The notes under the pieces: model-generated
The model's input: the letters and a program-made list of their open reading frames with translations, nothing else
Told to the model about the DNA's origin: nothing
The model's database searches: none
Translations under genes and position numbers: made by a program
From: Candidatus Nealsoniibacteriota bacterium
Lineage (GTDB): Bacteria; Patescibacteriota; Minisyncoccia; Minisyncoccales; MHMH01
Direction of reading: 5' to 3'
Length of the DNA: 44,387 nucleotides
Assembly: GCA_016181965.1 (NCBI GenBank)
Contig: JACOYH010000005.1
Location: forward strand, 1-44,387
Part shown: piece by piece, positions 1-44,387 of the stretch
Layout: each line of letters begins with the position of its first letter
How positions within the stretch are numbered: position 1 is the stretch's first letter

Positions 1-531
1 ATACGGCTTGGCTCAGATGGAAGCTATATCTTTGGAGACAACGGCAACATGGGCATTGGCACCACGGGGCCAAGCCAAAAACTGGATGTGGCCGGATATG
101 TTAAAGGACAGAGCGGACTTTGTATCGGAGATAACTGCCGAACAAGCTGGCCTGGCGGCGACTTCTTTAGTCGGGCAGTTTCTGCTAGTGGTTACCAACA
201 ACCCGATGGTTCTTGGAACAATATGCCTTCGGGGAATCCCCAGTTTTCTTTTACCGCCCCGGTTGCCGGCGCAGTGCTAGTAATGGGTCAAATTAGAGCC
301 AGCAGGTGGGATTGCAGTGGGGGAAGCGGTAACTACATAGTGAAATCTCGCATTGCAGTCAATGGTTCAAGTCTTGGCGAGGTGGAACACTATGACGGAA
401 CGTACTGGAAACGCGCCCTTGTCAACGCAGGTCCTGTTACCATCGCCGCGCAAGCGTATCATTGGGATGCTCCCTGCGCTTATGCTAACAGTTTTAAAGG
501 CATATACCTTTTTATCCCGAGCCAACAATAA
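1..531 (+). CDS. C-terminal part of a surface/tail-fibre-like protein (truncated by window edge)
   Basis: Frame 1 is open from base 1 (IRLGSDGSYIFGDNGNMGIGTTGPSQKLDVAG...) to the TAA at 529-531; 'GIGTTxPSQKLDV' repeat style. Confidence 0.75.
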   Translation: MRLGSDGSYIFGDNGNMGIGTTGPSQKLDVAGYVKGQSGLCIGDNCRTSWPGGDFFSRAVSASGYQQPDGSWNNMPSGNPQFSFTAPVAGAVLVMGQIRASRWDCSGGSGNYIVKSRIAVNGSSLGEVEHYDGTYWKRALVNAGPVTIAAQAYHWDAPCAYANSFKGIYLFIPSQQ

Positions 532-565
532 CAGAGCGCTCAAGATTGTTTGCGGAGCTAATATC

Positions 566-593
566 TTGACAGAATTTCTGAAATAATTATCCT
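566..593 (+). promoter_or_regulatory. putative sigma70-type promoter for the downstream surface-protein gene
   Basis: TTGACA (566-571), 16-bp spacer, TATCCT (588-593). Confidence 0.35.
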
Positions 594-1275
594 TTGACAC
601 AAATGCTTCTATCAAAGATTAAAAAGTTCTCTCTCTTATCTTTCTCTTTTTTGTTAGCCCTTAGCGTGTTTATGGGCATAGCGGTTGTTTATGCTTGGAC
701 AGAGCCATCACAAACCCCACCCAATGGCAATGTGGCAGCTCCGCTTAATATCGGCGCATCGAGCCAGCGGCAACGTCGGCATCGGGACAGCCAGTCCCGG
801 GGCAAAACTTGATATTTCCGGAACAGCAGGAACTGCGTTAAAAATTTCAAACGGTGGCGATTTGGTAATATCAGCTCAAGTTAGTGGCAGCGATACAACA
901 CTGTATAATGATACCGGGTCACTTAATATTAATACCGGATTGGCCGCACAAGGAAATATATCTGCCACTAACGGCTATATGGTGGGCTCTCCCACAGCTG
1001 GTGCAAAAATACAATCTGGTTATGGTAGCGGCTATACTTCTGAAAGCTGTGATGGTGGCTCCGGATACCATTCATACACCATTAACTTCCCCCAGGCATT
1101 TTCTACTATCCCCGTGGTTGTGATTTCCGCAAGAGGCGGGGGAGATAGATCCGTTTATGTGGCCAGCGTGCAGTCAGTCTCTTCAACTCGTTTTACTTTT
1201 CGCTATAGCACGAACGATTGTGGCCGTAACGAAGGAAGCTCGGGAGGCCTCTATTGGATTGCAATTGGACAATAG
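594..1275 (+). pseudogene. surface protein, N-terminal signal/TM plus 'NVGIGTASPGAKLDI' and H-type-lectin-like C-terminus, split by an apparent frameshift
   Basis: ORF 594-812 (SLLSFSFLLALSVFMGIAVVYAWTEPSQTPPNGNVAAPLNIGASSQ) and ORF 685-1275 (ASGNVGIGTASPGAKLDI...) are two pieces of one protein in different frames; junction near 765-780. Confidence 0.6.
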
Positions 1276-1280
1276 CATTG

Positions 1281-1309
1281 TTGACAAAATTATTGGCATA
1301 ATATAGTAT
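1281..1309 (+). promoter_or_regulatory. putative promoter of the rplJL operon
   Basis: TTGACA 1281-1286; -10 candidates TAGTAT (1304-1309, 17-bp spacer) or TATAGT (1302-1307). Confidence 0.5.
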
Positions 1310-1311
1310 TG

Positions 1312-1394
1312 AAATATCCATAGACAGTGGGCATTTAAGACCCGCCGAGGATTAAGTAACTTGTTTTGTCTGTGGATATTCCGCAGATTTTTTG
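1312..1394 (+). ncRNA. ribosomal protein L10 leader with overlapping terminator-like hairpin
   Basis: Outer stem AATATCCATAGACA (1313-1326) / TGTCTGTGGATATT (1367-1380) encloses GACCCGCCGAGGATT, like the conserved CCGCCGAGG-type element of L10 leaders; CTGTGG(1370-1375)-ATATT-CCGCAG(1381-1386)-ATTTTTT follows; directly upstream of rplJ. Confidence 0.75.
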
Positions 1395-1408
1395 TTATAT
1401 AAACGCAT

Positions 1409-1930
1409 ATGCCATTAACTAAAGCGCAAAAAACAAAAATTATAGAAGAGTTAAAAGATAAAATTAACCGCCAAAAAGCAATCGCTTTTGGCGATATTAG
1501 CGGTGTAAAAGTAGCCGATCTGACCAAATTAAGGCACGCGATGCGAAATGAAGGCGGCGAAGTTAAGGTCGCCAAAAAAACCTTAATCACAAGGGTCTTA
1601 AGGGAGCATAATATTGATGCCAATTTAAAAAAGATGGATGGCGAGATTGCTCTGGGCATTGGCTATCAAGACGAAATCGCGCCCTTTAGGACTTTTTATG
1701 GCTTTGCCAAAACAAATGAAAATCTGAAACTGCTGGGTGGAATAATCGGTAAAGAAATTTTTGACCGGGAGAAAGCCCTAACCTTGGCGCAGCTGCCAAG
1801 CCGTCAGGAGCTCTTGGCAAAAATGGTCGGCAGTATTTCTTCACCGCTGTCGGGAATGGTTAACGTCTTGCACGGCAACCTGCGAAATTTGATTTATGCG
1901 TTATCGGCAATACAAAAGGTCAAAAGTTAA
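1409..1930 (+). CDS. rplJ: 50S ribosomal protein L10
   Basis: 173 aa; typical N-terminus MPLTKAQKTKIIEELKDK; followed by L7/L12. Confidence 0.93.
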   Translation: MPLTKAQKTKIIEELKDKINRQKAIAFGDISGVKVADLTKLRHAMRNEGGEVKVAKKTLITRVLREHNIDANLKKMDGEIALGIGYQDEIAPFRTFYGFAKTNENLKLLGGIIGKEIFDREKALTLAQLPSRQELLAKMVGSISSPLSGMVNVLHGNLRNLIYALSAIQKVKS

Positions 1931-1951
1931 TATTAATTAAACAATAAATTT

Positions 1952-2356
1952 ATGGCAGAAGAAAAAATAATTAATGTTCCGGAGAAGTTCAAAAAACTCG
2001 TTCAGGAAATAGAGGCCCTTTCTGTGCTGGACTTGGCTGAATTAGTCAAAGTCCTGGAAGAAAAATTCGGCGTATCGGCTCAAGCGCCGGTAGCGATTGC
2101 CGCTCCCGCCGCAACTGCCGCGCCCGTTGAAGAAAAAACCTCTTTTAATATTGAATTGAAAGGAGTGGGCGACAAAAAAATCGAAGTGATTAAGGTAGTT
2201 CGCGACCTGACGGGCAAGGGCCTGAAAGAAGCAAAGGACTTGGTTGATGCCGCCGCCGCCGCGCCGCAAGTGGTAAAAGAGGGCGTCAAGAAAGAAGAGG
2301 CGGAAGAAATAAAAAAGAAGTTTGAAGCGGCTGGAGCCCAAGTAGAACTGAAATAA
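1952..2356 (+). CDS. rplL: 50S ribosomal protein L7/L12
   Basis: 134 aa; Ala-rich hinge and C-terminal [27 protein letters not shown]-like motif. Confidence 0.95.
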
Positions 2357-3226
2357 TTATTTCTTAAAAAAAATAAAAGATAAGGCCAAGAGCAGGATTA
2401 GAAATGCGACCAACAAAATTTGTTTCGGTTTCCAGCTTATTATCCTTGGTTGCGGTGGTTGTGGTATTTTTACTGCCCGCAGGGATTTCATCAATAATTC
2501 TCTAAAACTAAACATAGGAAGCTCTTTCCGAAACGTCAGGGCGCGTTTTGGTTGCGTATTTTGAGATACAAGCATAAGCAAACAAATGCCTGAAATTTCG
2601 GCAAACAATGCCTTATTAATGCTAATTATTTCCTTCAATCCCTTTTCATCTTTAGTCGCGTCTAACTGTTTCAGGAAATTGCCATTTTGAGAAATGACCG
2701 AAAAAGCTTCTTCAGTGAGAACCAATAATTTATCGGCTGGGGCAAGTTTACCGGAAGCAATATTGCCAAAAACTTTCAAAGAATAGGTCTGATCCGATTG
2801 CGTCTCAAGATTTTCGCCAATATCCAAGAAATCACCCCGTCGAATTAAAACTATCTTAATGTTGCCGGTTTTTGTGAAATTGATGGCAAAATCATTATAA
2901 TTAATCAAAGCAAAATTAAGATTACCAAGCCATCCGACATTTCCCCTTTTTGCTTCTTCGTCAAGAAAATCATTCGCTTTTTTCAGGGCCATCGTTAAAT
3001 TTTTCTCCGGGGTATTTTTCAACTGCGAGCTATAATATTCGTCTTTCATTACGCCGGCAAACTCTGAAAGAAATCGCGGATTCCTCAATAATTGTTTTTC
3101 GAGCTCACCGGCCATATACAAATTCCCGAGCCGTTTTTCGTAAAGATTTTCCGGCTCATAAATAAATGTGTCAAAAACACGATCTTTAGCGGACTTGGGA
3201 TTAAAATGTAGCTCAAAAATTTGCAT
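2357..3226 (-). CDS. membrane-anchored protein, possibly divergent PP2C-like phosphatase
   Basis: 289 aa, C-terminal TM (ILLVAFLILLLALSFIFF); FALINYNDFAI...SGKLAPADKLLVLTEEAF resembles the PP2C core; stop codon abuts the rplL stop. Confidence 0.45.
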   Translation of the reverse strand: MQIFELHFNPKSAKDRVFDTFIYEPENLYEKRLGNLYMAGELEKQLLRNPRFLSEFAGVMKDEYYSSQLKNTPEKNLTMALKKANDFLDEEAKRGNVGWLGNLNFALINYNDFAINFTKTGNIKIVLIRRGDFLDIGENLETQSDQTYSLKVFGNIASGKLAPADKLLVLTEEAFSVISQNGNFLKQLDATKDEKGLKEIISINKALFAEISGICLLMLVSQNTQPKRALTFRKELPMFSFRELLMKSLRAVKIPQPPQPRIISWKPKQILLVAFLILLLALSFIFFKK

Positions 3227-3228
3227 AC

Positions 3229-3792
3229 TTATTCCGCTCGTCTTACATATTCTTCTGTTTCCGTGTTGATTTCAACAATATCGCCCTCTTCAATAAACAA
3301 GGGAACGCCAATTTGGGCGCCGGTCTCTAAAACAACGGTTTTGGTGCCGCCCTGCGCCCTATCGCCCCGCACCCCCGGCGGCGCTTCGGTTACTTTTAAC
3401 TGAACTTTAATGGGAACAGAAATATTAATGATTTTTCCCCCAAAGACCTCGGCTCTGACTTCCTGGCCGGCTTTGAGAAATCTAACTGCAGGCCCAATCT
3501 GTTCCCGGCTTAATTCAAATCTTTTTGAAGAGTTCTTTTCTTCCGCGAAAATATATCTATCGCGATGGGCGTAAATAAATTTGGCGGAAAAAGTAGACAA
3601 TTCGGCTTCTTCAAATGTATTGCCCTGGTGAAAGTTTCTGTCAAAAACACTACCCGTTATGAGGTTGCGTATTTTGGTTTGAATCACTACTCGGCGCTGG
3701 GCTTTTTTTAGGGGATTGGCTTCCAAAACCTCGTAGGGCTCGCCTTCGAATATAAACTGAATTCCTTTTTTTAGGTCTGTATAGTTGAGCAT
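3229..3792 (-). CDS. efp: elongation factor P
   Basis: 187 aa; MLNYTDLKKGIQFIFEGEPYEVLEANPLKKAQRR ... KVTEAPPGVRGDRAQGGTKTVVLETGAQIGVPLFIEEGD. Confidence 0.93.
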   Translation of the reverse strand: MLNYTDLKKGIQFIFEGEPYEVLEANPLKKAQRRVVIQTKIRNLITGSVFDRNFHQGNTFEEAELSTFSAKFIYAHRDRYIFAEEKNSSKRFELSREQIGPAVRFLKAGQEVRAEVFGGKIINISVPIKVQLKVTEAPPGVRGDRAQGGTKTVVLETGAQIGVPLFIEEGDIVEINTETEEYVRRAE

Positions 3793-3793
3793 A

Positions 3794-4771
3794 TTATTTC
3801 TTTAATATTACACCTATAAAATCCGCGTGGCCAGCGAGGAAATCTCGGGGATCAGCGGGTTTTTTTCCTTCAATTTGTAATTTTAAGATATTCAGCTGGC
3901 CCCGCCCCGTCTGAACGGCTAATTCTTTTACCTTGGTTGGCAAGACCTCGCCGTTTTTTTTCTGAACGGTTTTGCCTTTTGTAACTTCGGCTGCTAATAT
4001 CTTGACATAAATGCGTCTTGTTTCCGCTAAACTTTTCTTGCCTTTTACTTTAAATATTTTCTTTTCCCAAAAAGTGTATGTTCCCGGCCATGGGTTAAAG
4101 GCCCTAACCTGCCTCTCAATTTCTTCGGCTGGTTTTGCCCAGTCAATCAAACCGCTCTCTTTTTTAATAATAGTCGTATAGGTGGCCTCGGTTTCATTTT
4201 GGCGCTGTGCCTTAATTCCTCCATTCACCCAATCGGGTATGATATCCACTAATAGTTCTCCGCCCAAGCGGGCGAGTCGGTCGTGCAATTCGGGAAAGTT
4301 TTCGTTGGAGCCGATAACTGTTTTTTTCTGGGCAACAATCGGCCCGTGATCCATTATTGCGTCCATTAATATTATAGTTACGCCGGTCTCTTTGCCGCCG
4401 CTTAAAATAGCATGTTGCACTGGCGAAGCGCCTCGATATTTCGGCAAAAGCGATGGATGAACGTTTAAACAGCCGAATTGCGGAATGTCTAAAATTTCTT
4501 GCGGTAATATTTGGCCATAGGCGGCAGTAACTATTAAGTCCGGTTTCGCGTTCCTGATTTCTGTTTCAATATGCCTCACTCGCTCTGGTTGGTTTATTTT
4601 AAATTCATAATGTCCGGCTGTGATTTTCACGGGCGGGGGAGTAACGATTTGTTTTCTGCCGGATGGCTTGTCGGGAGCCGTAATCACGAGCGCCGGCGAA
4701 TAGCCGCTGTTTGCCATTTTTTCCAGAATAATCGACCCGAATTTTGATGTGCCAAGAAATATAATTTTCAT
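3794..4771 (-). CDS. fmt: methionyl-tRNA formyltransferase
   Basis: 325 aa; MKIIFLGTSKFG, NVHPSLLPKYRGASPVQHAIL, TGVTIILMDAIMDHGPI. Confidence 0.95.
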   Translation of the reverse strand: MKIIFLGTSKFGSIILEKMANSGYSPALVITAPDKPSGRKQIVTPPPVKITAGHYEFKINQPERVRHIETEIRNAKPDLIVTAAYGQILPQEILDIPQFGCLNVHPSLLPKYRGASPVQHAILSGGKETGVTIILMDAIMDHGPIVAQKKTVIGSNENFPELHDRLARLGGELLVDIIPDWVNGGIKAQRQNETEATYTTIIKKESGLIDWAKPAEEIERQVRAFNPWPGTYTFWEKKIFKVKGKKSLAETRRIYVKILAAEVTKGKTVQKKNGEVLPTKVKELAVQTGRGQLNILKLQIEGKKPADPRDFLAGHADFIGVILKK

Positions 4772-4775
4772 TAAA

Positions 4776-5228
4776 TTATTTCACAATTTTCCATTCAATT
4801 TCGGAGTCCTTATCGGCAAATTCCAGCCACGAACCGTTTTCGTCAATAACATACCATTTCCGCTTTATTTCAGACCAAACCATCGGGTTGCCGCGGTAGA
4901 ATGGTTTTTTCACAACCTCTTTGGGCTTTAGCCGCCCCAGCTCCAGCCATTTCTTAAAGACCGTTTCAATGGCGTAATCAAGGCACCGCGAATTGGCCCA
5001 TTCTGCCACCACGTTAATGGCCTCTTTGGCTTTTTGAACGGAGCCGGCGAGTTCCAGTAATTGCTTTGCGGGGCGGGTGTATCTGGAATAAATTATTTTC
5101 TTTTTCTTTGCGTCTTCCTTTACTTGTTCCAAGGCCAGCCCCTTGGTCTGAAAATAGTAGTTTACAATTTCCTGGATTTCCGTCTCAACTTGCGCCTCAT
5201 TTTGCTCTTTATTTTTAGTCCTCGGCAT
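4776..5228 (-). CDS. conserved hypothetical protein
   Basis: 150-aa ORF co-directional with fmt and efp, short intergenic gap. Confidence 0.55.
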   Translation of the reverse strand: MPRTKNKEQNEAQVETEIQEIVNYYFQTKGLALEQVKEDAKKKKIIYSRYTRPAKQLLELAGSVQKAKEAINVVAEWANSRCLDYAIETVFKKWLELGRLKPKEVVKKPFYRGNPMVWSEIKRKWYVIDENGSWLEFADKDSEIEWKIVK

Positions 5229-5270
5229 TGTTCTATTTTAGCAGAATCCAGCCAAAAATCCACCCGGATA

Positions 5271-5303
5271 TACACCGGTGCCGCCGGTGTACCAACCGGT
5301 GTA
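5271..5303. repeat. intergenic REP-like palindrome TACACCGG-TGCCG-CCGGTGTA plus third CCGGTGTA arm
   Basis: Perfect 8-bp arms 5271-5278 / 5284-5291, then CCAA and another CCGGTGTA at 5296-5303. Confidence 0.75.
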
Positions 5304-5448
5304 ACAACTTTACTAAAAATTATCGTAAAGTATAGCCATGGCTTGAGTTGAGCGATGATTTTAGCTTCAGTTTAAATAGACAACGAAATGTCGGACATCA
5401 TATTGGCGGTGAGCTTTTATTATGTTAGAATTGGATAATAAAAATTAT

Positions 5449-5991
5449 ATGAAGCATCGGATTTTTATCGCTATTAACTTACCGGATGATATCAAGATGG
5501 AACTGGCAAACTATAGGGGCAAATGGCCAGAGATCCCGGCAAGGTGGACAAAAGCGGATAATTTGCATATTACATTGGAGTTTTTGGGATATATCGGCGA
5601 TGAGGATTTACCGGATATTTTGGAGAAAGTCGGTGAAATCGCTTCGCGTCATTCGTCTTTTGAAATAATGCTCAATAACATATCTTATGGTCCTCCCGGA
5701 AAAATGCCGCCTCGAATGATCTGGGCGATTGGAGAGAAATCCGAGGCCTTCGTAAACCTGAGGGCGGATCTGCAGGAATCGCTCGTTGCCGAGTCAAAAC
5801 CGGGCGCTCCTCATATTACGCTCGCCAGAATTCGGGTTTGGGATTTTAGAAAAATAGAGCCGGAAGAGAGGCCGGAAGTCAATGAAGACATTTCGTATAC
5901 TTTTAACGTTGACGCGATAGAACTGATGGAAAGCAAACTAAAAAGAGGCAGTCCCGAATATATAATTTTAGAATCGTATCCACTACAATGA
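5449..5991 (+). CDS. thpR: RNA 2',3'-cyclic phosphodiesterase (LigT/2H family)
   Basis: MKHRIFIAINLPDD; two HxT motifs, HITLEFLG and HITLARI. Track ORF starts at 5422. Confidence 0.88.
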   Translation: MKHRIFIAINLPDDIKMELANYRGKWPEIPARWTKADNLHITLEFLGYIGDEDLPDILEKVGEIASRHSSFEIMLNNISYGPPGKMPPRMIWAIGEKSEAFVNLRADLQESLVAESKPGAPHITLARIRVWDFRKIEPEERPEVNEDISYTFNVDAIELMESKLKRGSPEYIILESYPLQ

Positions 5992-7280
5992 GAGTACATT
6001 TTATTGGTATAGGCGGAATAGGGGTATCTGCTTTGGCGCAATATTATTTAGCAAAGGGCCACGATGTTTCGGGGTGTGATTTGGTTCGCTCGGAAATAAC
6101 CGACGCGTTAAAAAAGAAAGGCGCTAAAATCACTATAGGCAAAAATACCGCGAGAAAAGACGCCAACCTTACAATTTACAGCCCTGCCGTGCCCCAAAAC
6201 GGTCGAGAACGGTTCTCGACCGCGATGATGGGGTATCCGCAGGCGCTAGGCAAGCTGACCAAAGAATACTTTACAATTGCCGTAGCCGGAACTCATGGAA
6301 AAAGCACGACAACAGCTATGCTCTCTTTGATTTTAACCAAAGCCGGCTTAAATCCATTCGTCATAATCGGCACTAAGCTCAAAGAGTTCGGGAACACTAA
6401 CTTTAGAGCCGGTGGCAAACCTATCCGCAATTTTGCGAAAACGCTTCTCTGCGGGAAAAACGTTCTCGTTATTGAGGCGGATGAACATTTTGCTTCTTTT
6501 TTGCATTACTGGCCGCAAATCATTGTCATAACCAATATTGAAGCAGACCATTTAGATTATTATAAAAATCTAAAAAATGTTCAAAATGCCTTCGATAAAT
6601 TTATCAAACACCTTCCGGGGGAAGGAAAGTTGATTGATTTACGAAACCAATCAAAATTGATGGGTTTCGTAAATCAATCAATCGATGTGGAGAAACTTAG
6701 AAAAATCTTAAAAGTGCCCGGAGAGCATAATATTCTTAATGCCCTTGCGGCCTTAACGGCTGCTCGGGCTTTAAAAATACCCGACAAAGTTTCGTTTAAA
6801 GCGCTGTCGGAATACCGGGGCGCTTGGCGGCGCTTCGAGGTCAAAAAGGCAAAAGCGGGGAACGTTGATTTTACGTTGGTTTCCGACTACGGCCATCATC
6901 CAACAGAAGTAAAAGTTACTCTAAACGCAATGGAAGAAAAATGGCCGAAAAATAAAATCTGGTGCATTTTTCAGCCCCACCAATATCAACGGACACACTA
7001 TTTATTCAATGATTTTGTAAAGACATTCCGGGAAGCATCAATAGACCGAATTATCATAACCGATATTTACGACGTGGCAGGCCGGGAAAATAAAAAATTT
7101 AAGAATACGGTAAGTTCTGAAAAATTGGTGCGAAAAATTAACTCGCCAAAAATTATATATCTGCCAAAAAATGATATTTTAGGGTATTTGTCAAAGAATT
7201 TGCCAAACAAAACAATTTTGGCCGTGATGGGAGCCGGAGATATTTACGGCTTGACAAAAGAATTTAGTTATGGCATGTAA
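5988..7280 (+). CDS. murC: UDP-N-acetylmuramate--L-alanine ligase (Mur ligase)
   Basis: 430 aa; GIGGIGVSALAQYYLAKGHDVSGCD, AGTHGKSTTTAML, GEHNILNALAALTAA, DYGHHPTEV. Confidence 0.88.
   Translation: MRVHFIGIGGIGVSALAQYYLAKGHDVSGCDLVRSEITDALKKKGAKITIGKNTARKDANLTIYSPAVPQNGRERFSTAMMGYPQALGKLTKEYFTIAVAGTHGKSTTTAMLSLILTKAGLNPFVIIGTKLKEFGNTNFRAGGKPIRNFAKTLLCGKNVLVIEADEHFASFLHYWPQIIVITNIEADHLDYYKNLKNVQNAFDKFIKHLPGEGKLIDLRNQSKLMGFVNQSIDVEKLRKILKVPGEHNILNALAALTAARALKIPDKVSFKALSEYRGAWRRFEVKKAKAGNVDFTLVSDYGHHPTEVKVTLNAMEEKWPKNKIWCIFQPHQYQRTHYLFNDFVKTFREASIDRIIITDIYDVAGRENKKFKNTVSSEKLVRKINSPKIIYLPKNDILGYLSKNLPNKTILAVMGAGDIYGLTKEFSYGM
6201..6221. repeat. 21-bp perfect palindrome inside murC (GGTCGAGAAC-G-GTTCTCGACC)
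   Basis: 10-bp arms, 1-nt centre; encodes part of QNGRERFSTA. Confidence 0.8.
6630..6681. repeat. 52-bp inverted-repeat (BIME-like) element inside murC
   Basis: TTGATTGATTTACGAAACC (6630-6648) / GGTTTCGTAAATCAATCAA (6663-6681), perfect 19-bp arms, 14-nt loop. Confidence 0.85.
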
Positions 7281-7308
7281 GAAGTATTAACAATCTTAGG
7301 GGGGGTTT

Positions 7309-7755
7309 ATGCCGACCAGCGGGGACGTAGTTCAGGCCTTTGTTGCCGCGAAACAGCGGCAGATCGATGCTTGGCGCGAGGCGTCGGTCGTGGCAACGGA
7401 AGCAGTTGCCGCGGCTACCAAGAGGAGGCGCGAGGAGTACAGCCCTTCAGTGAACGAGGCAAATCTGTATTGCGAACGCATTGAGCAAAACGAGAGGACC
7501 ATAAGAATGCTTAAAAGTCTGCGTGGAGGCCCTTTCGAGCGCGTTGCCCCGGGGTGCGTAGTCACCCTGCAAGATAAGGAGGGCATTAGCAATTACCTGA
7601 TCGTCCCCGAGGGCGGCGGTTGCGAAGTTGTTGTTGATGAGCAAAGGGTGACTTGCATGTCGATGAAGGCTCCTGTTGCCCAGGCTATTTTGGGCAAAAC
7701 AGCGGGCGAGGCAGTTCTTTGCAACGGATGCTATTTCGTGGTCTGCATCCGCTAA
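7309..7755 (+). CDS. GreA/GreB C-terminal-domain-like protein, Cys-rich
   Basis: 148 aa; FERVAPGCVVTLQDKEGISNYLIVPEGGG...ISMKAPVAQAILGKTAGEAV-like Gre C-domain pattern; G-rich RBS upstream. Confidence 0.6.
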   Translation: MPTSGDVVQAFVAAKQRQIDAWREASVVATEAVAAATKRRREEYSPSVNEANLYCERIEQNERTIRMLKSLRGGPFERVAPGCVVTLQDKEGISNYLIVPEGGGCEVVVDEQRVTCMSMKAPVAQAILGKTAGEAVLCNGCYFVVCIR

Positions 7756-7762
7756 GCGAGGG

Positions 7763-7789
7763 AGGGGTTTCTTTCGAGAGACCCCTTTT
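7763..7789 (+). terminator. intrinsic terminator with UUCG tetraloop
   Basis: AGGGGTTTCT-TTCG-AGAGACCCCT-TTT. Confidence 0.8.
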
Positions 7790-7790
7790 G

Positions 7791-7819
7791 TTGACTGTTG
7801 AACTATAATCGTATATAAA
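7791..7819 (+). promoter_or_regulatory. sigma70-type promoter for the nitroreductase/PaaK/ThiF/kinase operon
   Basis: TTGACT (7791-7796), 17-bp spacer, TATAAA (7814-7819); GAGGAGG RBS near 7850. Confidence 0.65.
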
Positions 7820-7861
7820 TTGAGCTAATAGCACCTTTAATGCATAACGAGGAGGCGAAAC

Positions 7862-8833
7862 ATGATGTCGAAAGAAATAAAGTTATTACTGGAATGCGGC
7901 GTTCGCGCGCCCTCAAGCCACAATTCCCAGCCATGGCTTTTTAGGGTGGACGAAAAATATATTGAAATATATGCCGATCCCAAAAGACGCTTGTCAGAAG
8001 CGGACCGAGATGGAAGAATGCTTTTTGTGTCTTTGGGATGCCTCATAGCCAATTTAAAAATCGCGGCTGATTTTCTTGGCCTGTCGCACTCTTTAGCATA
8101 TTACACTTCTGGCACTTCGGACTTGGCGGCTCGAATGAATTTTTTTGGCGAAAAAAAGAAAGCGAACGGGGACTACTTTAGGGCCACCTCGGAAAGGCGT
8201 TCCAACAGAAACCAATATAAAAACAGGCCGATTCCTGAAGATGTTATTCGGGCATTGAAAGACCTGAACCGCGACGAAGGTCTGAGGATTGATTTTGTTA
8301 CCTCATATAAAACGAGGGCGCAAATCGCCGACATTTCAAGCCGGGCAATGGGAAGGATAATGTCGCGTTCTCCCTTTCGCCGAGAATTAGCGCATTGGCT
8401 GAGAACCAATATCACCCGAAAAAAAGATGGCATGCCCGGCTCCGGCCACGGCATGTCTTTGCTGGTTTCTTGCATAGCCCCCCACATACTGCGGCACGTT
8501 GATGTGTCAAAAGTTGAAGCGAAAAAGGAACGCAAGCGGATTATGAATTTTCCGGCGGTGGTGGTCATTAGCTCAAGGGGAAATCACCGGCAACAGTGGC
8601 TGAAAGTTGGTGAACTTCTCGAAATGATTTTACTGGCGGCGCAAAGCAAGTCGATTGATTCTGCCATTCGGGTAGCGTCTATTGAAGACCAAATCGCCAG
8701 AGAAGAATTGAGGCAAGCACTGGGCCTGCGTAATTTTGAACCGCAAATGCTTTTTGGACTTGGCTATGCTGAAAAAACAGCTCCCCACAGCCCAAGGCGA
8801 AGAATAGAAGATTATATCCTACCCGCAAGGTAG
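7862..8833 (+). CDS. nitroreductase-family (Acg-like) protein
   Basis: 323 aa; RAPSSHNSQPWLFRV N-terminal signature; ERRSNRNQYKNRPIP; C-terminal FGLGYAE. Confidence 0.72.
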   Translation: MMSKEIKLLLECGVRAPSSHNSQPWLFRVDEKYIEIYADPKRRLSEADRDGRMLFVSLGCLIANLKIAADFLGLSHSLAYYTSGTSDLAARMNFFGEKKKANGDYFRATSERRSNRNQYKNRPIPEDVIRALKDLNRDEGLRIDFVTSYKTRAQIADISSRAMGRIMSRSPFRRELAHWLRTNITRKKDGMPGSGHGMSLLVSCIAPHILRHVDVSKVEAKKERKRIMNFPAVVVISSRGNHRQQWLKVGELLEMILLAAQSKSIDSAIRVASIEDQIAREELRQALGLRNFEPQMLFGLGYAEKTAPHSPRRRIEDYILPAR

Positions 8834-8838
8834 GATAT
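8814..8838. repeat. 25-bp perfect hairpin across the nitroreductase stop codon (ATATCCTACC-CGCAA-GGTAGGATAT)
   Basis: 10-bp perfect arms, 5-nt loop; TAG stop (8831-8833) is in the right arm. Confidence 0.85.
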
Positions 8839-8859
8839 TTGCTATTATATAAAAAGAGC

Positions 8860-10380
8860 ATGTATAACCCATACCTCAAGTTTTTATACAAACCGGAGGC
8901 GAGACAAAAGCTTAAAAATAATATCGGCGATTTTGCGCATTTTGACGCTGATTATTGTTCTAAATTATTGATTTCCAAAGAGCCGGAATTTTGGCAGAAA
9001 GCCGGGGAGAAAATGGCGCTGACTCTATTTCGGGCAGCCGCTTACAGGGTGCCAGCTTACAAGGATTTTCTAAAGAGGAATAAAATCAACCCAGTTAAAA
9101 TTAAAACGATTGCCGATTTTAGCAAACTGCCCATCATCGACAAAAAAAACTACCTCCAAAATTATCCAGTCGAAAAACTATGCTGGGACGGCAAGGTTGA
9201 AAAAAACACCCTTTTGGCTGTAAGTTCCGGGTCTTCGGGCGTGCCATTTTTTTGGCCGCGGGGCGACAATCTTGAGTTGGAAACAAGCATTTACCATGAG
9301 CTTTTTCTGCGGGATATCTTTGGAGCAGATCGACATTCCACATTATTTATTATTACTTTTTCGATGGGAATCTATATTGCCGGCATCATTACCTTGAATT
9401 CTGTCTTGAGAGCGGCTCAAAAATCATATCCCCTGACTGTTATAACACCCGGCATAAACGCCGATGATACCCTGAGGGTCATCAAAGAAATGGGGCAAAA
9501 ATATGAGCAAATTATCCTCGCCGGCTATCCGCCCTTCGTAAAAGATATATTAGAGCAGGGGGAACGGGAAAAGATTAACTGGAACAATTTCAGAATGAAA
9601 TTTTTATTTGCTACCGAGGGTTTTAGCGAAACCTGGCGCGATTATGCTTTGCAAAAAGCCGGCTCAAAAAACATCCTAAAGGACTCCTTGAATATTTACG
9701 GCTCGGCCGATGCCGGCATTTTGGGACACGAAACGCCAATTTGTATATTTTTGCGAAGAGAAATGCCCGACTTATTTCAGAGAAATAATCGCCTGCCCAC
9801 TTTAACTCAATACAATCCCTTATTAAAATATTTTGAGGAAATCAATGGTGAGGCAATTTTTTCCTGCTATGGCGGTATTCCTTTTGTGCGCTATAATATT
9901 CATGATACGGGAGGCGTCTTAAATTTCGGCGAAATCGCCAAAATACCGCCTCAAAAAGCTTTTAACGATAAAATTTGGAAACTGCCATTTCTTTATGTTT
10001 TCAGCAAAAGCGATAACACCAGCTCGCTTTATGGCGTTAATATATACCCCGAGAATATCAAAACCGCATTAGAGCAGGCGCAATTTAATAAAATGGTTAC
10101 CGGAAAATTTGTCATGACCGCTAGAAATAAACCCAATAACCATGATCAATATCTGGAGATTAATATTGAATTGGCTGAAGCATGCGCCGCGAGTAAAAAA
10201 TTACTAGACAAAATACGAAGGGTTATCATTAGAAATTTACAAAAAAGCAATTTGGAATACGGCCGCCTGCGGCAATCAATCGGAGCCAAGGCCGACCCTA
10301 AAATTATTTTGTGGCCCCAAAATCACGCAAAATATTTTAACCCCCAAGCTATAAAACAGAAATGGAGTTTAAACCCATAG
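8860..10380 (+). CDS. phenylacetate-CoA ligase / PaaK-like adenylate-forming enzyme
   Basis: AVSSGSSGVPFFWPRG P-loop-like motif, NIYGSADAGILGHETP, C-terminal LEYGRLRQ...PKIILWP. Track ORF begins at 8839; ATG at 8860 used here. Confidence 0.7.
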   Translation: MYNPYLKFLYKPEARQKLKNNIGDFAHFDADYCSKLLISKEPEFWQKAGEKMALTLFRAAAYRVPAYKDFLKRNKINPVKIKTIADFSKLPIIDKKNYLQNYPVEKLCWDGKVEKNTLLAVSSGSSGVPFFWPRGDNLELETSIYHELFLRDIFGADRHSTLFIITFSMGIYIAGIITLNSVLRAAQKSYPLTVITPGINADDTLRVIKEMGQKYEQIILAGYPPFVKDILEQGEREKINWNNFRMKFLFATEGFSETWRDYALQKAGSKNILKDSLNIYGSADAGILGHETPICIFLRREMPDLFQRNNRLPTLTQYNPLLKYFEEINGEAIFSCYGGIPFVRYNIHDTGGVLNFGEIAKIPPQKAFNDKIWKLPFLYVFSKSDNTSSLYGVNIYPENIKTALEQAQFNKMVTGKFVMTARNKPNNHDQYLEINIELAEACAASKKLLDKIRRVIIRNLQKSNLEYGRLRQSIGAKADPKIILWPQNHAKYFNPQAIKQKWSLNP

Positions 10381-11390
10381 TTTTTAATACAAGGCGAGAA
10401 GCTCCCTCGAAAGCAAAAGAGCTTGATGTTTTTACGGGTAGCATACGCGAGCTTTTTTTTATCAGAAATCCTCAATTTAAGGATGGTATGCCGCAGGCGG
10501 AAAAACCGCTCGCTGAATTTTTCGAAAAAAATAAAAACGCCATCGAAAACGTTTGGATTTATTACCCATGGCTCAATAAAATTGTGCATTGCCCCGCGGA
10601 AGATATCTTTTTTGAGATAAAAACCGCCAGAAATAAGAACTTCATCACAGAAAGCGAGCAAAAAGGTTATCGTGATTTTAAAATAGGGATTATGGGCATG
10701 TCAATCGGCTCGAATGTTCTCTGGCCGCTTATTGCTTCCGGGGGGCCGAAATTCTTGAGAATTGCCGACGCCGACACCATAGAAATCTCCAATTTAAACC
10801 GCATGTTGGCGCCCCTAACCGCCGCGGGCGAGAATAAAGCCGCTTTTATGGCAAAAAAAATTTATGAAATGGATCCCTTTTTGAAAGTGGATTATTGGAC
10901 AAATTTTGTCGACGAGGGCAATATGAGCAAATTTATTTCCGGGCTTGATTTACTGGTTGATGAAATAGACGGACTTTCCTTGAAATTTTCGGCCAGGAAC
11001 ATTGCCAAGAAATTAAGAATTCCAGTTATAATGGTTACCAATGTTGGCAATAATGTTGTTTTAGATGTGGAGAGATTCGACCGAGAGCCGAAACGGCCCA
11101 TATTCCATGGCCTGATGAAGGGCGTTCAGACAGAGCAATTAAGCAATATGACATATAAAAGGTGGGTGGAAATAGCCACGAAAATTGTCGATCCTAAATA
11201 TCTGGATAATAAGATGAAATCATCGCTGAAATCAATAGGTAAAAAGACCGCCTCGGTGCCTCAAATCAGTTCTACTGCTTTAATCGCCGGTTCAATCGCA
11301 ACGCAGGCGGTAATGCGCATGGCTGCCAAAAGGCCGCTGAAGTCAGGAAGATACTTTTTTGACATAGATAATCACTTCAAGGTATGTTAA
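10362..11390 (+). CDS. ThiF/MoeB/E1-like adenylyltransferase family protein
   Basis: 342 aa; GIMGMSIGSNVLWPLIASGG, ADADTIEISNLNRM, DEIDGLSLKFSARNIAKKLRIPVIMVTN; no C-terminal CxxC pair seen. Confidence 0.75.
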   Translation: MEFKPIVFNTRREAPSKAKELDVFTGSIRELFFIRNPQFKDGMPQAEKPLAEFFEKNKNAIENVWIYYPWLNKIVHCPAEDIFFEIKTARNKNFITESEQKGYRDFKIGIMGMSIGSNVLWPLIASGGPKFLRIADADTIEISNLNRMLAPLTAAGENKAAFMAKKIYEMDPFLKVDYWTNFVDEGNMSKFISGLDLLVDEIDGLSLKFSARNIAKKLRIPVIMVTNVGNNVVLDVERFDREPKRPIFHGLMKGVQTEQLSNMTYKRWVEIATKIVDPKYLDNKMKSSLKSIGKKTASVPQISSTALIAGSIATQAVMRMAAKRPLKSGRYFFDIDNHFKVC

Positions 11391-13003
11391 ATTTTACTTT
11401 TACCCGCTTAGACCTGGATGTTCTAATCACTCTTATTCCGATAATAGCCAGTTTGGCATTGGCCTTTTTGGTTTATACGAGGAATAAAAATAATTTAAGC
11501 AACAGGGTTTTCTCTGTCGCTTGTATAACGATTCTTCTTTGGGCGGCCGCGAACTATTTCTCCAGCCACCCCGTCCTTTTGGACGATTTAATTTGGATTC
11601 GCTTGGTTCTGTTTTTTGCCGTTTTTATGCAGTTTATGTTTTTTCTTTTTGTTTATCTATTTCCTAAAAATGTTTTTCTGGCGGCAAAATGGAAACTTTT
11701 GATTTTAACGTTGTTCGCTGGGTCAACAATGGCGGCCACGCTTTCGCCGTTTATATACACGAAATTAGAAATTAAAAACGGGGTTATTGTGCCTCTGCCG
11801 GGAATATTAATGCCCCTATTCGCTTTCAGTATTTTTCTATTTTTAGGGCTAGCGGTTTATTATATTATTAAAAAATACCGCTCGGCCCAAGGTGATGAAA
11901 AAATGCAGTGGCGCTTTATTTTATCCGGCTTTTCCATCATGTTTTTTTTGCTCATTATTTCGCAATTTCTGTCGGTGGTGCTTTTGCAGAGAACTGATTT
12001 CGTAAAATTCGGGCCTCTTTTCACCCTGCCTTTCATTATTTTATCGGCTTACGCAATCATCAAACATCGTCTCCTAAATGTAAGAGTAATAGCCGCCGAA
12101 TTGCTCGTGGGCGCAATTTTACTAATCTTGTTTATAGAGGTTTTAACCGCGCCCACCCTCTGGGAACTGCTTTGGACTTTACTGCTTTTTTTAATCGTGG
12201 GCATTCTCGGCCTGCTATTGATAAAATCCATCCTAAAAGAAGTGCAGGATAAATTGCGGATTCGGGAATTGGCCGATCATCTTGAATTAGCCAATGAAGA
12301 ATTAAAAACAATCGACCAGACAAAATCAGAATTTTTATCTATTGCGTCGCACCAGCTCCGCACGCCCTTAACAGCCATTCAGGGTTACACGTCTATGATT
12401 TTAGAGGGCAGCTACGGCAATTTACCGGAAACAATGAAAAAACCGCTTGAGAATGTTTTTTCGTCCAGCCAACGATTGGTAAAATTAGTGAACAATCTCT
12501 TAAATATATCCCGCATTGAAGCCGGCAGAACAAAATTGGAACCTCAAAAGATTTTGCTGGGGGAACTTATCTCCAGCGTGGTTCAGGAATTATCGGTAAG
12601 CGCGCAGCAGAAAAAAATCAAATTAAAATGGCAGAGATTGCGCAATCAATTGCCTGAATTATTATTAGATCAGGAAAAAATGCGGCAGATTATCTTGAAT
12701 ATTCTTGACAATGCGATACGATATACAAATAAAGGCGAAGTAGAAATCAAAGCAGCGGCAGAAAACGGCTCGCTACGCATATCTGTAAAAGATACTGGCG
12801 CAGGCATGACGAAAGAAGAAATTGGGCAGCTTTTTCGCAGTTTCGGGCGCGGAAAAACTGGAAGCCGCCTCAACGCTAATGGGACAGGTTTGGGATTGTA
12901 TGTAGCAAAAAAATTTGTTGAAATGCATGGCGGCGAAATCTGGGCTGAAAGTTTAGGCAAGGGCCAGGGCAGCACTTTCAACATAAAAATTCCTATAAAA
13001 TAA
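11384..13003 (+). CDS. multi-TM sensor histidine kinase
   Basis: 539 aa; N-terminal TM segments, HisKA SEFLSIASHQLRTPLTAIQGYTSMILEG, HATPase motifs NILDNAIRYTNKGEV, DTGAGM, GTGLGLYVAKKFVEMHGGEIWAES. Confidence 0.92.
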   Translation: MLNFTFTRLDLDVLITLIPIIASLALAFLVYTRNKNNLSNRVFSVACITILLWAAANYFSSHPVLLDDLIWIRLVLFFAVFMQFMFFLFVYLFPKNVFLAAKWKLLILTLFAGSTMAATLSPFIYTKLEIKNGVIVPLPGILMPLFAFSIFLFLGLAVYYIIKKYRSAQGDEKMQWRFILSGFSIMFFLLIISQFLSVVLLQRTDFVKFGPLFTLPFIILSAYAIIKHRLLNVRVIAAELLVGAILLILFIEVLTAPTLWELLWTLLLFLIVGILGLLLIKSILKEVQDKLRIRELADHLELANEELKTIDQTKSEFLSIASHQLRTPLTAIQGYTSMILEGSYGNLPETMKKPLENVFSSSQRLVKLVNNLLNISRIEAGRTKLEPQKILLGELISSVVQELSVSAQQKKIKLKWQRLRNQLPELLLDQEKMRQIILNILDNAIRYTNKGEVEIKAAAENGSLRISVKDTGAGMTKEEIGQLFRSFGRGKTGSRLNANGTGLGLYVAKKFVEMHGGEIWAESLGKGQGSTFNIKIPIK

Positions 13004-13006
13004 TTT

Positions 13007-14410
13007 ATGAAAAGAATATTAATCAAAGAGACGACTCAACCCAACAATACGCCCGTGAGGGTATGCGGCTGGGTCAATACCCGACGCGACCATGGGGGTA
13101 TTGTTTTTATCGATTTAAGGGATATATCGGGTATCATTCAAATCGTCATGTCAGCTAATTTGGCAAAAGACCTGCGGCCAGAATGGGTTATTTGTGTTGA
13201 GGGAATCGCAAAGGAAAGACCGCAAGGCATGGTCAATCCAGATGTCGCGACGGGAAATATTGAAATAAAGGCAGAAAAACTTGTGGTCTTATCAAAAGCA
13301 AAAACCTTGCCGTTTGAAATTTCAGCAGTCAAGGGAGAGGTCAACGAAGAGATCAGAATGAAATACCGATACTTAGACCTAAGGAGGGAAAAGATGAAAA
13401 ATAATTTGGTTTTGCGCAATAAGATAATGATTTTTATCCGCGATTTTCTTGAGAAAGAGGGCTTTATTGAGATAGAAACGCCGATCATGACGAAGTCCAC
13501 GCCCGAAGGCGCTCGGGATTTTGTTGTGCCTTCGCGCAATCAGCCGGGAAAATTTTATGCCCTGCCCCAGTCGCCCCAGCAATACAAACAGCTTTTAATG
13601 GTTGCCGGATTTGAAAAATATTTTCAGATCGTAAGATGTTTTCGGGACGAAGATCCGAGGGGCGACAGACAGCCCGAGTTTACTCAACTCGATTTAGAGA
13701 TGTCTTTTGTAGAACAAGAAGAAATATTGGATCTCATCGAAAAACTTTATATTGCAATAATAAAAAGCGAGGCACCCGGTAAAAAAATTTCTCAATTACC
13801 TTTTCCCCGTTTAACTTATAGGGAAGTCATTGAAAAATACGGCACCGACAAGCCCGACTTAAGAAAAAATAAAGATGATGCAAATGAGTTGGCCTTTGCG
13901 TTCATTGTTGATTTCCCGATGTTTGAATGGAAGAAGGAAGAAAAAAGATGGGACGCGGTTCATCATCCATTCACAAGGCCGCAGACAGATGACATTAAAC
14001 GTATCAAAAAAAATCCGGGGGAAATTTTAGCGCATCAGTATGATTTCGTTTTGAATGGTTATGAAATAGGCGGGGGGAGCTTGCGAAGCTACAAGCCCGA
14101 AGTGTTAGAGGCGATTTTTGAAGTAATGGGACATGAGAAAAAAGAAATCCGCCGAAATTTTGGCCATATGCTCGAAGCGTTTGAATATGGCGTGCCGCCG
14201 CATGGCGGCATCGCGCCCGGTATCGATCGCTTTGTGATGATTCTGGCAAACGAGCCGTCAATTCGCGAAGTTATTGCCTTTCCCAAGACCGGAGATAATC
14301 GCGACCTGATGATGCAGGCGCCCAGCGAAATCAGCGCTGAACAGCTGACGGAATTACACATTCAAATAGCAAAGAAGAAAAAGAAAATAAAAAATGGGAA
14401 GAAATCTTAA
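13007..14410 (+). CDS. aspS: aspartyl-tRNA synthetase, short form apparently lacking the GAD insertion
   Basis: 467 aa; VCGWVNTRRDHGGIVFIDLRD, FRDEDPRGDRQPEFTQLDLEMSF, GIAPGIDRFVMIL; KYGTDKPDLR runs almost directly into VDFPMFEW. Confidence 0.92.
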   Translation: MKRILIKETTQPNNTPVRVCGWVNTRRDHGGIVFIDLRDISGIIQIVMSANLAKDLRPEWVICVEGIAKERPQGMVNPDVATGNIEIKAEKLVVLSKAKTLPFEISAVKGEVNEEIRMKYRYLDLRREKMKNNLVLRNKIMIFIRDFLEKEGFIEIETPIMTKSTPEGARDFVVPSRNQPGKFYALPQSPQQYKQLLMVAGFEKYFQIVRCFRDEDPRGDRQPEFTQLDLEMSFVEQEEILDLIEKLYIAIIKSEAPGKKISQLPFPRLTYREVIEKYGTDKPDLRKNKDDANELAFAFIVDFPMFEWKKEEKRWDAVHHPFTRPQTDDIKRIKKNPGEILAHQYDFVLNGYEIGGGSLRSYKPEVLEAIFEVMGHEKKEIRRNFGHMLEAFEYGVPPHGGIAPGIDRFVMILANEPSIREVIAFPKTGDNRDLMMQAPSEISAEQLTELHIQIAKKKKKIKNGKKS

Positions 14411-15317
14411 AAATTTATTCTTTGGTATTTTGATTTTCGGTTCTATCGGCTTTGGCGTTAACTTTTTAGACGCTAATTTCAGTCAGAGTCCCCGGGCTAC
14501 GACCGCTCAAATTAGCCCTACTCATTTCCGACCCACATTGAAAGCCGAAGCCGATAAACTAGAAATTAATGCCGAAGCGGGTATCGCGCTATTCTTAGAC
14601 AATAATGGCGAAACGCGAGTGCTTTTTGATAAAAATGCCGAAACCCCTTTGCCTATAGCCAGTTTGACAAAGCTTATGGGGGCCGTAGTGATTGCCGAAA
14701 ATTATTCGTTAGACAAAACTATCGAAATCACCGGCGAAGCCGCGGATAAACCGGGCAATGGAAGCGGACAGCTTAAAACCGGCGACAAATTCTTAATGTC
14801 GGATTTATTCAAAGTAATGTTAGTTGAATCAAACAATAGCGCGGCTATGGCTTTGTCTCAAATAAAAGGCACGGATGTTTTCGTTGGTTTAATGAATCAA
14901 AAAGCAAACGACTTGAATTTGGAAAGCATGAATTTTATTAATCCCACTGGCCTGGATATGCTCAATACGACTGCAATCAACCAATCAAGCGCCCGCGATT
15001 TAGCCCAACTCGCCGCATTTATATTACAAAATAAAACGTATATCTTTGAAATTTCTTTGCTTAAGGAATTTGCCTTGCGCGATATTAACGGAGCGCTGAA
15101 TCATACCGCAGAAAATACCAATGCTCTGCTTGAAAAAATTCCCCTTATGGTTGGCGGTAAAACCGGAGAGACGCCAAAATCCGGCGGCTGTCTTTTATTA
15201 GTTGTTCAGGCGCCGAAAAGCCGGGGTTATCTGATTAGCGTTGTTTTGGATTCGCCAGACCGGTTTGCTGAAATGGAAAAAATAATCAATTGGACCAGAT
15301 CTTCATATCAATGGTAA
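14394..15317 (+). CDS. D-alanyl-D-alanine carboxypeptidase (peptidase S11)
   Basis: SxxK (ASLTKLM), SxN (VESNNSAAM), KTG (GGKTGETPKSGGCLL). Confidence 0.87.
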   Translation: MGRNLKNLFFGILIFGSIGFGVNFLDANFSQSPRATTAQISPTHFRPTLKAEADKLEINAEAGIALFLDNNGETRVLFDKNAETPLPIASLTKLMGAVVIAENYSLDKTIEITGEAADKPGNGSGQLKTGDKFLMSDLFKVMLVESNNSAAMALSQIKGTDVFVGLMNQKANDLNLESMNFINPTGLDMLNTTAINQSSARDLAQLAAFILQNKTYIFEISLLKEFALRDINGALNHTAENTNALLEKIPLMVGGKTGETPKSGGCLLLVVQAPKSRGYLISVVLDSPDRFAEMEKIINWTRSSYQW

Positions 15318-16375
15318 TGCCCGCCCGTTTAAAAATCCTGGTATTTTTTTTAGTTGCGGAAACAATTATTGGAACTGCTGTTTTTATATATAAGCCATTT
15401 CTAAAGCAAACCGTCTCACTCGAAACACGGCCCAATTTTATTCCAGAACTTTTGGACTGGCAGGCAGTTGGCCTACCGGCGCCTTGGTTTCCCCGTGATT
15501 CTCATGCGCTGGTTGAATATAAAAACAAACTTTGGCTAATGGCCGGATTAAATGCCAACGGCTATGTTATCAAGGAGGGTGTGGTAGAATACTGGAAAGC
15601 GCCGCACTTTAGCGAGGTTTGGAACTCAAGGGACGGCGTGGTCTGGAATTTATTAACTGAGACAGCTCCATGGGGCAAAAGACGATCTGCGGCGGCGATT
15701 GACTTTCGAGATAAAGTATGGCTCATGGGCGGCTGGGGGCCGCAAATCGGCCTCAAAAATGACATTTGGAATTCCGAAGACGGAATAAATTGGACACTTG
15801 CTAATCCTCGCGCCGCGTGGCCCGCGCGAGAGGGTCATCAAGCAGTTGTTTTTAATGATAAATTATGGCTTATGGGCGGAGTTGACTATGATAAGAGGGA
15901 AACGAAAAATGATGTTTGGTATTCAAACGACGGTATTAACTGGACCCAAGCCACGGCCGCAGCTCCGTGGTCTGGCAGGTGGGATCATGCGGTAGCGGTT
16001 TTTCAGAATAAATTGTGGCTAATTGGAGGCATGGACTTGAATGACGGCGTCTTTAAAGACGTATGGAGTTCAGAGGATGGCATCAATTGGAATCTGGTAA
16101 CCGATAATCCGCCATGGCAAGCGCGGCAGGGGCATGAAATTTTGATCTTTAAAGACAGATTATGGCTCATTGGAAGATTTAACGATACTGAAAATGGGGG
16201 AGACAATGATATCTGGTTCTCCGTTGACGGCTCTGTTTGGAAAAAAACGAATCACAATCCTCCGTGGTCTGGCAGAGAGGATTCAACCGCTATTGTTTTC
16301 AAGGATGCGATCTGGCTTATGGGCGGCATGGATAAAAATTGGACTTGGCGAAACGACATTTGGCATACAAAATAA
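15290..16375 (+). CDS. membrane-anchored kelch-type beta-propeller protein
   Basis: N-terminal TM then six ~50-aa repeats of the form PW..R..H..V.F.NKLWL.GG....NDIW.S.DGINW. Confidence 0.82.
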   Translation: MDQIFISMVMPARLKILVFFLVAETIIGTAVFIYKPFLKQTVSLETRPNFIPELLDWQAVGLPAPWFPRDSHALVEYKNKLWLMAGLNANGYVIKEGVVEYWKAPHFSEVWNSRDGVVWNLLTETAPWGKRRSAAAIDFRDKVWLMGGWGPQIGLKNDIWNSEDGINWTLANPRAAWPAREGHQAVVFNDKLWLMGGVDYDKRETKNDVWYSNDGINWTQATAAAPWSGRWDHAVAVFQNKLWLIGGMDLNDGVFKDVWSSEDGINWNLVTDNPPWQARQGHEILIFKDRLWLIGRFNDTENGGDNDIWFSVDGSVWKKTNHNPPWSGREDSTAIVFKDAIWLMGGMDKNWTWRNDIWHTK

Positions 16376-16382
16376 TAAATAT

Positions 16383-17447
16383 ATGTATTTACCGGAAGCG
16401 GCAGTTGCCGTCATTAAAATATTCGCATTAGGAGCTACAAGTTTTATCGTAGCTTTTTTAATGACTCCTTTTCTGACCAAAGTAATGTATAAATACAAAC
16501 TTTGGCGGAAGGAAGTCAGGACAAAAGCCATTGACGGCAAAGAGCTTACTTATTTCCAAAAATTCCATTCCGAGGGCGAAATCAAAGTGCCTCGTTTTGG
16601 CGGCGTACTCATCTGGCTCACGCCCTTGATTGTTTTATCCTTCTTCTATCTTCTTTCGGGCATTGATATTTGGTGGCTCCAAAAGCTGAATTTCCTAAGC
16701 AGAAGCCAAACATGGCTGCCCATCTTTGCCCTGCTAACAGCTTCGCTTGTCGGATTAGCAGATGATTTTCTGCAAATTATGGGCAAAGGCAAATACATTG
16801 CCGGCGGCTTGACCTTGAAACAGCGTCTCGTTCTCATGGGGCTGATTGGCTTGGTTGGCGCCTGGTGGTTTTTCGCCAAATTAGGGTGGTCGAGTTTGCA
16901 TGTGCCCGGAATCGGCGATTTTGAAATCGGCATCTGGTATATTCCCTTATTTATCACGGTGATGATGGCGACTTATTCCGGCGGCGTCATTGACGGCTTG
17001 GACGGTTTGGCCGGGGGCGCCTTTGCCGCTATTTTCGGCGCCTTTGCCGGCATTGCTCTGTTCTTGGGCCAAGTGGATTTGGCGGCATTCAGCGCTGTTA
17101 TTCTCGGAGCGCTTTTGGCCTTTCTATGGTTCAACATACCTCCCGCCAGATTTTATATGGGGGAGTCGGGCATTATGGGCCTGACGGCAACGCTGACGGT
17201 GGTGGCCTTTCTGACCAATTCCGTGCTTGTGTTGCCGATAATCGGCATTCTCTTGGTAATGGAATCCGGCTCTGTAATAATTCAGTTGCTTTCTAAAAAA
17301 TTCCGCGGTAAAAAGGTGTTGCTGGCGTCTCCGATACATCACCATTTTGAAGCAAAGGGTTGGCCTCCCCACAAGGTGACAATGCGATTTTGGATCATCG
17401 GAGTCGCAGCCGCCATCTTCGGCCTCGGCATCCGCCTCCTCGGATAA
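16383..17447 (+). CDS. mraY: phospho-N-acetylmuramoyl-pentapeptide-transferase
   Basis: In-frame ATG at 16383 (MYLPEAAVAVIK...); DGLDGLAGG, MGESGIMGL, ASPIHHHFEAKGWPPHKVTMRFW. Track ORF starts upstream at 16170. Confidence 0.93.
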   Translation: MYLPEAAVAVIKIFALGATSFIVAFLMTPFLTKVMYKYKLWRKEVRTKAIDGKELTYFQKFHSEGEIKVPRFGGVLIWLTPLIVLSFFYLLSGIDIWWLQKLNFLSRSQTWLPIFALLTASLVGLADDFLQIMGKGKYIAGGLTLKQRLVLMGLIGLVGAWWFFAKLGWSSLHVPGIGDFEIGIWYIPLFITVMMATYSGGVIDGLDGLAGGAFAAIFGAFAGIALFLGQVDLAAFSAVILGALLAFLWFNIPPARFYMGESGIMGLTATLTVVAFLTNSVLVLPIIGILLVMESGSVIIQLLSKKFRGKKVLLASPIHHHFEAKGWPPHKVTMRFWIIGVAAAIFGLGIRLLG

Positions 17448-17456
17448 GATATTAGG

Positions 17457-17485
17457 TTGTTTTATCCGGGTAAATGGGATATAAT
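17457..17485 (+). promoter_or_regulatory. putative promoter just before murL-like gene
   Basis: TTGTTT (17457-17462), 17-bp spacer, TATAAT (17480-17485). Confidence 0.5.
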
Positions 17486-17492
17486 ATGGTAT

Positions 17493-18761
17493 ATGAAAAA
17501 TGCCGTTTTTCTGCGGAAAAAATACCCCAGATTTATTTACCAAAAATACTCTTATCAGTTAAAAGGCGGGGAGTTGCGAACTTCTTTCCACTTTCGAATT
17601 GAGCCAGATATTCGCTTCAAAAGCGCGATAACCATCAAAAATGTCTCTTCAACAGCTCTTGAGAAAATAGGCGATCGGGCGCTGAATAATTTTGTTTTTC
17701 ACTTGGGCCTCATGGAAATTCCGAGCTATTGGAAGGCGACTGCTTCGCCCGAAATCATGATTCGAGCGGGTTTTTTAACCAAGGAGCAGAGAGATTGGTG
17801 GCGGGACCTGATTATTAACGCCATGGGCCAATTTTTCTACGAAAATAAGATTGATTGCCGCAATGCTGACTTCTTGAGCGTCGTGAGCAACCCGGCGCTA
17901 GACGCTCCGCCGTTGGGCATCTTTGGCCTTGACCTGCGGGAAAAATTTCTTATCCCTATGGGCGGGGGAAAGGATTCCATAGTTACGCTTGAGAAACTAA
18001 AAAAACGTGAGGCGCAATTAGCTTGTTTTTTGCTTAATCCCCAAAAAATACAAAGGGGAGTAATAGAAATTGCCGGTATCAAGGACTGTGTTGTCGCAGA
18101 AAGGAAAATCGACCCCCGCCTCTTGGCCCTAAATCGCCAAGGATATCTCAATGGCCACACCCCATTTACGGCAGTCCTGTCTTTTTTAGGTGTCTTTTGC
18201 GCTGCCATATTTGATTACAAGAATGTTGTTTTTTCGAATGAAAAAAGCGCTGACGAGGGAAATGTCGATTATTTAGATGGCGTCATAAACCACCAATATG
18301 CCAAAAGCTCTGATTTCGAAAATAGATTCAAGGGGTATTGTAAAAAGCATTTGGCGCCGAAAATGCGCTGCTACAGCTTTTTAAGAAAATACACGGAAGC
18401 GGAAATATCCAAGATGTTTTCGAAATATCCTCAATATTTTTCGATCTTTTCCAGTTGCAATGTCGGGTTAAAAACACGGGAACGCTGGTGCGGCAATTGC
18501 CCTAAATGCCTATTTGTCTATTCGACTCTTTATCCTTACCTTACTGCAAAACAGCTCCAGGGAACATTCGCCAAGGATATGTTTATGAATAAAAATCTTT
18601 TACAAGTGATGAGGGACTTACTGGGTAGGGGCAAACACAAGCCCTTTGAATGCGTGGGTACATACAAAGAGAGCCAAGAAGCCCTCGAATTATGTTTGGT
18701 TAAAGCAAAAACGATAGGCGAACTTCCTTACCTTCTAGAAAAGTACAATGAAATTAGATGA
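17493..18761 (+). CDS. murL: MurL-like UDP-MurNAc-L-Ala-L-Glu epimerase (PP-loop-like)
   Basis: FLIPMGGGKDSIVTLE, VVFSNEKSADEGN, VNHQYAKSSDFE-like, SSCNVG...RWCGNCPKCLFVY; overlaps murD start. Track ORF starts at 17457. Confidence 0.75.
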   Translation: MKNAVFLRKKYPRFIYQKYSYQLKGGELRTSFHFRIEPDIRFKSAITIKNVSSTALEKIGDRALNNFVFHLGLMEIPSYWKATASPEIMIRAGFLTKEQRDWWRDLIINAMGQFFYENKIDCRNADFLSVVSNPALDAPPLGIFGLDLREKFLIPMGGGKDSIVTLEKLKKREAQLACFLLNPQKIQRGVIEIAGIKDCVVAERKIDPRLLALNRQGYLNGHTPFTAVLSFLGVFCAAIFDYKNVVFSNEKSADEGNVDYLDGVINHQYAKSSDFENRFKGYCKKHLAPKMRCYSFLRKYTEAEISKMFSKYPQYFSIFSSCNVGLKTRERWCGNCPKCLFVYSTLYPYLTAKQLQGTFAKDMFMNKNLLQVMRDLLGRGKHKPFECVGTYKESQEALELCLVKAKTIGELPYLLEKYNEIR

Positions 18762-19953
18762 ATTAAAAGATAAAAAAATACTCATTTTAGGTTTTGGCCG
18801 GGAGGGTCGCGATACCCTTAAATTTCTTAAAAAATTATTTCCTCGAAAAAAAATAGACATTGCCGATCAAAAATTCGATAAAAATTACTTAGAAAAAACC
18901 AAGGATTACGATGTGATTATCAAGTCGCCGGGCATTCCCTTTAAGTCCCTGCGGACGACGGGCGTCCGCAAGCTTACGACGCAAACGGAGATATTTTTTG
19001 ACAACTGCCCCGGAAAGATTATTGGAGTGACCGGCACCAAGGGTAAAAGCACCACCGCCTCAATGATTTATGCCATATTAAAGGCGGGCAATATTAGGAG
19101 CGAGCTCATTGGCAATATTGGCAAGCCGGTTCTTTCGCTGTTGGCTAAAACCGCGCCAGAAAAGATCTTCATATATGAACTTTCGAGCTTCCAATTAACC
19201 AATCTTAAAACGAGCCCTCACATTGCCGTTCTTTTGAATATTTATCCGGAACATTTGGACTACTATCGCAGTTTCAAAGAATACGTTCAGGCAAAAGCCA
19301 ATATTGCCAAGTATCAAAAGAAGTCCGATTATTTAATATATAATTCGGAAAACGCGCAAATAAAAACTATCGTCGAATTATCCAAGGCAAAAAAAATTCC
19401 CATCAAGGGTCAGTACTACCAGCTCGATATTGAGGCGGCCAAGCGGGTGGGGGAGATATTCCAAATCCCTCCGCGAAAAGTAGAGCTGGCAATTCGCAAT
19501 TTTAAATTTCTGCCTCACCGATTAGAATACATTGGCCGGTTTAAGGGAATTAAATTTTATAATGATTCGCTCGCCACTGTGCCCGAGGCCACCATTGGAG
19601 CATTGAATCATTTGGGCGATGACATCCAAACCCTAATCTTGGGCGGCTTTGATAGGGGATTGAACTTCAAAAAATTAGCTGAAAGTATTGCTAAAAGTAA
19701 AGTCAAAACCCTGATTCTATTTCCAACAACGGGCAGTCGCATCCTGAGGGATTTACGAAATCCCTCACTTAAATCTTTCAGCGTAAACACCATGAAAGAA
19801 GCGGTAAAATTGGCTTATCGCTACACCGATAGGGGAAAAATTTGCTTACTCTCGCCGGCTTCGCCAAGCTTCGGCCTTTTTCGCGATTATGCAGACAGGG
19901 GCGACCAGTTTCGAAAATTCGTGCGGGGCATGAAAAATGCTACAATAAATTAA
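18748..19953 (+). CDS. murD: UDP-N-acetylmuramoyl-alanine--glutamate ligase (MurD; possibly MurD2, L-Glu-adding)
   Basis: 401 aa; GFGREGRDTLKFL, GVTGTKGKSTTASM, IYPEHLDYY, SPASPSFGLFRDYADRGDQF. Confidence 0.87.
   Translation: MKLDELKDKKILILGFGREGRDTLKFLKKLFPRKKIDIADQKFDKNYLEKTKDYDVIIKSPGIPFKSLRTTGVRKLTTQTEIFFDNCPGKIIGVTGTKGKSTTASMIYAILKAGNIRSELIGNIGKPVLSLLAKTAPEKIFIYELSSFQLTNLKTSPHIAVLLNIYPEHLDYYRSFKEYVQAKANIAKYQKKSDYLIYNSENAQIKTIVELSKAKKIPIKGQYYQLDIEAAKRVGEIFQIPPRKVELAIRNFKFLPHRLEYIGRFKGIKFYNDSLATVPEATIGALNHLGDDIQTLILGGFDRGLNFKKLAESIAKSKVKTLILFPTTGSRILRDLRNPSLKSFSVNTMKEAVKLAYRYTDRGKICLLSPASPSFGLFRDYADRGDQFRKFVRGMKNATIN
18950..18970. repeat. 21-bp palindrome inside murD (TGCGGACG-ACGGG-CGTCCGCA)
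   Basis: 8-bp perfect arms, 5-nt centre; in frame (LRTTGVR). Confidence 0.65.
19745..19767. repeat. 23-bp palindrome inside murD (TGAGGGATTT-ACG-AAATCCCTCA)
   Basis: 10-bp perfect arms, 3-nt centre; encodes LRDLRNPSL. Confidence 0.85.
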
Positions 19954-21068
19954 TGAGACCCAACGCAACAAAAAAAGAAAAACCCGATTATTTGCTTTTA
20001 GGAATTGTGGCTATCCTGGTCTTGCTTGGCATCATGATTTTGGCGAGCGTTTCCGCGGCTCTTCCGCAGCAAGAAAATGACTCGCCAATCTCCATGCTTT
20101 TAAGGCATATAATTGTAGGCCTTTTACCCGGCCTTGGGTTGGGTTATGTGGCTTACCGAATGTCGTTAGTAACAATCAAAAATTGGGCCCCCGCCATGCT
20201 TTTAGCGAATATAGCGCTTCTTATCGCGGTCTTCGTACCGGGCATTGGTATTTCGGCGGGGGGAGCCAGCCGATGGATCAATATTTTCGGGTTTACTTCT
20301 TTCCAGCCATCGGAATTTTTAAAGCTAACTTTCATATTGTATTTAGCTGCGTGGCTATCATCGCGCATGAGAAAAAAGATTGGCAGTGTTTCGCTAAACT
20401 TCGGCGCTTTTTTGGCTATTCTGGGAGTTATCGTTTTATTGCTCGGACTACAGCCGAATGTCAGCACATTGGGAGTGATTATTGTTTCCGCAATGATCGT
20501 CTATTTCCTCGCGGGAACTCCCGTGCGCGAAAATCTTTTAATGTTAGGCGGGGGAATTGCCTTATTTTTTCTTTTTATAAAAATAGCCGCTTATCGTTTT
20601 GAACGATTTCTTGTTTTCATTAGCCCGGATATCGAACCCATGGGCATGGGCTATCAAATGAAGCAGGCGCTAATCACCGTGGGTTCCGGAGGTATTTTCG
20701 GCAAAGGACTAGGCATGAGCTTGCAGAGATTTGGATTTCTGCCCCAGCCAATGGCCGACTCAATTTTTGCCATCTTTTCCGAAGAAACGGGTTTTATCGG
20801 CGGCTCTGTTATGATAATACTTTTTTTACTGCTTGCTTGGCGGGGATTCTTAATTGGCAGAAAAACCAACGACAGCTTTGCTAAACTTCTTTGCTTTGGA
20901 CTGACTTCCTGGATACTTTTTCAGGCATTCGTTAATATGGGGGCGATGCTGCGGCTCCTGCCGCTCACGGGCATTCCGCTTCCTTTTGTCAGTTACGGCG
21001 GCTCGGCTTTAATGGCAGAATTAGCGGCCATTGGCCTTTTGCTAAATATTTCAAAACAAAAAACATGA
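19953..21068 (+). CDS. ftsW: FtsW/RodA/SpoVE family lipid II flippase/polymerase
   Basis: Start ATG overlaps murD stop (TAATG); GGASRWINIFGFTSFQPSEFLKL, multi-TM, PLPFVSYGGSALMAELAAIGLLLNI. Track ORF starts at 19842. Confidence 0.92.
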   Translation: MRPNATKKEKPDYLLLGIVAILVLLGIMILASVSAALPQQENDSPISMLLRHIIVGLLPGLGLGYVAYRMSLVTIKNWAPAMLLANIALLIAVFVPGIGISAGGASRWINIFGFTSFQPSEFLKLTFILYLAAWLSSRMRKKIGSVSLNFGAFLAILGVIVLLLGLQPNVSTLGVIIVSAMIVYFLAGTPVRENLLMLGGGIALFFLFIKIAAYRFERFLVFISPDIEPMGMGYQMKQALITVGSGGIFGKGLGMSLQRFGFLPQPMADSIFAIFSEETGFIGGSVMIILFLLLAWRGFLIGRKTNDSFAKLLCFGLTSWILFQAFVNMGAMLRLLPLTGIPLPFVSYGGSALMAELAAIGLLLNISKQKT

Positions 21069-22186
21069 GAATAATGTTTACAGGCGGTGGAACCGCAGGC
21101 CACGTTTTTCCAATCATTGCCGTAGTAAGAGAACTCAATAGAATGGGCGTTAAGGCCGAATATATTTATATTGGTCCGAAAGACGATTTCGGCTCAATGC
21201 TCCTCTCGCAAGAAGGCGTCAAAGTCAAAATAATTTCGTCGGGAAAAATACGCAGATATTTAAACTGGCGGAGCGCGCTTTATAATTCTTTTGATATCTT
21301 ATTCAAAATTCCCTTCGGGTTTGCGCAATCATTCTTCTATATTTTATTACACTCGCCCAATGTTATATTCAGCAAGGGCGGCTATGGTTCGCTGGCGCCA
21401 ATTTTTTGCGGTTGGATACTTCGGCGGCCTATAATTTTACACGAGTCAGATGTGGCGCCCGGATTGGCAAATAAAATATTATCCCGGTTTACAAAACAAA
21501 TTCTGGTTTCCTTTCCCGTGCCCTACACCGAATATTTTTCTGCTGCAAAAATGATTTCGGTGGGCAATCCGATCAGGCGGGAATTGCTCGAGGGCTCAAA
21601 AGAAGGAGCTGCCAGGATTTTCGAATTAAGCGGGGAAAAGCCCTTAATTTTGATTATTGGCGGATCTCAAGGCGCCCAGTTTATCAATAATCTCATCCTC
21701 AATATTCTCCCCCAGATGATTGAAAATTTTGAAATAATCCACCAGACCGGCGAAAAAAAATATGCCGAAATAAAAGCCGAGGCCCGTGTGATTATTGCAA
21801 AAGAAATGGACCGATATTATCACCCGGTATCTTTTTTGAGAGAAATTGAATTGCGCGAGGCCTATACGGCCGCGGATTTAATTATTAGCCGAGGGGGATC
21901 AGGCAGTATTTTTGAAATAGCGGCTGTTGGCAAGGCGAGCATTTTAATTCCCTTGGCAAACTCGGCTCAGGATCATCAGGTCAAAAATTCGTATACCTAC
22001 GCCGACAGGGGAGCGGCCATTGTTATGGAAGAAGCCAACATAGCGCCTCATTTTCTCTTGGAAAAAATGAAAAACTTATTTGCGAGGCCGGAAGATCTCG
22101 AACGCATGTCGCAAAATGCCCATAAGTTTGCCAAACCGGATTCGGCCAAGTTGGTTGCCGAATACATTCTAAATTATTTAAAATAA
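21065..22186 (+). CDS. murG: UDP-GlcNAc--MurNAc-pentapeptide-PP-undecaprenol GlcNAc transferase
   Basis: TGGGTAGHVFPIIAVVREL, SKGGYGSLAPIF, HESDVAPGLANKIL, LIISRGGSGSIFEIAAVGKASILIPL. Confidence 0.95.
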   Translation: MRIMFTGGGTAGHVFPIIAVVRELNRMGVKAEYIYIGPKDDFGSMLLSQEGVKVKIISSGKIRRYLNWRSALYNSFDILFKIPFGFAQSFFYILLHSPNVIFSKGGYGSLAPIFCGWILRRPIILHESDVAPGLANKILSRFTKQILVSFPVPYTEYFSAAKMISVGNPIRRELLEGSKEGAARIFELSGEKPLILIIGGSQGAQFINNLILNILPQMIENFEIIHQTGEKKYAEIKAEARVIIAKEMDRYYHPVSFLREIELREAYTAADLIISRGGSGSIFEIAAVGKASILIPLANSAQDHQVKNSYTYADRGAAIVMEEANIAPHFLLEKMKNLFARPEDLERMSQNAHKFAKPDSAKLVAEYILNYLK

Positions 22187-22194
22187 ATTATACT

Positions 22195-23643
22195 ATGCCA
22201 AAAGAAGCAAAAACAGAAATCCGGGTGAGATTGGCGCCTTCGCCGACCGGTTTCCTGCACATTGGCACGGCGCGGGCTGGTTTATTTAACTATCTTTTTG
22301 CCAAAAAAAATAAGGGCAAATTTATTTTGCGCATAGAAGATACAGACCAAGAAAGATCAAAACCAGAATATGAGGCAGATATTATCGAAGGTCTGCAGTG
22401 GCTTGGAATTAAATGGGATGAAGGACCGTTTCGTCAAAGCGACAGGCCGGAGATATATCGCCGGTATTTAGAGAAATTACTTAATGACGGACATGCCTAT
22501 TATTGTTTTTGCGCGCAAGAAGAGCTAGAGGCCATGAAGCAGGAACAGATGAGCCGGGGGGAAGCGCCGAGATATAACGGCAAATGCGCCAATTTATCTA
22601 ACCAAGAGACCAAAAAGCGGCTCGCCGACGGAGAGACGTCTGTTGTACGCTTTAGGGCGGCAAAGAAAAAAATCTCCTTCACTGATTTAATTCGAGGCGA
22701 AGTGGAATTTGACTCCTCCTTATTTGGCGATTTTGTTATTGCCAAAGACCTCAATAGTCCGTTGTATAATTTTGCGGTGATTATTGATGATTATGAAATG
22801 CGAATCAGCCATGTTATTCGCGGCGAAGATCATATTTCAAATACTCCGAAGCAAATATTAATTCAGGAAATACTTGGTTTCTCACAGCCGCAGTATGCGC
22901 ACCTGCCCCTAATTCTCGGGCCCGACAGGAGTAAATTATCAAAGAGACACGGCGCCACCTCTCTGTTGGAATACCGCAAACAAGGTTATTTATCGGAGGC
23001 GCTGGTAAATTTTATGGCTTTCTTGGGCTGGAATCCCGGCACTGATCAAGAAATATTTTCCATGACCGACCTAATCAGGGACTTCTCTCTGGATAAAGTG
23101 CAAAAAGCCGGAGCAATTTTTAATATTCAAAAGCTGGACTATCTTAATGGCGCCTACATAAGGGAAAAAACACTGGATGAGCTTTTGGAGCTCGCCCTTC
23201 CGTACTTGTCGCGAGCCGAACTGATAAGGGAGGGGTGGCCGAACCGGGAAAAACTCAAGGAAATACTCGCGCTATATCATGAACGGCTGAAAAAATTATC
23301 GGAATTGCCTGAATTAATCGGCTTCTTTTTCAAAAAAAAGCTGGACTATCCCAAGGAATTGCTTATATGGAAGGGAATGACCGACCAAGAGCTCAAGCTA
23401 TCCCTCAATACACTGGAGGAAACCCTATCTGCAGTAAAAGAAAATAACTTCACTAAAGGAAATCTCGAAAAAATCTTAATGAAAATAACTGAAAAAGCAA
23501 AAGATAGGGGAGGGCTACTGTGGCCATTACGGGTGGCATTAACCGGTCAAAAGGCCTCGGCTGGGCCATTTGACGTGGCTGCGGTTTTAGGAAAGGAAAA
23601 AACACTAGAGCGCATTAGAGAGGCAAAATTAATCGCGCAATAA
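22195..23643 (+). CDS. gltX: glutamyl-tRNA synthetase
   Basis: RLAPSPTGFLHIGTARAGLFNYLFA, IEDTDQERS, KLSKRHGATSLLEY. Confidence 0.95.
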   Translation: MPKEAKTEIRVRLAPSPTGFLHIGTARAGLFNYLFAKKNKGKFILRIEDTDQERSKPEYEADIIEGLQWLGIKWDEGPFRQSDRPEIYRRYLEKLLNDGHAYYCFCAQEELEAMKQEQMSRGEAPRYNGKCANLSNQETKKRLADGETSVVRFRAAKKKISFTDLIRGEVEFDSSLFGDFVIAKDLNSPLYNFAVIIDDYEMRISHVIRGEDHISNTPKQILIQEILGFSQPQYAHLPLILGPDRSKLSKRHGATSLLEYRKQGYLSEALVNFMAFLGWNPGTDQEIFSMTDLIRDFSLDKVQKAGAIFNIQKLDYLNGAYIREKTLDELLELALPYLSRAELIREGWPNREKLKEILALYHERLKKLSELPELIGFFFKKKLDYPKELLIWKGMTDQELKLSLNTLEETLSAVKENNFTKGNLEKILMKITEKAKDRGGLLWPLRVALTGQKASAGPFDVAAVLGKEKTLERIREAKLIAQ

Positions 23644-23648
23644 ACAAT

Positions 23649-24065
23649 ATGATTAAAAAATATATTTTTTTAGCAATATTGACAATAATTTTTTCAACGC
23701 AAATTCCTTTTACGCTAAACGCGCAAGCGCAAGAATTGCCCAAAGTACCCGCCACAATGGAGGAAGCCAAATCTTTTGGCTTACGAATAGTCACCGGACT
23801 ACCAAGCGCTACCCTTCTGGTGTGGAAAGAGCAGGCGTTTCCGATTTTTCAAAGCATGTGGCAGTTGGTCCAAAAGCCGCTGAAAAAAGTAGGGGAGGAT
23901 GCGTGGAATAAAGTTATGCAGACATTGCGAGGCGAATTGGAAAAAAGAAAACCTAATATTCAAAAAGAATTTCAAGAAGAGAAAGAAGAAATAAAATTAG
24001 ATCTCCCCAAAACTATTGATACCGGTAAATCCTTTTGGGAGCGCTTTAAGGAACTGCTGGAATAA
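23649..24065 (+). CDS. small secreted/membrane protein of unknown function
   Basis: 138 aa with N-terminal hydrophobic signal (IFLAILTIIFSTQIPFTLNAQAQ) and charged C-terminus. Confidence 0.5.
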   Translation: MIKKYIFLAILTIIFSTQIPFTLNAQAQELPKVPATMEEAKSFGLRIVTGLPSATLLVWKEQAFPIFQSMWQLVQKPLKKVGEDAWNKVMQTLRGELEKRKPNIQKEFQEEKEEIKLDLPKTIDTGKSFWERFKELLE

Positions 24066-24109
24066 GCGCTTGAATAGGCGGGGGAGGTACGCTAATACAT
24101 ATGTAGGGT

Positions 24110-24124
24110 ATGTCGCACAATGTT
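24110..24124. repeat. direct repeat copy 1 upstream of the xer gene: ATGTCGCACAATGTT
   Basis: 14/15 identical to 25166-25180. Confidence 0.6.
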
Positions 24125-24160
24125 AGTTAAACGGCTTATAGTAGCGCTCCCCTAATAAAT

Positions 24161-25120
24161 ATGAAAAAATCCAACATCTCCATTATTAAACATATTCCTG
24201 ATTTTTTGGACTACTGCGAAGTTGAAAAAGGACTGGCCAATCGAACTCAAGAAAATTATAAGCACTATTTAGATAAGTTTATTCTTTGGATCAATAAAAC
24301 GAACAGCGCCAGTAAAAGCCCGCATGAATTAACGGCCGACGATATCTGGGCATACCGGCTATATTTAAGCCGTTTCCGCAGTCCCAAGGGTCAGCCACTT
24401 ACCAAATTGACCCAGAACTACTATCTTATCGCTTTAAGAGCTCTTCTGGGCTATTTTGTCGCCAAGGACATTGTCTCACTGCCTCCGGGCAAAATAACCC
24501 TCCCGAGAGACGCCCGGAATGAAAAAACAATAAAATTCCTTACATTAGAACAAATTGAGAAGCTATTAGCGGCTCCCGATATAGAAAGCATTCCGGGGCT
24601 TCGGGATAGGGCCATTCTCGAAGCGCTTTTCTCAACCGGTCTGCGGATCGCTGAATTAGTGGCACTCAATAGAGAACAATTTGCCAACTTAAAAAATAAG
24701 CCGGACTTAGAGCTTGGCATTATTGGCAAAGGCAATCACCCGCGTACCGTTTACTTTTCAGAAAGAGCGCTCATGTGGATTAAGAAGTATCTAGAGACCA
24801 GGCAAGATAAAGAAAAGGCCCTTTTCATCCACTATAAAGCCAGAAAAGATGCGAACGACAGCCGTTTGACGAGCCGTTCAATTGAACGGCAGATGAAAAA
24901 ATATACAATTCTAGCCGGCGTGCCCATTAACACAACACCGCATACCCTGCGCCATTCTTATGCCACCGACTTGCTCACTCAAGGAGTTGACATAAGAACT
25001 GTCCAAGAATTTTTGGGTCATAGAAGCATTCTGACAACGCAAATATATACTCACGTCACCAATAAACGGCTGCAAGACGTTCATCGGCAATATCATAGCG
25101 GCCGTAAGTTAAAAAAATAA
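24161..25120 (+). CDS. tyrosine recombinase, XerC/XerD-like
   Basis: 319 aa; SAM-like N-domain; STGLRIAEL, HTLRHSYATDLLTQGVDIRTVQEFLGHRSILTTQIYTHV (R...HxxR...H...Y). Confidence 0.92.
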   Translation: MKKSNISIIKHIPDFLDYCEVEKGLANRTQENYKHYLDKFILWINKTNSASKSPHELTADDIWAYRLYLSRFRSPKGQPLTKLTQNYYLIALRALLGYFVAKDIVSLPPGKITLPRDARNEKTIKFLTLEQIEKLLAAPDIESIPGLRDRAILEALFSTGLRIAELVALNREQFANLKNKPDLELGIIGKGNHPRTVYFSERALMWIKKYLETRQDKEKALFIHYKARKDANDSRLTSRSIERQMKKYTILAGVPINTTPHTLRHSYATDLLTQGVDIRTVQEFLGHRSILTTQIYTHVTNKRLQDVHRQYHSGRKLKK

Positions 25121-25130
25121 AAAAACAAAT

Positions 25131-25160
25131 CCCGATATATTGCCATGGCAGTATATTGGG
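25131..25160. repeat. 30-bp hairpin downstream of xer
   Basis: CCCGATATATTGCCA/TGGCAGTATATTGGG, fully paired if two G-T wobbles are allowed. Confidence 0.6.
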
Positions 25161-25165
25161 ATTCA

Positions 25166-25180
25166 ATGTCGCACAATATT
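25166..25180. repeat. direct repeat copy 2 downstream of the xer gene: ATGTCGCACAATATT
   Basis: 14/15 identical to 24110-24124. Confidence 0.6.
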
Positions 25181-25204
25181 GCGTGGCATTATGTTAATAT
25201 CACG

Positions 25205-25233
25205 TTGACTTTGAGTGGCTGGGTTTATATAAT
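25205..25233 (+). promoter_or_regulatory. sigma70-type promoter for CYTH/P-loop gene
   Basis: TTGACT (25205-25210), 17-bp spacer, TATAAT (25228-25233). Confidence 0.7.
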
Positions 25234-25266
25234 TTAAGCAGAACCTTACTAATATGGGGAATCATA

Positions 25267-26346
25267 ATGCACTACGAAATAGAGCGCAGGTTTCTTATCT
25301 CCGGTTTACGGCCTGGCCTAAATCTTGGCCATCCCCTCTCGATTGTGCAAGGATATTTTGAAGTTCCCTTTCCTGAACATAGTTTGCGCATCCGAATCAT
25401 TGACGACAAGTCGGCTTTTGTTACCCAGAAATTAGGCATTGGCGTCATGCGCAAGGAGCGAGAATATCCGATTGATATTAATGTAGGTAAAATGCTTTTG
25501 GAGTCGTGCGCGCATGTAATAATGAAAAAGCGATACTTTTTCAAGAGCTGGACAATTGATTTTTTCTGCGGTCATCTTGATGGCTTGATAATTGCCGAAA
25601 AAGAACTGACTTCGTTGCGCTATCAAAAAGTAAATCCGCCGTCGTGGCTTGTGAATGCTCGCGATATAACCGATTCAATATCAAATTTTCACTTGGCGCG
25701 CTTAGCCACCGAATTAGAGGGAACAAATGCTATCGCTTTGCCCGAGGTCTATCGGCTTCTGTCTAAAAAAATACCGAAAATCGTGCTCACCGGCGGACCT
25801 TGTTCTGGCAAGAGCTCTATTATGAAATCAATTCAAAAGAAATTCGGCGACTCTGTCCATTGCGTTCCAGAAGTAGCGACTATCCTGATTTCTCAACTTG
25901 GCATTTCGCTATTGCCGGACGACCAAGTAGCCAGGCAGCGCTTCAGTAGAAGCATCTACCGCATCCAAAAAATTTTTGAGGCAACCTCGGCAGAGCACGC
26001 GGCCTCGCGCGGCAAAAAATGCCTCATCTTGGATCGTGGCTCGATTGATGCTGCTGCTTACATGAGCGGCGGCCTCAGCGAAATGGAGCATATCTACCAA
26101 ACGACGCGAGAGGCAGAATACTCGCAATACGATTTGGTTATCTGCCTTGAAGTTCCGCCAAAAGATATATATGAGAAAGTGAAGCACAATAATCCAGCCC
26201 GCTCTGAAACATATGAGCAAGCCGAGCGGCTTGGCGAGAAGATACGAGAAGTTTGGTTTAAACACCCGGGTTTCTGCCTTATTCCCAACTATTTCAGCTG
26301 GACAGAGCAAGAAGATATTGCCATGGGACTGGTTATAAATTTATAG
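25267..26346 (+). CDS. CYTH-domain + P-loop kinase/ATPase fusion (TTM-like)
   Basis: N-terminal EIERRFLI CYTH signature; C-terminal Walker A KIVLTGGPCSGKSSIM; DRGSIDAAAY. Confidence 0.8.
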   Translation: MHYEIERRFLISGLRPGLNLGHPLSIVQGYFEVPFPEHSLRIRIIDDKSAFVTQKLGIGVMRKEREYPIDINVGKMLLESCAHVIMKKRYFFKSWTIDFFCGHLDGLIIAEKELTSLRYQKVNPPSWLVNARDITDSISNFHLARLATELEGTNAIALPEVYRLLSKKIPKIVLTGGPCSGKSSIMKSIQKKFGDSVHCVPEVATILISQLGISLLPDDQVARQRFSRSIYRIQKIFEATSAEHAASRGKKCLILDRGSIDAAAYMSGGLSEMEHIYQTTREAEYSQYDLVICLEVPPKDIYEKVKHNNPARSETYEQAERLGEKIREVWFKHPGFCLIPNYFSWTEQEDIAMGLVINL

Positions 26347-26356
26347 ATACTAAAAC

Positions 26357-26389
26357 AAAACGAAGGAGAATAATTCTCCTTCGTTTTTT
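26357..26389 (+). terminator. intrinsic terminator
   Basis: AAAACGAAGGAGAA-TAA-TTCTCCTTCGTTTT followed by T run. Confidence 0.9.
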
Positions 26390-26396
26390 GTTTACG

Positions 26397-27053
26397 CTAT
26401 TTAATTATCAAACTATCCGACACTCGGTAGAAAGTGCTTTTATTTTCTCCCCAATCATCCTTCAGCGTGTTGAAAGAAATTGCCCAAACCCATTTTTCAT
26501 CAAGCACAAAAGTTAAGAGAGTGCTGTAATCCTCGCCGCCTATCGAGCTTGTTGATTCGAGATAAATAGCGTCGTGGCCATTAATAGCGCCGTAGCTTTG
26601 CCGGGTAAACTCTATTGAATTAATCTGCTTCACCAGATTTTGCTTGAGCACGTCGACATATTCGTCTAAACTATTCGTTTCCATTTTAGTGTTATTAATA
26701 GCGTAATATGTGTCGTAGTCAATATTCGCAGGGTCGACTATATCGACTGGCCCATCTGGCTTAATAACTAATGCCAGAAACTTATCGGAATCAATAACCG
26801 CTTGCACCCAACCCTCTGGAATAATAATGCTATAAAGATCTGCGTTTAAAGTCCTTTGGGTGGATAGTTCTTCCTCAATAGATTCCGGCAAAGTATTTTC
26901 TTCGTCTTTTTCTTTTTGCTCTTGCTCTTCAATCTTGATTGGAGATGGCGTTCCCGGCTGTGTTTTCGGATAGAACAAAACCGCCGCTCCCGCGATAGCA
27001 ATTAACGCAAAAAGAATAAGTAAAACAGCGAACTCATTTCGTGGTAATTTCAT
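26397..27053 (-). CDS. membrane-anchored hypothetical protein
   Basis: 218 aa; N-terminal TM then YSIIIPEGWVQAVIDSDKF...; no clear family. Confidence 0.6.
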   Translation of the reverse strand: MKLPRNEFAVLLILFALIAIAGAAVLFYPKTQPGTPSPIKIEEQEQKEKDEENTLPESIEEELSTQRTLNADLYSIIIPEGWVQAVIDSDKFLALVIKPDGPVDIVDPANIDYDTYYAINNTKMETNSLDEYVDVLKQNLVKQINSIEFTRQSYGAINGHDAIYLESTSSIGGEDYSTLLTFVLDEKWVWAISFNTLKDDWGENKSTFYRVSDSLIIK

Positions 27054-27096
27054 ATTTAATCAAAATTATTTTAGCACCTCAAACTCAAAAAGTCCA

Positions 27097-29277
27097 CTAA
27101 CGAGACATCTTGAGCCGCAGAGAATTGAGCACCACCGAAAGAGACGAAAAAGCCATGGCCGCAGCTGCCAATATTGGATTTACCAATAATCCAAAGGCCG
27201 GATAGAAAATGCCCGCTGCCACCGGCACTAAAGCCGAGTTGTAGAAAAAAGCCCAAAAAAGATTCTGCTTGATGATTTTCATAGTTGCCCTTGATAGTTT
27301 AAATGCCTCCACCACTTCATTTAGATTTCCCGATATCAGGGTGACGTCGGAGGCCTCCATGGCAACATCGGTACCCGTTCCTATGGCAACGCCCACATCT
27401 GCTTGTGCTAAAGCCGGAGCGTCATTAATACCGTCGCCCACCATAGCCACCTTATGGCCGGTTGACTGAATTTCTTTGACTTTCGCGTCTTTTTCTTGCG
27501 GCAATACTTCCGCCATAACATCTTCAATACCGACTTTCGCCGCCACGGCTTGAGCGGTTCGTAAATTGTCACCGGTGATCATGATGACCTTAATCCCCAA
27601 TTTCTTCAGTTCGCTTATTGCCGCCGCAGAATTTTCCTTTACGGGGTCGGCCACCGCAATAATTCCCATTAGCTCGTTTCTTCTCCCCAAAAAAAGCAGG
27701 GTGCTCCCCTCTTTTTCCCATTGCTGGCTTTTTTCTTCGGTTTGATTATTTAGTAAAATACCCGAACCCTCCATAAATTTACGGTTGCCAAAGTAAAATT
27801 CAGTATTTTCAATTACTCCCTGCACGCCTCTGCCAGAAACCTCTTTAAAATTAACTACTTCGTATAAAATCACTCCCCCTTCTTTGGCCGCAGATAAAAC
27901 CGATTGCGAAAGAGGATGGGTTGAGCCCTTGGCCAGCGAGGCCCCGATTTTTAATATCTCTATTTCTTGCAAGCCGCCGAGGGGCTCGATTTTTTGGACT
28001 TTCGGTTCTCCTCGCGTTATCGTGCCCGTCTTATCTAAAATAATGGTGCGTATTTTGTGAAATTCTTCTAAGCTTTCGGCGTTTCTAAAAAGAATTCCTT
28101 TTTGAGCTCCCTTGCCGGTCCCCACCATGACAGCTGTCGGCGTAGCCAACCCCAAGGCGCAAGGACAGGCAATAATTAACACAGAGACGGCCAAAATCAT
28201 GGCGAAAATTAACGATTGCCCAACGTAAAACCAGACACCGAAAGACACGATAGCTATAATAATAATAGCCGGCACAAAATAGCCCGATACCGTATCTGCC
28301 AGCTTTTGAATAGGGGCCTTGGAACCCTGCGCCTCCTCTACCAGCTTGATGATTTGAGCTAAAACGGTCTCCTTGCCGACTTTAGTCGCTCTCACCTTGA
28401 TTGTTCCGGCTTGATTGATTGTTGAGCCGATTGCTTCGCTTCCAATCTTTTTTTCCACCGGAATTGATTCGCCCGTAACCATGGATTCATCCACCGTGCT
28501 TGCGCCATCAACCACGACTCCGTCAATCGGGATTTTTTCGCCGGCTCTCACTAAAATCACATCGCCGACCCGCACTTGTCCAACCGGCACAATCTGCTCT
28601 TGGCCGTCTCGAATAATATTAGCTGTCTTGCTCTGCATGCCCATCAACTTTTTTATCGCCTCGCCAGTGCCGGCTTTTGCCTTGGCTTCAAGATAGCGCC
28701 CCAGAAGTATTAAAACAATAATTACTGCCGCTGTGTCAAAATACACATCCCGATCTGAAAAAAGCGATGCGGCGCTGTAAACGTAAGCGGTTCCCGTGCC
28801 AATGCCTATCAAGGAATCCATTCCAAAAGAAAATCGTTTGATATCGCGCCAAGTATTAAAATAAAAATCGCGGCCGATCCAAAAAACAACCGGGGTAGTG
28901 ACCACAAAGGCCAAAAAATTAGCCGACAAAATGCTAAAAACTAAAGACAAGCCGGCCAAGACCCCGCCAATAACTAACTTTTGCTTTAAGTCAGCCAGCT
29001 CTTTTTCCTTCATCATTTTGTGGTGGTCGTGTTCGGCGTGCCCAGTTTCGCCCGCTTCTCCACCGATAATCATCTTATAGCCCCCCAATGCGACAATTTC
29101 TCCTATTGTTTTTTTGCTGATTTTTTGCGGGTCGTATTCAATGGTTATTTTTTCTGACGCAAAATTAACAACAACGGAATGCACCCCTTCGGTATTTTGG
29201 AGTGACTTCTCTATATTAATTGCGCAAGACGCGCAATGCATGCCAACAATTGGGAATGTTTCCTTTATCATATTCAC
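27097..29277 (-). CDS. copA: copper-translocating P1B-type ATPase
   Basis: [48 protein letters not shown]. Confidence 0.93.
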
Positions 29278-29714
29278 TGAAAAATTATTTCTAATTTATC
29301 ATTATCGCGCATTATGTAATCCTCGAACTCAAAGTTTTCTTTGCCATTGACCAGCATTTTTAATTGGCCGTCAGAACCGGAACATTTGTCAAATACACAA
29401 TTTTTATTGAATGCTTGCCCCCATGTTTCAAAAAATTTGCCTAGTTTGATGTCATCCTTTCTGACCATTCCCGCAAATTCCAAATGAATCACATTATCTC
29501 TGTCGTGGGTATGCAGTGGATTATGCGGAAGTTTTCCCAACCCAATACCAGCCGGCACATCTAACGCTTCGCCAAGAATATTGATGCTTAGTTCGGCATG
29601 CCAATGAAGGCCGTTTCTGGAAATAATGCCCGATTCGGGAACAGATGTTTTGCCAAACAAAAACCAAGCTCCGATTGCCAAAAAAATAATGCCGAGGACT
29701 AATGCGATTTTCAT
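29274..29714 (-). CDS. His-rich membrane-anchored protein, unknown function
   Basis: 146 aa; TM anchor, [15 protein letters not shown]...[17 protein letters not shown]; 4-nt overlap with copA. Confidence 0.6.
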
Positions 29715-29717
29715 ATT

Positions 29718-30632
29718 TTATACCCCGCAAGTGCCGCCGCCTTCGGGCGTTTCTTCAAGCAGGCCGTTTTCGGTAAGCCACCGGCGAGTTGCCTGCCATC
29801 CCTGCGGCGTGGAATACTCCTTGCCGGCCACTACTCTTCCCGGGGCTTCAGCCCAATTTTTTCCTTCTTTTGCCTGAAAATAAGTCGCTATGTCAAAATA
29901 TGTCTGCGGAAACCAGAAAGAATTGAAATATTTGAAGGCCTCGAAAATCTCTTCGCTAGTCGCCCCCTGGCTGGCCATAATTTCCCCCAAAGCCAAGGCG
30001 GCTGCTCCGTGATTGCAGTCGGGAAATCCCGTAGGATTATTGCAGCAGGGCCTGTAGGAATTAAAGGCAAAATCCTCTAGGATAGCTTGCTGTTCTTCAG
30101 ACAAGGTGACAATTGAATATTTTGAGAAGAATTCGGTTGATGGCGCTGTTCCCAATGTCCATCCGCCAGTTGAAGCAAATCTGCCCACTTGGTCTTCTCC
30201 GTATTTCATTATCGGACCTTCGTCTAAAATACGATTCTTATTGGTTATGCCCATAGCCCAAAGAAAATTCAAAAGAAAATATGAATTTTCGGGGGAAATT
30301 TTAATCTTCTCATTCGATCCTTCGGTCAAAATCGTAATTTGCTCATCAGTCAGCGGTTTGCCCGATTGCTCGTAAAGTGCCTTCATTTTTTCAAAATCGA
30401 TGGCCCCGGCTGTGATGAGTTGCGGCCCGATGTCGCCATAAGTGGCGTTGACAGTGTAGCCCTCAACGGGGTTTATTTGGGCTAAAATATCTTCATGGTT
30501 GGCTGGCGCGGAAGGAGCTGGGGGGTCGGAAACAGAAGCTCTCAAATTTAGCTTGTCAGCCGCGATAGGCACAAGAATCACAAAAGCCAAAAGAACTAAG
30601 CCCAGCAATATTTTTTCTGTATTTTGACTCAT
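29718..30632 (-). CDS. membrane-anchored Cys/His-containing protein, unknown function
   Basis: 304 aa; TM anchor, RPCCNNPTGFPDCNHGAAALALGEIM, C-terminal GGGTCGV. Confidence 0.6.
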   Translation of the reverse strand: MSQNTEKILLGLVLLAFVILVPIAADKLNLRASVSDPPAPSAPANHEDILAQINPVEGYTVNATYGDIGPQLITAGAIDFEKMKALYEQSGKPLTDEQITILTEGSNEKIKISPENSYFLLNFLWAMGITNKNRILDEGPIMKYGEDQVGRFASTGGWTLGTAPSTEFFSKYSIVTLSEEQQAILEDFAFNSYRPCCNNPTGFPDCNHGAAALALGEIMASQGATSEEIFEAFKYFNSFWFPQTYFDIATYFQAKEGKNWAEAPGRVVAGKEYSTPQGWQATRRWLTENGLLEETPEGGGTCGV

Positions 30633-30634
30633 AA

Positions 30635-31108
30635 CTACGGTGTAACATTAATATTAAAGCGAACTTCGGCTTTTTTATGCGATGGATCGCTGGTTGAGAG
30701 ATAGATGGCCCGCGTAAGCTGGCCCACGCCCTCGGGCCCGTGCAGAGCCGGATCAAATGTGACCTCAAGAAGAGCTTCTTCGCCCGACTGAATTTCTTGC
30801 GACCATAGAGAAGAACTGTCATGCATGCCAAAAGCGGGGCTGGTTTTGTCGCCTAATTTCAGCACGGCCGTAGTGCACATGCAAGAAGTCCAGACACGGT
30901 CAATTTTCAGGGCTTCTTTGCCGATATTTTTAATTTGGTAAGTTGTTTTGACATTTCCATTGGCCATAGAAACGGTACCCAAATCAATAGTGGCGGGCGA
31001 CAATTCGATTTGGCCGCCGCTTGCCTGAACGCCCCCTTTATCCATTACAATAATGCCCCCCATTAACAGCACTGTTCCGCCGAGTACGGCGATGATAAGT
31101 TTTGTCAT
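30635..31108 (-). CDS. DUF1573-like protein (copy A)
   Basis: 157 aa; DLGTV...NVKTTYQIKNIGKEALKIDRVWTSCMCTTA. Confidence 0.75.
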   Translation of the reverse strand: MTKLIIAVLGGTVLLMGGIIVMDKGGVQASGGQIELSPATIDLGTVSMANGNVKTTYQIKNIGKEALKIDRVWTSCMCTTAVLKLGDKTSPAFGMHDSSSLWSQEIQSGEEALLEVTFDPALHGPEGVGQLTRAIYLSTSDPSHKKAEVRFNINVTP

Positions 31109-31113
31109 AAATT

Positions 31114-31254
31114 TTAATTATTATTATTTTGGATTATTATTTTTTCCTCATTTCCAGATTTTTTCTTTCCGGCCTGCTTCAGTTTTTCAATCGTGTCTTC
31201 CGAGACCTCGCAAAGCGGGCAATCGCCAATTTTTTTTGTTTCTTTTTCTGCCAT
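31114..31254 (-). CDS. 46-aa small protein with CxxC
   Basis: Own reading of minus strand: MAEKETKKIGDCPLCEVSEDTIEKLKQAGKKKSGNEEKIIIQNNNN*; not in ORF track; fills the gap between DUF1573-A and the CcdA-like gene. Confidence 0.55.
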   Translation of the reverse strand: MAEKETKKIGDCPLCEVSEDTIEKLKQAGKKKSGNEEKIIIQNNNN

Positions 31255-31270
31255 AATTTTTGGTTATATT

Positions 31271-31990
31271 TTATACAAAGAAAGTTAATATTGCCCAGCC
31301 AATACTCACCATCAGCAAGCCCATAATAAGTTTTTCGGTTCTTTCGTGCGTTCTGTGAAATTCGGCTATTCTAGCCAAAGTTACCGGGTTTGCCGCAAAA
31401 ATTAAAAGAATTAATAAGGGCAGCACGAACATAAAGTTGTACAGCAGAAGATATAAAAATCCGGTCAGAAAAGTTGTTTGCGAGGCCAAAAGCGCGGTGA
31501 TGGCCGCATAAATTCCACCCGAACACGGAATAGAGCAAAGACCAACTAGAAAAGCCGCGCCGATAATACCCAATAGAGTCGCTTTTTCCAGCCGGAGCCG
31601 TATTTGCTCGTTGGAAATTTTTGGCATGCGCAAATGCGGGGGCAAATTAGGTAGAAAGTATTCCTTAAGGTGCAGGGCGCCCATAACGATCAACAGCCAT
31701 GAACCCAAAATGGCGAAAAAGTGATGTTGTCCGAAAAGAACTATTCCCGAAAAAAGCCCGATCCCTACCGCGAGATAAGTTAGGAAAATCACGAAAATAT
31801 AAACCAGGCCCAGGAAAAATATGTTCCGGAAGGTTTTTTGCATCGTCAGCAAAAAAGCAATAAAGAATATCAGTATGGCAATGGCGCAAGGATGAATACC
31901 GTCTAAAAATCCGGTGGAAGCCACCAGGGGAATCATCGTTGACGGCGAGCCCAGATTGAGGACGGCTACAAAACTAGTTAACTCTGGCAT
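31271..31990 (-). CDS. CcdA/DsbD-like thiol transporter membrane protein
   Basis: 239 aa multi-TM; GFLDGIHPCAIAILIFF and VGLCSIPCSGGIY Cys-Pro motifs. Confidence 0.75.
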   Translation of the reverse strand: MPELTSFVAVLNLGSPSTMIPLVASTGFLDGIHPCAIAILIFFIAFLLTMQKTFRNIFFLGLVYIFVIFLTYLAVGIGLFSGIVLFGQHHFFAILGSWLLIVMGALHLKEYFLPNLPPHLRMPKISNEQIRLRLEKATLLGIIGAAFLVGLCSIPCSGGIYAAITALLASQTTFLTGFLYLLLYNFMFVLPLLILLIFAANPVTLARIAEFHRTHERTEKLIMGLLMVSIGWAILTFFV

Positions 31991-32408
31991 GAATGATTGC
32001 TTCTATTTGCGGTTTCATGGGGTCATTGCTCTGGATATAGATAATTCTTTCCTGGTCGCCTTTGCCATGGGGCCCCGACATGGCGCCCGTATCATAGCTA
32101 ACCGTCAGTTTTGTTTGCTGTCCGGGCAATATGGTTTCTACGGTTGCCTTGGCAGTAGTGCAAGCGCATGAGGTTGAAATCCGTTTTAATTCTAATGGCT
32201 GGGACCCAGTATTTTTCAGCACAAAAATATGCTTGGCTACTTCCCCATAAGCCACCTCGCCAAAATCAAAAAATTCTGGGATGATCTCAATGGCGGGAAA
32301 AGAACCAGTCAGACCACCCGGGTCAGGTGTTGCTTTGATATATCCATACCCCAGCATAGACAGGGCTGCTGCCGCCACAATCGAAAATATAACTAACGTC
32401 TTTTGCAT
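31974..32408 (-). CDS. DUF1573-like protein (copy B)
   Basis: 144 aa; FFDFGEVAYGEVAKHIFVLKNTGSQPLELKRISTSCACTTAK. Confidence 0.78.
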   Translation of the reverse strand: MQKTLVIFSIVAAAALSMLGYGYIKATPDPGGLTGSFPAIEIIPEFFDFGEVAYGEVAKHIFVLKNTGSQPLELKRISTSCACTTAKATVETILPGQQTKLTVSYDTGAMSGPHGKGDQERIIYIQSNDPMKPQIEAIIHARVN

Positions 32409-32429
32409 AATATCATCGCAATAATACCA

Positions 32430-33047
32430 TCAACCCAAGCGTTTTGCAACTTCTTCCCAATTAACGATATTCCAAAATGCCTCAATGAATTTTGCTTTTT
32501 CGTTTTTGTAGTCAATGTAGTAGGCATGCTCCCAAAAATCAAATACCATCAAAAGCTTGAAATTGGGATACATATTTAGGTTGTGCTTTTCAACCTGCAT
32601 GATGACCGGCCTGTTTGTTTGTTTGTCTAAAGTCAGCGCCGCCCAACCCGAGCCCTCAATGGAGGCGGCAGCTTGGGTAAATTCCTGCTTAAATCTTTCA
32701 AGGCCGCCGAACTCTTCGGTAATGATATCGGCTAATTTGCCGTTGGGCATTTTGCCGCCCCCGCCTGCCTGCGCAGGCAGGTCCGCCGGAGCCAGATTTT
32801 GCCAGAAAAGCGAGTGCAAAATATGTCCGCCGACATGGAACGAAAGTTCTTTTAGGGTGGCCTTCATATCAAGGTCAGCGCCGTCTTTTCTGGCTTTTTC
32901 CAATTTCTCAAAAATAGCATTGGCGCCTTTGACATAGGCCGCATGGTGTTTTTGATGGTGAATGGTCAACTGCTCTTCTGAAATATACGGCTCAAGATCT
33001 TTGTAGCCATATGGCAATTCCGGCAATGAATATAATTTAGTGAGCAT
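32430..33047 (-). CDS. superoxide dismutase, Fe/Mn family
   Basis: 205 aa; [61 protein letters not shown]. Confidence 0.95.
32764..32781. repeat. 18-bp perfect palindrome in sod (CCTGCCTGCGCAGGCAGG)
   Basis: Encodes LPAQAG between NLAPAD and GGGKMPNG. Confidence 0.85.
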
Positions 33048-33061
33048 GATTTTTTTATCAA

Positions 33062-34234
33062 TTAATTATAACTTGGGCCATCTGCTGTCATTTTACCATT
33101 TTTCACCAATAAGAAAAACAAAGCCACCGTGGCCAGCGCTGTCCCCGCACCGTAAAAAAATGGATAAGATGAATTTAAATCCCATAGAAATCCGGCAATC
33201 AGTCCGGCTGGTAAGGCGGCAAAACTAACCCACATATGAAAAGTGCCGAGGGCAGTGCCGCGCAGCGCCTGGTCGGATAAGTCAGACACAAAGGCCCTCT
33301 CGGTGGCGTTTACAAACGCATAATTGAGCCCGAATAATATGAAAAACAAAATAAATGCAAACAGCGATTGGCTGAAAATAAAACCTAGGCAAACAAAGCC
33401 GAATAGAGCATAGCCGACCATCAGCACCTTTCTTCTTCCTATTTTGTCTGAAAGAGCTCCGGCGGGCACAGCAAGCAAGGAATACGAAAGATTATAAAGG
33501 GCATAAAGAATAATCGGCGCGGCGACCGCCAGTTTTCCAGTAAAATATGCCTGGCTTTTTAAAACAAAAAACATATAGCTGAAGTTACCCAAAGCAAATA
33601 CGGTGGCAATGATTATAAAAAAGCGCAGTGACGGGGACAGATACCTAAAGCCCAGTTTCAAATTTTCCGGCTTTTTATCAGCCGGCTTTTCTTTAAGCGC
33701 GAATAAGGGCGGCAAGGAAAAGAAGCCGATAATACCCGCTACTAAAAAAATTTTAGAAAAGGCAAACCCTAAATACCAAAAAAGTACAAAAGCAACCAAT
33801 GCCCCTGCCACAGCTCCCCCGCTATCCATGGCCCTGTGAAAACCGAAACCCCTGCCTCTTTTTTCTTTTGGCGAAGAGGCGGCTAAAACAGCGTCAACCG
33901 GCGCCGTTCTTAATCCATTGCCAAATCTTTCAATGACTCTCAAGACGAGGACATGCGGCCAAAGATTAGCGAAAGCAAAAAGAAATTTCCCCGACGAGGC
34001 CAGAAAATATCCGGCAATAATAAATGGCTTTCGTCTGCCTATTCTATCGGAAAAATAACCAGCGAGCATCTTCAAAATACTGGCGATGCTCTCACCCAGC
34101 CCGGAAATCAAACCCACGGCCAACCCCCCTCCGCCTATTTCAGCTATAAAAAGAGGCAGGATAGGCAGGATTATCTTGCTTGAAACATCATTAATAAAGG
34201 TAGTCGCGCCCAATAGCAATATATTTCTCTTCAT
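33062..34234 (-). CDS. MFS transporter
   Basis: 390 aa, ~12 [20 protein letters not shown] and [16 protein letters not shown]. Confidence 0.85.
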
Positions 34235-34899
34235 AAAAATGATTTTATGTATTCTATGGCCTCGAGCTGTTTTTCTATTGTATTTTCCAATTCCATGCCG
34301 ATATAATCGGAAAAATATCGAGCCGGATAATTTTTCAAATAATCCAACTGAGAAAAATTATCTAAGACATGGGGGTGATGCGTGTCCCAACGCACTTCAT
34401 CATAAAGAGAGAAATCCTTGGCCGGACTAATGTGATTACAGCCGCATTTATATTTTTCGATAATTCCTATATTGTGCTCGTACAAAGCGGGTCGGAAAAC
34501 CCGAGCATTGTCTAAGTGAGCGAAATCAACGCAAACGCCCGCGAATTGTTTAATTTCTGCTTCGTCGAACGGCTCGTGCGTGTTTTCAATATAAATGACG
34601 CTTTTGTACTTGCCATAATCATGCTTAAAGGGAAATTCCATTGAGGTGTGTATATTAAACACATCTGTTTTATATTGCTCAACCAAAAAATCAAGTTCCG
34701 AAACTGGCATATCGCTTCTCAAATGAACAAATGGGACTTTTTTAATGCCCGCCTTATTCAAAAGACGGTAGAGTTCTTGCCGCTCCTTTTGCTTAAGACA
34801 AGTGGGAAAAACATTAACTTCTTTGAGACCAAACCCCCCCGCTTCCTTCACTTTCTCCCGCCAATCCTGGCCAATGGTAGTAATAGTCGGCAGTATCAT
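34231..34899 (-). CDS. TIM-barrel sugar isomerase/AP-endonuclease-2-like protein
   Basis: 222 aa; FNIHTSMEF, IYIENTHEPF, VCVDFAHLDNARV. Confidence 0.5.
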   Translation of the reverse strand: MILPTITTIGQDWREKVKEAGGFGLKEVNVFPTCLKQKERQELYRLLNKAGIKKVPFVHLRSDMPVSELDFLVEQYKTDVFNIHTSMEFPFKHDYGKYKSVIYIENTHEPFDEAEIKQFAGVCVDFAHLDNARVFRPALYEHNIGIIEKYKCGCNHISPAKDFSLYDEVRWDTHHPHVLDNFSQLDYLKNYPARYFSDYIGMELENTIEKQLEAIEYIKSFL

Positions 34900-34906
34900 A
34901 GATATA

Positions 34907-35878
34907 TTATAGCAGGAAGTCGCCGCGGATGGTGAACCTGGCGGGCAAGAGCCAAGGAAGCTTCAGAGCCATAAAATAACCAAAACGAGTAGAGGCCTTA
35001 GAGAAAATTATCTTGGGGAGGAAAAATTTTCTGGCTTTTTTTCGATATGCCAAAAAATCAGGAAAAGTTGACAGGAGCATATCGGCTGCCATTAATCCCC
35101 AAGCAATCCCCCCGCCCGACCAAGGTTTAGTTAGGCCAACCGCATCACCGCAAAGAGTGATTGCTGAATTTTTAGGGATTGTAAATCCCTGCGGCACAAT
35201 TGATGAACGGACATCTTCTATCGTAAGATTTTTTCTGCGGCAAAATTCTTCAAAAATCCTTCGCGCGTCAGCCGGGTCTGCCATAATGCCATACTCTATT
35301 CTATCGACTCGGGGAATTTCCCAAATAAAGCCATTCGGCACAACCCAAGTGTGCACCCCCGCGGGGTGCACAGGTTGTGCACCCCGCGGGGGTGCACAGA
35401 AGCCCTGTATTCCCAGGCGAAATGTTGGCGACGGCAATCCGAGCTTCCTTCGGACTATCGAATTATATCCGTCGCAACCAATCACTCGGTCAAAATCCGC
35501 TGGCGCAGGCAACTCGTTTATATCTTGGCCCAAGACAATTTCTACCCCGGCCGCTTTCGCTAAAAGAGCCACTTCTCTGTCTAAATCCTCGTGGTCAAGA
35601 ATGTAAAACTTTTCTTTATAATTAATCTTGAGGGTCTTGCGGGGCGCGTGCACCAAAACAAAATCAATTTGTGTTTTGATTAATTTTCGCGCCTGCGGGA
35701 TAAAATTAAACACTCTCTCTGAGACAAGGCCGGAGCACTCTTTTTTGCCAAGCGTCTTTTTCTTCTCAAAGACCTTGACGCGGTGGCCCGCATCAGCCAA
35801 TTTCCAGGCGAGATATAGGCCCGAAATCCCCCCGCCAATAATAGCTACTTTCTTGGATGCGAATTGGTTCTTTTCCAT
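34907..35878 (-). CDS. FAD-dependent oxidoreductase (geranylgeranyl-reductase-like)
   Basis: KKVAIIGGGISGLYLAWKLADAGHRVKVFEKK; ITLCGDAVGLTKPWSGGGI. ATG at 35878 preferred over track start 35908. Confidence 0.8.
   Translation of the reverse strand: MEKNQFASKKVAIIGGGISGLYLAWKLADAGHRVKVFEKKKTLGKKECSGLVSERVFNFIPQARKLIKTQIDFVLVHAPRKTLKINYKEKFYILDHEDLDREVALLAKAAGVEIVLGQDINELPAPADFDRVIGCDGYNSIVRRKLGLPSPTFRLGIQGFCAPPRGAQPVHPAGVHTWVVPNGFIWEIPRVDRIEYGIMADPADARRIFEEFCRRKNLTIEDVRSSIVPQGFTIPKNSAITLCGDAVGLTKPWSGGGIAWGLMAADMLLSTFPDFLAYRKKARKFFLPKIIFSKASTRFGYFMALKLPWLLPARFTIRGDFLL
35174..35190. repeat. 17-bp palindrome in FAD gene (AGGGATT-GTA-AATCCCT)
   Basis: Resembles the murD element core GGGATTTACGAAATCCC on the opposite strand. 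Confidence 0.5.
35350..35398. repeat. 49-bp paired-palindrome (BIME-like) element in FAD gene
   Basis: TGTGCACCCCCGCGGGGTGCACA-GGT-TGTGCACCCCGCGGGGGTGCACA: 23-bp perfect arms, each arm itself a 10-3-10 palindrome. Confidence 0.9.
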
Positions 35879-35996
35879 ATGTTTTAGCTGAAATATATCC
35901 GGCGGCAAACGAAAGAAGCGATATCAGCATAACGCCGGCAACCAATATAATATCTTGCTGATGACCTTTGACAAATTTAATGAATGTTGATAACAT
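35793..35996 (-). CDS. small single-TM protein overlapping the FAD gene start
   Basis: MLSTFIKFVKGHQQDIILVAGVMLISLLSFAAGYISAKTYGKEPIRIQE...; in-frame ATG at 35996 in the track ORF. Confidence 0.5.
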   Translation of the reverse strand: MLSTFIKFVKGHQQDIILVAGVMLISLLSFAAGYISAKTYGKEPIRIQESSYYWRGDFGPISRLEIG

Positions 35997-36004
35997 AATG
36001 CCAT

Positions 36005-36280
36005 ATGGCAAAGACAAAAGCAGCTGGTTCAACTCGTCTAGGCAGGGATTCGGCCCCTAAATATCTTGGTGTAAAACTCTCGGACGGTCAGAAAGCCGGC
36101 AGCGGCATGGTGATTGTGCGCCAAAGGGGCACCAAATTCCTTGCCGGTAAAAATGTCAAACGAGGAGGAGACGACACCCTTTATGCAACCTCCGAAGGCG
36201 TTGTTAGCTTTACTACCAAAAAGAAAACAAGATTTGACGGCTCTCAACGGATAGTAAAAATAGTTAACGTTCGTTCATAG
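36005..36280 (+). CDS. rpmA: 50S ribosomal protein L27
   Basis: [51 protein letters not shown]. Confidence 0.95.
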
Positions 36281-37883
36281 CTGCTTTAATAAATTCTCTA
36301 AATAAGGGATGGGGCCGAAGAGGCCTCGATTTGAATTCGGGATGAAACTGGCTGGCAACAAAAAAGGGGTGGCTTGGTAATTCAACAATTTCAACAAGGT
36401 CTCTCTCCGGGTTCACACCGGCCACAACCATGCCGTTTTTTTCTAAAACATCCCTATAATCGTTATTTACTTCGTAACGATGGCGATGCCTTTCAATAAT
36501 ATTGGATATTTTATACGCCTGAAAACTTTTTGTTTTGGTCTTTAATTGGCATTTGTAATCGCCCAAACGCATAGTTCCACCGTACTTTTTTTCGGCTATC
36601 AACGCTTTCTGTTCTGGCATTACATCAATAACGAGCGCGTCATCTTTTTTGGCGAATTCGGCTGACTGCGCGTTTTTAATGCCGCAAACATTCCTGGCGA
36701 ATTCTATAACAGCCAACTGCATGCCAAAACAAAGGCCCAAATAGGGAATTTTATTCGTCCGGCAAAATTCTATCGCTTTAATTTTTCCCTCCACGCCTCG
36801 CCCGCCAAAGCCGCCGGGCACGATAATGCCGTCATACTGTTGCAACTCCTTTAGGGATCCTGCATTTTCTTCATAATTTTCCGAAGAAAGCCAGGTAATT
36901 TGCGGCGCTCTTTTGTTAGCCCAAGCTGCGTGCTTCACTGCCTCAATAACGGAGATATAGGAATCCATGAGCGTAAATTTTCCGGTTTCAAAATATTTTC
37001 CCACGATACCGATTTTAACCGGCTTCTGCGCTGTTTTTATGATCCTTATTAATCTCTGCCAATCTTGCAGATTAGCGTTGCCTCCTTTTTTCACCTTAAA
37101 TTTCTTTAGGATGCGTTCGCCGAGATGATCTTTTTCAAAGTTTATCGGGACTTCGTAAATGGATTTAATGTCTGGGGCCGAAATAACATCCTCCTTGCTT
37201 AAATTACAAAAAGTGGAAATTTTCTGTTTGCGCGGTTCATCTATCGCCACAACCGAGCGGGCAATAATAATATCGGGCTGGATGCCGGCCATATTCAGCC
37301 ATCTGACCGCTTGCTGGGTGGGCTTTGATTTCATTTCGCCGATCATACTTGGAACGGGCAAGTAACTGACCAAGATAAATAAAACATCGCGGGACGACGC
37401 CAGCCGCATCATTCTAGCTGCTTCCAAAAACAAACTGTTTTGGTACTCCCCGACAGTTCCGCCAATTTCAATCAAAATAAAATCGGCCCGATGATTTGCT
37501 TGTTTAATTCTTCTGATAACTTCTTCCGGAATATGCGGCACCACTTCTACGCACTTTCCGCCGTACTCCAAATTTCTTTCGCGGTTAATAACTGACTGAT
37601 AAACCCTGCCGGTGGTGATGTAGTTTGCCGTACTTAAGTCCTCGTCAATAAAACGCTCATAATTGCCGACATCTTGGTCGCACTCGGTGCCGTCGCCGGT
37701 CACAAAAACCTCCCCATGTTCGATAGGATTCATAGTGCCGGCATCAACATTAACATAAGGATCAATTTTAATAGCCGTGACCCGAAAGCCGCGGCTTTTT
37801 AAAATTCTGCCGATGCTGGCAGTAGTAATGCCTTTGCCGATGCCCGACATCACCCCCCCTGCAACAAAAATATACCTTGCCAT
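36264..37883 (-). CDS. pyrG: CTP synthase
   Basis: 539 aa; [65 protein letters not shown]. Confidence 0.96.
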
Positions 37884-38332
37884 TACTTTGCTTCTTCGGT
37901 GACAATAACTTTGATTTCTATCTCCAAATTGTGGTCAAAGCGAACCTTAACCGGATATTCGCCTGTCTCTTTTATCGGGTTTTCCAATAGAATTTGGCTT
38001 TTCTTAACCCCGGCGCCCGCTTCATTAAGCTTGTCGGCTATTTTCTGCGCGGTGATGGATTCGAATAGTTGCCCCTCTTCGCCAATTTTTACCGGCATCA
38101 TAATTTCCGAACCGTCGAGTTCCGAGGCCTTGCCTTCAGCGGCTTTTAAGTCCTCCTCGTCTTTTTTCTTTTGAATATCCTGCTGAATCTTCAGCCATTC
38201 TATGGCCTCCGGAGTAGCGGGCTTAGCTAAATTATTTGGAAACAAAAAATTCCTTGCGTATCCGTCAGATACATTTTTAAGTTCAAACTTTTTGCCGACT
38301 TTATCAATGTCTTTCAGAAAAATAACTTTCAT
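37883..38332 (-). CDS. rplI: 50S ribosomal protein L9
   Basis: [40 protein letters not shown]. Confidence 0.94.
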
Positions 38333-38343
38333 ATTATTTAATC

Positions 38344-39543
38344 TTACTTTAGTTCTTTAACTATTTCAATAGCCCGGTCAAGCTGCGGATCTAAATCGTT
38401 CTCAAAATCCTCATCGGTTAGTCCTACCTCAACATCCGGGGTCAAGCCCGTCCCGTTAATCAGAGTGCCGTTTGGGGTGCGCCATCTTGCAACGGTTACC
38501 TTGAGCGACCCCTTGTCTAAGTCCTCCAGTGTTTGCACCGAACCCTTGCCAAATGACTGCTCGCCCACGAGTCGAACGCTTCGGTTGTCTTTCAAGGCGC
38601 CGGCTAAAATTTCTGACGCCGAAGCCGAGCCCTTGTTTATCAATATGACAAGGGGATAATCCAGCAAATTAGACGGTCCGTTTGCCCTGTATTCCTTGTC
38701 TTCAATATTTTGGCCAAAGTCCTCTATGGCCACAAGTTCTCCTTCTTGCAGAAACCAGCCGGCAATATATTGAGCAACTTCCAAATAGCCCCCGGGATTA
38801 TTCCTTAAATCCAAGACAATTCTGTCGGCTTTGCTATTGATTATGTCAACCGCTGATTCCTTAAAAGATGACCGGGCGGCCTCGGAAAACTGATAGAGCT
38901 TTAAATAGGCAATGCGATCTTCCTTGATTTCCAGTTTGATAGAGGGAATTTCAATAACATCGCGGATTATTGTAAAATCAGTCGTCTTTTTCCAGCCGTC
39001 GCGAAATATAGTTAGAACAACCTCGCTTCCCCGTGGTCCTCTGATTAATTTTACCGCCTTATCGGTGCTCATGCCCTGAGTGGAAGTCCCGTTAATTGCC
39101 GCAATTTTATCTCCCGCCCTCAAGCCAGCCCTATCGGCCGGCGTACCCTCTAATGGGGCGATAACGGTCAGCTGATTGTCTCTTATGCCTATTTCCATGC
39201 CTACCCCTTGAAATGCGCCGGAAACATCTTCTTTAAATATTTTTGTATCCTCGGGCGGCATATACAGCGTATACGGGTCGCCCACCGAATTTATCATGCC
39301 CGAGACCGCGCCGAAAATCATTTGCTGGTAGTCAATTTGATCTTTATCAACATAATTTTCTTCCAAAACACGCCATGCCTGCCAGAACAGTGAAAAATCA
39401 ACTCCATCCGGCTTACCCAATTCAGCGTTCAAAACACCCTCGGGCGGCGTGGCGGGAATCCGCATCTTGCCAAAATAAAAACCGACTCCGAAACTGGAGA
39501 GGATTGCTGCGGCTAAAAAAATTACAATTACTTTTCTTTTCAT
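38344..39543 (-). CDS. S41-family C-terminal processing protease
   Basis: PDZ segment [58 protein letters not shown]. Confidence 0.93.
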
Positions 39544-39599
39544 CGCTTTCCATTATATCAGTCCATCCCCCACATCCGCAAGGGCTTCAACCGCGCAGA

Positions 39600-39620
39600 T
39601 GTAGAAGTCGGACTTCTACA
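39600..39620. repeat. REP copy 1: TGTAGAAGTC-G-GACTTCTACA
   Basis: Perfect 21-bp palindrome 9 nt beyond the RAYT 3' end. Confidence 0.9.
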
Positions 39621-39629
39621 GCCATTCAG

Positions 39630-40340
39630 TTAATCAATTTTTAGTTTACCAAGTTTTTCATCTAAATTCATGTCGAATAAACATTGTTCCGCAAATTCTT
39701 TATATTTTATGTGATCAAATAATAACTCGCCAAGCACATCTTTTGTTATAATCGGCGAATTTCTTAAACCGGCGTAATCGCCCAAACTGGTAAATCGGTC
39801 TTGCGCCGCCCAATCATACGCTTTATCGAAATTTCGCAGCGCACCAGCCAAACCCCCTTCCGGATAACGCTCAAAAGTATTTTTGATTTGGATGTAGACG
39901 CTAAGATACATAAGATAATTATCATCTTCTACTAATTTTGCCTTGTATTTTCCTTGGAACAAACTGCCCACTTGATTATATTTAACATTAAAAGAATTCG
40001 CCATGCCCGTATTAAGTTTCCGCATGAATCTCGTAATTCCTCCATCGCATAGCTGACGTAGTAAAAGATGATAATGATTATTCATTAACACAAAGGCGAT
40101 TATGGCAACAAGCGGTTTGTGTTCCGGCCAATCGGCGGGCCAAATAAGCGGTTTTGATCCGTAGAAGTCGGACTTCCACATCTCATCGAGTTGGCGAAAA
40201 ATATTAGGCGGGGAATGAACATCGTTAAAATAACGCAACATGAAGACCGCTCGCCACCAATCCTCTGGCTGTAAAAAAATCTCTTGCTTTCTATGTCCTC
40301 TCGTGTATATGTGCGTGTATGTATTATTTTCAAACCTCAT
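39630..40340 (-). CDS. REP-associated tyrosine transposase (RAYT; Y1/HUH, IS200-like)
   Basis: 236 aa; TYTHIYTRGHRKQEIF, HUH motif NNHYHLLLRQ, GITRFMRKLNTGMANSFNVKYNQVGSLFQGKYKAKLVEDDNYLMYLSVYI. Confidence 0.9.
   Translation of the reverse strand: MRFENNTYTHIYTRGHRKQEIFLQPEDWWRAVFMLRYFNDVHSPPNIFRQLDEMWKSDFYGSKPLIWPADWPEHKPLVAIIAFVLMNNHYHLLLRQLCDGGITRFMRKLNTGMANSFNVKYNQVGSLFQGKYKAKLVEDDNYLMYLSVYIQIKNTFERYPEGGLAGALRNFDKAYDWAAQDRFTSLGDYAGLRNSPIITKDVLGELLFDHIKYKEFAEQCLFDMNLDEKLGKLKID
40160..40180. repeat. REP copy 2 (19/21), inside RAYT coding frame
   Basis: CGTAGAAGTCGGACTTCCACA; encodes part of WKSDFY. Confidence 0.85.
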
Positions 40341-40359
40341 ATTTTTGTGTTTGTTTCGC

Positions 40360-40380
40360 TGTAGAAGTCGGACTTCTACA
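40360..40380. repeat. REP copy 3: perfect TGTAGAAGTCGGACTTCTACA
   Basis: Lies ~20 nt upstream of the RAYT start. Confidence 0.9.
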
Positions 40381-40531
40381 ACTGATATCTATCGGGCGAG
40401 GAGAGATTGTTTATCTCTTGAATTGTTTGCTGGGCGTAGAAAATAACAAAACCGCCGACGAGGAAGGTTATGCCCGCCAGCACCAATATATACGACCAAT
40501 TATTCTGCTGGTTTTTGACTATTAGCGCCAC
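40376..40531 (-). CDS. 51-aa single-TM small protein
   Basis: Own reading: (GTG)ALIVKNQQNNWSYILVLAGITFLVGGFVIFYAQQTIQEINNLSSPDRYQL*; overlaps response-regulator 3' end; TAG stop lies in REP copy 3. Confidence 0.5.
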   Translation of the reverse strand: MALIVKNQQNNWSYILVLAGITFLVGGFVIFYAQQTIQEINNLSSPDRYQL

Positions 40532-40916
40532 TATTGGTCTTTCCGTATTTTAGAAAATTATTAATCTTCTCTACGATTTCGGCCAAAGTATTATTTGATT
40601 TGGCAAAATAATCCAGAGCGCCCATCTTCAAACCCCTCTTAATATCTTCATCTTGTTCCAAAGCGCTAATAATAATCACCGGGATTCCGCTGGTGATAGG
40701 CGATTCCTTCAACTCTTTCAACACATCAAAACCGCTTGTGCCGGGCAAAATCAAGTCGAGCAAAATCAGATCTGGCTTCATTGATATCGCTATTTCCAAA
40801 CCGCTTTTTCCATCGAAGGCCTGCTTAGCCGTAAAACCATTCCGCTCAAGTTCCGAAGTTAAAGCCATTGAGATCGCCTCTTCATCTTCAATAAAAAGTA
40901 TTTTTTTCTTATCCAT
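40500..40916 (-). CDS. stand-alone response-regulator receiver protein
   Basis: KKILFIEDEEAISMAL, PDLILLDLILPGTSGFDVL, PVIIISALEQ, GALDYFAKSN. Confidence 0.92.
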   Translation of the reverse strand: MDKKKILFIEDEEAISMALTSELERNGFTAKQAFDGKSGLEIAISMKPDLILLDLILPGTSGFDVLKELKESPITSGIPVIIISALEQDEDIKRGLKMGALDYFAKSNNTLAEIVEKINNFLKYGKTNSGANSQKPAE

Positions 40917-40924
40917 TCGCTAAA

Positions 40925-42679
40925 TTATTTTAATTCTTCGACTTCTCGTTTAACGTATCTTTTTATTTTAGCCAAGACGCCTTTCATTTTTTTGATAAAT
41001 TCCATTGTCTCCGATTCCAGCGTCGGGTCGATATCTTTCGTGATAGGGTTGATGAATTTCGGAATATTCTTGATATTGCTCTCTAATTTCTCTAAATTTT
41101 CTCTTAACAAATTGTGCATTTTTTCCACATCGCGGGCCACCACAATGGCATAGGCCTCTCGTCTCTTTTTCACGCCAAAATAATACCAGCCGTAAAAACC
41201 AACGCCCGACAGCGCCGCTAAAATAATCAACAGGAAAACTTCAAAATAGCCGAGATCCAATGGACCGATAGATAAAACTACACCCGGCCTCACCCTGAAC
41301 TTCTCCGCAAGCGATGCATAACTCAAGGCCCCTCGTTCGTCGCGGGCAGTGGCAACAACTTCATAATCGTCTATCAGTAATGGCTCTTTAACCGACCAAC
41401 TCCATCTTCCCAAGTCATCGCTTTTTGCGGTCTCTTTAAGGACTTCTCCGGCTTTGGCGCGAAAACTCAAATCAATAAAGACATTAGGCAGAGATGTGCC
41501 TGAAATAAAGGCGGGTTCGTCTCGCGACACGCTTCGGCTGACAAAATCAATAATAGGGGTTGGCAAGGGCAAAACCTCAAAATTCAAATCGTCCTCAACG
41601 CTGTTGCCAGCGTTGTCAAAAAATCTAACCTTGAGGTATTTTTCGCCCGGGGTTTGTAAGGGCAGCGTCAAAGATGTTTCTTGGGTTTGAACCGGCTCCT
41701 GCGAATTTACATAAATTAAAGCGTGAGATATTTCAGAAAGAGCGTCAAATGTCTCAAAAAATATTTTTGGCGCCGGATTATCGCTCACTTCCTGATCGAT
41801 ACTAATTTCAAAGGACACGGGCGGCGTAGTGTCAATTGATATTTTATAATGCGCTTCGGGACCCCAGCCGACATTGTTTCTAAATTGAACGTGCGCATAC
41901 CAAATTCCCTCTGATAACTGGCCGAATGATTTGCCGTTATAGAGCAATGGCTCAATATTTTCTGGGGATGTAGTGGGATTTTGGTCTACTGCCGTCGCCA
42001 TGCGAATCACGTCTTCGGGAACTTCCCAAAAAACGGTCGCTTCACCCAAATGATTATACCAACGCGATTGGTCGGGATACAATGGAACGCGCAATTTTGG
42101 TTGTTCGGGCCGACCCACGGCTTCAACCGGTGGCCGGGTGACTGGTTGCGGCACCTCGACTTCGGGTTGCTCCAGAACCGGTGGAGGCGCAGCAACCTCA
42201 GGGCTGACAACAATGCTTGTGCCCTCAATCCGAGAAAGCACATTGGTCCCCCTGCCGTCGGCTGCTGAAATAACCGCATTATTCATGGATATTTGAGCAG
42301 TACCGGAGCTTCTTGCTAGAAATTTCATTTTAAGAACTCTCAAACTACCTCCGGATATTCCCTTGGTGGTTCCGCTGATAAATTCAAGAGTGCCGTCTTC
42401 GTTGGAAATCAACGGTTCTTGCAGCCAAAAATCAAATACCGAATTGGCTCTGTCGACATCAATCAACTCTAATATATTTGATGGGAAAGAGACGGTCGCT
42501 TGAGCCGCGTTAATAGACACATCTTCGGAATTAATTTGCAGGTCAACCAAAACCTCCTCGCCCTGGGCAATCGTTCTCGTTTCGGGAAGCGCAAAAAGAA
42601 CAGCGGCTTCAGTTTGTCCCGTTAGCGCAAAACCAAATAATACGACCGCGGATGTAGAGACCAAAAAATATTTTCCCAT
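40925..42679 (-). CDS. membrane-anchored protein with cohesin-like and Ig-like domains
   Basis: TRTIAQGEEVLVDLQINSEDVSINAAQATVSFPSNILELIDV...VLKMKFLARSSGTAQISM is cohesin-like; later TM segment and coiled coil. Confidence 0.75.
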   Translation of the reverse strand: MGKYFLVSTSAVVLFGFALTGQTEAAVLFALPETRTIAQGEEVLVDLQINSEDVSINAAQATVSFPSNILELIDVDRANSVFDFWLQEPLISNEDGTLEFISGTTKGISGGSLRVLKMKFLARSSGTAQISMNNAVISAADGRGTNVLSRIEGTSIVVSPEVAAPPPVLEQPEVEVPQPVTRPPVEAVGRPEQPKLRVPLYPDQSRWYNHLGEATVFWEVPEDVIRMATAVDQNPTTSPENIEPLLYNGKSFGQLSEGIWYAHVQFRNNVGWGPEAHYKISIDTTPPVSFEISIDQEVSDNPAPKIFFETFDALSEISHALIYVNSQEPVQTQETSLTLPLQTPGEKYLKVRFFDNAGNSVEDDLNFEVLPLPTPIIDFVSRSVSRDEPAFISGTSLPNVFIDLSFRAKAGEVLKETAKSDDLGRWSWSVKEPLLIDDYEVVATARDERGALSYASLAEKFRVRPGVVLSIGPLDLGYFEVFLLIILAALSGVGFYGWYYFGVKKRREAYAIVVARDVEKMHNLLRENLEKLESNIKNIPKFINPITKDIDPTLESETMEFIKKMKGVLAKIKRYVKREVEELK

Positions 42680-42704
42680 GATGAAATTATTAATTAATTA
42701 TACC

Positions 42705-44387
42705 TTATAATTGAATATTTCTCAAAAAGATGCTGAAATCGCTGATGTCTATTACGCCGTCCGCATTCATGTCGATAGTGCCTCGCAAGTTTTGGTCGCC
42801 CGATCCCCAGCGAAAGAGGAAAATACTCCAATCGGTTATATTAATTGTTTCGTCGCGATTAAAATCGGCCCTGGGAAGCAAAAGCTCCGATACCTGAAAG
42901 ACCCTTGAGGTTGAAAAATGGCTTATTTTTCCGGATGCGTCAATCTGGCGCGTTCTGGCATAATGGTTGCCGAAGGAAAATTGCGAAGTGCTGGTTGTAA
43001 AAGAATAATAGCCGGAAATATCGGTCTTGACCGCACTTACTATTTTATCATCAATTTCAATTTCTGTCGCAGAACCCGGAGTCGCATAACCCAGTATTTT
43101 TATGCTGTCGCCTTTCCTGACTCTCGCCTTTAGAAAATCAAACGTCGGAGGCATGAAAATATCTTTTTCTTCCAAGGAGTCGGTTGTTCGCAAGTCCACG
43201 CTGAAGGTAAGAATTCTTGATTGCCGGCCGTCTTTATCCTCTGCCCTGATGCCAAAGAAATATTGGTCGGCTAAAAGCGCGCCCGGAACAATGTCAAAAA
43301 CGCCCATTTCATTCACGCTGTATTTTTCCAACGGAATCGTTCGATATGGCGCATCCGGCGCCGAAGTGTCTTTTCTTAAAATTTCTACTTTGGCGCCCGG
43401 GTATGCTTTACCGAAAAAAGAAACCTTCAGAACTCTTGAGGGCGCGGTTGGCCCAGTCGGCGCGACAGCTTCGGCTTCAGGAGTAGGAGTAGGCGCCGCG
43501 CTAGTGGTGTCTGAAACCACATTTGAAATCGCCGAACTATTAAGCGCTTCATCGATTGTTTTGATGGCAAAATAGTAAAGAGTGCCCGCCGATAAACCGG
43601 AGACCGTCATTGATTCTGAAGAACTGGCAACAGACGGAACCGGCTCGCCAGTTGCTTGGGTAGCCGAACTGAAGTTGCCCGAAGTAATGAGCGATGTTGA
43701 ATAGCGCATATCATATGTTGAGGCCGTGCCGGTATCGCCGTCGTCTCCGGGAGACGTCCACGACAAACTAACGGATGTTTGGCCGACTGAAGTAATCGCT
43801 AAATTAGTTACCGCTCCCGGAGCTGTGGTATCGCTTGGCACTGCTGGCGTAAAAGGCGAGCCGGTCGGCACTGCGCCCGTAGCCGAATAATTGCCATTGC
43901 TGTCCTTGGCGAATATCTTGTAGTGGTAGGCAGTGCCATTGGTGAGGCCGGTGTCGGTGCAACTATCGCCCGGCGTTGCCTCAACGCAGGCCACGGTAGC
44001 CGTGCCGATGGTGTTGCCCACCGTGTATGTGGTGCCTTCAACCGGCGTATCAGCCACTGCGCTGGCGGCTCTTCTTAGAACTACTGCGCTGTGAAAATCG
44101 CTGTCGCCTGAATTGGTCCAACTCAAGCTAACCTGCTCGTTGCCAGCTGTACCAGAAGCGGAAGTAACATTACTCGGAGAAGCATTATCGACTGTTATGG
44201 TGGCAGAGTCAGCGTCAGAGCCAGTTTGAGAATTGGTTGAAGTAAAAGCAGTAATTGTGCCCGTAACGCTGTAGGTTGAGCCGGGCACAGCCGGCATATT
44301 GGCATGACTTTTGGGAGTGATGCGGACTTTGAATTGGGTTTGAGAAGAGGTCACCGGAATGCCGCAACTTGTTAAAGAGACAGTATC
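42705..44387 (-). CDS. FN3-repeat surface protein ending in a dockerin-like domain (truncated by window edge)
   Basis: FN3 VTNLAITSVGQTSVSLSWTSPGDDG; C-terminal duplicated DFNRDETINITDWSIFLFRWG / DMNADGVIDISDFSIFLRN; frame open to 44387. Confidence 0.8.
   Translation of the reverse strand, partial: DTVSLTSCGIPVTSSQTQFKVRITPKSHANMPAVPGSTYSVTGTITAFTSTNSQTGSDADSATITVDNASPSNVTSASGTAGNEQVSLSWTNSGDSDFHSAVVLRRAASAVADTPVEGTTYTVGNTIGTATVACVEATPGDSCTDTGLTNGTAYHYKIFAKDSNGNYSATGAVPTGSPFTPAVPSDTTAPGAVTNLAITSVGQTSVSLSWTSPGDDGDTGTASTYDMRYSTSLITSGNFSSATQATGEPVPSVASSSESMTVSGLSAGTLYYFAIKTIDEALNSSAISNVVSDTTSAAPTPTPEAEAVAPTGPTAPSRVLKVSFFGKAYPGAKVEILRKDTSAPDAPYRTIPLEKYSVNEMGVFDIVPGALLADQYFFGIRAEDKDGRQSRILTFSVDLRTTDSLEEKDIFMPPTFDFLKARVRKGDSIKILGYATPGSATEIEIDDKIVSAVKTDISGYYSFTTSTSQFSFGNHYARTRQIDASGKISHFSTSRVFQVSELLLPRADFNRDETINITDWSIFLFRWGSGDQNLRGTIDMNADGVIDISDFSIFLRNIQL

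Follow-up and report, generated by a model that had tools for sequence, protein, structure and literature searches.

N-acyl oxazolones (azlactones) are made in mycobacteria by TrzS, the product of Rv1355c, and by TyzB/TyzC (PMC12856293, PMC10404671). With TrzS, TyzB/TyzC and OxzB, oxazolone synthases have already been characterised, so the ThiF and flavin oxidase (FDO) half of the pathway described here, which the initial annotation of this DNA had called uncharacterised, has known counterparts (PMC12856293, PMC10404671). The TyzA-TyzC-TyzB (tyrazolone, Mycobacterium tuberculosis), OxzAB (Pseudoalteromonas rubra) and NasY/stieleriacine clusters share with our locus a compact plan of acyl transfer, ThiF and desaturase, the desaturase belonging in each case to the nitroreductase superfamily, but they use a GNAT-type acyltransferase, and a linked histidine kinase (HK) receptor is not reported in the papers on them that we consulted. 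In TrzAS (Rv1356c-Rv1355c), which makes N-acyl tryptazolone in Mycobacterium and Rhodococcus, ThiF and FDO also act together, and the ThiF part is of the same family as ours, with the same adenylation residues and without CxxC; in contrast to TrzAS, our ThiF and FDO are separate genes, the FDO is Acg/Rv3131-like, a PaaK-type ligase takes the place of the GNAT TrzA, and a 7TM HK is added. Oxazolones do not survive acid or methanol (PMC12856293). So far, the case for a signalling role of mycobacterial N-acyl oxazolones has been built chiefly on structural resemblance and on cyclic-di-GMP genes nearby; enzymes of the same kind that travel with a dedicated receptor kinase make such a role testable.

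We analysed a window of 44,387 nucleotides from a Candidatus Nealsoniibacteriota bacterium (contig JACOYH010000005.1), in which four intact open reading frames follow each other on the forward strand: an Acg-type FDO (7862-8833, 323 aa), a PaaK-type adenylate-forming ligase (8860-10380, 506 aa), a ThiF protein homologous to Rv1355c/TrzS-type cyclases (10362-11390, 342 aa) and a 7TM sensor HK, the proposed receptor (11384-13003, 539 aa). PaaK overlaps ThiF by 19 nt and ThiF overlaps HK by 7 nt; the four-gene operon is confirmed, with genes as tightly spaced or overlapping as the initial annotation had described. The PaaK start is most likely ATG 8860 rather than TTG 8839, because the first conserved residues common to PaaK and a relative (L034) begin there. 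Upstream, an intrinsic-terminator-like UUCG hairpin on the forward strand (7761-7788), recognised by fold and sequence, closes a GreA-like gene and is backed by fold computation (-18.2 kcal/mol, z -2.75). The near-consensus promoter that had been proposed behind it fared less well: the candidate sigma-70-like TTGACT-N17-TATAAA (7791-7819, forward strand; 10/12 matches, without the last T of the -10) was read from the sequence and was not among the sites returned by a consensus promoter scan, and the TTGACT and TATAAT hexamers upstream of FDO are only 7 nt apart. We regard the site with the N17 spacer, which is the properly spaced one, as a plausible operon promoter, less than near-consensus. 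A further, stable hairpin on the forward strand between FDO and PaaK (8814-8838, z -3.9) is a possible attenuator, and folding of L034 gave a hairpin at the same position. At the other end, only 3 nt separate the HK stop from the start of aspS, so HK does not define where the transcript ends downstream.

The ThiF protein matches the ThiF domain (PF00899, 75 bits) and scores 277 bits against the Rv1355c family NF005901, over the ThiF half of that family, compared with 63 bits for the next family and 52-56 bits for ThiF/MoeB. This bears out the kinship with Rv1355c claimed earlier. The window genes are split and stay below the NCBIfam equivalog cut-off of 476 bits for the full-length ThiF-FDO fusion. 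The same cassette in one CPR relative (L058) contains a TrzS-like ThiF-FDO fusion that scores 452 bits over its full length. The adenylation residues G112, D136, N146, R147, K159 and D203 are invariant in alignment A1, which is too diverse for a pattern search. D203, within VDEID, aligns with the EECD of a Rhodococcus TrzS-type protein and is invariant in 18 CPR ThiFs; its equivalence to the ATP-site Asp D217 of TrzS was assigned from the motif rather than from the M. smegmatis sequence. The initial annotation was right that ThiF has no CxxC pair, but the absence is no special clue to non-canonical E1 chemistry, since the pair is found in 0/114 relatives and is likewise missing from the Rhodococcus TrzS-type homologue. 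ThiF thus appears to be the cyclase part of an Rv1355c/TrzS-type enzyme with intact adenylation motifs.

The FDO belongs to the nitroreductase superfamily (PDB 2ymv, Acg, E 3.6e-14), carries a conserved RRSNR motif at residue 112 and, with 240.9 bits against the Acg-family model NF047509 (cut-off 199), falls among the Acg/Rv3131 FMN oxidoreductases. It differs from the FDO-A-type desaturases of Tyz/Trz/Oxz clusters, scoring 241 bits as Acg/Rv3131-type versus 81 for Rv1355c. In two relatives (L037 and L042), the FDOs lie closer to Rv1355c/PRK14851. FDO-Bs have been suggested to act on other lipids (PMC10404671). Our FDO falls in this Acg/Rv3131-like FDO-B branch, which is not known to act in oxazolone synthesis; this counts against the reading of the cassette proposed below, as does the oddity of an O2-dependent FDO among the mostly anaerobic CPR.

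Sequence recognition of the ligase is weak (45.5 bits versus a cut-off of 646 for TIGR02155), which sets it apart from the phenylacetate-CoA ligase equivalog. Its AlphaFold model has a pLDDT of 90.5 (37 in a single-sequence run) and is nearest in Foldseek to ATP-bound PaaK1 (2y27, E 9e-24, TM 0.69/0.81). By its predicted fold, C-terminal domain and ATP-site motifs (SSGSSGVP, YGSAD, RYNIHD, SKSDN..GVNIYP) it is a PaaK-type adenylate-forming ligase. The PaaK-family enzymes NatL2 (nataxazole) and ClxA (closoxazole) form ester or amide bonds directly from acyl-AMP without CoA, and share with our ligase both the PaaK fold and a C-terminal extension beyond PaaK, which in NatL2 blocks the CoA step. 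They differ in that identity is only ~15% and in that their heterocycle is a benzoxazole made by an amidohydrolase, as opposed to the oxazolone that ThiF would make. As sole query against genome contigs, the window PaaK found no relatives. On a Nonomuraea record, the surroundings of a PaaK homologue are unannotated and contain none of the other cassette genes.

ThiF, FDO, PaaK and HK form a conserved CPR cassette, which recurs across many lineages and in ~14% of CPR genomes. A gene-neighbourhood check, which the initial annotation had suggested, showed the PaaK-ThiF-FDO trio plus HK to be strongly co-conserved, so that the refuting condition named there, a lack of co-conservation, did not arise: ThiF lies near PaaK in 69 of 80 loci and FDO in 57 of 80, and most HK-linked loci also contain both. 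Many loci add a tyrosine/phenylalanine-type ammonia-lyase, a Leu/Trp-type dehydrogenase or an aminotransferase, and a Doudnabacteria contig (L117) carries a complete ammonia-lyase/PaaK/ThiF/FDO set; no amino-acid enzyme or response regulator adjoins the window operon. Some loci consist of PaaK and HK without ThiF, which indicates that the ring-forming step is not invariant, and in a relative of the same family (L004/L086), GNAT-ThiF-FDO occupies the same genomic neighbourhood.

The kinase comprises HisKA_7TM, HisKA (H323) and HATPase_c domains (Pfam). Its gene follows downstream, in the same orientation, at 41 of 47 ThiF loci, with a median gap of 9 bp, and at 64 of the 80 named PaaK loci, so that the linked sensor kinase noted earlier is a conserved feature. 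If loci were independent, the chance of 41/47 would be ~3e-32, a figure that genome relatedness weakens; with both counts, linkage of the putative synthase and receptor genes exceeds chance. In 381 genomes, nearly all the best sensor matches are at these cassette loci; many CPR genomes that lack the cassette have 7TM kinases of this type as well. CheY-like response regulators are found in 15 of 47 ThiF loci. The PaaK-HK distance-matrix correlation, calculated without species-tree control, is modest (r 0.21); such correlations agree with linked evolution and are not used as proof. As in quorum-sensing systems of the LuxI/LuxR and LuxN/CqsS types, the gene for the candidate small-molecule synthase adjoins that for the proposed receptor. 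In one CPR locus (L101) a LuxI-family protein (PF00765, 43 bits) is the neighbour of the same sensor HK, which in another (L102) is part of a ThiF-GNAT-HK-RR run. Unlike in those systems, the candidate synthase is a three-enzyme PaaK/ThiF/FDO line.

Altogether, we read the cassette as small-molecule biosynthesis with its own receptor, most likely an autoinducer-like cell-signalling system of CPR, a reading to which we give about equal belief and doubt. Counting against it, no gene of the cassette was recognised as an exporter, ThiF is missing from some loci, 7TM kinases of this type are also found apart from the cassette, and the window operon has neither an amino-acid enzyme nor a response regulator beside it. 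By analogy with the known pathways, the product would best be read as an oxazolone-like N-acyl amino acid derivative. The PaaK-type ligase, standing in for the acyl-CoA-dependent GNAT, would convert a free carboxylic acid to acyl-AMP and couple it, either directly or by way of CoA, to an amino acid, yielding an N-acyl amino acid; in related cassettes, the ammonia-lyase, amino-acid dehydrogenase or aminotransferase may supply or divert an aromatic or branched amino acid. ThiF would then adenylate this N-acyl amino acid at its carboxylate, the amide oxygen would close the five-membered oxazolone ring, and the flavin oxidase would desaturate C-alpha/C-beta. The 7TM HK may respond to this product, intact or with its ring opened, and signal through a CheY-like response regulator. 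The initial interpretation stands in part: carboxylate adenylation and flavin oxidation within small-molecule biosynthesis are supported, as are the Rv1355c kinship and the kinase, and the uncharacterised ThiF/FDO half and the CxxC clue fall away. It is tempting to speculate that an oxazolone-type autoinducer, made by PaaK/ThiF/FDO from a free acid and an amino acid and read by the 7TM kinase, serves communication widely across CPR/Patescibacteria, a proposal that we advance tentatively and with more doubt than confidence.

The linkage of kinase and enzymes would also fit an N-acyl amino acid or oxazolone that is secreted against neighbours as an antimicrobial or for defence. The HK would then sense the toxic product, or stress from the host or in the envelope, and switch on production or protection instead of serving cell-cell signalling. 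CPR are often episymbionts, and Acg-type FDOs are part of the DosR stress regulon of M. tuberculosis. N-acyl tyrosine derivatives of this class do have antimicrobial activity (PMC12856293). We nevertheless consider this rather unlikely: a dedicated exporter or self-resistance gene is not seen recurring in the cassette, and signalling is favoured by loci elsewhere that pair this sensor HK family with a LuxI-family synthase. A structural or redox metabolite, such as a membrane lipid, pigment or cofactor, with the linked HK regulating its synthesis as a housekeeping function, is still less probable. In its favour, membranes may be where C12 tyrazolones reside (PMC12856293), the flexirubin tyrosine ammonia-lyase FlxA is the nearest match for most of the ammonia-lyases (610 bits, cut-off 700) and PaaK weakly matches FlxY, but the window's 99%-complete genome has no detectable carrier protein (PF00550), making a flexirubin-like polyene route unlikely there, and a core metabolite would be less patchy than ~14% of CPR genomes.

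The PaaK fold and the amino-acid-degrading enzymes of relatives could also suggest catabolism of aromatic amino acids, with PaaK as a phenylacetate/aryl-CoA ligase and with ThiF and the nitroreductase as passengers. The proximity of both to PaaK (69/80 and 57/80 loci) argues against passengers or chance neighbours, further degradation genes are not seen recurring, and the proven chemistry of the family is biosynthetic; simple PaaK catabolism was rejected on the co-conservation of the cassette and is very improbable. FMN dehydrogenases occur in TOMM clusters, and the E1 fold of ThiF and weak matches to E1-E2 defence models would be compatible with activation of a Ubl or of a ribosomal peptide C-terminus (TOMM/MccB-type), with FDO as azoline dehydrogenase. 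In the 99%-complete genome, however, neither YcaO cyclodehydratase (PF02624) nor ThiS/MoaD (PF02597) was detected, and ThiF resembles the TrzS cyclase (277 bits) far more closely than it does ThiF/MoeB (52-56 bits); E1/Ubl and TOMM readings were rejected, and we give peptide or protein modification hardly any credence. The lack of a carrier or Ubl protein, previously noted for the neighbourhood, thus extends to the whole genome. Phage-defence E1-E2 was rejected on only weak partial PADLOC matches.

A signalling role for the cassette would provide a precedent for the mycobacterial oxazolones and a case of signalling biosynthesis in reduced-genome bacteria without acyl carriers. Among the papers listed by our open-access literature searches, none showed a small-molecule communication system in CPR, and our results suggest unreported chemical signalling in bacteria that are thought to have little biosynthesis. 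The N-acyl amino acid synthase of exosortase/AHL type (GNAT, TIGR03694) has no match in the window's genome or in the cassette, and an ATP-only route, with PaaK replacing the acyl-CoA-dependent GNAT, would suit cells in which no acyl carrier protein can be detected. The same genome contains a second cassette, composed of PaaK, an ammonia-lyase and an HK.

All four genes reported in the initial annotation were present between 7862 and 13003, in the order flavin-dependent oxidase (FDO, 7862-8833), adenylate-forming ligase (PaaK, starting at 8839 or 8860 and ending at 10380), E1-like cyclase homologue (ThiF, 10362-11390) and 7TM sensor histidine kinase (HK, 11384-13003); aspS starts 3 nt past HK. 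The UUCG terminator proposed 5' of the operon was recovered as a hairpin at 7761-7788 (-18 kcal/mol). The supposedly near-consensus promoter proved weaker, with TTGACT and TATAAT hexamers spaced by just 7 nt; the usable pair is TTGACT-N17-TATAAA, which was absent from the promoter consensus-scan list. A stable hairpin between FDO and PaaK (8814-8838, z -3.9) is a possible attenuator, and a hairpin with a T-rich tail occupies the equivalent position in a relative (L034).

The FDO is an Acg/Rv3131-type FMN oxidoreductase (240.9 bits; PDB 2ymv). ThiF is an adenylating domain of the Rv1355c family, scoring 277 bits there against 63 for the runner-up family, and HK combines HisKA_7TM, HisKA and HATPase_c domains. 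At the sequence level PaaK is hardly recognisable, scoring 45 bits against TIGR02155. Its AlphaFold model, built from a 45-sequence alignment (pLDDT 90.5), matched PaaK1-ATP first (E 9e-24, TM 0.69/0.81), followed by BT_0428, HCL, AjiA1, NatL2 (PDB 6siw-6siy) and ClxA, and the ATP-site motifs are intact.

Rv1355c is TrzS, in which the ThiF domain performs ATP-driven cyclisation of N-acyl tryptophan and the FDO domain uses O2 to introduce a double bond into the ring (PMC12856293); TyzB (ThiF) and TyzC (FDO) carry out equivalent reactions on N-acyl tyrosine (PMC10404671), and N-acyl dehydrotyrosine clusters have genes in common with these pathways (PMC12479983). The adenylation residues G112, D136, N146, R147, K159 and D203 are kept in the window ThiF and invariant across 18 CPR sequences, D203 aligning with an Asp of a Rhodococcus TrzS-type protein. 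The missing CxxC zinc pair of ThiF had been read as a clue to non-canonical chemistry; the absence stands, but the pair is also missing from the Rhodococcus protein and from all 114 relatives, and its absence is therefore a family trait and no special clue. A Doudnabacteria cassette encodes a nearly canonical TrzS-like ThiF-FDO fusion (L058 6968-9181, 452 bits) together with PaaK, an amino-acid dehydrogenase and HK. Outside CPR, ThiF relatives on two Streptomyces plasmids (L108 and L109, 36-37% identity) adjoin KAS III and GNAT, respectively.

The first enzyme of these known pathways is a GNAT-like N-acyl amino acid synthase. In a genome of the same family (G004, loci L004/L086), a cyclic-phosphodiesterase-like gene, murC and one small gene precede GNAT-ThiF-FDO, which is a classic oxazolone-type set; the contig ends after FDO, and an HK may lie beyond. 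The window carries FDO-PaaK-ThiF-HK at the equivalent neighbourhood. Because it has no GNAT and its FDO is of the Acg/Rv3131-type B branch rather than the A branch of known oxazolone clusters, the window cassette lacks two defining features of the Tyz/Trz/Oxz clusters and is set apart from them. That no carrier or Ubl protein lies nearby holds genome-wide: PF00550 acyl/peptidyl carriers, ThiS/MoaD, YcaO and TIGR03694 GNATs were undetectable in this 99% complete genome. The PaaK-family enzymes NatL2 and ClxA join an acid to an amine or phenol without CoA (PMC7204872, PMC12519233). By analogy, we infer that the CPR PaaK may do the same, and a ligase running on free acid and ATP would be a sensible GNAT substitute.

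Co-conservation of the trio, on which the initial annotation hinged, was found. ThiF occurs in 52 of 381 CPR genomes (48/339 of good quality) and PaaK in 55 of the 381. Of 47 ThiF loci, 42 also have PaaK and 41 a downstream same-strand HK, at a median distance of 9 bp and frequently with overlap; 35 include FDO, 31 an amino-acid enzyme and 15 a CheY-like response regulator (RR). A second, named collection of 80 PaaK loci, partially overlapping the 381-genome set, has HK within four genes downstream in 64, ThiF nearby in 69, FDO nearby in 57 and an ammonia-lyase, dehydrogenase or aminotransferase in 53. Every record with a named lineage is CPR, and 13 further records are labelled 'bacterium' only; lineages include Doudna-, Magasanik-, Wolfe-, Roizman-, Lipton-, Sacchari-, Kaiser-, Yanofsky-, Gottesman-, Adler- and Nealsonbacteria. 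The ammonia-lyases are MIO-type, most being closest to the tyrosine ammonia-lyase FlxA and one closer to tyrosine 2,3-aminomutase; the other amino-acid enzymes are Leu/Trp-dehydrogenase-like. On another contig of the window's own genome (L087 3542-7350), three genes lie consecutively on one strand: a PaaK of which the contig edge leaves the C-terminus, an ammonia-lyase of 514 aa that has GASGDL as its MIO motif, and a histidine kinase. The organism may therefore own two such systems. The sensor of this second kinase matches that of the window HK, yet has no HisKA_7TM match in Pfam.

When the N-terminal 305 residues of HK were searched against the same 381 genomes, about 35 of the 39 best sensor matches lay, by inspection, at cassette loci; of 29 HKs from cassettes, 22 contained HisKA_7TM. 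Two of the few strong CPR matches away from cassette loci are informative. At one (L101 6101-8433), a GNAT matching Pfam Autoind_synth (LuxI family, 43 bits against a cut-off of 24) and FeeM lies directly 5' of the 7TM HK; the other (L102 5150-8987) is a one-strand ThiF-GNAT-HK-RR run with an AHL-synthase-like GNAT. This receptor-kinase family thus repeatedly adjoins autoinducer- or N-acyl-amino-acid-type small-molecule synthases.

It is likely that PaaK, ThiF and FDO together build a small amino-acid-derived molecule, and HK probably senses it. An oxazolone-type ring is a slightly favoured guess for the product, and a role of the product as an intercellular signal is a more tentative suggestion. 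The main cautions for the mechanism as a whole are that the window FDO belongs to the B type, which has so far no established link to oxazolones, that PaaK-HK occurs without ThiF at some loci, and that FDOs need O2. The cassette enzymes are relatives of known enzymes, and the open-access literature searched held no report of the PaaK-for-GNAT architecture, the co-encoded receptor kinase or the CPR-wide spread.

Window-type 7TM HKs also lie beside a KAS III-like enzyme (L103 5254-8143) and a UbiA-like prenyltransferase (L104 5309-7794), possibly further synthase-receptor pairs. In the window, a receiver-domain protein at 40563-40901 (-), one of only four found in the genome and not adjacent to HK, is a possible partner of the kinase.
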